Assembly (NCBI GenBank): GCA_028223395.1
Contig: JAOIUG010000001.1
Span: 1 to 64,000, forward strand
Reading direction: 5' to 3'
Source: Shewanella sp.
Lineage (GTDB): Bacteria; Pseudomonadota; Gammaproteobacteria; Enterobacterales; Shewanellaceae
DNA length: 64,000 nucleotides
Each line of letters starts with the position of its first letter. The stretch's first letter is position 1. Below, piece by piece: positions 1 to 64,000 of the stretch. The notes beneath the pieces are model-generated. The model was not told the origin of the DNA and ran no database searches. It saw only the letters and a list, made by a program, of their open reading frames with translations. Position numbers and translations under genes: made by a program.

Positions 1-60
1 GCTACAATGGCTCTTAGGCTACAATGGCTCCTTTTTCCGCTTAGCTTGGCGTTATAAGCT
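1..60 (+). repeat. Incomplete attC-like site of a preceding integron cassette
   Basis: The right end carries a GGCGTTATAAGC block resembling the 3' core (R') of integron attC sites, just before the next cassette gene. The expected complementary left arm is missing. In its place are two copies of GGCTACAATGGCTC, a motif that recurs in the next attC-like site. This is read as the damaged 3' end of a cassette lying left of the window; the assignment rests on position and the R'-like core. Confidence 0.4.
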
Positions 61-101
61 ACATCGAATCAATAGAATATCCAGCAGTAAGGAAAAACAC
101 T

Positions 102-824
102 TTGCAATTTTTATATTCACTATGGGGACCAAATGGAGTCATATTATTAGGAGCACTAATAAGTGCATTAGGTGCTGTTTGGGCTTCCAACTCCCAAACA
201 AAAGTGAATGATACACTCCAAGAAAAAAGCACACTCATACTCACCCAGAGTGATGAATTAAAATTAAAGAGTGATGAGATCGCTCTGAAAAATTCAGAGA
301 TATTGGATAAAACAACACTACTCGCAGAAAAAAGTGACGAAATTGCAGGTCTAAATAGAGAACTGCTAAATTATTCCACTGGTGGGGACAGTTATCCGAT
401 CACACAAATAATTGATCTAGATAACAATACTAACTCTGGTTTACTTGCTGTTCATAATTCTAGCGAAGAATACCCTCTCTTTAATTTGAGAGTGAGAGTC
501 TATGACTGGGACTCTAAGGTAGCGAGAACTAAAGAAAATATGTTTGGTGATGACAAAATATTTGATAGTGACATGATTCCTGCTTCATCATCGCACTTGG
601 AAGGTAATGCAAAGCTAGGTTCTAACCATATTAAAAACTTCACGATTCAATCTTCTGCACGGAATGGTCAATTTGTCCAAACTCTAAAGTTAAGAAAAGT
701 TGAAGGAGTATGGAGGTCAGCCATTAAGGTTACAAAAATTGATGGGCAAGTGTTATATGAAGAAGTAGATGAAAAATACCCTTTGGATAAACAAGGGGTT
801 GTAGATTGGAAATCGAAACTTTAA
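102..824 (+). CDS. Integron-cassette hypothetical protein, membrane anchor plus coiled coil
   Basis: Unrecognised 240-aa protein. Residues about 8-30 form one hydrophobic helix (GVILLGALISALGAVWA). Residues about 35-90 are a heptad-like stretch rich in K, S, D, E and L with repeated K-S-D-E units (LKSDEI, EKSDEI), suggesting a coiled coil. The C-terminal part (about 95-240) looks like a soluble beta-rich domain. Expected topology is a short N-terminal anchor with the rest on one side of the membrane; no catalytic motif is visible. The start is a TTG preceded by TAAGGA at suitable distance. It lies between two attC-like sites in the array orientation and is AT-rich compared with the housekeeping genes, which fits a mobile cassette. 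Function unknown. Confidence 0.7.
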   Translation: MQFLYSLWGPNGVILLGALISALGAVWASNSQTKVNDTLQEKSTLILTQSDELKLKSDEIALKNSEILDKTTLLAEKSDEIAGLNRELLNYSTGGDSYPITQIIDLDNNTNSGLLAVHNSSEEYPLFNLRVRVYDWDSKVARTKENMFGDDKIFDSDMIPASSSHLEGNAKLGSNHIKNFTIQSSARNGQFVQTLKLRKVEGVWRSAIKVTKIDGQVLYEEVDEKYPLDKQGVVDWKSKL

Positions 825-826
825 GT

Positions 827-880
827 GATTAACAATGGCTGGCTACAATGGCTCGTGTTGCCTCAGAACGAGGCGTTAGC
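827..880 (+). repeat. Chimeric attC-like site after the first cassette
   Basis: Directly follows the stop codon of the 240-aa cassette gene. It begins GATTAACAATGGCTGG and ends GAGGCGTTAGC, with a small GCCTC/GAGGC hairpin at the 3' side. The 3' half looks like a genuine attC L'-R' arm. The 5' half is not its complement; it carries the GGCTACAATGGCTC motif also seen at the window start. The site therefore seems recombined or invaded. Confidence 0.5.
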
Positions 881-895
881 AGTATAAGTAGGAGT

Positions 896-1714
896 ATGAG
901 TTTGTCGATAGGACATACAGAGCAAGGAACTCTATTACATCATTACACTAGTGTTGAGAAAGCACTGAGCATGCTTGAAAGTGGTCAAATATGGCTCAGC
1001 CCAATGAGCAATGTAAACGACCCCAAGGAGTTTTCTGATTGGGAGCTTACATACGTTCCTGGAATAAATAAAATATCAGTAAGAGAGTGGGATGAAATAA
1101 GTAGTGCAATAAGTAAAGAGAGTAAGAGAATTTCAAAAATATCGTGTTTCACTGAAGACGTTCTTACCGACCATACTTCACCAATAAATAGATATATTGA
1201 TCTTGGTTGTATTAAACGTGGATTTGCTAACTCACCAATGTGGCATTTTTATGGTGAAAATCATACTGGATGCTGTTTAGTGTTTGATAAGTCGAAATTA
1301 ATACAAGAGTTTGAAAGTCAAACAACCGAATACACAGAATTTAGTAATTCAGTTCAATATATTGATGAAAAATTTCCTAGAAATGTAGGGTTTGAGCCTT
1401 ATTACTTTGAACTAGATAAAGTTATTGAATTTGGTGTTAACCAATATACTAAACAATTCCTTAATACACGTTTTAAAGACCTTTATTTTAAAAAGCAATC
1501 TGTTTGGTCTTACGAAAACGAATATCGTTTCTACGTACAAGATGATAGTAATTCTCCTTTCAAGCTAAATTTTGGTAAAGCACTAGCATATGTTTGTTTT
1601 GGTGTTGAATGTAGTGACGACGACAAGAAAAAAATTAGAGTATTTGCACAAAGTCATGGGTTTTCGACTCAAGAGATAAAATTCAAAAACCATACAGTTC
1701 AAGTGGTAATGTAA
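896..1714 (+). CDS. DUF2971 family protein (integron cassette)
   Basis: About 272 aa from ATG 896. It shows the usual DUF2971 pattern: an N-terminal LHHYTSVEKALSMLESG followed by WLSPMSNVNDPKEF, a central MWHFYGENHTGCCLVF block and a C-terminal SVWSYENEYRFYV block. The family is widespread in mobile and defence-rich DNA and its biochemical role is not settled. The ORF track starts at 848, but that ATG lies inside the attC-like site; ATG 896, just after GTAGGAGT, gives the normal family N-terminus, although the ribosome site is unusually close. It is an AT-rich cassette gene in the same orientation as its neighbours. Family assignment is good, function unknown. Confidence 0.75.
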   Translation: MSLSIGHTEQGTLLHHYTSVEKALSMLESGQIWLSPMSNVNDPKEFSDWELTYVPGINKISVREWDEISSAISKESKRISKISCFTEDVLTDHTSPINRYIDLGCIKRGFANSPMWHFYGENHTGCCLVFDKSKLIQEFESQTTEYTEFSNSVQYIDEKFPRNVGFEPYYFELDKVIEFGVNQYTKQFLNTRFKDLYFKKQSVWSYENEYRFYVQDDSNSPFKLNFGKALAYVCFGVECSDDDKKKIRVFAQSHGFSTQEIKFKNHTVQVVM

Positions 1715-1775
1715 TATGCTAAGAAGCTACATAGCAGAAGCTACATAGCCACCCATAGTTAATGGCATCAATTGC

Positions 1776-1817
1776 GACCTCCTGCTGTGCTTGATTTGAG
1801 CATTTAACAAGGAGGTC
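1776..1817. repeat. Inverted repeat covering a Shine-Dalgarno sequence
   Basis: GACCTCCT at 1776-1783 is the exact complement of AGGAGGTC at 1810-1817. The right arm contains the strong ribosome-binding site (AAGGAGG) of the transposase remnant starting at 1821, so the folded RNA would hide it. This is seen directly; a regulatory role is inference. Confidence 0.55.
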
Positions 1818-1820
1818 GGC

Positions 1821-1921
1821 ATGCCCCGCTCAAGACGAACGTTAATTAGCATCGAGCTCTTTATTTGGTAAGAAGGCCCTATCATCACTGTTGTAGCCGT
1901 GTTGTTCGGCGCGCCTTTTTG
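1821..1921 (+). pseudogene. N-terminal remnant of a REP-associated tyrosine transposase (Y1 Tnp / RAYT)
   Basis: ATG 1821 follows a strong AAGGAGG. Translation begins MPRSRRTLISIE and then hits a stop. After a frameshift the DNA encodes YHHCCSRVVRRAFL, which matches the conserved N-terminal PYYHCVSRCVRRAFL region of IS200-like/RAYT transposases. Homology stops at about 1921, where the GATTAACAATGGCTGGC repeat begins. Only the first 35 or so codons remain, with at least one frameshift, and the catalytic Tyr region is absent. The ORF listed on the opposite strand (1727-1930) is a shadow. It is a dead fragment caught in the cassette array. Confidence 0.6.
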
Positions 1922-2088
1922 GATTAACAATGGCTGGCTATATGATCGTGTTTTTACTTAATACTTAGCGTTTATAAGCGTTTTACTACCGAACACTTCT
2001 CAAGTTCCAACTTTAACTAAGACTCAGCATTGCCTGCCAACATGAATGTTGCTATGTTACTGATTAACAATGGCTGGCTATATGATCC
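1922..2088 (+). repeat. Two copies of a GATTAACAATGGCTGGCTA repeat flanking a non-coding stretch
   Basis: Copies start near 1922 and 2063 and are identical over about 26 bases including the extension TATGATC; a third, shorter match lies at 827. The first copy is followed at about 1965 by TAGCGTTTATAAGC, a degenerate version of the GGCGTTATAAGC core at the window start, so it may be a decayed attC. No gene is seen between 1922 and 2123. Confidence 0.5.
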
Positions 2089-2123
2089 TTTTCATCCGTA
2101 TTACCCGAAATTAGGAGTCTACC

Positions 2124-3320
2124 TTGGGTTACCATTCAGATTTAATGATTGATATGTATTCATCACCACAATTATCAGGCTCAGATAAAACCATATGTGC
2201 CAATTGTGTTGTAGATGATGCATTAATTGACCTCGTTAAAAGTAACTTATCTTCAAAGTCGTGTTCATATTGTGATGGAGATTATGATGACGAAGATGAA
2301 GAAAGTAATAGTGATGAGCTGATTGCAGCATCTTACGATATTGTGATGGAACGTGTATATGGAACTATTTTCCAATATTACGGTGATGCACAAGATGTAG
2401 GTATGCCATGGGTTGAAAAAGAATGGCTTATGCCTGAGAACAATATATGGGAAGTCATTGGTGAATTTGATCCTGGTTGGTCAGGGAGTTTTTGCGAAGA
2501 CTTGATTGATAGCTCAGATCCAAGTTTATATTTGGTGGAACATGTTGATAATGATTGGTCAACTGAGAGTCCTGCATCAGCATTATTTTATGGGTGGTCA
2601 GCTTTTAAAGAACAAGTGCTACATAAAACTAGATATTTATTTTTAAGCGAACCAGAAGATAAATATTCATCGGGCAGGCCTGATTATATACCTGTTTCTA
2701 ATATGATAGATGCCTTAGGCGCACTATGTAATTCTGAAAGTTTAGTTAAAACTATTCCTGCAGGTACGGAATTTTATAGAGTCAGGGTTAATTCAGAAGA
2801 TGCTAAATTTACAACATTTTCAGAGGTTGGAGTACCCCCTAAAGGCTTTGCTAGTGCGGGGAGAATGAACCCAGCAGGAATATCATATTTTTATGTGGCG
2901 TATGATCAGCTAACAGCAGAAAAAGAAGTTGTAGATAAAGCTAAAAAGTGGACGATTGCAAAATTTGAAACACTTACTGAAATAACTGTTATTGATTTTG
3001 TAAATTTGCCTACAATACCAAGTGTTTTTTCCGAGGGAGCATATGAAACAAGACAAAATTTATCGTTCTTACATTCTCTTGTTAAAGAATTAACTTTACC
3101 TGTTTCAAAAGACGGCAGGGAGCATGTTGAATACGTCCCAACTCAAATAATATCCGAGTATTTTAGACATCGCTTTAAAACGCCAGAGCAGACAAGCGTA
3201 TTAGGCTTAAGGTATCCAAGCGTAAAAAATGAGTCAGGAATTAATATTGCAATTTTCAATTCTGATAATGACTCTTTAGAGCGTTTTTTTAAATTGGTGT
3301 CCACTGATATTAATGGCTAA
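2124..3320 (+). CDS. HEPN/RES-NTD plus RES domain protein, putative NAD+-consuming toxin (integron cassette)
   Basis: 398 aa. The N-terminus has two CxxC pairs (CANC near residue 25, CSYC near 47), a likely zinc knuckle, followed by a helical region resembling the N-terminal domain often fused to RES. From about residue 205 the RES domain is recognisable: FYRVR, then GRMNPAGISYFYVAYD with AEKEV, and a late PTQIISEYFRHRF. RES proteins of the MbcT type degrade NAD+ in toxin-antitoxin systems; that this protein does so is inference. No Xre antitoxin gene is next to it. The start is TTG 2124 with AGGAG spaced about 7 nt. A well-formed attC follows directly, so it is a complete cassette. Confidence 0.7.
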   Translation: MGYHSDLMIDMYSSPQLSGSDKTICANCVVDDALIDLVKSNLSSKSCSYCDGDYDDEDEESNSDELIAASYDIVMERVYGTIFQYYGDAQDVGMPWVEKEWLMPENNIWEVIGEFDPGWSGSFCEDLIDSSDPSLYLVEHVDNDWSTESPASALFYGWSAFKEQVLHKTRYLFLSEPEDKYSSGRPDYIPVSNMIDALGALCNSESLVKTIPAGTEFYRVRVNSEDAKFTTFSEVGVPPKGFASAGRMNPAGISYFYVAYDQLTAEKEVVDKAKKWTIAKFETLTEITVIDFVNLPTIPSVFSEGAYETRQNLSFLHSLVKELTLPVSKDGREHVEYVPTQIISEYFRHRFKTPEQTSVLGLRYPSVKNESGINIAIFNSDNDSLERFFKLVSTDING

Positions 3321-3413
3321 CAAGGAATTTAAGCGGAACTAAAACAGTTGGTTAGGTTCCGCTTCGCTTCACATTATAACCAACAATTTTAGTCCGCTTA
3401 ATGCGGCGTTATG
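3317..3413 (+). repeat. Integron attC recombination site
   Basis: The site begins at the stop codon of the RES cassette (CTAACAAGG) and ends with GCGGCGTTATG. The arms are complementary over more than 30 bases: AGCGGAACTAAAA on the left faces the complement of TTTTAGTCCGCT on the right with one unpaired A, and GTTGGTTA faces TAACCAAC. A single extrahelical base in a long imperfect hairpin with RYYYAAC/GTTRRRY-type ends is the hallmark of attC folded as single strand. Best integron evidence in the window. Confidence 0.88.
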
Positions 3414-3429
3414 TTTCTAAGGTGTCATT

Positions 3430-3777
3430 TTGATTAAGTTTCTACCTATAGATATAGATGAGATTGCTTTATATAAACAAGCTACGGACTCATTTATGAG
3501 CTCTGCGCGCAATCTTATGGAAGATGACGTAGCAGAGTTTGTTGGGTTCTTTAATAATTTTAAGCTAGATGAATTAAAAACATCATTAACTAAAATTCAA
3601 TATACTAAAAACAATACAGAGCAAGACTTAATCTATTTTGATGAATCTACGGAGTTTCATTTTGAGGTGAAATTACATATTTATGCCTTAGATGAAGATA
3701 ATGACAAAGAAACACTTGCGGGTTACATTCTGGTCTTGAACTCTAATATGGACGTTGTGGATGATTTCCTTGTGTAA
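3430..3777 (+). CDS. Integron-cassette hypothetical protein
   Basis: Unrecognised 115-aa acidic protein without signal peptide or membrane helix. It reads as alternating helix (residues about 8-55) and strand (about 60-115: FHFEVKLHIYAL, AGYILVLNSN), so probably a small alpha/beta fold. The start is TTG 3430 preceded by TAAGGTG. It begins 16 nt after one attC and ends just before the next attC-like hairpin, so it forms the last complete cassette in the array. AT-rich like the other cassettes. No function can be proposed. Confidence 0.65.
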   Translation: MIKFLPIDIDEIALYKQATDSFMSSARNLMEDDVAEFVGFFNNFKLDELKTSLTKIQYTKNNTEQDLIYFDESTEFHFEVKLHIYALDEDNDKETLAGYILVLNSNMDVVDDFLV

Positions 3778-3783
3778 TCAAAA

Positions 3784-3838
3784 CATAACAAATATGGATA
3801 GGCCGCGCGTAGCCGCGTCCTTATCCCAAGTGTTGAAC
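3784..3838 (+). repeat. Short attC-like site closing the cassette array
   Basis: After the 115-aa gene, the left arm TAACAAATATGGATAGG faces CCTTATCCCAAGTGTTGAAC. GGATAGG pairs with CCTTATCC leaving one extra A, as expected for an attC extrahelical base, and GTTGAAC fits the GTTRRRY core. No further cassette gene follows, so this is taken as the distal array end. Confidence 0.65.
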
Positions 3839-4420
3839 AAGCCCGGGTTTGTAGCAAGTGATACCTTTATAGTGTCAATATCGGCGTAAGAGTTTACGCT
3901 TTGTCGATGTGTGCTGAGCAGTCACATTCTTTACTAGCCGCACCTATCCCTTAGTATTGTCAGCTGATTTTTTACCTAGCCATATCAATTTTTTAGTAGC
4001 TCCTTATACTTTTCTCTCACGTTCTTACTGTTTACTTTCTAACCCTTTCGCTTAAATCGTGGTGTTAGGTGTTGTTGGTTTTTGCTTAATAGAGCTTGTC
4101 AATCGCGCATGCACGCCCATAAATATCATTGGCAGCAGGGGCAAGATCTTATAGCTTGGGTTTTGATGGCTTTTTCGAACGACGAAAATACAGCCCCAGC
4201 AACCGCCGGTGTTTCAAGGTAGTTGACACTATTCAAAAAACGGGTCAGTTCTGTCGGTAAAATTTGCAGCTGACTTTCCTTTTATGCCAATGACTTATTC
4301 CTGACTTTTTTATCAGGAATATTGATTGAGCGTATCATTATTATCAAATTTTCTTATTTCATTGCTTCAGGTAATTTGAGCTTAGAGCAAACCTTTGTTT
4401 TTAAATAACGGGAGTATGAG
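3839..4420. other. Intergenic region between cassette array and transporter
   Basis: About 580 bases without a convincing gene. The only clear structure is the hairpin TATTCCTGA / TCAGGAATA at 4296-4321. Nothing else was recognised. Confidence 0.5.
4296..4321. terminator. Hairpin upstream of the FNT-CBS gene
   Basis: TATTCCTGA (4296-4304) and TCAGGAATA (4313-4321) are perfect complements around an 8-nt T-rich loop. There is no T-tract after it on the plus strand. It could be a weak terminator, or an operator about 150 bp before the transporter start. Confidence 0.35.
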
Positions 4421-4480
4421 ATGAGTAAAAGTGTAATCACAGATGATGTGGCAAGAAGGAGGGGGCATGTCGGGGAGTAA
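4421..4480 (+). CDS. Possible 19-codon upstream ORF overlapping the transporter start
   Basis: ATG 4421 is preceded by GGGAG and reads MSKSVITDDVARRRGHVGE before a TAA at 4478. It overlaps the preferred start of the channel gene (4467) by 14 nt, an arrangement compatible with translational coupling. Too short to judge by content; it may be chance. Confidence 0.25.
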   Translation: MSKSVITDDVARRRGHVGE

Positions 4481-6029
4481 TCGAGCAAAACCCAAACCGG
4501 TGATTCGCTCACGAGTCCCTCTTTTTTCGAAAGAAAGCGGGCTAACACCGAGTATGTACCAACAAGCTGCGCGCTATGGGGCTGATAAAGTGCTAAAGGC
4601 CCAATGGCAGTCTTTTGGATTGGCGATATTTGCGGGTGCATTTATTGCTTTAGCCTTTGTGTTTTATATCACGGTGACAACAGGTAGCCATGGATCTTGG
4701 GGAGTGATGAGGTTTGCTGGAGGTTTGGCGTTTAGTCTTGGGTTAATGTTAGTTGTGATCTGTGGCGGTGAGCTTTTTACCAGTACCGTGTTAAGCAGCG
4801 TCGCTTGGGCACAAAAACACGTTTCAGCTCAGTCTTTATTAAAATGCTGGGGGCGCGTGTATGTTGGTAACTTCATTGGCGCAATGCTAATGCTGTTATT
4901 GATAATGGTTGCCGGGATGCACAACTTAAATGAGGGGCAATGGGGACTTAATGCATTGAGCATTGCCGAGCACAAGTTGCATCACAGTTGGTGGCAAGCG
5001 TTTGTATTGGGCGTGCTCTGTAATGTGTTGGTATGCCTAGGTGTTTGGATGACGTTTTCCAGTAAAGAGGCGTTAACAAAAGCAATATTACTTATGTTAC
5101 CTGTGGCGATGTTTGTGAGCAGTGGTTTTGAGCACAGTATCGCCAATTTATTTATGGTGCCTTTAGGCATCGTCATCGTCAATATGTCAGATCCTGTTTG
5201 GTTTGCGGCGCTAAATGTCACTCAAGGCCAATTTAGCGATTTAACCGTTATGAATTTTATTATCAATAATTTAATACCCGTGACACTCGGCAATATTGTC
5301 GGCGGTGGATTGTTTGTTGGCTTAGGTTACTGGCTCATTGAGCAAGCCAATTGCAGTGAATGTTTGCATTTAACGCCACAAAATAAACACGCTGTGCTGG
5401 CTGATGTTATTGCATTGTCAGCCTTTGAAAAAAATAACCATCCCTCTTTTGTAGAACACGCCTTTGCTGAACCTTCACTGACGCAAAGCCTTAAAAGTGC
5501 TCACCTATCTTCTGGAGTAAGCAACATGCCTAAAACAATACAAACACTAAGTGTTCGCGATTTGATGAATACCACGCCATTGACACTCAACGCCGACATG
5601 ACGATATACGCCGCATTACAGCTTCTTAGCGACAGTGCTCGTCGCAGTGCACCTGTGATTAACAAGCAACAACAGCTACTCGGTTTTATCTCGGAGCAAG
5701 ATCTTTTACGCAGCTTATGGTCACAAGAGTTTGCCCAAGACACAAGTGCTAAAGTCGCTGATTTGATGCAAACTCAAGTATTGACGGTATCACCATCAGA
5801 TAGAGTTGCTGATCTGCTCGCGCTTATGGTTGTTGATAAAGAGGCATTATTTCCGGTTAATGACATGGGAATGCTGATGGGTTCAGCATTTTACAGCTAT
5901 GAAGAGCGCTTAAGAGCTGCAAAAGCAAGTCAACCGAGTGTATTTCCTGTGATAGAAGACGGGGTATTGTGTGGCGTTATTACACGCCAAGAGATCGCGC
6001 ACAAAGTTTGTGAGCTCCACCAGTGCTAA
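4467..6029 (+). CDS. Formate/nitrite transporter (FNT) family channel with C-terminal CBS domains
   Basis: About 520 aa. Residues about 40-300 resemble FocA/NirC-type channels with six hydrophobic segments (for example FGLAIFAGAFIALAFVFYI and GGLAFSLGLMLVVICGGELFTSTV). From about 345 onward a pair of CBS motifs follows (VRDLMNTTPLTLNADMTIYAAL, VADLMQTQVLTVSPSDRVADLL), then a partial third repeat ending VIEDGVLCGVITRQEIAHKV. FNT channels move small monovalent anions across the inner membrane; CBS pairs usually bind adenine nucleotides, so energy-linked gating is a reasonable inference. ATG 4467 is chosen because AAGGAGG precedes it, while the track start at 4443 has no good site. Exact substrate unknown. 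Confidence 0.85.
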   Translation: MSGSNRAKPKPVIRSRVPLFSKESGLTPSMYQQAARYGADKVLKAQWQSFGLAIFAGAFIALAFVFYITVTTGSHGSWGVMRFAGGLAFSLGLMLVVICGGELFTSTVLSSVAWAQKHVSAQSLLKCWGRVYVGNFIGAMLMLLLIMVAGMHNLNEGQWGLNALSIAEHKLHHSWWQAFVLGVLCNVLVCLGVWMTFSSKEALTKAILLMLPVAMFVSSGFEHSIANLFMVPLGIVIVNMSDPVWFAALNVTQGQFSDLTVMNFIINNLIPVTLGNIVGGGLFVGLGYWLIEQANCSECLHLTPQNKHAVLADVIALSAFEKNNHPSFVEHAFAEPSLTQSLKSAHLSSGVSNMPKTIQTLSVRDLMNTTPLTLNADMTIYAALQLLSDSARRSAPVINKQQQLLGFISEQDLLRSLWSQEFAQDTSAKVADLMQTQVLTVSPSDRVADLLALMVVDKEALFPVNDMGMLMGSAFYSYEERLRAAKASQPSVFPVIEDGVLCGVITRQEIAHKVCELHQC

Positions 6030-6052
6030 ATTCAGTGAGTTAACCTTAAAAA

Positions 6053-6078
6053 ACAAAGAGGAGGGCGCTCCTCTTTGT
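6053..6078. terminator. Bidirectional terminator between FNT-CBS and LysR genes
   Basis: ACAAAGAGGAG and CTCCTCTTTGT form a perfect 11-bp stem with a GGCG loop between the convergent genes. Confidence 0.75.
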
Positions 6079-6079
6079 G

Positions 6080-6997
6080 CTATGTTGGCTTATCTGTTAG
6101 TGCAACTCTGTTTCGACTTAAACGTCTGGCTTCTGTAATCACACACTCTCGCAGTGGATCCTCTCCAGCATCAGCGCGCCAGACAAATGAAAGGTGGCGT
6201 TGCATGTTGAGCTCAGGTGTTGACAACACCACTAATTCACCGTTTGCGACCTCTTTCTCGACATCTAAATAGGGCAAACTGCTTAAGTAAGGACCATGCT
6301 TAACAAGGGCCTTAAGCAAAGACACGTATTCATACTCTTTCCACACATGCAGCTTTTCAATGATCCCGTGAATGGCACCTTCAAAAATGCGTCTGGTGCC
6401 AGCTCCTTGTTCTCTGAGCACCCATTTTGCTTGTTCTAACTGGGCTAAACTTGTCGATTTTGAGTTAGCGTAAGGATGATGAGGAGATGAGACTACAACA
6501 AGATGATCATCAAGCCATTGTTCTTGATGTAAACGGCTGTCGTCGTTGCGTCCCTCAATAATGCCTAAATCGTACTCATAATTGAGCAAACCCTCAATTA
6601 CATGTTCAGTGTTTTCGACCATTAAGCTAATGCGCAGCTCTGGAAAGTCGTTATCAATGTTGCTGATAAGCTGCGGCAGCAAATGTTCAGCTGCTGTTTG
6701 GCTAGAGCCTATTCTAAATTGGCCACTTATAAGGTGTTGTTGATGAAGTCCCAATTCAATTTGTTGCGCATCTTGTAACAGCCGTCTTGCCTTTGGCCTA
6801 AGCCAGTTACCCCAATGGCTTAGTGCTAAGCGGTTTCCTTGACGAATAAAAAGCGGACGTCCGAGTAAATTCTCTAATTGCGCCAAAGACATACTGACTG
6901 CGGATTGGGTCATTGATAGTTTTCTGGCAGCGGCACTGACACTGCCTAAACTGGCAACAGCGTCGAACACCATAATTTGTTTAAGGGAGTACTTCAT
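6080..6997 (-). CDS. LysR-family transcriptional regulator
   Basis: About 305 aa from ATG 6997. The N-terminal winged helix-turn-helix is clear: FDAVASLGSVSAAARKLSMTQSAVSMSLAQLENLLGRPLF. It is followed by the effector-binding domain with YDLGIIEGRNDDSRLHQEQWLDDHLVVVSSPHHP. The TTG start in the track (7045) would add 16 unusual residues. The gene lies downstream of the NRPS operon on the same strand, separated by about 300 bp that hold a large inverted repeat. It could regulate the cluster or the convergent FNT-CBS channel; the sequence does not decide. LysR proteins usually bind T-N11-A boxes; none is assigned here. Confidence 0.88.
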   Translation of the reverse strand: MKYSLKQIMVFDAVASLGSVSAAARKLSMTQSAVSMSLAQLENLLGRPLFIRQGNRLALSHWGNWLRPKARRLLQDAQQIELGLHQQHLISGQFRIGSSQTAAEHLLPQLISNIDNDFPELRISLMVENTEHVIEGLLNYEYDLGIIEGRNDDSRLHQEQWLDDHLVVVSSPHHPYANSKSTSLAQLEQAKWVLREQGAGTRRIFEGAIHGIIEKLHVWKEYEYVSLLKALVKHGPYLSSLPYLDVEKEVANGELVVLSTPELNMQRHLSFVWRADAGEDPLRECVITEARRLSRNRVALTDKPT

Positions 6998-7206
6998 TGT
7001 GCCGTTTGTTTCCTTACTCGAAACGCCTTTATAGGGAGCTATCAATTTATTTGATGGTGGGTCAGTTTGATTTTAAAGGGGGCTTACTGGCAGGACAAGC
7101 CAAATTCATTTTAGCTATGAATAACTTAGATTAAGCTCACTGTTCGGTGTTTAGTGTGATCGGCGTGTGCTTGGCTCACGTGCGAACAGTGGCACTAAAG
7201 GGTTAA

Positions 7207-7276
7207 GCGCTAAACACATTTTGATGCAGAGCGTTAAGGCTATCAAATAAAGTGTTCTGCATCTGTTGTTTAGCGC
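7207..7276. repeat. Two-step inverted repeat downstream of the NRPS operon
   Basis: GCGCTAAACA (7207-7216) pairs with TGTTTAGCGC (7267-7276), and GATGCAGA (7223-7230) pairs with TCTGCATC (7256-7263), enclosing a 25-nt loop. It starts about 19 nt beyond the NRPS stop. A transcription end or RNA-stabilising structure is likely; there is no T-tract on the minus strand, so classical intrinsic termination is doubtful. Confidence 0.55.
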
Positions 7277-7294
7277 TAGTTTGCCAAGATGAAT

Positions 7295-10200
7295 TTATTC
7301 ACCATTGGGGTCAGTAGGCGCACTGAGTGAGTTTTCGTTTTGCGTTGTAATGCAATGAGCAATTTTATTGACTACCTCTGGCTGAACGATCCAATTATTA
7401 TGTGAGGCATTCATTGGGATGATATTCACATTTATATTATCGATATCGTTTTGGTTAATATACTGTTTAAGGTGATTGTCTGCCACTTTGCTGACGTAAT
7501 AACGGTGTAGGCTGCGGTAGTTGTCGACATAGTTTTTTTCATCGTCTTTTGTATCGCCTTTTGCGTTATCTTTTATAGGATAGCGGACGGCGTGTTGGCG
7601 GTGCAAAGCGCTGTCTAGCGTGCTGTCGGTGATCTGTGTTGCTTTAAATAAAGTGATGGTCATTGGCCGCTTGCCGGTATTAGGCAACGTGAGTGGATCA
7701 GGTTGATATTGGTAGTTAATGTTATGCTCAAATTGAGCACGATCTGTAAAGTTTGAATGCTCCCAAGCTTTTTGATAGTTAAAGTAGGCGTCGATTAACA
7801 CCAAGTGATTAACTTCATCACCGTGGGCGATTAATTGCCTGCTTATTTCAAACGCGAGCAGCCCACCAAAACTCCAACCTGCTAAAGTATATGGCCCTTT
7901 GGGTTGCTGCTGTTTAATGTCGTCAATGTAAAAGAGTGCAAGCTGCTCAAAAGTCAGTTGATCTGTGGCCTCAGCGCCTTTTTCCCGATTCAGAAAATCG
8001 TAATAGTTGTTAAACAACACCACTTTATGATCACCCATTTGCGGCACGAGATTGTTGTAAAACGATTCAGCGCCGCCACCGCCAGGAGGAAGCATGAAAA
8101 TAGTGTGTTTGTTGCTGTCATTGTTGATCGTTTCAAAGGGAATAAATTGCTTAAAATCCTGAGGCTGATAGATCATGGTGGGTTGTTTTGTATCACAACA
8201 ATGTAAAATGATCCGCGTTAACATGGTATGAAATATGTCGGTGAATTTTTTTGCTTGTTGCTTGTCAAGCTTACTGTGGATCCCAAAGCGTAATTGACCA
8301 TTAGAGATCATTCCATTGATATTAATGATATTTAAAATATTGTCTTGAGATGAAATTGTTTCACCGCAGTATTCATCTATACGATGCCAATCATGTTCGT
8401 CTTGTTCAAATTGACCCAAGTAGTTAATGCTTACCTCTGGTAAGTTATTGAAATTAAATGATGACTGTTGTTGGCAGGCGATGGTTCCAAAGCCGATCCC
8501 TTTGTTAGGGATCTGCCGTAATTGGTGTTTAATTTCTGTGATACTGCGTTCAATATTACTGCCAAGCTGTAGCCTTACGGGAAACTTACTGGTGAACCAG
8601 CCCAGTGTATGGCTGTGATCGATATTATCACTGATCTGCTCTCTGCCATGGCCTTCAAGCGTTACCCCGTGCAGATCACAATGGGTCACTTCCATCAATG
8701 TATAAGCCAAGGCTGTTAATAGGAGATCGTTGATCTGTGTGTGGTAGCGTCGGTTTGCCGTGCGTAATAATGCGGCTGTAAGTGTTGGACTTAACGCGAG
8801 GTGTGTTTCATGGGTGTTGGCTGTGTGGCTTACATTAAATAGCTGGCGATAGTTTGGCAAGTCAACGATTTGGGCTTGCCAAAATGCAGCCTCTTGAGGG
8901 TGCTGGGCTGGATAATTAGCTAGCGCTTGGCTCCATTGCCGATAACTTGTGCCTTTGGGCTCCAGTTGACCGCCGTGGTAGAGAGTGTTGAAGTGCGCGA
9001 TAATGATCCGCCAGCTTACCGTGTCGACGAGCATGTGGTGGAGGCAGACAAATATTCTTGCGCTGTTGTCTTGATAACCGTGCAGGTAGCCAAATTGGAA
9101 TAACGGCGCGTTATGCAGATCAAATTGACTCTGCCAGTCAGTGAGGGTGGCGTTGCAGGTTTGAGTGCTATGTTGACTGACATCTAACACGTTCAGTTTT
9201 GGGGTATCGAGGCTCGCCTGGTAATGCTGTCGCCACTGACCGCGCTGCTGAGTATAACTCACACGAAGGATATCGTGGTAGTCAATTAACTGCGTGATCA
9301 CCGCTCTGATGACCTCTTGTTCCAGTGGCGGCACTTTGATCAAAAACGCCTGATTCCAATGGTTTTTATTTTTCACATTGTGGTGATTAATTTGCTCTAC
9401 AAACCATTGCTGGATAGGCAGTAAGCCAAACTCTCCGGTTAATCGTCCTTGCTCAGATTCTATCGTTATCGTGCTGTCAATATGGTGTAAATATTGGCAC
9501 AGTTGCTCTACTGTTCTGTGTTCAAATACATGTTTAACTTGGCAATTTAGTCCGATTTGGCGGATCCGATTGGCCACTTGTATTGAGAGGATAGAATCGC
9601 CGCCAATACGGAAAAAATCGTCGGTGATCCCCACCTGATTAATGTCGAGCAGTTCTTGCCAGATCGCGCAGATCTGTTGCTGCGCATTAGTACGGGGAGC
9701 CACATAGTGATCGCTTTGTGGTGCGCTGGGCGCTGGTAGGGCTTGTTTGTCCAGTTTACCATTGGCGGTCAACGCAAAACTGTCCAACTCAATAAACTGT
9801 TTTGGCAACATATATTCGGGCAATTTAGCAGCGAGTAACTCAACAATTCGCGCGTCAGTGAGGGCGCTCTGGTGGTGGAGTTGATAATAAGCCACTAAAT
9901 AACGTGGGCTGTTGGGACGCGCTTGGTACACATTAACGCAAGCTTGCTCAATGCCATCAAGGGTTGAAAGCTGGCTTTCAATTTCGCCTAATTCTATGCG
10001 GTAACCTCGCAGTTTTATTTGATCATCCTGACGGCCGAGATACTCAATGTCACCATTGCATTGCCAGCGGCCAAGATCACCTGTTTTGTATAAACGGGTA
10101 AAGCCTTGTTGTTGATCTGCCTCGCTCATAAAGGGGTTATCAATAAAGCATTGTTGATTTAACGCCGCGCGGTTGAAGTAACCCAGGGCAAGGCCTTCAC

Positions 10201-12720
10201 CGCCGATATACAGCTCACCGACTTGGCCTATTGCACACAGTTGTTGTGAGGGATCTAAAATATAAAGGCGCTTACCGGGGTAAGGTTGACCAATATTTTG
10301 TTGTTGTATGTCGTCAGTAATGGGCTTAATAGTACTGCCTACAGTGCATTCTGTTGGCCCATATTGGTTGAACAATTGTATGTTGTTATTGGCCCGTAAG
10401 GCGTTGACGGCGTCGTAATTTATCGGCTCACCACCGAGCACTAAGCTTAAAGGTTGAGACAACTGCATCAGCTCATCTTTGCATGACATTAGCATAGAAG
10501 GCGTAAGGCGCAAGGTGTTGATATTATGCGTTTGTAATGCGGCCACAAAGGCGCGCGAGGTGTGCTGGCTCAGGCTATCGAGAATGGTGGTCTGCCCTGA
10601 TGTTAATAAGCCTGAAAAAAGGGTCGGCAGTGAAGCATCAAAACAGTAGTTTAATAAAAAAGCCGCATTGATTTTTGGAATGTTAATGTTGTGGATAAAT
10701 AAAGTGGTGTAATAGATCAATGATTGCTGAGTCACCATCACGCCTTTGGGATTTCCTGTGGTGCCAGATGTGTAGATCACGTAGGCCAGATCCGTCGCAG
10801 CAAGAGAGGGTAGCTTCACCTGTTGAGTTGGCTCGCGATATAAAGGCTGATTAAGATCAGCGATGATCGCTAGTCGAGCGCAATAGCGAGGCGTTGGGTT
10901 ATTGTGATAGCTTTTATCCTCTTCGAGAAGTAAATGATGTTGAGTCAATACGAGCGGGGCATCGATATCATCTAGGATGTATGCAATGCGCGCTTTAGGA
11001 TAGTGAGGGTCAATGGGCACGTAAGCGCCGCCTGCTTTAAAGATTGCAAGAATACAGATGACCATTTCGAGTGAACGCTCAACGCATAATGGGATCAACG
11101 TGCTGGGCTCAAGTTCAGCTCCGACATGCGCTTTGTAACGCCGTCGCAACGTGTTAGCTAGCGCGTTAGCATGGGCATTTAATGCACGGTAACTGAGTGT
11201 CTGTTGTTGATACACAAGGGCAATATTATCTGGCGAGCGCGCAACTTGCTGCTCGAATAAATCGCAGACAGTGGATTGATTTGGATAGTCAAATTGGCTT
11301 TGCTGGACGTCAAGTATGGCGCGGCGCTGATCTTGGCTCAATAAAGAGTGTGTGCTTAATGGCGCGCTGGGAGACTGTAGTAGGCTGTCGAGCAGCTGAG
11401 TAAAGTATTGAGCATAACTGGCGATGGTGTTTGCGTTAAACAAACTGCTTTTGTATGACCAGTGAGTTTGAAGCGCTGCGTGGCTGTCATTAACAAACAG
11501 AGCGAGATCAAAGCGCGCAATATCTTGCGCCTGAGATGGCATGTCATAGGGCTTTAGAGGAGTGTCGATATCATGCTGGCGGTCAGGGTGAGCGTGGCTT
11601 AAGTCATTGCTTAAGTCACTGCTTAACGGGTTATTTAGATCATGGCTAAGGCCGAAGCTTTGCACCGCGAACATCACTTGAAAAATAGGGTGACGACTTA
11701 GATCTCGGCAGATCTTGAGCTCTTCCACTAACTTTTCAAAAGGCAGATCTTGATATTGCTGTCCTGCGATTTGATCTTGGTGGGTGAGTTGGATCAGTTG
11801 CTTGAAGTTTAACTGAGGCTGCACCTGTAGCCGATTGACTTGCGTGTTGATAAATAACCCAATCAGATCCGTCAGTTGTGGATAATGTCGGTTGGCAATC
11901 GGCGAGCCGGTGATCACATCAGATTGATTGGACAGCTTGCTAAGCAGCACTGAAAACGCTGCCAATAAAACGGTGTGCAATGTTGTTTGCTGCGCATTGG
12001 CCAATGCTTTGACTCGCAGGCTCAGCTCATCGCTTAAGTTTACTGTGTGCTGGCCGCCGTGATAGTCAACATGCGCCGGACGCGGGCGATCTGTGGGCAA
12101 CGCCAACGGGCTGAAGTTGGCGAGTTTACTGAGCCAATAATCACGCTGTTGTTGCAACACGTCGGCGTGTAAATAGCGCCGCTGCCACTGGGCATAATCC
12201 TTATACTGGATAGATAATGCCGGCAAAGAAGCGGGTTGTTGTAAACATTGCGCGTGGTATAACGCGCTAAGATCGCGATGAAAAATATCCATGCTCCAAC
12301 CATCGGTTGCAATATGGTGCATGTTAATCAGTAAGACTGAGTCAGTGCCATCTTCAAGAGTGTATAAGACGACTCGGATTGGGTAATCGTTCGATAAATC
12401 AAAGGGAAGGGCTTTATCTTGACGTATAATTGCTTGCAAGCTGTCGCCATTTTTAGTGGTCACGCAGCCAATGTGTAATGGTTTATCTTGCACGGTTTGC
12501 ACGGCCAATTCGGCATTGTCCTCCTGCTTGATCACGCTTCTTAATACATGATGACGCACGACTACCTGTTGCAATGCTTGCTTCAGTGCTGCGACATTGG
12601 TGCCGGGCTTAAGTTGGTACAACATCGGAATATGGTAGGCGTTTGTGCCTTGCTCATATTGCTCTATAAACCACAAACGTTGCTGCGCAAATGATAAGCA
12701 AACCGAGGTGTCAGCAGTGG
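7295..12720 (-). other. Module 6: C-A-T-E-TE (termination)
   Basis: Final module of the 4477-aa protein. Reading the A-domain pocket by hand against GrsA numbering gives D-A-P-R-V-G-Q-V-G-K. The nearest pattern I know is the Asn/Asp type (D-A/L-T-K-V-G-E-V-G-K), with Pro at the position usually Thr or Trp, so specificity is open. An intact epimerisation domain is followed directly by a type I thioesterase with Ser, Asp and His in expected places. A D-configured C-terminal residue, released by hydrolysis or cyclisation, is inferred. Confidence 0.7.
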
Positions 12721-15700
12721 TTGGGATCACAATTTGCTCAACTTTGGGGGCGGCGCTGAGCAGCCCTTTTATGGTGCGATATTTGAAAATATCCGCAACC
12801 GTCAGCTCCCGCTGCAATGCTTGGCTTAATTGATGAGACAATTGGATGGCGAGAATAGAATTGCCGCCGATCCTGAAAAAATCGTCCGTTAAAGACAATT
12901 GCTCAACGCCGAGGACATCGGCATATAACTGGGCCACTTGGGCTTCTTGTTCGCTATATTCCGGCTCGATAATGTGCACATGTTGGCTTGAGAGGGCGTC
13001 AATGTCATTGGGCGATGTAAAGAGTGCTGCTTCTAGTTGATCTACGGCTAGTTTTGATACGACAACCTGTGCATGTTGCTGCTGGATCAGGCGATAGAAA
13101 ATGGCGGCACCTTCTTGATATCTGACCGTATTTAATGACATTAATGAGCGCAGTTTATCAGGCGTATGTGGCTGCTCTTGTGTCCTTTTTGTGTCATTAT
13201 TGCGCTGCTCTGTCACCGTGAGATCAGACCAACCTGGCCAGTTAATCGATATTACAGCGGTGCGATTAAAGCGGGCCTTATCCATGGCTAAATAATCAAG
13301 ATAACTGTTTGCCGCGCAGTATTCTATGCGGTTAACATCGCCCATAATACTGGCCAGTGATGAAGTGCTTGCTAGAAATTTAACCTCGCTGAGTGTCAAG
13401 CTGTTGAGCAGATGATGCAAGCCGTACACTTTACCTGCAAAGGCTTTTTTGACGTTCTCAAGTTGGTATTGCTCAGGAGACAGCGGCGAGATCCCCGCAG
13501 TGTGAATGATCCCCGTTATGGTATGTGTTGGTATAATGTGCTGCCATAAAGCGGCATTGCACTGGTTAGGATCGCCCAGATCCACCGCATGCGTAATGAC
13601 AGTGCAGCCGCTCGCAATGATGCTGTCGATAAGGGCTAATTTCTGTTTTGTGGGCTCAGAGGGCGCGTGATCAGCCGTGATATCATGCCGGCTCAGTAAC
13701 ACAAAATTAACGCGATGGTGCGCCGATATCGCCAGCGCAATATTGAGCGCAACATCTCCCATTCCACCTGTGATCAACAAGGTGTCATCGTCAGCAATCA
13801 TCGCTTGGCTTTGCCAATAATCTGGCTCAATTTGGGCATAGTGCTCTTGCCAAAGCTTGCCATATTTAATGGCGTATACATTGTGAGTACGATAATAATC
13901 TGGGTATTGCACGCTTTGCAAAATGTGGCTTGAAGTGTGAGCATTAATGTCGCCTACATCGAGGATCCCACAATTAAGCTGCCCAAACTCATGTCTAATA
14001 TTACGTATTGCTCCCACTAAGGTCGCATTATGAGCATTAATAGGATCGCTTGCGCTGATCTGCGTGATGTGATTGGTCAAGATCAATAAATGACGCAATT
14101 GCGGCGCATTGAGCAAATAAAGGCGAGTGAGAAACAAGCTGTAAAAACTGTAATGCAACGCCGGCTCAATGGCGTGGCTATTATCAACGGAAGCGGCATG
14201 AATAATCGTTTCATGCTCACCATATAAACCTTGGCTGAGTTGCGTTTGCAGTTGTATAAAATGGTGCTCGTTGGCCGGATTAAGATAAATCACGCCATCA
14301 ACCACAGCATAATCAGCTTGGTTGAGATCAACACACACGAACGTACATTCGGCGGTTAATGCCGCGTAAGCCTCACGCGGTTGTGCTGAGCGGATGAAAA
14401 TTAAGGCATTTTGGAATAATGGTTGGCATTGACGTTGATGTAACGGCGCGCAGGTGCGCCACTGCGGCGCGCTATACCACTGAGATTTATCTAATAATGC
14501 CAGTTGATTGACTGCCGGTTTGGTTGAAGGAGCAATCCAGCACTGTTGCTGCTCAAACTGATACGTTGGACAGTCACTGAGATTATGCGCGCTCTGTGGT
14601 TGTATTGTGGCGTCAAGTTCGGTTGCCATATTTGCTGCGAGGCACTGATCGTGCATCCATAAAATGGCCCATAAATCGGCTTTGTAAGTTACTGGGTGTA
14701 TTTGGTTTTCTTTGTAAGATGGTAAGGTGTTAAAGGCATGAATGTGTCGATGTTGGCCCGAGGAGGCCAATTTGTTTACAAATGAGGTTAACGCTTGTCC
14801 AGTACCAATTTCAATAAAAGTCACTTGGCGATCAAAATACTGGCTAATACTGTCAATGCAATCAGCAAAGCGCACCGTGTGCCTAAGCTGATCGCACCAG
14901 TATTGCGCCGTCTGCACATTTGAGCTGGCCATTTTTCCGGTTAAATTCGTGACAAAAGGGCGGCAAGGTGCGCTGAGCTTAACCGGGGCGAGCACGCGGG
15001 CAAATTGCATTGCCGCTTGTGCCATCATTTCACTGTGGTAGGCATGAGAGGTGGTTAGGTACACCGCCGGTATGTCTGCGGCATGAAAATGCGCTTGCAG
15101 TTTCAGAACGTTAGCCTCCGATCCTGAGAGCACGCAGTCGTCAGCGCTATTGATGACAGCCACTTCACATTGATGCGCCGCTATTGTAGGCTCGATTTCC
15201 GCTAACCTCGCGTGTACTGCAAGCATTTTTCCCGGCGGCATGGCTTGCATTAATTGACCTCGGGCAATGACCACTTTAATGGCGTCGTTGAGCGTAAAAA
15301 TGCCTGCTAACGTGGCAGCGACATATTCGCCAATACTGTGACCAATATAAGCATCGGCCGTGATGTGCATCTGTTGTAAATACATTGCGAGTGAATACTG
15401 GATAACAAACAGGCTTATTTGTGTCCACTGGGTATGATTGATCTCATCGGGCTGATGATCTGGGTGGCTAAACATAATGTGGCGCAGATCATAAGAGAGA
15501 TGAGGATTGGCGATGGCAATGCATTGATCAACAATTTCGGCAAAATCAGCTTGATTATCGTACAGGTTTTTGCCCATATCGAGATATTGGCTACCTTGCC
15601 CCGGGAACATAAACACTCGATGAGATCGTGAACCCAGTTGGCATTGACTGACTCGAGGTTGCTCTTTGATGGCCCTAAGCAAGCTATCGCAGCTATCAAC

Positions 15701-18700
15701 AACGTAAGCACTGCGACATGCATGATGCTCACGCTTGTGCTGTAAGGTAAATGCCAAATGATGGATGAGATCTGGGCGCGATTGATGTTGCGCTACATAA
15801 CGCAATAAAGCCGTTTTATAGTCTGCTAAGGCGGTGGTTGACTTGGCTGAGAGCAAGATAATACGTTGCGATTGTGGCTGATTAAGTGCTTTTACTGCGG
15901 CGGGAATAAATTCTTTCACCACAACATGGGCATTGGTTCCACCGATCCCAAATGAACTGATCGCCGCTTGCCGAGGGCGATGTGCGTTAACAGGCCATGG
16001 ACTGTTTTCAGGCTCGATAGTAAACGGGGTTGAGGCTAAGTTTAATTCGTCATTGGCATGGCGGTAATTGGTTTGCCCAACAATACGCTGATGCTGAAGC
16101 ATTTGCAGCACTTTAATTAACCCGGCCACTCCGGACGCGGCATCGGTATGGCCAATATTGGCTTTAATGCCACCTAAAAAAGTGGTGTGATTGGGCTGAG
16201 GCGTACAGGCTTGATGGACTGATGCTTCTTTGAGAGCTTGTACTTCAATAGGATCACCGATCCGAGTGGCAGTGCCATGGCATTCGATATAGTCAAGATC
16301 GGTAACGGTAACGTTAGCCATAGCATGGGCATTGATCACACATTCACTTTGGCCCACCAAAGAAGGGGCGGTATAACTGGTTTTTCTATCGCCATCATTA
16401 TTGGTGGCGTAGCCGCTTATCACCCCAAGGATCTCATCGCTGTCTTGTATCGCGGCCGCCAGCGGTTTTAGTAATACCACGGCCACGCCTGAACTTGGCA
16501 CCGTGCCTGAGGCATCTTGATCAAAAGGGCGACAATGACCATCACGGGCCATGATCATACCTGGAAAATAGTGGTAGCCCAGATCGTCAGGCATCGACAG
16601 CGATACGCCGCCAGCTAAAGCCATGTCGCACGTCCCCAGTTGCAGATGACGACACGCTTCGGCAATCGACACCAGCCCAGTAGAGCAGGCGGTATTAATC
16701 GCGACAGCGGGGCCGGTGAGGCCTAAAAAATAAGCCGTTTTTGTGGTCAGCGCGTCTTTACGATTAGCAACAGAAGCTTCCCATAGATCAATTTCACCAG
16801 TATCGGTTTTAGGAATGATATTGCGTTGAAAATAATGATCCGTGCCATTGCCGGCAAATACCCCTATTTGGCGTGATTGACGTTCAGTGATGTAACCTGC
16901 CGACTCTAAAGTTGCCCAGCAATGCTCCATAAACTTGCGGATCTGCGGATCGAGTAATTTAGCCTCATTGGGTGACATATTCCAAAAGTGAGGATCGAAG
17001 GTTTGAGTGCCACGTAAGTGAGTTGCAATGGCAATGTAATTATCATCGGCGAGCTTGGCACGATCGCCGCCAAGCTCATTGAACTCCTCTGGGCTCAGAA
17101 AGTGGATCCCTTCGGTTTGCGTATCGAGTAACGTCCATAAAGCCTGCAGATCATCGGCGCCACTGAAACGACAAGACATGCCAATAATGGCAATGTGATG
17201 GTCGTCATTATTGAGCGGCCGTTGTTGCTTATAGATCTCGCTGCCTTGGGCGCTGGAGACACTGCTAACTAATTTATTCACGGTATTAAATTTAAACAGA
17301 TCAGCAATGGATAAATCTTTAAATTCAGTTATTTGGTTAAGTTTGTGCTTCAGCTGAATACTCAATAGAGAATTGCCACCAATAGCAAAAAAGTTAGCGT
17401 TAAAGTGGATTTGATCGAGATCGCAACCTAATACTTTGGCGTAGACTTGGCTTACCGCTTGCGCTAATGGACTATGGGGCGCTGGGTCGTCATGGTATTG
17501 AGTCAATACTCGCTTAGGTAACGCATGAAGGTCGAGTTTTCCATTACCTGTGAGTGGGAAATGCTCAAGCGCAATAAATGCACTGGGGATCATGTAATCA
17601 GGCAAGCGTGCACAAAGATACAGGTTAAGATCGGCATCACTCAATGGCATGTCACTGGTGTAATATGCAACGAGTTCATTGTCTTCTATGTGGTCGATCA
17701 CTTTTTTGTTCAACAAAACTGACACTTGGTTAATGGCGGGAAATGTGTGTAATTGCTGCTCGATTTCACTGAGCTCAATGCGATAACCGCGCAGCTTAAT
17801 TTGCCTGTCATTACGGCCGATGTATTCAAGGGTGCCATCGTGTCGCCAGCAGGCGAGATCCCCGGTTTTATAGAGCACTTCTGCTACAGTTTGTCCCGCC
17901 AAATGATGCCGCGAAAATACCGACTTTGTTAGCTGAGGTTGGTTGAGGTAGCCTTGAGATAAGCCTGTCCCGCCAATATATAATTCGCCGACGATCCCCA
18001 CTGGCACTGGCTGAGCTTGATGATCTAACAGATAGCAATGTCTGCCTGCAATTGGCCGGCCAATAGGGACATGAGCGCTGCTGATCGTCTCTTCAATAAG
18101 GTGCACACAAGTAAATGTGGTGCTTTCAGTTGGGCCATAACCATTGAGTAAATGTGTAGGCTTATCGGCTGAGCTGATTAAACGATTAATCATCGCCTTA
18201 TCGAGCGCTTCCCCGCCCACAATCAGATACTCAAGCGATTGGAAAAGATCCGCTTTAATGGCGTACAGGTGTTCAAACAAAGTTTTGGTTAACCACAATA
18301 TGTTCACGCAGTGTTGTTTGAGCAACGTAGCAAGCGCTTCTGGCGAGGCTAACAGCGACGGAGTATGAGTTGGGATCACCAATTGTCCACCATGCAGCAG
18401 AGGCGTCCAGATCTCAAAAGTGGCGGCGTCAAACACGGCAGAAGACAAAAAAAGGAAGGTATCGCTCGGTGTGGGAGTGAAGAAGTCGCTAAAAATCAAG
18501 CTGGCAATATTGTGATGATCAATAAGCACCCCTTTAGGTTTACCGGTTGTGCCTGAGGTGTAGATCACGCAGGCCGTAACATGGCACTCCACTGGAGCAC
18601 ACAATGGCGTGACTGAGCGTTGATACAAAGGTTCGGTTAAATCAATGAGGCTGAGTTGATTGGCAAGGCTTTGGTATTTATCGATAAGCTGAGCATCGCG

Positions 18701-20728
18701 GTGATCGCTGGCGTAAACCGTTGTGTGCTGCGATAAAATCAAGCAGGGATCAGAATCTGTGATCATATGCGCTAGCCGCGATTGGGGCAAAGCTGGATCC
18801 ATCGGCACATAGGCAGCGCCACACTTTAATGTGGCAATCATCGCGATGATCAACTCTGGCCCTTTTTCCAGCAGCAAACCAATGTACACCGGCTGCGTTG
18901 CGAGGAGCGTTGGATTAAACACATCAGGGCGTTGTGATTGTATATACCCTGCCAACTGATCCGCTTTTTGATTTAACCACTGAAAACTAAAGTGCTGATC
19001 TTGCCAACACAGCGCCGTTTTATGCGGCGTACGTTTAACTTGCGCTAAAAAAGCTTGGGCGATATTGACGTCACAGGCAACGCTGTTTGTGGTTGACTGT
19101 CCTTTTTTTATCAGCGCCTTAGCTTCACAGGGCGTGAGCAGTGATAGATTGGCTATCGGTTGCGCTGGGTTATCTAACACTTGTTTGAGCACATAACGGT
19201 AGTGCCGGATAAATTGCTTAATCGTCTGTGGGCTAAACAATGCGGTTTTATAGGCGATAGTCGCCTGAAAACATGCGTCATTGCAATCAATGAACAAGGA
19301 TAAATCAAAAGGGACGATATCATTGAGTTGGTTAATGTCCTCACGTGGCTGCAAAGGATCATCGAGATCGGGCGCGAGAGTGCCGTTTTTTAACGAGGCA
19401 TGGCCAAAGCTTTGTACGCCAAACATGACTTGAAAAATAGGATGACGGCTGGGATCGCGGTCAATATTTAACTGCTCGACCAGTTTTTCAAAGGGTAAGT
19501 CTTGGTGCTGCTGCGCAGCAGCTTGATCTTGATGCACCTCCGAGAATAACTGCTGACAAGGGCTGTCAGGGCGCACGTGAATACGATTAACCTGCGTGTT
19601 GGCAAAGTAGCCAATGCTATCTTTTAATTGTGAAAAGTGCCTGTTGGCAATGGGACTCCCAGTGACGATATCGGTTTGGCCGCTGTAGCGACTCAGCACA
19701 ATGGAAAATACACTCAGTAAAATGACGTGTAATGTGGTGCCTTGTGTTTTGCTCAGAGCCTGCAGCGCTGCGCTAGTACTGCGCTCGAGGGTAAAATATT
19801 CGCGTTGACCGTCGTAAGTCAACTTAGCAGGCCGACTGCTGTCGTATTGCAAATGAAGTGTTTGGAACCCTTGCAGTTTATCTATCCAAAAATCGAGTTG
19901 TGGTTGCAGTGTTTCTGCGTGAAAATACGCTCGCTGCCACGCGGCGTAATCTTTATATTGCACTGAAAGCGCAGGCAGTGTTGTCGGATAAGTGTGCCCA
20001 TGGATAAAAGCCGCGTAACTGAGTGTAAACTCCCGCTGAAAGCAATCCATACTCCAACCATCTGTCGCAATATGATGCATATTAATCAGCAGTAATGTGG
20101 TGGCGTCACGATTGGCGGTGTCGGTCGCTGCGCCTTTGGCGTCAGAGCTGAGCTGTGGCTCAATGTGGTATAGCGTGGCTCGGATAGGGTAGTGCGTTGA
20201 TAAATCAAAAGGGATGTGGATAGCACGCTTAATAGCGATTAAGCATTGATCATGCGATGCCACTGCTAAGCTGTCGAGATTAAGCGGCTGCTGATGAACG
20301 CGTTGCTCATCGCGATCTTCATATTTATTTAAAGTGGTACGTAATATTTCATGTCGCGACACAATGGTGTTTAGCGCAAACTCGATGCCTTCGATACTTG
20401 CACCTGGGCGCAGCTGGTAGACTCTTGGCACGTGATAGGCGTGAGTGCCTTGTTCATATTGCTCAATGAACCATAACCGCTCTTGTGCAAAAGACAAAGG
20501 AGGGTGGGCTTGGATTGTTTGATAGATAAAAGGCTGCGGACAGTCTTCACTGTGCACTTTGTTGTATGTTAATAACGCGATGATTTCTGGCTTTAATGCC
20601 ACCAGCAAGGGTAACAGTTTTGCCGTTTTTTTGGGATGGCTTGCTTTATATTTAAGCGCGCCATTTTCAACCCAAAGCATCATACCTTGCTTGTTTGCTT
20701 CAATGAGAGTGTCGTAAGCAGTAGCCAT
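7295..20728 (-). CDS. Hybrid NRPS-PKS megasynthase (dock-C-A-T-KS-AT-KR-T-C-A-T-E-TE)
   Basis: 4477 aa. Order with approximate residues: TubC-type docking domain 1-55; C (HHIATDGWSMD near 218); A (TSGTTGKPKG near 727, Val code); T (GGNSLLS near 1116); KS (NTACSTGL near 1346, HGTATRIGDP near 1483, NIGHTD near 1525); AT (GHSIGEY near 1796, HAYH suggesting malonyl); KR (SIMGDVNRIEYCAANSYLD near 2468); T (GGNSILA near 2622); C (near 2807); A (near 3323); T (GGDSILS near 3708); E (PIQQWF, HHMLVDTVSW near 3900); TE (GWSFGG near 4285, NASHNNW near 4440). It would take a tripeptide from the upstream synthase, add Val, a reduced C2 unit and one more residue, epimerise it and release the product. Start ATG overlaps the upstream stop by one base (TAATG), so the two genes are translationally coupled. 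The product is not identified. Confidence 0.93.
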   Translation of the reverse strand: MATAYDTLIEANKQGMMLWVENGALKYKASHPKKTAKLLPLLVALKPEIIALLTYNKVHSEDCPQPFIYQTIQAHPPLSFAQERLWFIEQYEQGTHAYHVPRVYQLRPGASIEGIEFALNTIVSRHEILRTTLNKYEDRDEQRVHQQPLNLDSLAVASHDQCLIAIKRAIHIPFDLSTHYPIRATLYHIEPQLSSDAKGAATDTANRDATTLLLINMHHIATDGWSMDCFQREFTLSYAAFIHGHTYPTTLPALSVQYKDYAAWQRAYFHAETLQPQLDFWIDKLQGFQTLHLQYDSSRPAKLTYDGQREYFTLERSTSAALQALSKTQGTTLHVILLSVFSIVLSRYSGQTDIVTGSPIANRHFSQLKDSIGYFANTQVNRIHVRPDSPCQQLFSEVHQDQAAAQQHQDLPFEKLVEQLNIDRDPSRHPIFQVMFGVQSFGHASLKNGTLAPDLDDPLQPREDINQLNDIVPFDLSLFIDCNDACFQATIAYKTALFSPQTIKQFIRHYRYVLKQVLDNPAQPIANLSLLTPCEAKALIKKGQSTTNSVACDVNIAQAFLAQVKRTPHKTALCWQDQHFSFQWLNQKADQLAGYIQSQRPDVFNPTLLATQPVYIGLLLEKGPELIIAMIATLKCGAAYVPMDPALPQSRLAHMITDSDPCLILSQHTTVYASDHRDAQLIDKYQSLANQLSLIDLTEPLYQRSVTPLCAPVECHVTACVIYTSGTTGKPKGVLIDHHNIASLIFSDFFTPTPSDTFLFLSSAVFDAATFEIWTPLLHGGQLVIPTHTPSLLASPEALATLLKQHCVNILWLTKTLFEHLYAIKADLFQSLEYLIVGGEALDKAMINRLISSADKPTHLLNGYGPTESTTFTCVHLIEETISSAHVPIGRPIAGRHCYLLDHQAQPVPVGIVGELYIGGTGLSQGYLNQPQLTKSVFSRHHLAGQTVAEVLYKTGDLACWRHDGTLEYIGRNDRQIKLRGYRIELSEIEQQLHTFPAINQVSVLLNKKVIDHIEDNELVAYYTSDMPLSDADLNLYLCARLPDYMIPSAFIALEHFPLTGNGKLDLHALPKRVLTQYHDDPAPHSPLAQAVSQVYAKVLGCDLDQIHFNANFFAIGGNSLLSIQLKHKLNQITEFKDLSIADLFKFNTVNKLVSSVSSAQGSEIYKQQRPLNNDDHHIAIIGMSCRFSGADDLQALWTLLDTQTEGIHFLSPEEFNELGGDRAKLADDNYIAIATHLRGTQTFDPHFWNMSPNEAKLLDPQIRKFMEHCWATLESAGYITERQSRQIGVFAGNGTDHYFQRNIIPKTDTGEIDLWEASVANRKDALTTKTAYFLGLTGPAVAINTACSTGLVSIAEACRHLQLGTCDMALAGGVSLSMPDDLGYHYFPGMIMARDGHCRPFDQDASGTVPSSGVAVVLLKPLAAAIQDSDEILGVISGYATNNDGDRKTSYTAPSLVGQSECVINAHAMANVTVTDLDYIECHGTATRIGDPIEVQALKEASVHQACTPQPNHTTFLGGIKANIGHTDAASGVAGLIKVLQMLQHQRIVGQTNYRHANDELNLASTPFTIEPENSPWPVNAHRPRQAAISSFGIGGTNAHVVVKEFIPAAVKALNQPQSQRIILLSAKSTTALADYKTALLRYVAQHQSRPDLIHHLAFTLQHKREHHACRSAYVVDSCDSLLRAIKEQPRVSQCQLGSRSHRVFMFPGQGSQYLDMGKNLYDNQADFAEIVDQCIAIANPHLSYDLRHIMFSHPDHQPDEINHTQWTQISLFVIQYSLAMYLQQMHITADAYIGHSIGEYVAATLAGIFTLNDAIKVVIARGQLMQAMPPGKMLAVHARLAEIEPTIAAHQCEVAVINSADDCVLSGSEANVLKLQAHFHAADIPAVYLTTSHAYHSEMMAQAAMQFARVLAPVKLSAPCRPFVTNLTGKMASSNVQTAQYWCDQLRHTVRFADCIDSISQYFDRQVTFIEIGTGQALTSFVNKLASSGQHRHIHAFNTLPSYKENQIHPVTYKADLWAILWMHDQCLAANMATELDATIQPQSAHNLSDCPTYQFEQQQCWIAPSTKPAVNQLALLDKSQWYSAPQWRTCAPLHQRQCQPLFQNALIFIRSAQPREAYAALTAECTFVCVDLNQADYAVVDGVIYLNPANEHHFIQLQTQLSQGLYGEHETIIHAASVDNSHAIEPALHYSFYSLFLTRLYLLNAPQLRHLLILTNHITQISASDPINAHNATLVGAIRNIRHEFGQLNCGILDVGDINAHTSSHILQSVQYPDYYRTHNVYAIKYGKLWQEHYAQIEPDYWQSQAMIADDDTLLITGGMGDVALNIALAISAHHRVNFVLLSRHDITADHAPSEPTKQKLALIDSIIASGCTVITHAVDLGDPNQCNAALWQHIIPTHTITGIIHTAGISPLSPEQYQLENVKKAFAGKVYGLHHLLNSLTLSEVKFLASTSSLASIMGDVNRIEYCAANSYLDYLAMDKARFNRTAVISINWPGWSDLTVTEQRNNDTKRTQEQPHTPDKLRSLMSLNTVRYQEGAAIFYRLIQQQHAQVVVSKLAVDQLEAALFTSPNDIDALSSQHVHIIEPEYSEQEAQVAQLYADVLGVEQLSLTDDFFRIGGNSILAIQLSHQLSQALQRELTVADIFKYRTIKGLLSAAPKVEQIVIPTTADTSVCLSFAQQRLWFIEQYEQGTNAYHIPMLYQLKPGTNVAALKQALQQVVVRHHVLRSVIKQEDNAELAVQTVQDKPLHIGCVTTKNGDSLQAIIRQDKALPFDLSNDYPIRVVLYTLEDGTDSVLLINMHHIATDGWSMDIFHRDLSALYHAQCLQQPASLPALSIQYKDYAQWQRRYLHADVLQQQRDYWLSKLANFSPLALPTDRPRPAHVDYHGGQHTVNLSDELSLRVKALANAQQTTLHTVLLAAFSVLLSKLSNQSDVITGSPIANRHYPQLTDLIGLFINTQVNRLQVQPQLNFKQLIQLTHQDQIAGQQYQDLPFEKLVEELKICRDLSRHPIFQVMFAVQSFGLSHDLNNPLSSDLSNDLSHAHPDRQHDIDTPLKPYDMPSQAQDIARFDLALFVNDSHAALQTHWSYKSSLFNANTIASYAQYFTQLLDSLLQSPSAPLSTHSLLSQDQRRAILDVQQSQFDYPNQSTVCDLFEQQVARSPDNIALVYQQQTLSYRALNAHANALANTLRRRYKAHVGAELEPSTLIPLCVERSLEMVICILAIFKAGGAYVPIDPHYPKARIAYILDDIDAPLVLTQHHLLLEEDKSYHNNPTPRYCARLAIIADLNQPLYREPTQQVKLPSLAATDLAYVIYTSGTTGNPKGVMVTQQSLIYYTTLFIHNINIPKINAAFLLNYCFDASLPTLFSGLLTSGQTTILDSLSQHTSRAFVAALQTHNINTLRLTPSMLMSCKDELMQLSQPLSLVLGGEPINYDAVNALRANNNIQLFNQYGPTECTVGSTIKPITDDIQQQNIGQPYPGKRLYILDPSQQLCAIGQVGELYIGGEGLALGYFNRAALNQQCFIDNPFMSEADQQQGFTRLYKTGDLGRWQCNGDIEYLGRQDDQIKLRGYRIELGEIESQLSTLDGIEQACVNVYQARPNSPRYLVAYYQLHHQSALTDARIVELLAAKLPEYMLPKQFIELDSFALTANGKLDKQALPAPSAPQSDHYVAPRTNAQQQICAIWQELLDINQVGITDDFFRIGGDSILSIQVANRIRQIGLNCQVKHVFEHRTVEQLCQYLHHIDSTITIESEQGRLTGEFGLLPIQQWFVEQINHHNVKNKNHWNQAFLIKVPPLEQEVIRAVITQLIDYHDILRVSYTQQRGQWRQHYQASLDTPKLNVLDVSQHSTQTCNATLTDWQSQFDLHNAPLFQFGYLHGYQDNSARIFVCLHHMLVDTVSWRIIIAHFNTLYHGGQLEPKGTSYRQWSQALANYPAQHPQEAAFWQAQIVDLPNYRQLFNVSHTANTHETHLALSPTLTAALLRTANRRYHTQINDLLLTALAYTLMEVTHCDLHGVTLEGHGREQISDNIDHSHTLGWFTSKFPVRLQLGSNIERSITEIKHQLRQIPNKGIGFGTIACQQQSSFNFNNLPEVSINYLGQFEQDEHDWHRIDEYCGETISSQDNILNIININGMISNGQLRFGIHSKLDKQQAKKFTDIFHTMLTRIILHCCDTKQPTMIYQPQDFKQFIPFETINNDSNKHTIFMLPPGGGGAESFYNNLVPQMGDHKVVLFNNYYDFLNREKGAEATDQLTFEQLALFYIDDIKQQQPKGPYTLAGWSFGGLLAFEISRQLIAHGDEVNHLVLIDAYFNYQKAWEHSNFTDRAQFEHNINYQYQPDPLTLPNTGKRPMTITLFKATQITDSTLDSALHRQHAVRYPIKDNAKGDTKDDEKNYVDNYRSLHRYYVSKVADNHLKQYINQNDIDNINVNIIPMNASHNNWIVQPEVVNKIAHCITTQNENSLSAPTDPNGE
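12770..17200 (-). other. Module 5: KS-AT-KR-ACP polyketide extension module
   Basis: Complete type I PKS module inside the NRPS. KS has the Cys-His-His set (NTACSTGL, HGTATR, NIGHTD). AT has GHSIGEY and a HAYH motif, closer to the malonyl-type HAFH than to the methylmalonyl-type YASH. There is no DH or ER. KR keeps Ser and Tyr (STSSLASIMGDVNRIEYCAAN), but its nucleotide motif reads TGGMGDVA rather than TGGxGxxG. If active, it would turn the Val-beta-ketothioester into a beta-hydroxy acid, i.e. a statine-like unit. Confidence 0.75.
17270..20530 (-). other. Module 4: C-A(Val)-T
   Basis: Hand-read pocket residues are D-A-F-W-I-G-G-T-F-K (FDAATF, W before LTKTLF, LIVGGEAL, GYGPTESTTF, NGKLDL). 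This equals the classical valine code of gramicidin S synthetase, so L-Val is predicted with good confidence. The C domain has an intact HHxxxDG. No E domain upstream implies an L-configured donor. Confidence 0.75.
20560..20728 (-). other. N-terminal TubC-type docking domain
   Basis: Residues about 1-55 (IEANKQGMMLWVENGALKY, then LPLLVALKPEIIALL) match the alpha-beta-beta-alpha pattern of TubC-like beta-hairpin docking domains that precede C domains. Such domains bind a short acidic linear motif at the C-terminus of the upstream synthase; the partner ends LEDESTSYGEL. Confidence 0.7.
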
Positions 20729-23700
20729 TATAGTTCACCGTAAGATGTTGATTCATCTTCCAAAGAAATATTTTTGAGTAGCGAGCGGATAGTACGATAG
20801 CGAAAGATTTTTGCCACAGAGACTGGGGTGCCAAGCTGTCGGCTCATGCGATGAGAGACGCGAATCGCCGAGATAGATTCCCCGCCAATTTTGAAAAAAT
20901 CGTCATCGATGCCAACTTTATTAAGCTCGAGTACTTCTTGCCATATGGCGCACAATGCCTGCTCGGCAGGCGTACTGGCGGGCTGGTAGCTATCATTGAG
21001 CGAAAGATCGGGCTCTGGTAACGATCTTTTATCTATTTTTCCACTCAATGTCATTGGAAACGCATCAACATGGATCATCATACTCGGTAGCATGTAGTGC
21101 GGGAGTTGTTCGCTGAGTAACGCAATGATGCTATCGTGATTAATGCACGCTTTTGTCGCTGTGCTGTAGTAACCCACCAAATGTCGGCTTTTATCTGCTC
21201 TGGTTTTGAGCATGACGCAAGCTTGTTTTATCGCCAAAATCCCCTGAAGCTGTTTTTCTATTTCGCCGATCTCAATGCGATAACCTCTTATTTTGACTTG
21301 ATCATCCACACGGCCTTGGAACTGTAATTCACCGTTCGGCAGCCATTTGACGAGATCGCCAGTGTGATACATTTTTGCATAATCTGGCCGCTGCGGATCA
21401 TGGCGGTGTATAAACGGATTGGCGACAAATTTTTCAGCACTGAGTGCGGGCTGGTTTAGGTAACCTTCGGCGAGGCTTTTACCACTTAAATACAGTTGAC
21501 CTTCGACTCCAATTGGCACCGGCTGTTGAGCGTTATCGAGCACATAAGCTTTCATGTTATGGATAGGCTTACCAATATTGATATGGCTATCGCCAGAATG
21601 AAAGTGATGCGTGGTGGCATACACCGTACTTTCAGTGGGACCATAGCAATTAAGTAATTTCCGATCTTGACTCCAGCTGTGCATTTTATCGGCTGAACAC
21701 AGATCGCCGCCCACGAGTAAGGTGTGTAGGTGTGAAATTTTTTGATAGTCGATAGCGTTGATCAGCGCTGGCGGTAACAGAGCAATATTAATACGGTGCG
21801 CCGTGAGGAAATCGATCAGCTGTTGCGGCTCTTGCCTGACTGAAGCCGGTGCTAAGTATAGTTGAGCGCCGTAGCACAGTGCGCTGAAGGTTGCCCAGAT
21901 GGAAGCATCGAACACCATGGCTGCATATTGTAATATGCGGCTATCGCAGTGGATGTCGATATCGTTTTTCTGACTGCTAACAAAATTAATCAAGGCACGG
22001 TGGCTCAGCAAGGTGCCTTTAGGTTGGCCACTGGTGCCAGAGGTGTAGATCACATAAGCCAGATCTTGAGGATCGCGTGCAATGTTTACATTATCTGTGT
22101 TCGCCGACATGAGCTCTGATGACAAGTTACGTAAATCGACACAAAACGCTTTGTCTTGTAAAAAGCCATCGTTGGCGTGATCTTCAAGCAAGGCTTTAGA
22201 GGTGAGCACTAGCGCGGTTTGGGTATCGTGTAAAATATATTCAATCCGGCGTTTAGGATAATAAGGCGAAATAGGCACATAAGCAGCGCCAGCTTTTAAT
22301 ACCGCAAGAATAGCGACGATGACCTCTAAGCTCTTGTCGATACAGATCGCGATTAAACAACCTGAGCTGAGCTCATGGCCTGCTTGTTGTGCGTATTGTT
22401 GACGTATAACATGCGCCAGTTGGTTAGCGTGCATGTTGAGCTGCTGATAGGTGAGTGTTTTGCCCTCATGGTAAAGCGCAATATTGTCGGGCGCGTGCTC
22501 AACTTGTGTTTCAAATAAGGTGCAAATATGACTTGCGCGAGTTTGGGCGTTTTCTATTGGCTTAGGAATGGCCTGTATTTGGCGATACTCCTCAGGGATA
22601 ACATGAGGTAAGGTTTTCTCTGTAATGATGCTCTCAAGATAAAGGAAATAGTACTGCGTGAGGTAATGCTGAAAATACGGATCGATATTGTCAGTGTTAA
22701 CATTTAATTGTACATAGAAGCGCCCTTTAATATTGCGAACTTCTACATACGAGGGGATCTGCGCTAAGCCGCTATTAGTGTAACTGTCGATATCTTGACC
22801 TGCAAACTGATCAATACCTTTAAAATTAATGTAGTTAAAGGCCATGTTAAACAGGATCTCGCTAGCGCCAACGGCTTTATGGATCAGTGGATAGGGAAAC
22901 AATTTATGCTGCAAAATTTGAGTGCGTGTCTGGTTAACGTCAAGCAGTAATTGCAGCGGATCACGACTGTTTATTGTCATTCGCATCGGCACGATATTTA
23001 AAAAGTAACCGAAAGCATTTTCAGCCCCTGTGGTTTCAGGGCGATTGTTTTGCACATAACCTAAGGTGAGATCGGTACTGCTGTAAAACTGAGACAACAA
23101 GGCGTAGGTGGCCGCCATAAAAATGAGATCAATATTGATATTTAGCTTTTCACACAGAGGGTGGGCGCGCTCGATTAACTGTGGCGACACCTGCGTTAAG
23201 CCTGGTGGTTCAGTTAATGAGGGCGTCGCCACCGTATTGTGTAATTTCAGATCCGGCTTGTGTTCATAGCCGGCAAGGTGCGTTAACCAAAATGCTTGGC
23301 TGTGTCGCTTGGCGACGCAGTATTGCTCATGCGCGATAAACTGCGCGTAGTGCATGTTTTCGTCGTCACTGTCATCATTGAGTTTATCAGGGTAGAGATA
23401 CATGTTGAGCAACTGGCTTGAAAACAAGTTTAAGCTCCAACCGTCTGCGATCACATGGTTAAAGAGGCCAATTAGCTTGAAGTTTGCGTTGTCGGTACGG
23501 TCAATGAATACATGTAATTGAAACAATGTGCGCGCCATGTCATTGAGATTTGAGTCATGGGTAAATGCTTGCTGGGCAAACACTTCACTATCAAAATCTT
23601 GATAATCCTGATGATTGAGTCGGTGTGTTGTTAAGTGATTTTGCGGTGAGTCGTGTTTTTTCTGGGCGATCACAAAGTCATGTTGTGCATGCTCGACAAT

Positions 23701-26700
23701 GATTGAGCGTAATAGTGAATGACGTTGTAATAATTGGCTTAGGCATTGGGTTAAGCGAGAGGCGCTATAAGGGTGTAACACGGTAAAATGAAAATTATCG
23801 GTATGCATGACATGCTCATACTTTAAGTTTTCAGAAATCATGCCCAGCTGGGTGTAGCTTACCGGGTATATGTCGTCAAAATCGTCGGCATTTAATGAGG
23901 TTGGGATGGATGGGTCAATGAGCGAGAAGGGCTGATAACTGGGCTCTTCAATGCACACAAAGGCTTGCCTATTACGCAGCGCATCAGCCAGTTTCTCAAT
24001 GGTTGGGTATTGGAAAATATCAGCCACTGTGACTTTATAGCCGGTGTTGGCTGTGCGGTAGCTGGCCTTAATGGCTAAAATCGAATCACCGCCGATCCTG
24101 AAGAAATTATCGGTGATCCCAACTTGCTCCCGATGCAGGATCTGCTGCCAGATCTGACATAACTGTGTATCGAGCTGATCCCTCGCCGCCACAAAGGCAT
24201 GAGTTTGGCTAAAAGCGGCCTCAGGCAGCGCACGGCGATCAAGCTTGCCATTGATGGTTAACGGCAACGCATCCAGTTCAATGAAAACGCTGGGGAGCAT
24301 GTAGTCAGGCAGCTGTTTGGCCAGCTCTGCACGCAGGAAGTCCGCTTCCCGCTCTGTGTTGTTTACTTGTGTATAATAAGCGACTAAATAAGGCGTATTG
24401 TTGGATTTGTTCATCAATACACATGCTTGTTTTATGCCGCTAATCTCCCTGATTTTACTGGCCACTTCATCGAGTTCGACTCGATAACCTCTGATCTTGA
24501 TCTGATCATCATTGCGACCAATATACTCAAGGTTCCCTTGCGTTAACCAACGCACTAGATCACCGGTACGATAAAGTGTTAAGTAGCCTTGCTGACGATC
24601 ACGCGCTGTTGCAAATCGATTGTCGATAAAGCGCTCAGCGGTCAATGCAGGCTGGTTTAGGTAGCCAGAGGCTAAGCCCACGCCGCCAAGACAAAGCTCA
24701 CCTATCACACCAATAGGCACCAGTTGCTGTTTTTCATCAACAACGTAGGCTCTTGTATTGGCGATAGGCTTACCGATGAGAACAGGCTGTCCTGGTTGAG
24801 TTTCAAAATAAGTGACATCTATGGACGCTTCAGTAGGGCCGTATAAATTATGTAATTTAAAATCTGTACGTTCAGCTAGCTGGTAAGTGTGCTGAACGGT
24901 GTCAGTGTTTAAGGCTTCACCACTGCAAAACATCTGCTTAATTGTGCTGGGTAAAGGCTGTTGGCAAGCACGTAAAAAGTCGGTGTATGCATCGAGCATA
25001 CTGGGCACAAAATGCACTGTGGTGACACTGTGCTGTTGAATTAATTGGTCAAGGTAGGCGCTGTCTTTATGGCCGTCAGGTTTGGCGATGACCAGTTTGG
25101 CGCCATACTGATGAGCCCAAAAAAGTTCCCATACTGAAACATCAAACACATAAGGGGTTTTTTGTAATACCACATCAGCACTGGTTAACGGATAAGCCGA
25201 TTGCATCCAACACAGCCGATTGACGATGCCACGATGGGATAACATGACGCCTTTGGGCTGGCCTGTGGTGCCTGACGTGTAAATGATATAAGCAAGATCA
25301 GTGGCACTGGCTTGAGGAGAAAGATTGTCGCCGCTCATGTGCTGATAATTGGGCTTTTCAAGAGTGACGACTAGCGAGCGGGCAGGGCTATCAAGGCGCA
25401 ACAAAGAGGCAGCTTCATGGGTATTATGCTGGATGAGCAGCAGTTTTGTTTGGGTATCTTTAAGTATAAAGTCGCTTCTTTCTGTTGGGTAAGAAGGGTC
25501 AATTGGCACATAAGCTCCCCCGGCTTTTAAGACAGCGAGTACGGCAATGATCATTTCAATGCTGCGCTCCAAATACAGTGCCACTAAAGTGCCTGCGGGC
25601 AATGCTTGTTGAGTTATATCGTGGTACTGCTGGCGAATATAACGGGCTAACTGGTTGGCCCGGCAGTTTAACTCTTGGTAACTTATTGTGGTGTGATTAA
25701 ACACGATGGCGGTGGCATGCGGGCTTATTAACACCTGCTTTTCAAAGCGTTGATGTAATGTGTCGTGCCGAGGGAAATCGAGATCGGTGTTGTTCCAATC
25801 CTGGGTTAATAGCTGATGCTCTGCAGGGCATAACGTGGGTAGTGAGTGAAGAGGGCGCTGTGGTGAGTCGGTCACTTGTTCGGCGAGAAATTGAAAATTT
25901 GAGATAATTTGCGCAATCGTCTCCGGCTTAAATAGCCTACTGGCATAGCGAATGATCCCTTGTAATTGATCCCGCCTGTCATCAATAAAAAATTCTAAGT
26001 CAAAACGGGCGTATTCATAAATGCTGGTTAAGCGTTGATCGGCTATTAACGGACAGTCAGCGGTATCTGAGGTGAGGTTCGATCCAAAAGCTTGCACACC
26101 AAACATGACTTGAAATAAAGGGTGCCGTGAGGCTTCTCGCTCGATGTGCAGCGCTTCAACGAGGTGTTCAAAAGCTATATGTTGATACTGCTGCGCTGTG
26201 ATCTGCTGGCGTTGCACTCGTTGGATCATCTCATGGAATGTTTCAGTGTGATCGACCTGCACACGGTTGATTTGAATATTAATAAATAAACCAATCAATG
26301 CCTGTGTTTGCGATAACGCGCGGTTGGTGACAGGCGTTCCGGTGACAATATCAGTTTGTTGGCAATAGCGATTCAATAAGAGCGAAAATAAGCTTAAGGT
26401 CACGGCGTGTAAGGTGCAATTTTGCTGCGTCGCCAGCGCTCTTAATGCTTGGCTGGTGGCACGGCTCATTGTGAAACTTTGGTGCAGCCCTTCAGTGCTG
26501 AGCTGATTGGGCCGGGCAAAATCCGTTGGCAATGCCAAAGTGGGCGCATCGGTGAGTGTTTGCATCCAGTCATTGAGCTGCTGGTGGTACAAACCGGTGC
26601 GTGTTTGTTTGTTTTGCCATTGCGCATAATCGACATATTGAATGGCGAGTTCGGGCACCACTAAGGTACGTTTATGCTGCTCACTTTGGTAGTGGCTTAA

Positions 26701-29088
26701 CAATTCTTGTTCAAAAAGGTGAATGCTCCAACCATCGGCTGCAATATGATGAAAGTTGATCAATAGTAATGTGGCAGGCTGTTCGCCGCGCTGCTGATAA
26801 ACGGTCACGTTGATGGGGTAATGTGCTGATAAGTCAAAGTGATCATTGACGTCTTGACGCAAGATCTTCAAAGGATCATCATCCGCTTCGATAATTTTCT
26901 CTGTGATAGAGATAGGTTCGGTGTGGATCACCTGAACGGTATCGATTTCGGTATGCTCAATGGTCGTTCTTAGCACGCTATGGCGTTGAATAATCGCATG
27001 GATCGCCCGTTTAACCGCACTTAGCTTTGCGTCAGGGCTGAGCTGATACAGGCACGGAATATGATAAGCTGATTTGCCTTGCTGATAATGCTCAATAAAC
27101 CACAGTCGCTGCTGCGCCGAGGAAAGCACTGCTCGCTGATGTGATGCTGGGGCTATCAAACGGGCCGGCTTATTGCTGACGTGAGCTAAAATTGTCTTGA
27201 TATTTTGGTAGGTGAAAATATCAGTCACACTGACATCACAATCAAGTAGCACACTCATTTTTGCAGCTAATACAATGGCTGAGATAGAGTCGCCGCCCAG
27301 TTTAAAAAAAGAGGCTGTGATCCCGATATTGTCTATGCCCAACACGGTTTGCCACAATATACACAGCTGAGTATCTTGTGCATTACGCGGCGCAAGATAA
27401 GGGCTTGATGATGTGAGCTTGGCAGCTGGTAAGGCTTTTTTGTCCAGTTTTCCGTTGTGGGTTAAAGGGAACTGTTCGAGTTCAACCCAGATCTTGGGCA
27501 ACATGTACTCAGGAAGCGACTGCGCTAATGTCTGATTGATCTGTGATGCAGTGATCTCATGCCCTGTTTGCCGGCTATAATAACCGACTAGCACTTGTCG
27601 GGTGTCAGCGTCTGTACTTTGTTGTTGCGCAACCACGCAGGCTTGATCGATACCGCTAAGTGTGCGTAGTTGACTGGCTATTTCTTCAGGTTCTATACGA
27701 TAGCCCCGGATTTTGATTTGATCATCATTACGACCTAGATATTGCAAGTTACCGTCATCTGTCCAGCGAGCTAAGTCACCGGTGCGGTATAACTGAGTGT
27801 AACCGAGCTTACGATCGCGCTCGCTAGCAAAATCATTACAGACAAAGCGAGATTGGGTTAAGGCTGAACGATTGAGATACCCTAAAGCCAAACCAGCGCC
27901 GGCAAAATAAAGCTCTCCAATAACACCAATTGCCACAAGTTTACGTTTCTCATCAAGGATATAGGCTTTGGTATTGGCAATTGGTTTGCCAATTAAGACC
28001 TCTTGATCGACCGTCGTTTTAAAATAAGTGACATCGATTGAAGCTTCGGTAGGTCCATACAGGTTATGCAGTGCAAAGTCTGGGTGACTTGCGTGGGAAT
28101 AGGTTCGGTTCACCGTTGTCAGTTGTAAAGCTTCTCCACTGCAAAAGAGGGTTTTTACCGATGCATTGAATGCGAGCTGGTAACTTGATAAGTAGCGGTT
28201 ATATGCATCGAGCATACTGGGCACAAAATGCAAGATACTGACGTGTTCATCATTGATTAATTGGTATAAGTAGTCGCTATCTTTATGGCCATCCGGTTTT
28301 GCCAATACAAGTTTAGCGCCGTACCAATGGGCCCAAAACAGTTCCCATACTGACACATCAAACACATAAGGTGTTTTTTGCAATAGTACATCTTGAGAGG
28401 TTAATGGGTATTGCTGTTGCATCCAACTTAATCGATTAACTATGCCTTTATGGGGGATCATCACTCCTTTCGGCTTTCCTGTGGTGCCTGATGTATAAAT
28501 CACATAAGCGAGATCGTCTGCTGTAGCAATGGCGGGCAGGTTACAGTTTGACTGGCTTTTTTTTTCATCTTCATCGTGTTCATAGTAAAGGCTGCTGAGA
28601 TCCGCAGCAATGCAATGCACTTTAAGATCGCTAGGCAGCGCCGCTAACACTTGTTGTTGAGTGAGCATTAATACCGCGTTGGTATCATCTAAAATAAAGC
28701 GGAGGCGATCGCTGGGGTAATTCGGATCAATCGGGACGTAAGCCGCACCAGCTTTGAGGATCGCAAGCAGCGAGATTAACATTTCTAAGCTTCTTTCGGT
28801 GCAAACGGCAATCAGTGTTCCGGCAGTGAGCACTTGACCAGTTTGTTGTTGATATGTCTTTCTAATATGCCGTGCAAGTTGATTGGCTTTTTGATTGAGT
28901 GCTTCATAACTTAGGCTTTGCGACTGATAGATCACCGCGGTGTGGTTGGGGGTGCGTTGAACTTGCGCTTCGAAAAGTTGGTGAATAGTATGGTTTTTAA
29001 GGAACGCTTGTTCGGTGTTATTGAATATGTCCAATTTATGGTTTAATTCAACGTCATCTGAACTGCATTGGCTATTCAATAATGTCAT
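20728..29088 (-). CDS. NRPS, three modules (A-T-C-A-T-C-A-T)
   Basis: 2786 aa from ATG 29088, which has AGGTG upstream; the track's TTG 29136 would prepend a His-rich stretch (KKHHHHN) without a good ribosome site. Domains with approximate residues: A1 25-540 (TSGTTGKPKG near 200), T1 (GGDSISA near 596), C1 (HHIAADGWS near 780), A2 (near 1270), T2 (GGDSILA near 1664), C2 (NHVIADGWS near 1880, first His replaced by Asn, catalytic second His kept), A3 (near 2350), T3 (GGESISA near 2735). It starts with an A domain, so the peptide should begin with a free amino group unless acylated in trans. No E domain is present. The acidic tail should dock onto the downstream synthase. Transcribed from a leader of about 500 bp below the phosphopantetheinyl transferase gene. 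Confidence 0.92.
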   Translation of the reverse strand: MTLLNSQCSSDDVELNHKLDIFNNTEQAFLKNHTIHQLFEAQVQRTPNHTAVIYQSQSLSYEALNQKANQLARHIRKTYQQQTGQVLTAGTLIAVCTERSLEMLISLLAILKAGAAYVPIDPNYPSDRLRFILDDTNAVLMLTQQQVLAALPSDLKVHCIAADLSSLYYEHDEDEKKSQSNCNLPAIATADDLAYVIYTSGTTGKPKGVMIPHKGIVNRLSWMQQQYPLTSQDVLLQKTPYVFDVSVWELFWAHWYGAKLVLAKPDGHKDSDYLYQLINDEHVSILHFVPSMLDAYNRYLSSYQLAFNASVKTLFCSGEALQLTTVNRTYSHASHPDFALHNLYGPTEASIDVTYFKTTVDQEVLIGKPIANTKAYILDEKRKLVAIGVIGELYFAGAGLALGYLNRSALTQSRFVCNDFASERDRKLGYTQLYRTGDLARWTDDGNLQYLGRNDDQIKIRGYRIEPEEIASQLRTLSGIDQACVVAQQQSTDADTRQVLVGYYSRQTGHEITASQINQTLAQSLPEYMLPKIWVELEQFPLTHNGKLDKKALPAAKLTSSSPYLAPRNAQDTQLCILWQTVLGIDNIGITASFFKLGGDSISAIVLAAKMSVLLDCDVSVTDIFTYQNIKTILAHVSNKPARLIAPASHQRAVLSSAQQRLWFIEHYQQGKSAYHIPCLYQLSPDAKLSAVKRAIHAIIQRHSVLRTTIEHTEIDTVQVIHTEPISITEKIIEADDDPLKILRQDVNDHFDLSAHYPINVTVYQQRGEQPATLLLINFHHIAADGWSIHLFEQELLSHYQSEQHKRTLVVPELAIQYVDYAQWQNKQTRTGLYHQQLNDWMQTLTDAPTLALPTDFARPNQLSTEGLHQSFTMSRATSQALRALATQQNCTLHAVTLSLFSLLLNRYCQQTDIVTGTPVTNRALSQTQALIGLFINIQINRVQVDHTETFHEMIQRVQRQQITAQQYQHIAFEHLVEALHIEREASRHPLFQVMFGVQAFGSNLTSDTADCPLIADQRLTSIYEYARFDLEFFIDDRRDQLQGIIRYASRLFKPETIAQIISNFQFLAEQVTDSPQRPLHSLPTLCPAEHQLLTQDWNNTDLDFPRHDTLHQRFEKQVLISPHATAIVFNHTTISYQELNCRANQLARYIRQQYHDITQQALPAGTLVALYLERSIEMIIAVLAVLKAGGAYVPIDPSYPTERSDFILKDTQTKLLLIQHNTHEAASLLRLDSPARSLVVTLEKPNYQHMSGDNLSPQASATDLAYIIYTSGTTGQPKGVMLSHRGIVNRLCWMQSAYPLTSADVVLQKTPYVFDVSVWELFWAHQYGAKLVIAKPDGHKDSAYLDQLIQQHSVTTVHFVPSMLDAYTDFLRACQQPLPSTIKQMFCSGEALNTDTVQHTYQLAERTDFKLHNLYGPTEASIDVTYFETQPGQPVLIGKPIANTRAYVVDEKQQLVPIGVIGELCLGGVGLASGYLNQPALTAERFIDNRFATARDRQQGYLTLYRTGDLVRWLTQGNLEYIGRNDDQIKIRGYRVELDEVASKIREISGIKQACVLMNKSNNTPYLVAYYTQVNNTEREADFLRAELAKQLPDYMLPSVFIELDALPLTINGKLDRRALPEAAFSQTHAFVAARDQLDTQLCQIWQQILHREQVGITDNFFRIGGDSILAIKASYRTANTGYKVTVADIFQYPTIEKLADALRNRQAFVCIEEPSYQPFSLIDPSIPTSLNADDFDDIYPVSYTQLGMISENLKYEHVMHTDNFHFTVLHPYSASRLTQCLSQLLQRHSLLRSIIVEHAQHDFVIAQKKHDSPQNHLTTHRLNHQDYQDFDSEVFAQQAFTHDSNLNDMARTLFQLHVFIDRTDNANFKLIGLFNHVIADGWSLNLFSSQLLNMYLYPDKLNDDSDDENMHYAQFIAHEQYCVAKRHSQAFWLTHLAGYEHKPDLKLHNTVATPSLTEPPGLTQVSPQLIERAHPLCEKLNINIDLIFMAATYALLSQFYSSTDLTLGYVQNNRPETTGAENAFGYFLNIVPMRMTINSRDPLQLLLDVNQTRTQILQHKLFPYPLIHKAVGASEILFNMAFNYINFKGIDQFAGQDIDSYTNSGLAQIPSYVEVRNIKGRFYVQLNVNTDNIDPYFQHYLTQYYFLYLESIITEKTLPHVIPEEYRQIQAIPKPIENAQTRASHICTLFETQVEHAPDNIALYHEGKTLTYQQLNMHANQLAHVIRQQYAQQAGHELSSGCLIAICIDKSLEVIVAILAVLKAGAAYVPISPYYPKRRIEYILHDTQTALVLTSKALLEDHANDGFLQDKAFCVDLRNLSSELMSANTDNVNIARDPQDLAYVIYTSGTSGQPKGTLLSHRALINFVSSQKNDIDIHCDSRILQYAAMVFDASIWATFSALCYGAQLYLAPASVRQEPQQLIDFLTAHRINIALLPPALINAIDYQKISHLHTLLVGGDLCSADKMHSWSQDRKLLNCYGPTESTVYATTHHFHSGDSHINIGKPIHNMKAYVLDNAQQPVPIGVEGQLYLSGKSLAEGYLNQPALSAEKFVANPFIHRHDPQRPDYAKMYHTGDLVKWLPNGELQFQGRVDDQVKIRGYRIEIGEIEKQLQGILAIKQACVMLKTRADKSRHLVGYYSTATKACINHDSIIALLSEQLPHYMLPSMMIHVDAFPMTLSGKIDKRSLPEPDLSLNDSYQPASTPAEQALCAIWQEVLELNKVGIDDDFFKIGGESISAIRVSHRMSRQLGTPVSVAKIFRYRTIRSLLKNISLEDESTSYGEL
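20760..23960 (-). other. Module 3: C-A(aliphatic?)-T
   Basis: Hand-read pocket D-A-W-L-L-G-C-V-Y-K (FDASIW, L before LPPAL, LLVGGDL, CYGPTESTVY). It resembles leucine-type codes (DAWxLGxVxK), so an aliphatic residue is likely, but no exact match is known to me. The carrier motif is GGES instead of GGDS; the modified Ser is retained. Confidence 0.55.
23990..27160 (-). other. Module 2: C-A(Ser)-T
   Basis: Hand-read pocket D-V-W-H-F-S-L-I-D-K (FDVSVWELFW, HFVPSML, FCSGEAL, LYGPTEASID), which fits the serine code of EntF-type domains. The A domain is nearly a copy of A1 in this stretch, including long identical DNA runs. Confidence 0.75.
27180..29010 (-). other. Module 1: A(Ser)-T initiation module
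   Basis: The protein opens with an A domain and has no starter C domain. Pocket residues D-V-W-H-F-S-L-I-D-K again give serine. T1 has LGGDS. The predicted chain therefore starts Ser-Ser. Confidence 0.75.
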
Positions 29089-29224
29089 GCGTATAACACC
29101 TGCATTGTGGTGATGGTGTTTTTTTGACAAGTACAATTAATTAAGGTTCAAGATTAATTCTCTGTAACCTTTTGTTAATAAAGTGTTTTGGTTGTCATTT
29201 TAGATTACTTTTTACATTGTTCTA

Positions 29225-29256
29225 TTTTTATCAACGTCAATGCGTGTTGATAAAAA
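29225..29256. promoter_or_regulatory. Inverted repeat in the NRPS leader
   Basis: TTTTTATCAAC and GTTGATAAAAA form a perfect 11-bp inverted repeat with a 10-nt spacer, about 137 nt before the NRPS start. Base order (T outside, A outside) is opposite to an intrinsic terminator, so an operator is more likely than a terminator. Confidence 0.45.
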
Positions 29257-29487
29257 GACAGATTATTATCTATAAAAGTGAGAAGCACTGAGGGCTAACT
29301 CAGCTGCTGTTTAAGCCATCACGGTGACTGATATCCGCAACTGGGGTGGTAAGTGGATACGGATGTTACGTATAAATAAGTTTATTGTGACGATGCAATA
29401 AATATGTACAGAATGAGTGCTAATGTGTCTGGGTTGTATTGTATTTTAGGGGTTATATTTTAGATGTTGTTAAAATTATACTTCACT

Positions 29488-29573
29488 ATTCATGCTAAGA
29501 ATTATTCATACCAACAAACACTTATACCAAGAATCACTTTATACCGAGGATCATCTATACTAAGCACCCTTTA
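29488..29573. repeat. Degenerate tandem repeats (about 5 x 16-18 bp) below the PPTase gene
   Basis: Units: TTCATGCTAAGAATTA, TTCATACCAACAAACACT, TATACCAAGAATCACTT, TATACCGAGGATCATC, TATACTAAGCACCCTT. The consensus is close to TATACCAAGAATCAC. They lie between the PPTase stop and the NRPS promoter region. Confidence 0.6.
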
Positions 29574-29583
29574 TGTCAAAGTA

Positions 29584-30273
29584 CTATGTAGGCCAAAGTA
29601 AGCAGAGAACATGATCTGCAGCGATCAGGAATTTAATGTGAAAAGTACAACCTGCAGTCCACTGAGCACTGAGGCTTTGCTCTAGCGTAATTATCCCCGT
29701 GCCAGTGGCGATATTGATCGCTTTGACTGAGGCATAGTCAAAGCCAAAAAAGTGTTTCACACTCGGATATAACGCTTTGTAGAGGCATTCTTTGGCTGAA
29801 AAAATGAGCGTGATCTCCCGATTAAAAGCTAAACCTGTTTGGCCTAAATTGGTATATTCGCTGTTAACCAGTATATCTTTAGCAATGTCATTGGCGATGG
29901 CTGTATCGATCCAATTTTCAATATCAATCCCGAGAAAAGCGTGCTGTGTATCATAAGCGACCATCGCGACAGCGTGATGATCGGTGTGTGAAATCGATCC
30001 GATGATCCCCGGCGGCCAACAAGGCGAACGATCGGGATTCGCAGGGACGGGCAACTGTTGTTGAGTTAACATAAACAAGGCTTTGGTGGCGGCATAACGG
30101 CCGGCTAAATATTCTGCGCAGCGCTTATCAACGGCGTCAGTTAAGTTAATTGGAAAAGGAATAGACAAGTAATTAAAATACTGTTTTTTATAATCTTTGT
30201 AGTAGTATTCTAACTGAATAAAATGAATATTTTGCGGTAAGTCGAGTATGGACAATGGCTGTTCAATAAACAT
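29584..30273 (-). CDS. 4'-phosphopantetheinyl transferase (Sfp/EntD family)
   Basis: About 229 aa. It transfers phosphopantetheine from CoA to the Ser of carrier domains. Motifs: GSISHTDHHAVAMVA near 90, FLGIDIENW near 120 (Mg-binding Asp/Glu) and FSAKECLYKALYP near 165. The length is normal for the EntD/Sfp group. It precedes the NRPS genes on the same strand by about 500 bp, so it most likely activates the seven carrier domains of this cluster (six in PCP style, one ACP). The start is uncertain: ATG 30273 is preferred over TTG 30288; neither has a strong ribosome site. Confidence 0.9.
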   Translation of the reverse strand: MFIEQPLSILDLPQNIHFIQLEYYYKDYKKQYFNYLSIPFPINLTDAVDKRCAEYLAGRYAATKALFMLTQQQLPVPANPDRSPCWPPGIIGSISHTDHHAVAMVAYDTQHAFLGIDIENWIDTAIANDIAKDILVNSEYTNLGQTGLAFNREITLIFSAKECLYKALYPSVKHFFGFDYASVKAINIATGTGIITLEQSLSAQWTAGCTFHIKFLIAADHVLCLLWPT

Positions 30274-30367
30274 GTTAACAGCGCTCAAAAAGGGTATTTA
30301 AAGAAATAGTAAAGCATTGTTATTAACTAAGCCAGTCAAGTGCTTATTTTTATACTGGCCGACTTGA

Positions 30368-30393
30368 GGGAGTTGTCATTCCTTGACACTCCC
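30368..30393. terminator. Hairpin between DUF2897 gene and PPTase gene
   Basis: GGGAGTTGTCA and TGACACTCCC pair with one bulged base. It probably ends the kdn/kds operon transcript, though no clear T-run follows on the minus strand. Confidence 0.4.
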
Positions 30394-30458
30394 ATTAACT
30401 GTCATCAACTGCCAAGCAAAACGTGTTGACGAACATATTTAGCCTTAGCGCCCATTTT

Positions 30459-30662
30459 TCATTTACGGGTTTTCTTGCCGTGATTGTTTGGTTGGGGCTT
30501 GTCGTTCTCTTCACTCGGAGTCAATGGCTTACTCTCGGTTTTTTTATGCCCTTTACCAAATTGGCTCATCTTAAACTTAGTGCTGTACTTCAGCACCACC
30601 AAATTACTGGCGATAACGCCAATAATTAACAATATGAGTAAACCTACTTCGAGATCAGTCAT
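30459..30662 (-). CDS. DUF2897 family small membrane protein
   Basis: 67 aa. An N-terminal transmembrane helix (VGLLILLIIGVIASNLVVL) is followed by KYSTKFKM and a charged, low-complexity cytoplasmic tail (KKTESKPLTPSEENDKPQ). This matches the pattern I know as DUF2897 in Shewanella- and Vibrio-like bacteria; function unknown. ATG 30662 has AGGA upstream. It starts 15 nt after kdsB and is probably the last gene of the kdn operon. Confidence 0.7.
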   Translation of the reverse strand: MTDLEVGLLILLIIGVIASNLVVLKYSTKFKMSQFGKGHKKTESKPLTPSEENDKPQPNNHGKKTRK

Positions 30663-30677
30663 CAATCATCCTGGTGA

Positions 30678-31415
30678 TTAGTCGACGGCTAAACGTGCTT
30701 CACAGATCCGGATATCTTCAGGAGTATCCACCTCTGGAGAATCAAAAGCACTCAAGGCCACTTTAATTTTATAGCCGTGCTCTAATGCACGTAATTGTTC
30801 TAGTTTTTCTAGATCTTCTAAACGACCCAAAGGAAGTTTAGCAAATGTGTGAATAAACTTACGAGTATACGCGTACACCCCTAAGTGTTTATAGACCGGG
30901 TAGTCGTTGGTGTCTCGCCCAAATGGAATGCGTGCACGTGAAAAGTACAACGCGTTAAATTCATTATCAAATACCATCTTGACATGTTGAGGGTCGTTTT
31001 TATCTGACTCTTCAGTAATTTGATAACCTAGAGTGGCCATTTCAAATTCGCCGGGATGACGCTCAAATAGGCTGACGATTTGCTCAATAGAGATGGGATC
31101 GATCAATGGCTGATCCCCTTGCAGGTTAATCACTAAATCATCTTCAGCCAGCCCTAGCTGAGTGATAGCATCTTCTATTCTATCGGTGCCAGAGGCGGCA
31201 TCAGGGCAGGTCATCACCACTTGACCACCAAAGCCTTCTACAACTTTTTTAATGCGATCATCATCGGTCGCGACATAGATCTCCGTTATCCCTTTTGCTA
31301 GCGATGCACGTTCGTAAACGTGTTGGATCATTGGTTTACCGTTAATCGGTGCCAAAGGTTTACCCGGAAAACGACTTGAGCCGTATCGAGCAGGGATTAA
31401 CAATGTTACATTCAT
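30678..31415 (-). CDS. kdsB: 3-deoxy-manno-octulosonate cytidylyltransferase
   Basis: 245 aa, normal family length. It activates Kdo (or 8-amino-Kdo) with CTP to the CMP sugar for lipopolysaccharide core synthesis in the cytoplasm. Diagnostic motifs: [19 protein letters not shown] at the N-terminus, NLQGDQPLI near 98 and VDTPEDI near the C-terminus. It follows kdnB by 67 nt that hold a hairpin, and is read with kdnA and kdnB. From what is known of the Shewanella enzyme, the associated KdsB prefers the amino sugar Kdo8N; that preference is inferred here from gene context. Confidence 0.93.
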
Positions 31416-31438
31416 TCAATTTACCTAAGTGTAAAATT

Positions 31439-31464
31439 AATGGGCTTCACAACCAAAGCCCATT
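31439..31464. terminator. Intercistronic hairpin between kdnB and kdsB
   Basis: AATGGGCTT and AAGCCCATT form a perfect 9-bp stem with an 8-nt loop, followed on the minus strand by AATTTTAC. It may act as a partial terminator or RNA-processing site inside the operon. Confidence 0.5.
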
Positions 31465-31482
31465 TCCTATCAAACAGTGGAA

Positions 31483-32621
<1,139 letters not shown>

Positions 32622-32633
32622 GATAAAACACAA

Positions 32634-33866
<1,233 letters not shown>

Positions 33867-34097
33867 TTAATTATAACTGCGATAAGGGGGTAACTGCGAG
33901 AAGTGATATCAATTATCTGGTTTTAATTGTGCAATATTATGTATTAATGCAGTAACAGTGACGTCATTGGCTTGCATAAATGGCGTTATTGTTATGATTA
34001 ACTCTATTGAGGACGTTGATTTTATGGCGAACAGGCGGAAGTCGTGCGCCCCTGTTGATGTGTGTAAACAGGAGCGACTGATGATTAAACTGTTGCT

Positions 34098-34712
34098 TTA
34101 GAGATCGGTTTGTACACTGTCTTGGTTAATTGTAACATCTAAGTCGGCAAGTAAGCCGTTCTCTACACTGTAGATCCAGCCATGAATGGCCACTTCTTGG
34201 CCACGATCCCATGCATCTTGCACTATTGTCGTACTACTGACATTAGCCACTTGCTCCATCACATTGAGCTCGCATAAGCGATCAAATCGGGCGCGTTCAT
34301 CGAGCTTATCTAGATCTTGTTTGTGTAACCGGTGTATATCACGTAAATGAGCTAACCAGTTATCAATTAAACCTAACCGCTCAGTTCCCATAGACGCTTT
34401 AACCCCGCCACAACCATAGTGGCCGACCACCATGATGTGCTTCACTTTGAGCACTTCAACGGCATATTGCAATACGGATAAACAATTGAGATCGGTATGG
34501 ATCACCATATTAGCAATATTGCGATGAACAAAGACTTCACCGGGCATTAAATCGATGATTTGATTAGAAGGCACTCGGCTGTCAGAGCAACCTATCCATA
34601 AATATTCGGGACTTTGCTGTTTGGCGAGCTGTTCAAAAAATTGAGGATCTTCTTTTAAAATCCGATTTGCCCAGCGTTTATTATTATCAAAAAGTGGTTT
34701 AAGTAGTTTCAT
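34098..34712 (-). CDS. can: Beta-class carbonic anhydrase
   Basis: 204 aa, usual length for the bacterial Can group. Interconverts CO2 and bicarbonate in the cytoplasm. Zinc ligands and partner residues are visible: [12 protein letters not shown] (Cys, Asp-Arg pair) near 40 and [13 protein letters not shown] (His, Cys) near 96. The N-terminus [14 protein letters not shown] is typical. Monocistronic, between the kdn operon and an unrelated hydrolase. Confidence 0.93.
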
Positions 34713-35085
34713 TCTGCTCTTATTTCAGTCGGTTAACGAGAACATTGATACATATATTGCTAGGAGCTGTTGATCTTTCACGGTTGTTTTTGCCGCAGTT
34801 TATTGGCTATTTTGACAAGGCGGAGACTATGCCATTTAGTTATTGCCCACAACTAGTCTACAACACAACTTTTATGACTAGCGTGCGTGACGCGCTTTCA
34901 CTTAGCCAGCTAAGACTCATTGCTCAAGCCTTGTATTAAAACAATTGAATTCGAACAAAAACTAAGCTCGAAACATCAACAGCCCAAAGCCAGCATAGCA
35001 TTAATATATGAGCATGCTGGTCTATTCAGTTTGTAAAGATAATAGGTGATCAATCTTAACCTAGTGTTAAAAATAACGAGGCAGA
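34713..35085. other. Intergenic region without recognised gene
   Basis: About 370 bases. The 64-aa plus-strand ORF in the track (34745-34939) lacks a ribosome site and family features and is not accepted. Confidence 0.4.
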
Positions 35086-35916
35086 TCAGCCCGTATCTTT
35101 AAGAAACTGCGCAAGCTGAGCATTAACAAAATCAGGCTGTTCTAATGTTGATATATGGCCAGCATCAGGGATCGGCACAAATTGACTTCCTTGGATAACA
35201 TCATGCATCAAATACCCTTCTAATACTGAGCGAGCTTTATCTTGTCCACCCGCCATGATCAAGCAAGGTAAGTTTAGTTTATCGGCATCTTCGGTCGTGT
35301 CTCGTCTGCCAAAGATCATTCGCCCTAAACGGTAAAGGGGATCAATTTGCTCTTGCGTCACGTTACTCAGGCTCAGTTCAAACATGTCGACCAGCGCAGC
35401 TTTTGGCTTATCTGCAAAAAATAAGGGAATAATAGCGGCTTTTATTAGTGGGGAAATGGTGTTCTCTTGTTTGATCACATCAAGCATGCCGTAATATTTA
35501 TCACGCGTGATCTCAGGCTCATAACCAATAAAGCTATTAAGCATGACTAAACGTTCAATTCGGTTTGGCGCGGCCAGTGCAAGCTCAGCGCCCCACATTG
35601 CCCCGACCGACAACCCTATCACAGAGCATGTCTCAATCTGCAACGTGTCCAGCAAGGTTAACATGTGCGCGGCAATATCGCGCAGATCACGGCAACGGCT
35701 AGGCATTGGCATCGACATCCCATGACCCCAAAGATCAGGAACAATGCAGCGATAATGTTGGCTAAACAATGCGATTTGCGGCGCCCACATGTGTGCGTCC
35801 CACAAATAGCTGTGACCAAACAAGAGTACTGGACCTTGGCCTATATCAATATAACTGAGTGCTTGCCCATCAATGGTTATGTGGTGTCTGTGTTGGGCTA
35901 AATCTGAATTTTTCAC
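35086..35916 (-). CDS. Alpha/beta-fold hydrolase
   Basis: 276 aa with GTG start. Standard alpha/beta hydrolase layout: oxyanion region LLFGHSYLWD near 32, DLWGHGMS near 61, nucleophile in IGLSVGAMWG near 100, acid in MAGGQDKA near 225 and catalytic His in PDAGHISTLEQP near 255. No signal peptide, so cytoplasmic. Similar enzymes include esterases and 3-oxoadipate enol-lactonase-like proteins; the substrate cannot be told. Single gene, minus strand. Confidence 0.85.
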   Translation of the reverse strand: MKNSDLAQHRHHITIDGQALSYIDIGQGPVLLFGHSYLWDAHMWAPQIALFSQHYRCIVPDLWGHGMSMPMPSRCRDLRDIAAHMLTLLDTLQIETCSVIGLSVGAMWGAELALAAPNRIERLVMLNSFIGYEPEITRDKYYGMLDVIKQENTISPLIKAAIIPLFFADKPKAALVDMFELSLSNVTQEQIDPLYRLGRMIFGRRDTTEDADKLNLPCLIMAGGQDKARSVLEGYLMHDVIQGSQFVPIPDAGHISTLEQPDFVNAQLAQFLKDTG

Positions 35917-35964
35917 GAAGTTATCTCTGTCTAGTGTGAATGAGTTTTTATATAAAACGTTATG

Positions 35965-38116
<2,152 letters not shown>

Positions 38117-38272
38117 AAGGGAACTCCGTTATCTGTTTTGTCTTGCTCAGCATTGTGTCATTGCTTGTCGTTGGTCTCAAGTCACAAATGCAGCGCTAGC
38201 CTGCTTATTGAGATTTATTCACGAATTTTAAAAGATCTTCATTTTCTTCAATGCATTGAATTAAGGCGAAGA

Positions 38273-38782
38273 TCATCGCACTAGGGTAAAAAGTACATCT
38301 TTGCCAGCTTGCATTTGGCCATTTTTTTTATCTAAGCGTTCGACATCTTCCATGTTGGCGACCAGTACTGGCGTGAGCAAACTGTCGGTATGCTCTTTGA
38401 GGTAATCGAGATCAAAAGCTAAAATAGGATCGCCCACTTTCACCTCTTGCCCTTCTTTGACTAGGCGCTTAAGCCCATTACCTCGCAGCTCTACAGTGCC
38501 GATCCCCAGATGCACAAAAATTTCTACCCCTTGGGAAGACTCAATACTAAAGGCATGGTTAGTTTCAAAAATTTTACCAATGTAGCCGTCTATGGGGGCA
38601 ACGACATGTTGATCTGTGGGCTCGATAGCCAAGCCGTCCCCGACGATTTTTTCTGAAAAGACGGCGTCAGGCACGTGCTCTATCGGGACCACTTTACCGG
38701 ATACTGGCGCGTAAATACTGATCTTGCCTGTCACTTCTGGTTTAGCTGATATGAGACGTTTTACACGGCTTAAAAACCCCAT
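38273..38782 (-). CDS. crr: PTS glucose-specific EIIA component
   Basis: 169 aa from ATG 38782 (GAGAGGA upstream); the track start 38839 would add 19 residues not present in the family. Soluble phosphocarrier that accepts phosphate from HPr and controls adenylate cyclase and transporters. Visible marks: APVSGKVVPIEHVPD, the active-site region VEIFVHLGIGTVEL near 88 and the partner His in NHAFSIES near 75. Unlike the usual ptsH-ptsI-crr operon, no pts gene lies next to it. Confidence 0.92.
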   Translation of the reverse strand: MGFLSRVKRLISAKPEVTGKISIYAPVSGKVVPIEHVPDAVFSEKIVGDGLAIEPTDQHVVAPIDGYIGKIFETNHAFSIESSQGVEIFVHLGIGTVELRGNGLKRLVKEGQEVKVGDPILAFDLDYLKEHTDSLLTPVLVANMEDVERLDKKNGQMQAGKDVLFTLVR

Positions 38783-39261
38783 ACTTTCCTCTCTTAAATT
38801 TACTTCTAGTTTACTGATTTTATTGGTGCTAGGCTTCAATATTAATGCTGTTTACTCCCTGTACATTTGTAGCCATTTTACTGCCAAGCGCAAATGAGTA
38901 AATTTCAGTCACGGCGTTAACGGCTAGCATCAAGCACAGGTTGATTATCACTGCAGTTGTTGCCATCACAATACCATAGTTGAGTGTGCCATCCCCCTTA
39001 CTTATCGCGCTTAACAGTGCTTTTCGAGCGACTAGAGCCGATGCTAGCGACTACCTAAGGTGAGTGGCCACCGAGGCGTTGGATATCACAATGCGGCGTA
39101 TTTTATGCGCCAGCCGCAATCGCTAGTTTGCTCTTAAAGTTGTCTATGATATTATTTTTTAAAAGATAGTTCACATTTCAACTCAATTGACCAATTGAGA
39201 ACCCATCACGCTTTACTCAGTACGAGGCTCACCTCCATAAGGCTTTATTCACGGAGCAAGG
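38783..39261. other. Intergenic region between divergent crr and CheX-like gene
   Basis: About 480 bases. It contains a minus-strand open frame of about 72 codons (stop at 38829) with a convincing hydrophobic stretch but no start codon at a sensible place, so it is not called as a gene. Confidence 0.4.
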
Positions 39262-40008
39262 ATGAGTTTAGGCAGTGATAATGACCATAAGGCGCTTACT
39301 ATGCTCGCAACGCACACCACTGTTACCACCGATGATATCTTACGTAAATTGTGTCTGTCTGTTTCCCATGTGCTCTCCAGTGCAACCAATAGCCAAGTGA
39401 GCCATGCAGGTATGGTGCAATCGATTTCTCGCACTTGCCTAAAGCCAGATCTTGGCTGCTTTTCAATTTTTGATGGTGGTTTCTCAGGCTTAGTGGTCAT
39501 CAACTTTTCAGCGTCGGCAGCAGTTGAAATTTACCGTGAATACATGATGAACATGGGCATGCCTGACGCTGAATTGGCTTTATCACACACCTCTGATGAG
39601 GTCGGTAATGTGATGGGCGAACTCATGAACCAAATGTTGGGGGATTTTATTAATAAGATCAGTAAAGAGCTGCAAACATCCATTAGTCAAAGTCAGCCCA
39701 AAATGTTAACTATTAATAAAGAGTTAACGATTTCAGTTGATACAAAACTAGAGGACGCCGTCGCCAGAAGAGTGGCGTTTAAGACTCAAAATAATCATAT
39801 TTTTTACCTTGAGTTTGCAATGGATAAAACAGAATTCATTCAATTAACAGACTTTGCTGTTGATGATGGCTATGATCTTGATGATTTACTCGCTGAGCAT
39901 GGACAAGATAACGCCGTTAAGCCATCTGTCGGCCACATTTCTAATACACAGTCGTTGCCTCAAAGCACGACCAACACAGATGCGCTATTTGATGAGCTTG
40001 GGATCTAA
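39262..40008 (+). CDS. DUF3334 family, CheX/CheC-like protein
   Basis: 248 aa, cytoplasmic. The central part (residues about 95-130) reads SDEVGNVMGELMNQMLGDFINKI, with the E-x-x-N-x-x-x-G pattern of CheC/CheX-type phosphatase helices. The N-terminal half contains GCFSIFDGGFSGLVVINFS, resembling the strand-turn region of that fold. Known CheX proteins dephosphorylate CheY-P or other response regulators; action here is inference. The C-terminal tail (from about 205) is acidic and low complexity, ending LFDELGI. ATG 39262 follows GGAGCAAGG. Stand-alone gene divergent from crr. Confidence 0.6.
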   Translation: MSLGSDNDHKALTMLATHTTVTTDDILRKLCLSVSHVLSSATNSQVSHAGMVQSISRTCLKPDLGCFSIFDGGFSGLVVINFSASAAVEIYREYMMNMGMPDAELALSHTSDEVGNVMGELMNQMLGDFINKISKELQTSISQSQPKMLTINKELTISVDTKLEDAVARRVAFKTQNNHIFYLEFAMDKTEFIQLTDFAVDDGYDLDDLLAEHGQDNAVKPSVGHISNTQSLPQSTTNTDALFDELGI

Positions 40009-40133
40009 ATAACATTGGCACGATGGTTGGCAGCAAGACCTATGATAAACAAGCGTCAGCATACGCCTTACTGTGACATTGAAGCGGGCATCATCTACTA
40101 CAGAGCAGGTAATGCCGGTTCCAATGGGTTAAA

Positions 40134-41324
40134 TCAGATCACCTTAGCAATGGCTTGCGCTAAGTAAGCCACATTCCCAGTGCCTATGCCCGCAATGCTT
40201 ATACGGCTTGAGTCGACCATATAAACGCTGTAATCACTTTGGAGCTGCGCCACCTGCTTAGGATTGATCCCTAAAAACGAGAACATACCTTTTTGCTCAG
40301 TAATGAAGTCGAAATTACGAGTCACGCCTATCTCTTTTAGTTTATTCACTAACATGGCACGGTTGCCGTTAATGCGATCGCGCATCACACTTAGCTCTGC
40401 TAACCATTCTTGTTTTAGCTCATTTGAGCCCAGAATCGTTTCGACTATTGCAGCGCCATGTGCAGGCGGCATCGAGTAGAGACAACGCACAACGTAAAGT
40501 AAAACAGAAAAAGCAATATCGCTGGTGGCAACATCTTTACCAATGATACTACAGGCGCCAATTCGTTCTCTATAAAGGCCGAAATTTTTTGAGCAAGAAC
40601 TGCATAAGATCAGGTTATCGACAGTCGCCGCCATATTACGAACGCCGTATGCATCTTCGTCTACACCGTCTCCAAAACCTTGATAAGCCATATCAATGAG
40701 TGGCGTGAAACCTTGTTCGGCGGTTAGCGCGATAATTTCATCCCATTGTTGTTGATCAAGATCCATTCCGCTTGGATTATGGCAACAAGCGTGCAGCAGC
40801 ACCACATCATCGCTGCCAATCTCTGACAGGGCGGCTTTCATTTCTGTAAATTTTAGCGATTTAGTGTCGTAATCGTAGTAAGGGTAAGTTTTAACGGTGA
40901 TCCCGGCTGCTTCAAACAAGCCAGTATGATTTGCCCAGGTCGGATCGCTAACCCACAGCACCGCCGTTGGATGGCAGCGCTTAATAAAATCGGCTGCAAC
41001 TCTAAGCGCCCCAGTACCACCAGGTGTGGAGATCGTCCGCACTCTATTGGCTAAAAGCGCTGGGTTGTCTGCACCAAAAACCAACTCAGACATTAAGTGA
41101 TTAAAATCAGCAGAGCCTGTTGGACCAATGTACACTTTTGTTGATTCGGTCTCGAGTCTGAACTTTTCAGCTTTTTTGACACAAGTTAAAATAGGGGTAT
41201 GTCCTGACTCATCTTTGTACACGCCCACCCCGAGATCCACTTTTTGTGGATGGGAGTCTTGACGGTATTTTGTCAATAAACCTAAAATCGGATCGGCAGG
41301 CATTGCTTGCAGTGTGTTAAACAT
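40134..41324 (-). CDS. tyrB: Aromatic amino acid / aspartate aminotransferase (class I)
   Basis: 396 aa from ATG 41324; the 10 extra residues in the track are not part of the family. PLP aminotransferase related to AspC/TyrB: KVDLGVGVYKDESGHTPI near 28, TPGGTGALRVAADF near 99, HACCHNPSGMDL near 180, DMAYQGFGDG near 214 and the PLP lysine in CSSCSKNFGLYRERIG near 245. Shewanella-type genomes carry an aromatic aminotransferase beside aroA, which supports the TyrB reading over AspC. It is divergent from aroA, and the 450-bp shared region holds a palindrome and direct repeats that may serve regulation. Confidence 0.82.
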   Translation of the reverse strand: MFNTLQAMPADPILGLLTKYRQDSHPQKVDLGVGVYKDESGHTPILTCVKKAEKFRLETESTKVYIGPTGSADFNHLMSELVFGADNPALLANRVRTISTPGGTGALRVAADFIKRCHPTAVLWVSDPTWANHTGLFEAAGITVKTYPYYDYDTKSLKFTEMKAALSEIGSDDVVLLHACCHNPSGMDLDQQQWDEIIALTAEQGFTPLIDMAYQGFGDGVDEDAYGVRNMAATVDNLILCSSCSKNFGLYRERIGACSIIGKDVATSDIAFSVLLYVVRCLYSMPPAHGAAIVETILGSNELKQEWLAELSVMRDRINGNRAMLVNKLKEIGVTRNFDFITEQKGMFSFLGINPKQVAQLQSDYSVYMVDSSRISIAGIGTGNVAYLAQAIAKVI

Positions 41325-41462
41325 AGTTCCATCTACCTCATTATTTGGCCGCAATTGGCGCTTCTTTTAATGCTTTTTATGGCACATTAACATAGCGGCT
41401 GACTTTATCTCGCCTATTGAGCACTTAGGTTACCGTAAAATCACATTTGTCGGGTAGTATTT

Positions 41463-41492
41463 AGACAGTATAAACGTGATTTTTTACTGTCT
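41463..41492. promoter_or_regulatory. Palindrome in the tyrB-aroA intergenic region
   Basis: AGACAGTA (41463-41470) and TACTGTCT (41485-41492) form an 8-14-8 inverted repeat, about 140 bp upstream of the tyrB start; possible regulator site. Confidence 0.4.
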
Positions 41493-41503
41493 ATAAAATG
41501 TGC

Positions 41504-41550
41504 CACTTTTAGCGAAAGATTAAAAAATGACACATTTAAGCGTAAGATAA
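41504..41550. repeat. Pair of 20-bp direct repeats, 27 bp apart
   Basis: CACTTTTAGCGAAAGATTAA and CACATTTAAGCGTAAGATAA share about 80 percent of bases, between the divergent tyrB and aroA genes, next to the palindrome at 41463. Their spacing suggests a tandem protein-binding site. Confidence 0.5.
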
Positions 41551-41773
41551 CTGCTCAATAATGATATTTGAGGCTCTTTTATGCTTTAAAGGCGCATTTA
41601 ACTAAAAAAGTATTGAATCCTTCGCGCCAATCAGTAAATTTATAGCTACGAAGTTCAAACAATCGCGAAAGTGCTGTCATTTTGTCGTGGTGATCTTAAA
41701 AGCATCTAGCATGAACGTCTACTGTTAACCCGCAGGTGAGTTTGACTCCTGCAGTCATTTAAAGAAGTTATCA

Positions 41774-43054
41774 ATGAATCAATTACGCTTAGCACCTATC
41801 AACAAAATGCACGGAACGATCAATATCCCGGGATCCAAAAGCATTTCTAACCGCGCATTACTATTAGCGACGTTAGCACAGGGGACCACGACATTAACTA
41901 ATTTACTCGATTCTGATGATATCCGTTATATGTTGGCATCGCTCAAACAATTAGGCGTGAACTATCGTTTATCCAGCAATAACACGGTATGTGAGGTTGA
42001 TGGGCTTGCAGGTACATTGAGCAGCGATAGTGCGCAGACACTGTTTTTGGGTAACGCTGGCACGGCTATGCGTCCGCTCTGCGCCGCATTAACACTAGGA
42101 AGCGGTGAATTTACCTTAACAGGCGAGCCGCGAATGGAAGAGCGCCCGATTGGCGATCTGGTTGACTCTCTACGCCAACTTGGCGCAGATGTGAGTTATC
42201 TAAAAAATGATGGTTTTCCACCATTGACCATCAACGCAACAGGCTTAAGTGGTGGTGACGTTGAAATAGCCGGTGATCTCTCTAGTCAGTTCTTAACGGC
42301 TTTGCTAATGGTCGCTCCGCTCGCGAAAGGTGATGTCAATATTAACATCAAAGGCGAGCTAGTTTCTAAGCCTTACATTGATATTACACTGGCACTAATG
42401 GCACAATTTGGCGTTAAGGTGATTAATCATAATTACGCTTCTTTCACAATAAAAACTGGCCAACGCTATGTCAGCCCAGAAAAGTTATTGGTAGAAGGCG
42501 ATGCATCGTCTGCTTCTTATTTTCTTGCCGCGGGTGCCATTAAGGGCGGTGAAGTTAAAGTCACAGGCGTGGGCAAACTCAGCATTCAAGGCGATATTAA
42601 GTTTGCCGATGTATTAGCGAAAATGGGCGCACAGATAGAGTGGGGCGATGATTATATTATCGCTCGCGGCTCGACGCTTAGCGCGGTTGATCTTGATATG
42701 AACCATATTCCAGATGCCGCCATGACCATTGCAACAGCGGCCTTATTTGCCACTGGCACAACCCATATTCGTAATATTTATAACTGGCGGATCAAAGAAA
42801 CCGATCGTTTAGCCGCAATGGCGACGGAGTTGCGTAAAGTAGGGGCGATTGTTGATGAAGGGCATGACTACATTAGTGTGACTCCGCCGGAACAACCTCA
42901 TACCGCTAATATTGATACTTATAATGACCACAGAATGGCAATGTGCTTTTCTTTGCTTGCTTTTGCCGATTGTGGCATAACGATTAATGAACCTGAGTGC
43001 ACATCGAAAACCTTTCCTGATTACTTTAAACAGTTTAATGCCTTAGCTAAATAA
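41774..43054 (+). CDS. aroA: 5-enolpyruvylshikimate-3-phosphate synthase
   Basis: 426 aa, normal size. Sixth step of the shikimate pathway, joining shikimate-3-phosphate and phosphoenolpyruvate. Motifs: [18 protein letters not shown] near 19, [13 protein letters not shown] near 90, [13 protein letters not shown] near 167, and [13 protein letters not shown] near 340. Class I enzyme of the enterobacterial type by its NAGTAMRP form. Starts the block aroA-cmk-rpsA-ihfB that is conserved in gammaproteobacteria, but serC is not upstream here. Confidence 0.96.
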
Positions 43055-43083
43055 CACTGTTACACAAATCCTTTAGATTGATT

Positions 43084-43112
43084 GGTGCAGGTTTTTCGTA
43101 TAAACCTGCACC
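43084..43112. terminator. Hairpin between aroA and cmk
   Basis: GGTGCAGGTTT and AAACCTGCACC form a perfect 11-bp stem with a 7-nt loop. No T-run follows; it is a terminator or attenuator candidate ahead of the cmk promoter. Confidence 0.55.
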
Positions 43113-43232
43113 ATCGCGTCATGAGATCATTAATTACTTAAATTAGATACCGCATTTTAGCTTGATTTAGTTTATAATACGCGCGCTCATTTTCAGTTAA
43201 ACAAAAAGAACGGATTTCTTTTGGAGGATTTT

Positions 43233-43925
43233 ATGTTAGAACGAGCTCCTGTGGTCACCGTAGACGGTCCCAGTGGTGCAGGTAAGGGGACAATAAGTCA
43301 ACTTCTTGCCGAGAAGTTAGGCTACAAGTTGCTAGATAGTGGTGCAATTTACCGTGTGTTAGCATTAGCCGCTATGCATCACAATGTCGAACTCGATAAT
43401 GAAGAATCACTCACATTACTGGCAGCACATTTGGACGTGCAGTTTATTACCGGTAATGAAAACAAAGGCATTAAAGTGGTACTCGAAGGCGAAGACGTCT
43501 CCATGAGTATACGCAGTCAGGAATGCTCTAACTCAGCCTCAAAGGTAGCAGCATTTCCACGGGTTAGAGAGGCGCTTTTACGCCGTCAGCGTGCTTTTGC
43601 TGAAGCCCCAGGGTTAATTGCTGACGGACGGGACATGGGCACAGTGGTTTTCCCTAGTACCCCGGCTAAAATATTTTTAACGGCCAGCGCCGAAGAAAGG
43701 GCGCTTAGGCGCTATAATCAGTTGCAGGACAATGGCTTCAGTGTTAAAATGGAGCAGCTTTTGTCTGAGATAAAAGAGCGAGATGATCGTGATACAAATC
43801 GCAGTGTCGCGCCTTTGGTGCCAGCCAAAGACGCCCTAGTGATCGATACGACAAACCTCGCTATTGAAGATGTACTAGACCTAGCGCTATCGCATATTCA
43901 TCAAAGTTTACAAGTACCTGCGTAA
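43233..43925 (+). CDS. cmk: Cytidylate kinase
   Basis: 230 aa from ATG 43233, which has GGAGG six bases upstream (the track's TTG 43221 lies within the site). Phosphorylates CMP and dCMP with ATP. P-loop [16 protein letters not shown] at residue 8, DSGAIYR near 35, [13 protein letters not shown] near 125, and the [12 protein letters not shown] lid region near 185 are diagnostic. Located between aroA and rpsA as in other gammaproteobacteria. Confidence 0.95.
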
Positions 43926-43939
43926 GCAGGTATTTAACC

Positions 43940-43963
43940 ATTTGCCCCAAGGATGAGGCAAAT
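43940..43963 (+). promoter_or_regulatory. Hairpin in the rpsA leader
   Basis: ATTTGCC and GGCAAAT pair about 60 nt before the rpsA start, with a second small hairpin (ACCTGC/GCAGGT) around the cmk stop. In E. coli the rpsA leader folds into hairpins bound by S1 for autogenous control; a similar role here is inference. Confidence 0.45.
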
Positions 43964-44022
43964 TATTATACTGACTCCACGTCCAGGAAGGGCTGTGGTT
44001 TATTAAAGAAAGTAACTTAAAT

Positions 44023-45690
44023 ATGACTGAATCTTTTGCTGATCTATTTGAACAATCCCTTGAAACTTTGGAGTTCCGTCCAGGTTCTATCGTCACCGGT
44101 GTCGTTGTACGCATCGAAAACGGTACGGTACTTGTTGACGCAGGTCTTAAGTCTGAAAGCCCAATCCCAGCTGAACAATTCAAGAACGCATCTGGCGAGC
44201 TTGAAATTTCTGTTGGCGATACCGTGCACGTTGCGCTTGACTCTGTTGAAGATGGCTTTGGTGAGACTCAACTGTCTCGCGAAAAAGCGAAACGTCATGA
44301 AGCTTGGATTGTTCTAGAAAAAGCGTACGAAGATGCTGAAACTGTAATCGGTATCATCAATGGTAAGGTTAAAGGCGGTTTCACTGTTGAATTAAACGGT
44401 ATCCGTGCATTCCTACCAGGTTCTCTAGTTGACGTACGCCCAGTTCGCGATACCGCTCATCTAGAAAACAAAGAATTAGAATTTAAAGTTATCAAGCTTG
44501 ACCAGAAGCGCAACAACGTTGTTGTTTCTCGTCGTGCAGTTATCGAATCTGAAAGCAGCGCAGAGCGTGATGCACTTCTTGAGAACCTTCAAGAAGGTCA
44601 ATCAGTTAAAGGTATCGTTAAGAACCTTACTGATTACGGTGCATTCGTTGATCTTGGCGGTGTTGACGGTCTTCTACATATCACTGATATGGCTTGGAAG
44701 CGTGTTAAGCACCCATCAGAAATCGTTAATGTTGGTGACGAAATCAACGTTAAAGTACTTAAGTACGACCGTGAACGCACACGTGTATCACTAGGTCTTA
44801 AGCAACTTGGCGAAGATCCATGGTTAGAAATCAGCAAGCGCTACCCAGAAAACACACGTTTGACTGGTCGCGTGACTAACCTAACTGACTACGGTTGTTT
44901 CGTTGAAATCGAAGAAGGCGTTGAAGGTCTTGTTCACGTTTCTGAAATGGATTGGACTAACAAGAACATCCACCCATCAAAGGTTGTTAACCTAGGTGAT
45001 GAAGTAGAAGTTCTCGTTCTAGACATCGATGAAGAGCGTCGTCGTATTTCTCTAGGTCTTAAGCAATGTAAGACTAACCCATGGGATGACTTCGCAGAGC
45101 GTTTCAACAAGGGCGACAAAGTTTCTGGCAAGATCAAGTCAATCACTGACTTCGGTATCTTCATCGGTCTTGACGGCGGCATCGACGGTCTAGTTCACCT
45201 GTCTGATATCTCTTGGAACGGTACTGGCGAAGACGCTGTTGCTGAATACAAGAAAGGCGACGAAATCAACGCAGTCGTTCTTTCTGTTGACCCAGAGCGC
45301 GAGCGTATCAGCTTAGGCGTTAAGCAAACTGAAGACGATCCATTCAATGCATACCTTGCTGATAAGAAGAAAGGTGTGGTTGTCAATGGTGTTGTTACTG
45401 CAGTTGACGCAAAAGGTGTTACAATTGAATTAGCTGAGACTGTTGAAGGTTACCTTCGCGTTTCAGATATTTCTCGTGAGCGCATCGAAGATGCATCAAC
45501 AGTTTACGCTGTAGGTGACAAAGTCGAGTCTAAGTTCATGGGTGTAGATCGTAAGAACCGCACCATCAGCCTTTCTATCCGTGCTAAGGATGAAGCTGAA
45601 GAGAAAGAAGCAATGGCTAGCTTGAACAAGCAGGAAGACGCTGTCATGAGCAGTGCGATGGCTGAAGCGTTCAAAGCAGCTCGTAAATAA
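44023..45690 (+). CDS. rpsA: 30S ribosomal protein S1
   Basis: 555 aa, the full gammaproteobacterial length with six S1 (OB-fold) RNA-binding repeats, seen as recurring [15 protein letters not shown] / GLVHxSDxSW / [24 protein letters not shown] units from about residue 20 to 530. Binds mRNA and docks it on the 30S subunit. Codon use is strongly biased, as expected for a highly expressed gene. The leader region holds hairpins fit for autoregulation. Lies between cmk and ihfB. Confidence 0.97.
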
Positions 45691-45762
45691 TCGCCTTGAA
45701 GTTCAGGGATGCTCGCATCCCTAAAAGGTGACTGTATTTGGCTTGATAATAGAGGGTATAGG

Positions 45763-46050
45763 ATGACAAAATCCGAACTGATCGAAAAACTTGCCACTAG
45801 GCAGTCGCAGCTGTCTGCGAAAGAAGTGGAAAATGTTATTAAAGAAATGTTGGAGCAAATGGCCGATACATTAGAGGGTGGAGATCGTATCGAAATCCGT
45901 GGCTTTGGTAGCTTCTCGCTTCATTATCGTGCGCCGCGTACTGGCCGTAATCCTAAGACTGGTACTTCAGTCGAATTGGAAGGTAAGTATGTTCCGCACT
46001 TTAAGCCAGGCAAGGAACTGCGCGAACGTGTTGACGCGATCAACGCGTAA
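45763..46050 (+). CDS. ihfB: Integration host factor subunit beta
   Basis: 95 aa from ATG 45763 with GAGGG upstream; the track start 45709 adds residues absent from the family. DNA-bending HU/IHF protein that forms a heterodimer with IhfA. Typical sequence: [43 protein letters not shown] and [28 protein letters not shown], including the DNA-contacting proline turn (GRNPKTG). Conserved position after rpsA. A strong terminator follows. Confidence 0.96.
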
Positions 46051-46064
46051 TTTACACTGTATTA

Positions 46065-46086
46065 AAAGCCTCCTTTAGGAGGCTTT
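46065..46086 (+). terminator. Rho-independent terminator after ihfB
   Basis: AAAGCCTCC-TTTA-GGAGGCTTT followed by a T-run: 9-bp stem with tetraloop. Confidence 0.9.
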
Positions 46087-46172
46087 TTTTTATCTATCAC
46101 TTAGGTATTACTGGCTAGTTCACTCTTTTTCTAAGATAATCAAAGCTTACTAACACGTATATGGAGTTAAAC

Positions 46173-46472
46173 GTGAAGTCATTTATTATTGCTGTTCTTG
46201 TTGCCGGCCTCTTTTTTATCGCGCTTATTTTTGGGGCTAGAAATGAGCAGATTGTGACGATTAGCTATTTTGTGGCACAAGGTGAATTTCGCCTTCCGGT
46301 CGTGCTCGCTTTTGTTTTCTTATCTGGCTTTTTACTCAGCTGGCTTTTTGCAATGTATCATATTGCAGCGTTAAAACTAACGATTAGACGCTTGAAAAAA
46401 CAAGCCGTTAATAATGATAACGCCCCCGTCGATCCGGTCGAAACAACAGCAAAAAGCCGTGCCAAGGAATAG
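46173..46472 (+). CDS. lapA: Lipopolysaccharide assembly protein A (LapA, DUF1049)
   Basis: About 99 aa with GTG start at 46173, supported by GGAG six bases before it; the track start 46161 has no site, and E. coli LapA begins at the matching residue. Two membrane helices (FIIAVLVAGLFFIALIFGA, LPVVLAFVFLSGFLLSWLF) and a basic tail. LapA works with LapB and FtsH in controlling LpxC and thus LPS supply. The lapA-lapB-pyrF order is as in E. coli. Confidence 0.9.
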   Translation: MKSFIIAVLVAGLFFIALIFGARNEQIVTISYFVAQGEFRLPVVLAFVFLSGFLLSWLFAMYHIAALKLTIRRLKKQAVNNDNAPVDPVETTAKSRAKE

Positions 46473-46481
46473 ACACTTAAT

Positions 46482-47642
46482 ATGATAGAGATCCTTTTTC
46501 TGTTACTTCCTATTGCAGCAGGGTATGGCTGGTATATGGGGCGCAGGAGTGTCAGGCAAAAACAAACAAATCAAAGAAAGCAAATGAGCCGTGATTATTT
46601 TACCGGGTTGAATTTTCTTTTGTCTAATGAGTCTGATAAAGCGGTTGATCTCTTTATTTCAATGCTTGATGTTGATGATGAAACGATAGACACTCACCTT
46701 TCGCTCGGTTCCCTTTTTCGAAAACGCGGTGAAGTTGATCGCTCAATACGGATCCACCAAAATCTTATTGCTAGGCCGAGTTTAACAATAGAGCAACGAG
46801 ACATTGCCATGATGGAGTTAGGTAAAGATTATCTTGCTGCCGGTTTCTATGATCGCGCCGAAGAAATTTTTACCAACCTAGTGAGCCAAGATGATCACAG
46901 TGAAGAGGCTGAAACTCAGCTTATTACCATTTATCAGGTGACCAAGGAATGGCAAAAAGCAATTGATATTATTAAAAAATTGACTCGAAAACGTCAACAA
47001 ACACTCAAACATGATAGTGCCAATTTTTATTGTGAATTAGCCGCGGAAGTACAAGAAGGATCCGCTCAATTAACGTATTTACTCGCAGCGCGTAAAGTCG
47101 ATCCCAATTGTGGCAGGGCGTTACTGACGCTTGCTACGCTTTATTTACAGCTCAACGACATAAAATCCTGCAAGCATTCAATTAATCAACTTCTTAACGT
47201 TGATATTGATCTTTTCCCTGACTGTTTAACCATTGCTGAGCAAGTTTACCAGATCAACAACGATAACCTCGGATATCAAGAATTACTCACCGAAGCAATT
47301 GAAAAAGGTGCTGGCGCAAGTACTGCTGTGACACTTGCGCAGCATATGATCGCGCAAGGAGATGCTCAAGAAGCTGAAAAACTGATCTTATCAGGCCTTA
47401 TGCGTCACCCTACTATGAAAAGCTTTCAACACTTGATGAAAATGCACGTTAAACAAGCGGAAGACGGTCAAGCAAAAAATAGTTTATCGATGCTGGAGCA
47501 ATTGGTTGAACAACAAATTAAATTTAGGCCTGCTTACCGTTGTGGAGAGTGTGGTTTTCCGTCACACAGGCTTTATTGGCAATGCCCTTCTTGTAAAAAC
47601 TGGGGCAGTATCAAACGGATCAAAGGGCTTGATGGGGAATAA
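46482..47642 (+). CDS. lapB: Lipopolysaccharide assembly protein B (LapB)
   Basis: 386 aa. N-terminal membrane anchor (ILFLLLPIAAGYGWYMG), a series of TPR repeats from about 35 to 330, and a C-terminal rubredoxin-type zinc knuckle YRCGECGFPSHRLYWQCPSCKNWGS near 355. It scaffolds FtsH-mediated turnover of LpxC at the inner membrane. It starts 9 nt after lapA, so the two are co-transcribed. Confidence 0.95.
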   Translation: MIEILFLLLPIAAGYGWYMGRRSVRQKQTNQRKQMSRDYFTGLNFLLSNESDKAVDLFISMLDVDDETIDTHLSLGSLFRKRGEVDRSIRIHQNLIARPSLTIEQRDIAMMELGKDYLAAGFYDRAEEIFTNLVSQDDHSEEAETQLITIYQVTKEWQKAIDIIKKLTRKRQQTLKHDSANFYCELAAEVQEGSAQLTYLLAARKVDPNCGRALLTLATLYLQLNDIKSCKHSINQLLNVDIDLFPDCLTIAEQVYQINNDNLGYQELLTEAIEKGAGASTAVTLAQHMIAQGDAQEAEKLILSGLMRHPTMKSFQHLMKMHVKQAEDGQAKNSLSMLEQLVEQQIKFRPAYRCGECGFPSHRLYWQCPSCKNWGSIKRIKGLDGE

Positions 47643-47725
47643 GCCAACTCAGGTATTATTGATTTTAAACAGCATTACCCTACATCTTAGAAATATGACT
47701 TAACCGCACAGCGATTGGAGAGAAA

Positions 47726-48421
47726 ATGACAAAAAAACCTATTTTGGTGGCATTAGATTACAATAATAGAAACGATGCTTTGCACTTGATTGACAAACTC
47801 GATCCTGATCTGTGCCGCCTTAAAATTGGTAAAGAAATGTTCACTTTATTTGGTCCACAGATCATCCGTGACATTCACCAACGAAACTTTGATTTGTTTC
47901 TCGATTTAAAATTCCATGATATTCCTAATACAGTTGCAAAAGCGGTTTGCGCAGCAGCAGAGTTAGGTGTATGGATGACCAATGTTCATGCCTCTGGCGG
48001 AGTGGCAATGATGGAAGCGGCTAAACGAGCGCTAGAGCAATATGGTGACTCAGCCCCTTTGCTGATCGCAGTCACAGTACTTACGTCCATGAGTGACGCC
48101 GAACTTCAATTGCTAGGAATTAATGTTCCCGCAGCAGAGCACGTATTGCGTTTAGCACAATTAACGCAGCAAGCTGGTTTAGATGGCGTAGTATGTTCCG
48201 CCCAAGAAGCCAGCGTGTTAAAAGCACGATTTGGTCAGGATTTTCAATTGATCACACCTGGGATCCGACCTGTGGGCAGCGAGAAAGGCGATCAACACCG
48301 TGTGATGACACCGCCGCAAGCGCTAGCAGCAGGCTCTGATCACCTCGTAATAGGTCGCCCAATTACACAAGCCCATGATCCCCTTAAAGCACTTCACGAG
48401 ATCCACCGAAGTATTGCATAA
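47726..48421 (+). CDS. pyrF: Orotidine 5'-phosphate decarboxylase
   Basis: 231 aa. Last step of UMP synthesis. Active-site pattern [19 protein letters not shown] near 58 (Asp-Lys-Asp set), LITPGIRP near 190 and [10 protein letters not shown] near 210. The N-terminus [14 protein letters not shown] is typical. ATG follows GGAGAG. It follows lapB by 83 nt, the usual order in this group. Confidence 0.96.
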
Positions 48422-48640
48422 CATCATGTCTCGTGTTTTAGGTCCAAGACGGCAAAAATGACACGCCGGGCTTATCCATTGCTGCAATAACTGATATTAA
48501 GAGCTAATATCGTCAACAAAGCTCAAGCAATCGACATAACAGGTGTGCACTATCTGCCACTGCTGGTCAGTTGCTTGAGAGGCTACCGCCAAAATAGGCT
48601 TAATTAATTAGAAATAATGTTAAATGAGAGATGATTAAAT

Positions 48641-49183
48641 ATGGCAAACCCTTTTCAGGAACAGCTACTTAAAGCAGGCTTAGTGAGTAAGCAAAAAGTA
48701 AGAGACACCAAAACTCAAAAGCGTCGCGATAAGAAAGCAAAAGTTGATGATGGCAGTGCAGCACTAAAACAAGAAATAGCCGCTAAAAAATTGGCACAAA
48801 TCGAAAAAGATAAGCAATTAAATGAGCAGCGTTTTAATGAAGCATCAGAAAAAGGCTTAGTGCGTGGATTAGTCACCGAGTTTAAAAAACTGGCGATGAC
48901 TTCTGCAAAAGACGCAGACATTAAGTTTAACTTCACATTTGAGAAGAAGATTTATGCTTTATACGTGGATCAACAAAGACAAAGTGAACTATTAAAAGGG
49001 CACTTAGGCATAGTGAGACACGAGCAAGTGAACTACTTAGTTCCGCATAAGCTGGTCGAACGGGTTCATTTTCTGGTGCCTGCTTGGGTTGGTTATATGT
49101 GGACACAGGAAGAAAATACTGCAGCGGTAGAAGAAGATGATCCGTATGCTGATTACGTGATCCCAGATGACTTGATGTGGTAA
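48641..49183 (+). CDS. DUF2058 family protein (YaiL-like)
   Basis: 180 aa. The N-terminus NPFQEQLLKAGLVSKQKVRDTKTQKRRDKKAK is the family hallmark, followed by a charged helical middle (about 40-80) and a C-terminal domain with FNFTFEKKIYALYVDQ and INYLVPHKLVERV-like text (here VNYLVPHKLVERVHFL). The basic N-terminal part suggests nucleic acid contact; the molecular role is not established. No operon partner is evident. Confidence 0.8.
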   Translation: MANPFQEQLLKAGLVSKQKVRDTKTQKRRDKKAKVDDGSAALKQEIAAKKLAQIEKDKQLNEQRFNEASEKGLVRGLVTEFKKLAMTSAKDADIKFNFTFEKKIYALYVDQQRQSELLKGHLGIVRHEQVNYLVPHKLVERVHFLVPAWVGYMWTQEENTAAVEEDDPYADYVIPDDLMW

Positions 49184-49710
49184 TAAATTGAGAACGTGCT
49201 TATGGTTGCAAGTTGATTAACCATAAGCACTGACTCCATCAGACAACGCGATCCCATAGACCAAGCCATCCATCTGAGATCACGTATATCTAATAGGGCG
49301 TTACCTTTCTTTTTTAATACAATTTGTTAGCAATATAGGCACAAGGATGTATAAACAAAGTGTATGATTTTTATTGTTTTCTAAGTTGAGCCCACCTGCA
49401 AAAGTAAAGTGACGAGCAAAGAGGTGTTAAGCCAATACCAAGGTGAACTTCCCCATAGAGGCTCGAGCAAGTGAACGGTCCATATTCATCATTGAGATCC
49501 TGCACAGCTCAGTTTAACCTTCATTGCCAGCGATTTTATTATGCGGTCATCGACATATCGCTCAATTTAGCCTCTCACATAGACTTCAATTTCGCTAGTG
49601 GTTGATGCGTCACTAAAGCCATCTAGAAAAATTATCAATAAATGCCTTCCTTTTTTGGTGAGATCTGATAGGTTAAACAGTTGTTTAAATCTACCGTTTA
49701 AGAGCATGAT
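49184..49710. other. Intergenic region with a 12-bp hairpin near its start
   Basis: GTGCTTATGGTT (49196-49207) and AACCATAAGCAC (49219-49230) are perfect complements, a likely transcript end for the DUF2058 gene despite the missing T-tract. The remaining 480 bases show no recognised feature. Confidence 0.5.
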
Positions 49711-51471
49711 ATGAACCCTTACAACGCCCCATTAGCAGAGATGCGCTTTCTTCTTGAAGATGTTTTTGATGCCACCCAGACTTGGTCTCAATTGCCTGCC
49801 ATGGCAGAGTCTGTGGATCTCGACACGGCTGTCGCCATTTTAGATGAAGCAGACAAGATCAGCAGAGAACTCATTCACCCTATAAACCGCAGTGGCGATG
49901 AGCAAGGGGTTCGTTTTGAAGATGATAAGGTGATCACACCCGATGGTTATCAAGCAGTCTACCGTCAATACGCAGAAGGTGGCTGGGTCGGATTGTGTGG
50001 TGATCCTGAGCTTGGTGGAATGGGCATGCCAAAAATGCTTGGCGTGTTGGTCGATGAAATGGGTTACGCGGCATGTAATGCATTTGCATTGTACGGCTCG
50101 TTAACTGCCGGTGCGGCGCTGGCGATCCACGCTCATGGCACTGAAGCTCTCAAACAGCAGTATTTGCCGATGATGTACAGCGGTGAATGGTCGGGTGCAA
50201 TGGACATGACAGAGCCGCAAGCGGGATCTGATCTGCGTAATATACGCACCAAAGCCGTGCCTAATGATAATGGCAGTTATGAGGTGACTGGCAGTAAAAT
50301 TTTTATCACCGGTGGCGATCATGATTTAACGGATAACGTGATCCATTTAGTGCTAGCGAAGCTACCAAACAGTCAGGGGCTCTCATTATTTTTAGTGCCT
50401 AAAATCAAAGTTAATCCAGATAACAGCTTAGGCGAACACAATGGCGTCACTGTCGGATCGATTGAGCATAAGATGGGCCTTAAAGGTTCGGCGACTTGTG
50501 TGATGAATTTTGATGCTGCACAAGGCTACTTGATAGGCCAAGCCGATCGCGGTTTAGTATGTATGTTCACGATGATGAACTATGAGCGCCTTGCCATTGG
50601 GATCCAAGGGTTAGGGACTTCTCAAGCTGCCTATCAAATGGCAGCTGATTACGCAAAAGATCGTTTGCAAGGAGTGGCCGCCGGTGGATCCTCTACAGGA
50701 GCGACAAGCGATCCTATTTTGGTTCACGGTGATGTTAGGCGAATGTTGTTAACGATAAGATCATTAACAGAAGCGGGACGTGCACTATCGGTTTATACCG
50801 GACAACAATTGGATCTGGCTAAATACGCTGACGATCCAGTGCAACAAGCTAAAGCTAGCCGTTATGCGGGTTTGCTGACGCCAGTGTCAAAAGCGTTTTT
50901 AAGTGATCGTGGTTTAGATGCAGCAATCATGGCGCAACAGGTGTTTGGTGGCCACGGTTATATCCGCGAAACCGGCATTGAGCAACTTGTACGCGATACG
51001 CGGATAGCGCAGATCTATGAAGGAACTAATGGCATTCAAGCAATCGATTTTCTTGGAAGAAAAGTCACAGGAGACAACCTGAGTGCACTCACTGAGTTTA
51101 TAGCGGAGCACCAAATAAAAATGGCAGCGTTTGAGCATGTGGCTGCAGAAGATAAAACCACCATGACTCAATTGTTTAACAAGCTTATGGATGTCGCAAA
51201 AGATGTCAATGATGCCAAGTCAACTCAACCTGCCTTAGTTAATGCTTGTGCGGTCGATTTCCTTGATGCCTTTGGCTATAGCCTTTATGGTTACTTTTGG
51301 TTGGCGATGAGTAATGCTGCGCATCATCATAGCGATAATAACTTTACACGACAAAAGCAGCAGCTGAGCCGCTTCTATTTTGATAAATTACTTGCAAAAG
51401 CCGAGTATCATTTATCGCAAGTCATGGCTGGCGACAGCGCCATAATGGCGATGGATGAAGCACTGTTTTAG
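49711..51471 (+). CDS. Acyl-CoA dehydrogenase with C-terminal extension (DmdC-like subgroup)
   Basis: 586 aa, longer than the 380-aa core family because of an added C-terminal helical domain. FAD-dependent alpha,beta-desaturation of an acyl-CoA. Signatures: GDPELGGMGMP near 90, MDMTEPQAGSDLRNIRTKA near 163, GSKIFITGGDHDL near 193, and VFGGHGYIRETGIEQLVRDTRIAQIYEGTNGIQA near 410, with the catalytic Glu in YEGTNG. The layout resembles 3-methylmercaptopropionyl-CoA dehydrogenase DmdC and related medium/long-chain enzymes; the substrate cannot be fixed from sequence. Single gene, ended by a terminator shared with dacB. Confidence 0.85.
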   Translation: MNPYNAPLAEMRFLLEDVFDATQTWSQLPAMAESVDLDTAVAILDEADKISRELIHPINRSGDEQGVRFEDDKVITPDGYQAVYRQYAEGGWVGLCGDPELGGMGMPKMLGVLVDEMGYAACNAFALYGSLTAGAALAIHAHGTEALKQQYLPMMYSGEWSGAMDMTEPQAGSDLRNIRTKAVPNDNGSYEVTGSKIFITGGDHDLTDNVIHLVLAKLPNSQGLSLFLVPKIKVNPDNSLGEHNGVTVGSIEHKMGLKGSATCVMNFDAAQGYLIGQADRGLVCMFTMMNYERLAIGIQGLGTSQAAYQMAADYAKDRLQGVAAGGSSTGATSDPILVHGDVRRMLLTIRSLTEAGRALSVYTGQQLDLAKYADDPVQQAKASRYAGLLTPVSKAFLSDRGLDAAIMAQQVFGGHGYIRETGIEQLVRDTRIAQIYEGTNGIQAIDFLGRKVTGDNLSALTEFIAEHQIKMAAFEHVAAEDKTTMTQLFNKLMDVAKDVNDAKSTQPALVNACAVDFLDAFGYSLYGYFWLAMSNAAHHHSDNNFTRQKQQLSRFYFDKLLAKAEYHLSQVMAGDSAIMAMDEALF

Positions 51472-51481
51472 TGTTGTTTTG

Positions 51482-51511
51482 AGCCTGCGTTTTTATGGTT
51501 AAGCGCAGGCT
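51482..51511. terminator. Terminator between acyl-CoA dehydrogenase and dacB
   Basis: AGCCTGCG and CGCAGGCT form an 8-bp stem followed by TTT on the plus strand; it serves the convergent pair. Confidence 0.7.
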
Positions 51512-51543
51512 TTTACTGTCTTTATAACCAAGTGCAACCAAAC

Positions 51544-52947
51544 TCAGTGGCTCAATAATGGCGGCTGGCCAAGGTATTGTTGCAATAACAGAACGTCCAT
51601 ACTTAATGGCTCAGATCCTGAGCTTTGAGGGCTCACACCATTTTGCAGTATGACGAAACTGGCTGTTATTTTACCTGCTTGTTTGATGAATCCCGCGATA
51701 TTTGATACTCCTGACATCGAGCCCGTTTTTGCTAGCACATGCCCTTTAAGTGGCGATTTTGTGTATCCTTTTTTATATCGTAGCGTACCGGTTTCACCCG
51801 CAATGGGCAGCGAGTTGAGTACGTTATGGTAAGCAGGATCATGCTTTACTAAGGCGAGTACGTCAGCAATATGATTAGCGCTGAGCAAGTTATAGCGAGA
51901 TAAACCTGAGCCATCGACAATATTGGCATCAGACATATCAATACCAAGCTGCGATAAGATCAATGTCATCGCGGCGCTTCCTTTGGTAAAAGTGCCAGGC
52001 GCGCCATAGATTTGTTGCCCTAAGCGTTTAAGCAGGCTGTCTGCGATCAGATTATCTGATGTTAATAGCATCGTGTTAATTAGCGCCGTTAATGGCGCCG
52101 ACTGGTGTAGTGCTAAGCGTTGTAAGTGTGCCGGGGAGTGGGATGAAAGCTTAACTTGGCCCGTTAATTTAATTTCACTTTGCTCAATCATTTGCGTTAA
52201 TTTATCTTGTGCAAAACGCGCGGGATCAGTAATGGCAATATTGAGGGTGAGCGCTTGAGATCCCGGGTAACACCCTTCTAGGGTAAACTGATTGTGTCTT
52301 AAACGCGTTAACGTGAGATCGCAAAATGGTTGTTGTAAAGTGCTATCAAATACCGCATTGCTTTTAATGCTCACAGGCTGCGAGCTTTGTAATGTGAGTG
52401 ATCCGTTCGGCTCAGTACGTTTGGGCGCCCATTGTGCTTTAAAGCAATTTTTATTAATGATGAAACTCGATACCGGCGCGGCGTAGCAGATCCCTAAGTC
52501 ATCCCAAACTGTGCCAGGCGCATGTAATAAGGTAGATCCTTGCCCAACAAGGTAGATATCACCGGTGATCCGATTAACCCCTCGCTGCTCCAATTTAGCT
52601 AACAAAGCTTGAATGTCGGTGCTGGTAAGGCTGGGATCGCCAGAAAAAACAATATAAACATCGCTAGTAATGACGCCATTTTTAGGAGGCTGTAGACTCA
52701 ACACTTGTGTTTGATACCTAAAGTCATGACCAAGACTGGCCGTGGCGGCTACTGCGGTGAGTAGTTTCATGGTGCTGGCGGGAGTAAAGAGCGTGTTGGC
52801 GTTGTGATCGAATTGATCATGCTGTTGGCGATATTTTATCGCAATTTGGGCGGTATTTTGTGGCAATGGCAGCGTCAATTCTGCGGCTGTCAGCTCAGTG
52901 GATAGCGCCAATAGTAAGGCTAACATAAATCGGGTATTGAAGCTCAA
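51544..52947 (-). CDS. dacB: D-alanyl-D-alanine carboxypeptidase/endopeptidase (PBP4)
   Basis: 467 aa. Signal peptide at the N-terminus (MLALLLALSTELTAAE), so periplasmic. Peptidase S13 motifs: PASTMKLLTA (SxxK) near 58, SDNLIADSLLK (SxN) near 295 and KTGSMSGVSN (KTG) near 405. Trims and cleaves peptidoglycan cross-links. It begins 27 nt after a small membrane-protein gene on the same strand, with which it may be co-transcribed. Confidence 0.92.
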   Translation of the reverse strand: MSFNTRFMLALLLALSTELTAAELTLPLPQNTAQIAIKYRQQHDQFDHNANTLFTPASTMKLLTAVAATASLGHDFRYQTQVLSLQPPKNGVITSDVYIVFSGDPSLTSTDIQALLAKLEQRGVNRITGDIYLVGQGSTLLHAPGTVWDDLGICYAAPVSSFIINKNCFKAQWAPKRTEPNGSLTLQSSQPVSIKSNAVFDSTLQQPFCDLTLTRLRHNQFTLEGCYPGSQALTLNIAITDPARFAQDKLTQMIEQSEIKLTGQVKLSSHSPAHLQRLALHQSAPLTALINTMLLTSDNLIADSLLKRLGQQIYGAPGTFTKGSAAMTLILSQLGIDMSDANIVDGSGLSRYNLLSANHIADVLALVKHDPAYHNVLNSLPIAGETGTLRYKKGYTKSPLKGHVLAKTGSMSGVSNIAGFIKQAGKITASFVILQNGVSPQSSGSEPLSMDVLLLQQYLGQPPLLSH

Positions 52948-52974
52948 AAGTGCTCCTTAGCAAAATGGGCTGCA

Positions 52975-53151
52975 TTAGTCTGATTGTTCTGGATCATCTT
53001 TTTCCATTAGTCGATATAATATCAATGTGATCACAGCCACTAACACTAAAAAAAGTGGCAACATGAGCAGCCCTAATTGGGCTTTAAAATGAAATATGAT
53101 CCACGCTGCGAATAAAGCGCTTAACAGAGTCAGTAATAGTGTTAATTTCAT
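52975..53151 (-). CDS. Small two-helix membrane protein
   Basis: 58 aa from ATG 53151, which has GAGGAG five bases before it; the track start 53229 lacks a site. Two hydrophobic segments (LTLLLTLLSALFAAWIIF and LGLLMLPLFLVLVAVITLILY) with a short acidic tail EKDDPEQSD. Unrecognised. Position suggests co-transcription with dacB. Confidence 0.6.
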   Translation of the reverse strand: MKLTLLLTLLSALFAAWIIFHFKAQLGLLMLPLFLVLVAVITLILYRLMEKDDPEQSD

Positions 53152-53229
53152 TGGCTCCTCGATAAAACGGGCGGCATGATTATCCAAAACGGCCACCATC
53201 AGCATCGTTATAGAACACGACTGTGACAT

Positions 53230-53701
53230 TGTATAGAGGTGATTGTCCAGCTCAGATGTTGAGTCGTAGCGTTAAAAAGTATTGAAGCTGCTGTTTTATG
53301 CGCACTAAAGCGCTATTTAATAGAAAGTACTTGCTCAACGCGTGTTTAATCGGTAATTTCTATGCTCAATCTAAGAGGATCTTTAATGTCACGGTCAGCG
53401 CCCAAGGATTATCATCAGCATGACTAAGCTGCTGAGTGAAACATAACCTTGTTATTGGCCGGCTGATGAGCTAACTGATGCAGCGAGTATTCGTGCCAGC
53501 ATCAAGCAGCGATGTGATGGCTACGACCACACATCAATGACTCACAACGCAGCGTAAAGATCCCAACATACACCATCGTGCATCAACGGTTATCTGTGAG
53601 ACTGTATTTCAAGTTCACTGAGAGTGTACACAACAACGCACTGTGTCAGCGCTCATGCCAAGCACTTGTCATAGATGGTAAGCATTATTAAGGAGAATAC
53701 C
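53230..53701. other. Intergenic region upstream of pssA
   Basis: About 470 bases without a gene or strong structure that I can see. It must hold the pssA promoter. Confidence 0.4.
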
Positions 53702-55015
53702 TTGCTGAGTCAGCTCGGTGGTATACCGTTACAACCAGAATCGTTACAATGGTTATTAACCCCAAAAGCACTAAAAGCAGAACTGCTCACGCGTATCGAA
53801 ATCGCCACGCATTCTGTGTACATTGCTGCGCTTTATTTGGAAGATGATGAAGCGGGTAGAGAAGTGCTCAGTGCTTTGATGGACGCTAAGCAGCGTAATC
53901 CTGAGCTGGATATTAAAGTCTTGGTGGATTTTCACCGCGCAAGGCGGGGACTTATCGGCCATAAAGGTGACAGCGGTAACTACTTTATGTATCGCAAGGT
54001 CAATGAAGCCGCTGAGCATAAAATTGATATTTTAGGTGTGCCAGTAAAATCACGTGAATTTATGGGAGTCTTGCATCTAAAAGGTTTTATTGTTGATGAT
54101 GCCGTCATTTATAGTGGCGCGAGTGTGAACAATATTTATCTACATCAAGATGAAAAATACCGCTTTGATCGTTATCATGTCATAAGCTCTGCAGAATTAG
54201 CCCACAGCATGCGTGAAATGATCCAAACCTATTTGGTTAACGATCCCGCGGTGAGCTCGTTAACACAACCTAAAGATAAAGAGCATTTACCGACTAAAAC
54301 GGAAGTGAGCAGCTTAAAACACCGTTTATCTAAAGCTGAGTATCAGTTTTCTGCCAGTAAAATTGGCAGCCGCGTGACACCAATTGTAGGGCTTGGTCGT
54401 AAAAAGAATAAGCTCAATAAAGTGGTGGTCGCTATGGTGGAAGAGTCAGAAGAATCACTGTTCATTTGTACGCCATATTTTAACCCGCCGTATATTTTAG
54501 CGCGCGCTTTAGCCAAGCATCTTAGGAAGGGAAAACGGATTGATATCGTCGTGGGTGATAAAACAGCCAATGATTTTTACATTCCGCCAGAAGAGACGTT
54601 CTCAACCATAGGTGCATTGCCATATATGTATGAGCAATCGCTACGAAAATTTGCTAAGCGTCAGCAATGGGCTATTGAAAAAGGCCAATTGAATATTCAC
54701 TTATGGAAAGATGCACGCAATAGTTATCACCTTAAAGGGATCAGTGCTGATGGCAAGCGACACCTGATCACGGGCAGTAATTTAAATCCACGGGCTTGGG
54801 CGTTAGATCTAGAAAATGGATTGTTAATTCAAGATGATAGCGAAAGTTGGAAAGCACAGTTTGACGCAGAGCAAGCCCATATTTTGCAACATACAGAACG
54901 GCTTTATCATTACTCACAAATAGAGACGTTGCATAATTATCCTGCACCAGTTAGGAAGATCATGAAACGTATTAAACGCTTAAAAGCAGATTTTCTCTTA
55001 AGACGTATATTGTAA
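53702..55015 (+). CDS. pssA: CDP-diacylglycerol--serine O-phosphatidyltransferase
   Basis: About 437 aa from TTG 53702, supported by AAGGAG six bases upstream; the ATG at 53675 in the track lies before that site. Phospholipase D superfamily enzyme of the E. coli PssA type, with two HxK motifs: GVLHLKGFIVDDAVIYSGAS near 120 and SYHLKGISADGKRHLITGSN near 340. TPIVGLGRKKNKLNK, IVVGDKTANDFYIPPEE and NPRAWALDLENGLLI also match the E. coli protein. Makes phosphatidylserine at the membrane surface. Confidence 0.93.
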   Translation: MLSQLGGIPLQPESLQWLLTPKALKAELLTRIEIATHSVYIAALYLEDDEAGREVLSALMDAKQRNPELDIKVLVDFHRARRGLIGHKGDSGNYFMYRKVNEAAEHKIDILGVPVKSREFMGVLHLKGFIVDDAVIYSGASVNNIYLHQDEKYRFDRYHVISSAELAHSMREMIQTYLVNDPAVSSLTQPKDKEHLPTKTEVSSLKHRLSKAEYQFSASKIGSRVTPIVGLGRKKNKLNKVVVAMVEESEESLFICTPYFNPPYILARALAKHLRKGKRIDIVVGDKTANDFYIPPEETFSTIGALPYMYEQSLRKFAKRQQWAIEKGQLNIHLWKDARNSYHLKGISADGKRHLITGSNLNPRAWALDLENGLLIQDDSESWKAQFDAEQAHILQHTERLYHYSQIETLHNYPAPVRKIMKRIKRLKADFLLRRIL

Positions 55016-55036
55016 TTATTTATCACCACGATGCCC

Positions 55037-55062
55037 AAAAGCCTGCTAATGAGTAGGCTTTT
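55037..55062 (+). terminator. Terminator after pssA
   Basis: AAAAGCCT and AGGCTTTT form an 8-bp stem with a T-run. Confidence 0.8.
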
Positions 55063-55104
55063 TTACGTATAGACGCTGGTTTATCATTCAATAGGATCCC
55101 TTAG

Positions 55105-55857
55105 ATGTTGCCTAAACATGCTGTCCATCATTTGTATGAGTATCGTAAAGCCATTTCTTCCAAGCCTTTTACAGCAAGAGGAAAAAATGTTATTCGGTGC
55201 CAATCTTGTTTACTGGCTGAGCCATTGTGCACCTGCGCTTACCGCCAACAAGTAAAGAGTGAACTGGCTTTTTTATTGATCATGTATGATGATGAAGTCC
55301 TTAAGCCGAGTAACAGCGGCCGACTCATCGCTGATCTCATACCTGACACCCATGCATTCATTTGGTCAAGAAACGAGCCGAATCGAAAAATGTTATCGAT
55401 CATCAATGATCCCCGCTACCAACCCTATGTGATTTTTCCATCACAGTACGCTGTTGAAGGGCAAGCGGTGGTAAGTCAACTTGAGCCTTGCGACATCAAA
55501 AAAGTGCACAATAAGCAACCACTGTTTATTGTGTTAGATGGTAGCTGGCGTGAAGCGATTAAAATGTTCCGCAAAAGTGACTATTTACATTCACTGCCGT
55601 TGTTTTCATTTTCTCCAGACACTGCAGCTTCATACGCTATCCGTAAAGGAGCAAGAGATTTTCAACTGGGCACCGCTGAAGTTGCCGCGCTCGCATTAGC
55701 TGCCGCGGGTGAGCCAGAAAATGCTCAACTGCTCACATCGTGGTTTGCACTCTTTATTGGTTCAACATTGCAAGGCCGCAGTCGTCACCAACGCGATAGT
55801 GAGGGGTTAATGGAATTACGCCAAACGTATTTATCGGCATTGAAGCGTTTGACGTAG
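55105..55857 (+). CDS. tapT: tRNA-uridine aminocarboxypropyltransferase (DTW domain)
   Basis: 250 aa. DTW-domain enzyme that adds the 3-amino-3-carboxypropyl group of SAM to uridine 47 of some tRNAs. A Cys cluster CQSCLLAEPLCTC near 32 probably binds zinc. LIADLIPDTHAFIWSRNE near 75 and LDGSWREAIKMFRKS near 148 carry the family signature, here DGSW in place of DGTW. In E. coli the homologue YfiP also lies near pssA, supporting the call. Confidence 0.87.
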   Translation: MLPKHAVHHLYEYRKAISSKPFTARGKNVIRCQSCLLAEPLCTCAYRQQVKSELAFLLIMYDDEVLKPSNSGRLIADLIPDTHAFIWSRNEPNRKMLSIINDPRYQPYVIFPSQYAVEGQAVVSQLEPCDIKKVHNKQPLFIVLDGSWREAIKMFRKSDYLHSLPLFSFSPDTAASYAIRKGARDFQLGTAEVAALALAAAGEPENAQLLTSWFALFIGSTLQGRSRHQRDSEGLMELRQTYLSALKRLT

Positions 55858-56126
55858 CAATGTAAAAACGTTTTTTTCGTTCAATTATCATACGAATAAA
55901 CGGATAATAGCCTCATAAAGTAAACAACACAGCGTTGACAGCTTTGTCTTTTTATTAAAATAGCTGAGTCAAGTTGCCATAGCATAATATGCACAATAAT
56001 GAATGGTTATGCTTAGGGGTTAAAAAATTGTCGGGTTTTGACTTTTAACAATGACTTTATATGCATGTTGATGATTAATTTACACAAATATTTATTATAA
56101 GTGCTACTCGCACATTGGAGTTGTTA

Positions 56127-56849
56127 ATGAACCCGGTTGCAGATCAATTTATCGCGCCTCCTTGTCAAACACCCATCACGATCCTTTACCAAGATGAGCA
56201 TTTATTACTTATCAATAAACCCTCGGGATTATTGTCTCTTTCAGGTAAAGATCCTGCCAATTTAGATTCTGTGCATTATCGTTTAGTTCAAGATTTCCCC
56301 GGTTGTACTTTAGTACATCGCCTTGATTTTGGCACATCAGGGATCATGCTTATTGCACTAAACAAATCCATTAATGCATTGTTGTGTCGCCAATTTAGTG
56401 AGCGCAGTGTGTTAAAGCGATATACCGCTTTATTATTAGGAGAGATCGAAGTGCAGCAAGGGGTGATCTGCGCCGCGATAGCCAGAGCTCATTTTCCACG
56501 GATGAAATTATGTGAGTTGGAGGGCAAAGCTGCGCGATCGGTGTACCAAGTTTTGGCTACTGAGCGCTACCTTGTAGCTGATAAGGCAAGAAAGCAACAT
56601 AACGATCCCGTGCTGAACTGTGCTACCACCACAGTTACGCGAGTAGAATTTACCCCTGAGAGTGGTCGAACACACCAGCTACGGATCCATGCTCAATCTA
56701 TCGGCCACCCCATTATTGGCTGCGATCTTTACGGCTCTGCATATTCTCATGCTTTAGCGCCAAGACTCATGTTGCATGCAAGTCGGTTGGTGTTTCATCA
56801 CCCGATCACAGGAGAAACTATTGAAGGGTTTTGTCCTTGTCCATTTTAA
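56127..56849 (+). CDS. rluA: RluA-type rRNA/tRNA pseudouridine synthase
   Basis: 240 aa from ATG 56127 with TGGAG upstream. Converts specific uridines to pseudouridine. The catalytic Asp lies in TLVHRLDFGTSGIMLIAL near 68; LINKPSGLLSLSG near 33 and TPESGRTHQLRIHAQSIGHPIIG near 180 are family-wide. Length and the HPIIGCDLYGS/APRLMLHASRL text match RluA (23S U746 and tRNA U32) better than the longer RluC/RluD with S4 domains. Exact target not certain. Confidence 0.82.
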   Translation: MNPVADQFIAPPCQTPITILYQDEHLLLINKPSGLLSLSGKDPANLDSVHYRLVQDFPGCTLVHRLDFGTSGIMLIALNKSINALLCRQFSERSVLKRYTALLLGEIEVQQGVICAAIARAHFPRMKLCELEGKAARSVYQVLATERYLVADKARKQHNDPVLNCATTTVTRVEFTPESGRTHQLRIHAQSIGHPIIGCDLYGSAYSHALAPRLMLHASRLVFHHPITGETIEGFCPCPF

Positions 56850-57463
56850 TAACCCGCTGACCATATTCACTTAGTAAAGCGTACCTCTTGATGACGCTAA
56901 AATAGTAAAGCTCACTTAAAATAAGGTTGGATTGGGATCTTGTCAAAGATAATTTCTGACCGGCCCCCTATGTCAGAATTGCTATCGATGTTGAACAACC
57001 TCTCTTTTTACTCAAGGTCAATGAGTGATGCACGGTGATCGTTTTCAATTTTTGATGAGCCAAAATATAAAATTCTTTTTCAGTTACCATTAATACTCTT
57101 AGGAATGAAAAACTTTACAGTACCGTACAGTAAAAGTACAGCAGTTGTATCAGTAACACAAAAAGATGGTATAACCATTTATATAAACAAGCACAATGTA
57201 TCGCCGCCTTAATCATCGTGTTATTTTCCCATTCGCTGGCAGTGAGAATTATTCATCAACTACATCGAAAATTTGGATCAGATCTGTCGTTGTTAAAAAA
57301 TGATGCGATGACTTAAGCTTTGACAGTAGATCCAAGAATATCAGTGATACCGAATATGCTAAAAACGATAGTAGAAAATGATAGCGATAAACAAACGCGC
57401 ACACGCAAATGTTGCAAACTATTTTAAACCGTTTTAACCTTGATCACATTCATGCTGGCTTTT
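56850..57463. other. Intergenic region downstream of rluA and of the recombinase
   Basis: About 610 bases. Contains a hairpin (CTGAC/GTCAG near 56955-56980), a TACAGTA direct-repeat cluster at 57116-57141, and one ATGGTATAACCAT palindrome at 57166. A plus-strand open frame of about 50 codons without a start codon (ending near 57315) has one hydrophobic stretch and might be a gene remnant. Confidence 0.45.
57166..57178. repeat. Palindrome copy 1, ATGGT-ATA-ACCAT
   Basis: 13-bp palindrome beyond the 3' end of the recombinase gene. It shares the 16-base context GATGGTATAACCATTT with copy 2. Confidence 0.65.
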
Positions 57464-58507
57464 TTAATCATTTGGTTTTAAATAGTGATTCAATGAACGC
57501 GGATCGGTATGGCCTGTACGTGCCATAATGTAGAGGTGATCTTTTTCATTTTCATGTAGTTGTGTTACACAACCACTGCGTAAACTGTGCGCGCCGTAAT
57601 ATTGAGGATCCAGCCCCGCTTTTTGACAGTAACGTTTGATCAGCTGGTAAATATCATCCCCACGGAGAAACCCTCTACCTGTTTGTGCGCTGGTTTGTTG
57701 ATAATCCCTGATTGTTTTGCCGTCCCTGCTGATCGAACGGAATAAGTGACCATCAGTCAATTTAGTCAACTCCAACCATTCTTTAACAGCTTGATAAGCC
57801 GATAACCATTCTGCTTTAGGCAATACCTTCCATTCTCTTTGTCCTTGCTGATTACTTTTAGAGTAGGGCAGTCTTATTTTCAGTTTATCTCTTAAAAAGC
57901 TAACATGACTGACTTTCATATTCGCCAATTCAGAACGTCTAAAACCTCCTTGAAACCCTAATTGAATAATCGCTTTATCCCTTATGCGGCTGAGCGGTTG
58001 CGATCGTTTATCGATCTCTTGGATCAACATTTCAAGTTCATCATACATAATCGGTTGTTGATCGTAATCGCTGACACTGCGATATTGATTACGCATTAAT
58101 CCGCGCATCACTCTGACGACCAAAGGGTGTTCAGTCGGGGAAGGGTATTGGGCTTGAATGTGATAGAAACGGATCGCAGCTAATCGGGTATTAATCGTTT
58201 GAGTCGATAATTGCTGCCCATTACGCGCTTGATATATTTCTTTTTGATGACCGAGAAAAGCAATCACCGTACGGGGATCTGCAGGCAAAGCACTCAAATG
58301 ATGGTTGTCACAATAACGGCTAAAAATGCTGAACGACCCCCGATAAACCCGTCGGGTATTGTCAGAAATTTCGTAACGAGTTTCTTCTGCTGCTCGTTCG
58401 AAATCATTGAGTATTGATAAGGGTAATTGCTGCTCTTGATAGAAGCTTTGATCAGGCTGTAACTCGGTATTATTTGGCTTGGTAATTGGGTTAATTTTAT
58501 TATTCAT
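57464..58507 (-). CDS. Tyrosine site-specific recombinase (solitary integrase)
   Basis: About 347 aa from ATG 58507 (GAGAG upstream). N-terminal SAM-like core-binding domain about 25-130 (TRRVYRGSFSIFSRYC, INTRLAAIRFYH), then the catalytic domain with the first Arg in GFQGGFRRSELANMK near 190, HSLRSGCVTQL near 310, the second His in ARTGHTDPRSLNHYL near 333 and the nucleophile Tyr close to the end. All R-H-R-H-Y positions are visible, so it should be active. It is not IntI-like, as no extra IntI helix motif is seen, and it is not next to the cassette array. No phage, plasmid or transposon partner is nearby. Flanked by two copies of a 13-bp palindrome and preceded by a perfect inverted repeat. 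Confidence 0.9.
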   Translation of the reverse strand: MNNKINPITKPNNTELQPDQSFYQEQQLPLSILNDFERAAEETRYEISDNTRRVYRGSFSIFSRYCDNHHLSALPADPRTVIAFLGHQKEIYQARNGQQLSTQTINTRLAAIRFYHIQAQYPSPTEHPLVVRVMRGLMRNQYRSVSDYDQQPIMYDELEMLIQEIDKRSQPLSRIRDKAIIQLGFQGGFRRSELANMKVSHVSFLRDKLKIRLPYSKSNQQGQREWKVLPKAEWLSAYQAVKEWLELTKLTDGHLFRSISRDGKTIRDYQQTSAQTGRGFLRGDDIYQLIKRYCQKAGLDPQYYGAHSLRSGCVTQLHENEKDHLYIMARTGHTDPRSLNHYLKPND

Positions 58508-58563
58508 TACTCTCAAATGCCTCGATCAGCCCAAATTTAGAAGCCTTATTGTAGCTATTATGC

Positions 58564-58609
58564 ACATTCACTACCAGTGATAATCGTCATTATCACTGGT
58601 AGTGAATGT
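58564..58609. repeat. Perfect 21-bp inverted repeat with 4-bp spacer
   Basis: Arms 58564-58584 and 58589-58609 are exact complements around CGTC. Each arm contains the smaller imperfect palindrome CACTACCAGTG / CACTGGTAGTG. It lies 57 bp upstream of the recombinase start. It may be a recombinase binding/crossover site, an operator, or a stem in the leader RNA. Confidence 0.75.
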
Positions 58610-58737
58610 TATTTAAACAAAGCAGCCTTTAATGCGGTTTATTTATCCAAATAATGCCTTTAGTTGCCATTGTCAGCGTTATTATTTTATCCGATTAATC
58701 TAGATAATCTGTCGTGAGAGAGTGAATATAGATAATG

Positions 58738-58750
58738 ATGGTATAACCAT
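58738..58750. repeat. Palindrome copy 2, ATGGT-ATA-ACCAT
   Basis: Between the divergent recombinase and RHH-like genes; identical to copy 1, including flanking bases G and TT. Confidence 0.65.
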
Positions 58751-58836
58751 TTTAAAGGTGACTGATGTGATTAAATGCGTAAAATGAGTGTGAAAGCTTG
58801 CTTCAATGAGGTAGCTTGACTAAAACACCCATTAAA

Positions 58837-58849
58837 ATGGTGCAACCAT
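58837..58849. promoter_or_regulatory. Palindrome copy 3, ATGGT-GCA-ACCAT
   Basis: Same half-sites as copies 1 and 2 with a different 3-bp centre, 25 bp before the RHH-like gene start, a typical place for an autoregulatory operator. Confidence 0.6.
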
Positions 58850-58874
58850 AAATTACAAATTAAAAGAACACGTG

Positions 58875-59378
58875 ATGAATTACACAAAGCAGCAATGGCG
58901 ATATCATGGCGTAACGCCAGTAAAAGGCAGAAAACTATTACTACTGCAAGCAGATGAGTTGCTTGTGGCGATCCCGCTGATGTATCGCATTATTTTACAG
59001 AACAAAAAAGATCATCGGCTCGAATGGTTTAATTATGCTGAAAGCAAAAAGGATCAAGAATTAAAATTTATTACTTTATCAACGCAGCTTTCATTAATGG
59101 CAAAAAAACATAAAGATAAGCAAGACGACAGTGAGGCACTGCAGTATTTAAATGTATTGCTCAATGATCACTTTAGCGATTATGGCTGGCGTATGATCCG
59201 AAAAGAATTAGCACAAATAAAAAAACGACGTAAAAAGTCACATATAGAATTAAGTAATGATCTCATTTATCGATTAAAACGTTTGATGTCTTTAAAGCAA
59301 CTCGACAGTTTTGATCAAACCATTGACTACTTATTAAGTGAAAATGAAGATAATTGTCTCGAAAAATCTAAGTTGTGA
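58875..59378 (+). CDS. Ribbon-helix-helix-like DNA-binding protein (distantly MatP-like)
   Basis: About 167 aa. Unrecognised N-terminal helical domain (YTKQQWRYHGVTPVKGRKLLLLQADELL). The C-terminal part KKSHIELSNDLIYRLKRLMSLKQLDSFDQTIDYLL (about 125-160) has the beta-strand, helix, helix pattern of RHH proteins and resembles in layout the end of MatP (RKKSIDLE...LSETI). A basic stretch KKRRKKSH precedes it. RHH dimers normally bind short palindromes, and one lies just upstream of this gene. ATG 58875 or GTG 58872 are both possible. Divergent from the recombinase; a functional link is inference. Confidence 0.6.
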   Translation: MNYTKQQWRYHGVTPVKGRKLLLLQADELLVAIPLMYRIILQNKKDHRLEWFNYAESKKDQELKFITLSTQLSLMAKKHKDKQDDSEALQYLNVLLNDHFSDYGWRMIRKELAQIKKRRKKSHIELSNDLIYRLKRLMSLKQLDSFDQTIDYLLSENEDNCLEKSKL

Positions 59379-59436
59379 ATGAAAGGCTTATTGTATTTTA
59401 TCGGTCTAATAGGATTAGGATCTTTAAGAGATAATA

Positions 59437-59886
59437 ATGATGACATTGAGTAAAAAATTAGTAGGACTTTCTTTAAGTCTCGCAATGGCTGGTTGTAGTA
59501 GTTTAGGTAACGAACCTACTTTACAACATAATGGGGTAGCCGTTAATGGATACGATGTAGTCGCATACTTTACTGAAAATAAACCTGTAAAAGGTTTGTC
59601 TAAGTTCAGTAGCGAATATCATGATCTACACTGGTATTTCAGTAGTGAAAAAAACAAAGAATTATTTGAACAAGATCAACAGCATTATTTACCACAGTAT
59701 GGTGGTTATTGTGCTTACGGTATGTCAAAAGGGTTTGTGGTCGACACCGATCCTCATGCCTTCACAATTGTGAATGATAAACTCTATTTAAATTATAGCT
59801 TGGGCGTACGAGATACCTGGCAAAAAGAGACGGCAGAATATATTAATAGTGCGGATACGCATTGGTTAAAGAAAACGAAAAAATAA
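59437..59886 (+). CDS. YHS-domain lipoprotein
   Basis: 149 aa. Signal sequence with lipobox LAMAGCSS, so exported and lipid-anchored at Cys near residue 20. The remaining domain has VNGYDVVAYF and YHDLHWYFSSEKNKELFEQDQQHYLPQYGGYCAYGMSKG, the pattern of YHS-domain proteins (related to metal or haem-handling domains; role unclear). Downstream of the RHH-like gene by about 60 nt on the same strand, but with its own upstream region. Ends in a hairpin terminator. Confidence 0.8.
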   Translation: MMTLSKKLVGLSLSLAMAGCSSLGNEPTLQHNGVAVNGYDVVAYFTENKPVKGLSKFSSEYHDLHWYFSSEKNKELFEQDQQHYLPQYGGYCAYGMSKGFVVDTDPHAFTIVNDKLYLNYSLGVRDTWQKETAEYINSADTHWLKKTKK

Positions 59887-59900
59887 GAAGCAGTTACATA

Positions 59901-59927
59901 ACGGGGAGCATGATTTTCATGCCCCGT
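59901..59927. terminator. Terminator between YHS lipoprotein and DEAD-box helicase
   Basis: ACGGGG ... CCCCGT with an inner CATGA/TCATG extension; it serves convergent genes. Confidence 0.6.
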
Positions 59928-59938
59928 CTATTGCAGGA

Positions 59939-61282
59939 TTAATCTTCAGGTAGATCTTGTAGTTTAGATTTAGGTTTTCTCAACATTGGGGCATCACCAA
60001 TATCAACGCCGGTAGCAAAGCGTTTATCACGATTAGCACTGGCTTTTGCGGCTGATTTCTTTTTCGCATTGCTCGCTTTTTTCTTTACATTTTTGGCTTT
60101 GGTTTTTTGGGTCTTTTTAGGTTGGTCTTTAAGACCAGTAAATTTACCTTTTAAACCCTCGAGTTCACTAAAAGCAAATTGCTTATTCAGGAAATTTTGC
60201 ACTTGCGTAAAGTTCACCCAATCTTTAGGTCCTACTAACGATACAGCGTCACCTTTAGCGCCTGCACGGCCTGTACGACCGATCCGGTGCACATATTCTT
60301 CAGCAAACTTTGGCATATCAAAATTAATCACTAAAGACACATTCAATAAATCTAACCCGCGAGAAGCGACATCTGTTGTCACTAAGATCTGCTGCAAACC
60401 TCGGCTAAATTCATCCATAATTTGGTTGCGTGCATTTTGCTTTAATTCACCACTGAGTGAAGCAGTCTTAAAGCCATTATCGGCCAGTTTTTTAGCGAGG
60501 CGATCGGTGTCTTGCCGCGTCGCTGTAAAAATAATGATTTGTTTTTGCTGTTCACTTTTTAAAATACGTGTCAGCAAGGCTTCTTTATGATCGAGGTGAT
60601 CACACAAGAAGATCCGTTGAGTAATATCTTTATGCTCTAAATTTCCGGCGCCAATGGCAACATGCTCGGGTGACTTCAGTAATTCAGCGGCAATGTCGTT
60701 TACATCGCCATGATCTAATGTTGCTGAAAACATTAATGTTTGTCGACGCTTGTGATCTGCTGCTTGGTTAATTTGCTTAAGCTGATCAGCAAAACCGAGA
60801 TCTAACATACGATCAGCTTCATCAAAAATAAGCAGTTCAAGCCCATTAAGATGCAAATGATGCTGTGCAAGGTGATCGGCTAAGCGACCAGGAGTTGCCA
60901 CCACAAAATGTGGATCGCGTGCTAACGCTTTAGCTTGATCATTAAAGTTTTCGCCACCTAAAATCTTAGTTGCTTTAAACTGTGTGTTAGCCACCAGCAA
61001 GCGCAATTGACTATACACCTGCGTGGCAAGCTCACGTGTTGGCAGTAAAATGACCGCGCGTGGATCACGTTTACTCAATGCTTTACACGAGATCATCCGT
61101 TGCATAGCAGGTAACAAAAACGCTAATGTTTTACCTGATCCTGTTTTAGATGATGCCATTAGATCTTTGCCTGCGAGGGCTATCGGTATGGCTTGTTCCT
61201 GGATCTCGGTTGGAGTGTCTATTCCCATGTGTTTTAATGTTTGTAGTAGACGTTGATCCAGTGAAAAATCGGTAAATTGCAA
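59939..61282 (-). CDS. DEAD-box ATP-dependent RNA helicase
   Basis: 447 aa from TTG 61282 with AGGAG seven bases upstream. Complete superfamily 2 motif set: Q-motif region TPTEIQEQAIP, SSKTGSGKT (I), PTRELA (Ia), DEADRMLDLGF (II), SATL (III), TDVASRGLDL (V) and HRIGRTGRAG (VI). The basic C-terminal tail (from about 375) is rich in Lys/Ala (AKNVKKKASNAKKKSAAK). The closest E. coli relatives by motif and tail are SrmB and RhlE, ribosome-assembly helicases; which orthologue cannot be fixed. Confidence 0.92.
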   Translation of the reverse strand: MQFTDFSLDQRLLQTLKHMGIDTPTEIQEQAIPIALAGKDLMASSKTGSGKTLAFLLPAMQRMISCKALSKRDPRAVILLPTRELATQVYSQLRLLVANTQFKATKILGGENFNDQAKALARDPHFVVATPGRLADHLAQHHLHLNGLELLIFDEADRMLDLGFADQLKQINQAADHKRRQTLMFSATLDHGDVNDIAAELLKSPEHVAIGAGNLEHKDITQRIFLCDHLDHKEALLTRILKSEQQKQIIIFTATRQDTDRLAKKLADNGFKTASLSGELKQNARNQIMDEFSRGLQQILVTTDVASRGLDLLNVSLVINFDMPKFAEEYVHRIGRTGRAGAKGDAVSLVGPKDWVNFTQVQNFLNKQFAFSELEGLKGKFTGLKDQPKKTQKTKAKNVKKKASNAKKKSAAKASANRDKRFATGVDIGDAPMLRKPKSKLQDLPED

Positions 61283-61438
61283 AGGTGAACTCCTAAAATA
61301 ATCTGACCGCGCATTATACCCAGATAAAGAGTACAGAGCTATGATTAGCGATGAAGTTTATCTTAAAGGCGATGAAAACCACATATGATCTTGCGATCAG
61401 GTAGGATGTGGGTAATTGCAACAAGAGGAGAGTAACTT

Positions 61439-62482
61439 GTGTCAGAAAAAAATGATCCGGTGACAATTGGGCTTGCACTTGGCAGCGGCGCTGCAAAAGG
61501 TTGGGCGCATATTGGCGTATTAAACGGCTTGGCTAAGCTTGGAGTGTTTCCAGATAAAGTGGCCGGGTGTTCTATTGGGGCGGTTGTCGGCGCGGCTTAT
61601 TCAAATGATAACTTATCTGAATTAGAAGATTGGGTCCGCAGTTTTAGCAGTTGGGACGTATTGGGTTTGATGGACTTTAGCTGGCGTAAAGGTGGCTTGA
61701 TAAGTGGCGACAAAGTGTTTGATGTGCTCCAAAAGAGCATTGGCGATCTGCAAATAGAGCAACTTAAAAAACCTTTTGCAGCCGTCGCAACGGATCTTTA
61801 TTCAGGGCAAGAGATCTGGTTTACTGAAGGCAACTTACAACAAGCTGTGAGGGCCTCATGCTCAATGCCGGGCATTTTGTCGCCAGTGAAGATGGGCGAT
61901 CGCTGGTTAGTGGATGGCGCAGTTGTTAACCCTGTGCCGGTATCGGTCAGTAAAGCCATGGGAGTGGACATTGTTATCGCGGTCGATCTTCATGGTTTGC
62001 GCCGCGGCCGCATGCAAGTGTTACCGGTTAACATGAAAAGTAACCACCCTACGACGGAAGAAAAAGCAGCGGAAAGTAATCAAGAAGAGCAGGGCTTTAC
62101 AGAATTGTTAGCGCGAGGTCGAGACTATATCACTGGCTTGACCGATAAATTAAGCCATAAGTTTGATAATAGTGACGCGCCAAACCCAGGCATGTTAGGT
62201 GTTATGAATCAGTCGATGGATATTTTAGAGCAGCGCCATAAAAGGGCACGATTAATGGGTGATCCACCTGATATTTGCATTGTGCCTGATCTCGCTAGGA
62301 TCGGAACCATGGAGTTTCATCGTGCTGATGAAGCGATTGCAGCAGGTGAGGCGGCGGTCGAACAAGTTGCCCACCTTATCAATGCTGCGTTGGCGCCTTA
62401 TCAAATGAGGGGCGAAGATCCTTCAAAAGCGAGTATTGAACAAGATAATGCGTCACATCCTCAGGGCCATAGCGAAGTGTAA
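61439..62482 (+). CDS. rssA: Patatin-like phospholipase family protein RssA
   Basis: 347 aa with GTG start after GAGGAGAG. Patatin fold: oxyanion loop GLALGSGAAKGWAHIGVL, nucleophile Ser in AGCSIGAVVGAAYS near 42 and Asp in WLVDGAVVNPVPV near 160 form the Ser-Asp dyad. The N-terminal 250 residues match the RssA/YchK group; the rest includes an acidic linker (TEEKAAESNQEEQG) and a C-terminal helix. Lipid acyl hydrolase activity is presumed from the family, no signal peptide. The function of RssA is not well established. Confidence 0.85.
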   Translation: MSEKNDPVTIGLALGSGAAKGWAHIGVLNGLAKLGVFPDKVAGCSIGAVVGAAYSNDNLSELEDWVRSFSSWDVLGLMDFSWRKGGLISGDKVFDVLQKSIGDLQIEQLKKPFAAVATDLYSGQEIWFTEGNLQQAVRASCSMPGILSPVKMGDRWLVDGAVVNPVPVSVSKAMGVDIVIAVDLHGLRRGRMQVLPVNMKSNHPTTEEKAAESNQEEQGFTELLARGRDYITGLTDKLSHKFDNSDAPNPGMLGVMNQSMDILEQRHKRARLMGDPPDICIVPDLARIGTMEFHRADEAIAAGEAAVEQVAHLINAALAPYQMRGEDPSKASIEQDNASHPQGHSEV

Positions 62483-62491
62483 CCATCAGCA

Positions 62492-62513
62492 AAAAGGGCC
62501 TTACGGCCCTTTT
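62492..62513. terminator. Bidirectional terminator after rssA
   Basis: AAAAGGGCC-TTAC-GGCCCTTTT: perfect 9-bp stem, tetraloop, A- and T-tracts on both sides, between convergent genes. Confidence 0.9.
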
Positions 62514-62557
62514 ATTGATTGATATAACCCAACATGAATAGGCTTAGGTGGTAATTA

Positions 62558-63556
62558 TTAGCCCAGTTTTACCAGCATTTTACCGCGGTTTTTACCTTCA
62601 AACAGACCAATAAATGCTTCAGGTGCTTGAGAAAGCCCTTCATAAATCGTTTGCTCTGCTACGATTTTTCCTTCGGCTAGCCACTGGCCCATTTGCTGAG
62701 CAAACTCTGGGTAATGTGCCCAATGTTCGAACACAATAAAGCCTTCAATTTTGAGCTTTTTCATGATGATTTGAGCTAAATTGGCCGGTCCAGGAGTCGG
62801 GGTCGTGTCGTTATATTGTGCGATCATGCCACATACCGCAATACGACCATGATCGTTCATATTATTTAATGCCGCGGCTAAATGATCGCCGCCGACATTT
62901 TCAAAATAAACATCAACTCCTTCTGGCGCCGCGGTGGCTAATGCCGCGCTAAGATCGCCACAGCTTTTGTAGTTGATCACAGCGTCAACACCTAATGAGG
63001 TTACGTGCTGAGCTTTTTCATCAGAACCAACAGATGCAACAACGCGCGCGCCCATAAGTTTACCGATTTGGATCGCAATACTACCGACTGCACCCGAAGC
63101 TGCAGACACAAACAAGGTTTCACCTGCTTTTAAAGCCGCAATGCGGTTCAAACCCGTCCAAGCTGTCATCCCTGGCATGCCTAATACACCTAAAAAGTGT
63201 GATTCATCAATTGGCGTGTTTGGTAACGCTGTGATCTCTGTGCCATCAGTCACAAAGTGACTGCGCCAGCCGTGCATACTGTTAACCAAGCTACCGACAG
63301 GAAATTGACTGTGGTTAGATTCGATAACTTCACCAATGGCTCCGCCTTCTAGCACGGCACCAATTTCAAAAGGGGCAATATAACTTTTTCTGTCGATCAT
63401 GCGCCCACGCATATACGGATCAACAGACATCCAAGTGTTCTTAACTAAAAATTCACCGGGTTTTATCGCTGCAAGGGCGACGTCTGCTTCAACAAAGTTG
63501 CTTGCGGTAGGAAGACCTTCAGGGCGTGACTTTAGCTGTATTTGTTTAGCGTTCAT
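62558..63556 (-). CDS. NADPH-dependent oxidoreductase, CurA/prostaglandin-reductase type MDR
   Basis: 332 aa. Zinc-free medium-chain dehydrogenase/reductase. Family text: WMSVDPYMRGRM near 43, GMPGMTAWTGL near 126, and the nucleotide-binding loop FVSAASGAVGSIAIQIGKLMGARVVASVGS near 148, with FENVGGDHL near 215. Relatives (E. coli CurA, leukotriene B4 dehydrogenase) reduce the C=C bond of alpha,beta-unsaturated carbonyls. AGGA precedes the ATG. Divergent from a MarR/OhrR-type regulator with operator-like repeats between, suggesting induction by reactive electrophiles or peroxides. Confidence 0.87.
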   Translation of the reverse strand: MNAKQIQLKSRPEGLPTASNFVEADVALAAIKPGEFLVKNTWMSVDPYMRGRMIDRKSYIAPFEIGAVLEGGAIGEVIESNHSQFPVGSLVNSMHGWRSHFVTDGTEITALPNTPIDESHFLGVLGMPGMTAWTGLNRIAALKAGETLFVSAASGAVGSIAIQIGKLMGARVVASVGSDEKAQHVTSLGVDAVINYKSCGDLSAALATAAPEGVDVYFENVGGDHLAAALNNMNDHGRIAVCGMIAQYNDTTPTPGPANLAQIIMKKLKIEGFIVFEHWAHYPEFAQQMGQWLAEGKIVAEQTIYEGLSQAPEAFIGLFEGKNRGKMLVKLG

Positions 63557-63579
63557 AGTGATTCCTGTTTTTTGTTTGT

Positions 63580-63650
63580 GCGCAAAGTAATTGCCTGCAT
63601 CATAGCGAAACTCGAAAATAGATGCAAATACTTTGCGCGCAAATTAATTG
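63580..63650. promoter_or_regulatory. Operator-like repeats between CurA-like and MarR-type genes
   Basis: CAAAGTAATTG (63583-63593) and CAAATTAATTG (63640-63650) are near-identical 11-mers. In addition GCGCAAAGTA (63580-63589) and TACTTTGCGC (63629-63638) form an inverted repeat. These sit in the divergent promoter region and fit binding by the adjacent MarR-family protein. Confidence 0.5.
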
Positions 63651-63723
63651 TCAGTAAGCTAGTGTTGTGATCTGGAGTCAGTTAAGATGGTGGCTTGAAA
63701 TCACAGTATATACGGAGAACGAC

Positions 63724-64000
63724 GTGGATCAGCACGATCAGCAAAATGGTTTGTCAGACAATGTGTGTTTTGCGCTTTACACCGCGGGCAATGCTCTTAT
63801 GCGTGCATATCGCTCTTTGCTTGAGCAACATGAGCTGACATATCCACAATATTTGGTGATGCAGGCGTTATGGTTAAAAGACAGATCCAGTATCACGCAG
63901 TTATCACAAGCAACGCGACTCGATTTAGGTACGCTTTCTCCGATAATTAAGCGTTTGGACAGTAAGCAATTTTTGCAGCGCTTGCCCGATGAAACCGATG
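63724..64000 (+). CDS. MarR/OhrR-family transcriptional regulator (partial, runs off window)
   Basis: Not in the ORF track because it is cut by the window end. GTG 63724 has GGAG six bases before it. The first 92 residues read VCFALYTAGNALMRAYRSLL, then LTYPQYLVMQALW and LSPIIKRLDSKQFLQRL, the winged-helix pattern of MarR. The Cys in NVCFALYTA is at the place of the peroxide-sensing Cys of OhrR. Probably represses the divergent CurA-like reductase and itself. Whether the rest is intact cannot be seen. Confidence 0.8.
   Translation, partial: MDQHDQQNGLSDNVCFALYTAGNALMRAYRSLLEQHELTYPQYLVMQALWLKDRSSITQLSQATRLDLGTLSPIIKRLDSKQFLQRLPDETD

Follow-up and report, generated by a model that had tools for sequence, protein, structure and literature searches.

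Introduction

Two divergent genes in a Shewanella genome, one for a tyrosine recombinase (TyrR) and the other for a putative ribbon-helix-helix (RHH)-like protein, raise the question of where the recombinase acts and what its neighbour contributes. A first-pass annotation of the window (the whole 64,000-nucleotide stretch analysed, from a 2.05-Mb assembly in 146 contigs that is 53% complete) had noted three palindromes of the form ATGGT-N3-ACCAT around the genes, and had offered two readings of them. Either the genes form a two-gene module, in which the RHH-like protein represses both and shapes the recombination site, or they constitute a minimal mobile element.

Here, we compare the locus with other Shewanella chromosomes and plasmids. 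The interpretation that we arrive at, and that we hold to be moderately probable, is that of a resident chromosomal resolution module of the Cre/lox type, with an RHH-like repressor or co-factor, which would be auxiliary to XerCD/dif.

Results and Discussion

The features of the locus are collected in Table 1. The three palindromes are exact and lie where the first-pass annotation had placed them, two in the region between the divergent genes and one beyond the end of TyrR. The two copies of identical sequence share 16 bp in all, GATGGTATAACCATTT, and flank TyrR in the same orientation at a spacing of 1572 bp, as the annotation had described (1.57 kb).

Table 1. Features of the TyrR/RHH-like locus, in window coordinates.
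Feature	Position	Strand	Remarks
Palindrome ATGGTATAACCAT	57166–57178		Exact ATGGT-N3-ACCAT match
TyrR, Cre/Xer-like tyrosine recombinase, 347 aa	57464–58507	−	ATG at 58507; start in the ORF list, TTG at 58516
Candidate recombination site, 46-bp perfect inverted repeat	58564–58609		Upstream of TyrR
Conserved core TACCAGTGATAA-TCGTCA-TTATCACTGGTA, 30 bp	58572–58601		Nearly invariant
Palindrome ATGGTATAACCAT, operator-like	58738–58750		Exact match; class of site conserved
Palindrome ATGGTGCAACCAT, operator-like	58837–58849		Exact match; ca 25 bp 5′ of the RHH-like start codon
RHH-like DNA-binding protein (putative), 167 aa	58875–59378	+	ATG at 58875; in-frame GTG at 58872

The pattern is not common in the genome at large: the whole assembly contains five exact copies, three of them at this locus, compared to seven copies of a reversed control pattern. 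It is also conserved near homologues. In 41 Shewanella loci, the window itself included, the sequence upstream of the RHH gene and between the two genes amounts to 30.9 kb and holds 74 exact copies, distributed over 38 of the loci, while simulation gives an expectation of 0.025 copies. With three of the five assembly copies here and this excess in the 41 loci, the clustering is non-random.

The minimal-mobile-element reading, according to which TyrR would excise itself via the 16-bp repeats, is based on the two identical sites that flank the gene in direct orientation. The site beyond the recombinase end does exist, ca 290 bp past the stop codon, but of the 41 loci (window counted) 7 have such a palindrome in the 300 bp that follow TyrR and 34 do not, and judging from these loci the downstream palindrome is lineage-specific. 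The central triplet varies among homologous loci, the repeat is in all likelihood one instance of an operator, and TyrR is normally single-copy in a recurrent neighbourhood near dif. In one genome (G026, locus L077), furthermore, an RHH homologue is preceded at 20 bp by the palindrome and TyrR is not nearby. Self-excision is thus very unlikely, and the 16-bp repeats are poor candidates for recombination sites, a role that a different and far better conserved palindrome, discussed below, probably fills.

The other proposal, that of a two-gene module whose palindrome belongs to the RHH-like protein, fares much better. The arrangement is found genus-wide: besides the window, 34 loci have a close TyrR divergently upstream of the RHH-like gene, and in a few others an insertion or contig break lies between the two. 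The palindrome follows the RHH-like protein even where TyrR is not nearby, and also on plasmids (L085 and pSx1), where it lies near RHH homologues including a diverged one. Its flanks nearly always carry A or T at 3–5 bases outside. RHH regulators characteristically act on a short palindrome upstream of the gene that encodes them, and conservation suggests that this gene, too, has such an operator. The palindrome is therefore most likely the operator of the RHH-like protein, and not a recombination site or the end of an element. Since the palindromes sit in the regulatory region common to both genes, repression of one or both by this protein is plausible.

The protein itself has no family in Pfam, NCBIfam or PHROGs. 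Homologues were found in 46 Shewanella genomes, about half of those sampled, and marginally in two genomes of another genus (146 genomes searched). Its C-terminus contains a conserved block, KKRxKKSHIELSNDLI..LK..M, which faintly resembles a ribbon-helix-helix, and there is a weak profile match to the RHH protein 2kel (E=0.038). A structure predicted from four sequences reached a pLDDT of 52, too poor for a fold search.

We now come to the 46-bp inverted repeat, which stands out most among the repeats of the locus and was absent from the first-pass annotation. It occurs once in the window and never in shuffled sequences. Its 30-bp core adjoins every close TyrR orthologue that we examined, with rare changes, while the outer arm bases differ among genomes and are mostly still complementary. 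Among 118 Shewanella genomes, the core is present in all 55 that have a close TyrR (ca 60% identity or more) and in none of the remaining 63, three of which have a best TyrR of 37–46% identity and 60 of which have none. A single copy is found in 51 of the 55 core-bearing genomes, and no copies were found in IMG/VR. More diverged TyrRs are accompanied by different cores that keep the ATAA-N6-TTAT plan.

The core can be described as two 12-bp arms separated by an asymmetric spacer of 6 bp, or equally well as a lox-like 13-8-13 arrangement. Cre/lox-type sites are characteristically recombinase-linked palindromes whose two inverted arms enclose a short and asymmetric spacer, and the core conforms to this plan. 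Because the core is linked to TyrR, has a nearly fixed spacer and is mostly single-copy, it is likely the site at which TyrR recombines.

It is necessary to consider also that the inverted repeat might be a transcription terminator or an RNA hairpin, as a consensus scan scores it as terminator-like. The repeat is, however, located upstream of two divergent genes and has no match in Rfam, and its asymmetric spacer is nearly invariant, whereas a hairpin needs pairing only. In addition, exchanged segments in other genomes end at these same half-sites (see below). We regard this possibility as very improbable. A promoter scan of the locus gave results no better than for shuffled sequences.

TyrR matches the Pfam Phage_integrase family (E=1.3e-18), and its nearest solved structures are those of Cre and XerD. 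Cre/lox-type tyrosine recombinases require the catalytic set R-K-H-R-(H/W)-Y, and TyrR has it complete as R190, K217, H307, R310, H333 and Y342, all invariant in four relatives. Orthologues with 60–79% identity occur in 55 of the 118 Shewanella genomes, and 107 further genera sampled from the same order gave no match at E<=1e-45. An integron identity was considered as well, but TyrR does not qualify as an IntI-type integrase: it scores 12.6 bits with the NCBIfam integron integrase model, whose cut-off is 265.

One could imagine that the RHH-like protein is an autorepressor only, and that TyrR is an idle relic of an integrated plasmid. That the operator adjoins the RHH gene, that the genes have plasmid relatives and that their presence is patchy would all agree with this. 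The dN/dS ratio in ten pairs is, however, 0.05–0.15 for TyrR (with dS up to 0.77), and it is 0.07–0.25 for the RHH-like gene. As these values are far below 1, the sequences indicate that both genes are under purifying selection, and for TyrR the invariant core and the catalytic residues that are intact throughout the genus point in the same direction. An idle TyrR is accordingly improbable.

Next, we consider the position of the module on the chromosome. All 21 genomes of one set have a single canonical dif, as do 19 of 20 genomes of a second, and XerC and XerD are presumably present as well, to judge from this conservation. In all 28 genomes that have the core and dif on one contig, the two are separated by 9–164 kb (median 52 kb). 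The core is thus terminus-proximal, like the sites of Xer/dif dimer resolution, but it is not part of a sole main system, since the canonical dif is there too. The larger of these distances go beyond the zone of roughly 30 kb to which dif function is confined in E. coli (PMC2731167). Furthermore, half of the genus is without the module and nearly all genomes have a canonical dif, and the module is therefore dispensable for ordinary dimer resolution.

Two further observations on the position call for caution. The RHH gene is always oriented toward dif (orientations read by hand), and the TyrR tree requires ca 5 changes of side, at least two of them on supported branches. Inversions symmetric about the terminus would preserve such a polarity, and it is consequently not independent evidence of selection. 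In 11 of the 12 module genomes that retain it, the neighbouring gene RluA is found no more than 10 kb from the module, and yet it is ca 1–1.4 Mb from dif in four genomes without the module and in genome G036. Inherited gene order thus accounts for part of the position.

The terminus location also suggests a comparison with MatP/matS. The matS site has a 5-3-5 plan, just as the 13-bp palindrome here, and the partner is RHH-like, so that a terminus organiser of this kind might be envisaged. A profile comparison with E. coli MatP, however, returned a probability of 0.9%, and exact palindromes away from the locus are, among the sites listed for 20 complete genomes, scattered, and similarly so in genomes without the module. 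With no detectable homology and no Ter-wide enrichment among the sites listed, MatP/matS identity is rejected, and we give such a function hardly any credence. The Pfam MatP family was not found in the 53%-complete assembly of the window.

In four genomes (G018, G057, G066 and G148, all draft assemblies) the situation is more elaborate. Each of them contains 8–22 sites with the core arms and differing spacers, and a relaxed motif applied to the loci examined finds 93 sites compared to one in simulated sequence. The module is split in three of the four by genes for secreted proteins, chitin-related by inspection. At loci L107, L108, L109 and L110, 6–9 kb of secreted-protein genes (chitinase-like or chitin-binding-like by eye) lie between the core and the RHH gene. 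The core spacer at these loci, which belong to the same four genomes, is TTGTCA.

Half-sites identical to the core arms bound segments exchanged among G018, G057 and G148. A 1.6-kb segment shared by G057 (L128:1457-3051) and G018 (L133:4813-6408) is 94% identical between differing flanks, and ends with TTATCA(C/T)TGGTAG on one side and GATAAGC on the other, while a 1.78-kb segment common to G148, G057 and G018 is found in three contexts. Among the genes in the segments are those for a pesticin-domain protein, a KAP NTPase, and a protein with a peptidoglycan-binding domain, the last followed by a gene for a small protein. One cassette was searched for in the plasmid collection, with no match. 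These breakpoints point to site-specific exchange, although recombination between repeats through other means may also account for them.

Several other sites of this kind were noted. Further segments bounded by half-sites are present at loci L118, L122 and L131, and at L136, L143 and L144. G066 has tandem sites 28 bp apart, and on its contig C96 a 19.8-kb stretch lies between two sites (L111:3123-3148 and L112:3403-3428) that agree in spacer and orientation; the stretch holds an ORF of 3484 aa, peptide synthetase-like by appearance. An extra site in G018 (L134:4765-4790) lies inside an apparent transcription terminator, with a GC-rich extension and a T-run.

On the basis of these four genomes, we tentatively raise the possibility that gene cassettes in some Shewanella are mobilised by TyrR and the core, in a system distinct from both integrons and Xer, for which the core near the terminus would be the ancestral site. 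An example of a cassette might, just as tentatively, be the pesticin-domain protein with its small downstream partner, exchanged between genomic positions. Another reading would make the locus an acquisition platform, where TyrR captures circular DNA or cassettes with matching half-sites, the core is the resident attachment site and the RHH-like protein exerts restraint. The abundance of same-arm sites and the several segments swapped exactly between half-sites speak for it. Against this, cassette-like sites are lacking in 51 of the 55 core-bearing genomes, where the core occurs just once; the cassette spacers differ from that of the core, a mismatch to which a Cre-type enzyme would be ill suited; and the core of the window carries no insertion. 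We consider the acquisition platform rather unlikely.

Returning to the resolution module, and starting from the conservation of its parts, the association of TyrR with the core and of the RHH-like gene with the operator, the purifying selection and the proximity to the terminus, we infer the following mechanism. TyrR would pair two copies of the core and swap strands within the spacer. The RHH-like protein would bind the palindromes between the core and the genes, very likely repressing its own gene in this way and probably also TyrR, and could possibly organise the DNA around the core as well. For plasmid versions with RHH, TyrR, core and operator, multimer resolution would be the natural task, and the chromosomal module may derive from them. 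On the chromosome, it would assist XerCD/dif by parting sister copies of the terminus region that have become joined or duplicated; this role is suggested by the location near an intact canonical dif. It is the weakest step, and taken alone we find it somewhat doubtful.

It is unusual for a genome to have, in addition to dif, another conserved system for site-specific recombination with a putative DNA-binding partner of its own. The module would represent a naturally occurring example of a Cre/lox-type system, probably of plasmid type, kept on a chromosome, and a new enzyme/site pair. If the observation in the four genomes holds, it also shows a route from such a module to a cassette-shuffling system. 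The module is directly testable in S. oneidensis MR-1. This strain is almost certainly our genome G061, which carries the module at positions 2485031–2487162 of contig C1 and whose dif position agrees with the literature (PMC2731167). In the literature outside subscription journals, no description of the chromosomal module or of the cassettes was found.

Comparison with Known Systems

The closest parallels are found on Shewanella plasmids, where RHH and TyrR homologues are adjacent or overlapping and co-directional, with palindromic cores of their own. Near their cores, pSx1 and pPN3F2_1 also carry the palindromes ATGGTGGTACCAT and GTGGTGGCACCAC. A gene of pPN3F2_1 (L156:1358-2218) ca 4 kb from the RHH-TyrR pair is annotated as 'DNA replication terminus site-binding protein'. 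Plasmid 1 of Shewanella sp. ANA-3 has the core TGTCCGATAA-TTACAG-TTATCGGACA ca 3.7 kb upstream of the RHH gene, and its recombinase is 25% identical to TyrR. Judging by the site sequence, this enzyme is apparently SCre and its core SloxP. The core plan is the same as in the ANA-3 plasmid, but the TyrR core has other arms and another spacer and is chromosomal, near dif. Also, the RHH homologue of ANA-3 is directly upstream of the recombinase, whereas the genes here are divergent with the core between them. A 34-bp site is reported as the substrate of SCre, which comes from Shewanella sp. plasmid p1 (PMC4957104). Like SCre/SloxP and other systems of the Cre/lox type, the locus has a lone tyrosine recombinase and, as its candidate site, a short palindrome whose spacer is asymmetric. 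We regard the module as a variant of these systems that resides on the chromosome and has an RHH-like partner.

The gene arrangement is reminiscent of TnpS/TnpT-rst of Tn4651, in which the recombinase and its helper are divergent and the resolution site lies between them (PMC7157771), just as the candidate site does here. TyrR is 25% identical to TnpS, but the RHH-like partner is unrelated to TnpT (BLASTP E=0.084 over 35 residues), and no transposon surrounds the locus.

Single-recombinase Xer systems offer another comparison. XerL/dif, for example, consists of a single recombinase and one dif-like palindrome near the terminus (PMC9765430), and the linkage of one recombinase to such a palindrome is common to XerS/difSL, XerH/difH, XerL/dif and the present module. 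The centre of the core, ATAA-N6-TTAT, is also that of dif. Unlike in those systems, a canonical XerCD-type dif coexists with the core, and there is a putative additional DNA-binding partner. Finally, the segments of the four genomes resemble the XerCD-dependent dif/pdif modules of Acinetobacter, in which genes lie between recombination sites, sometimes in arrays (PMC12907356). The Shewanella segments are likewise bounded by sites and sometimes arrayed, but their half-sites match the TyrR core and not dif.
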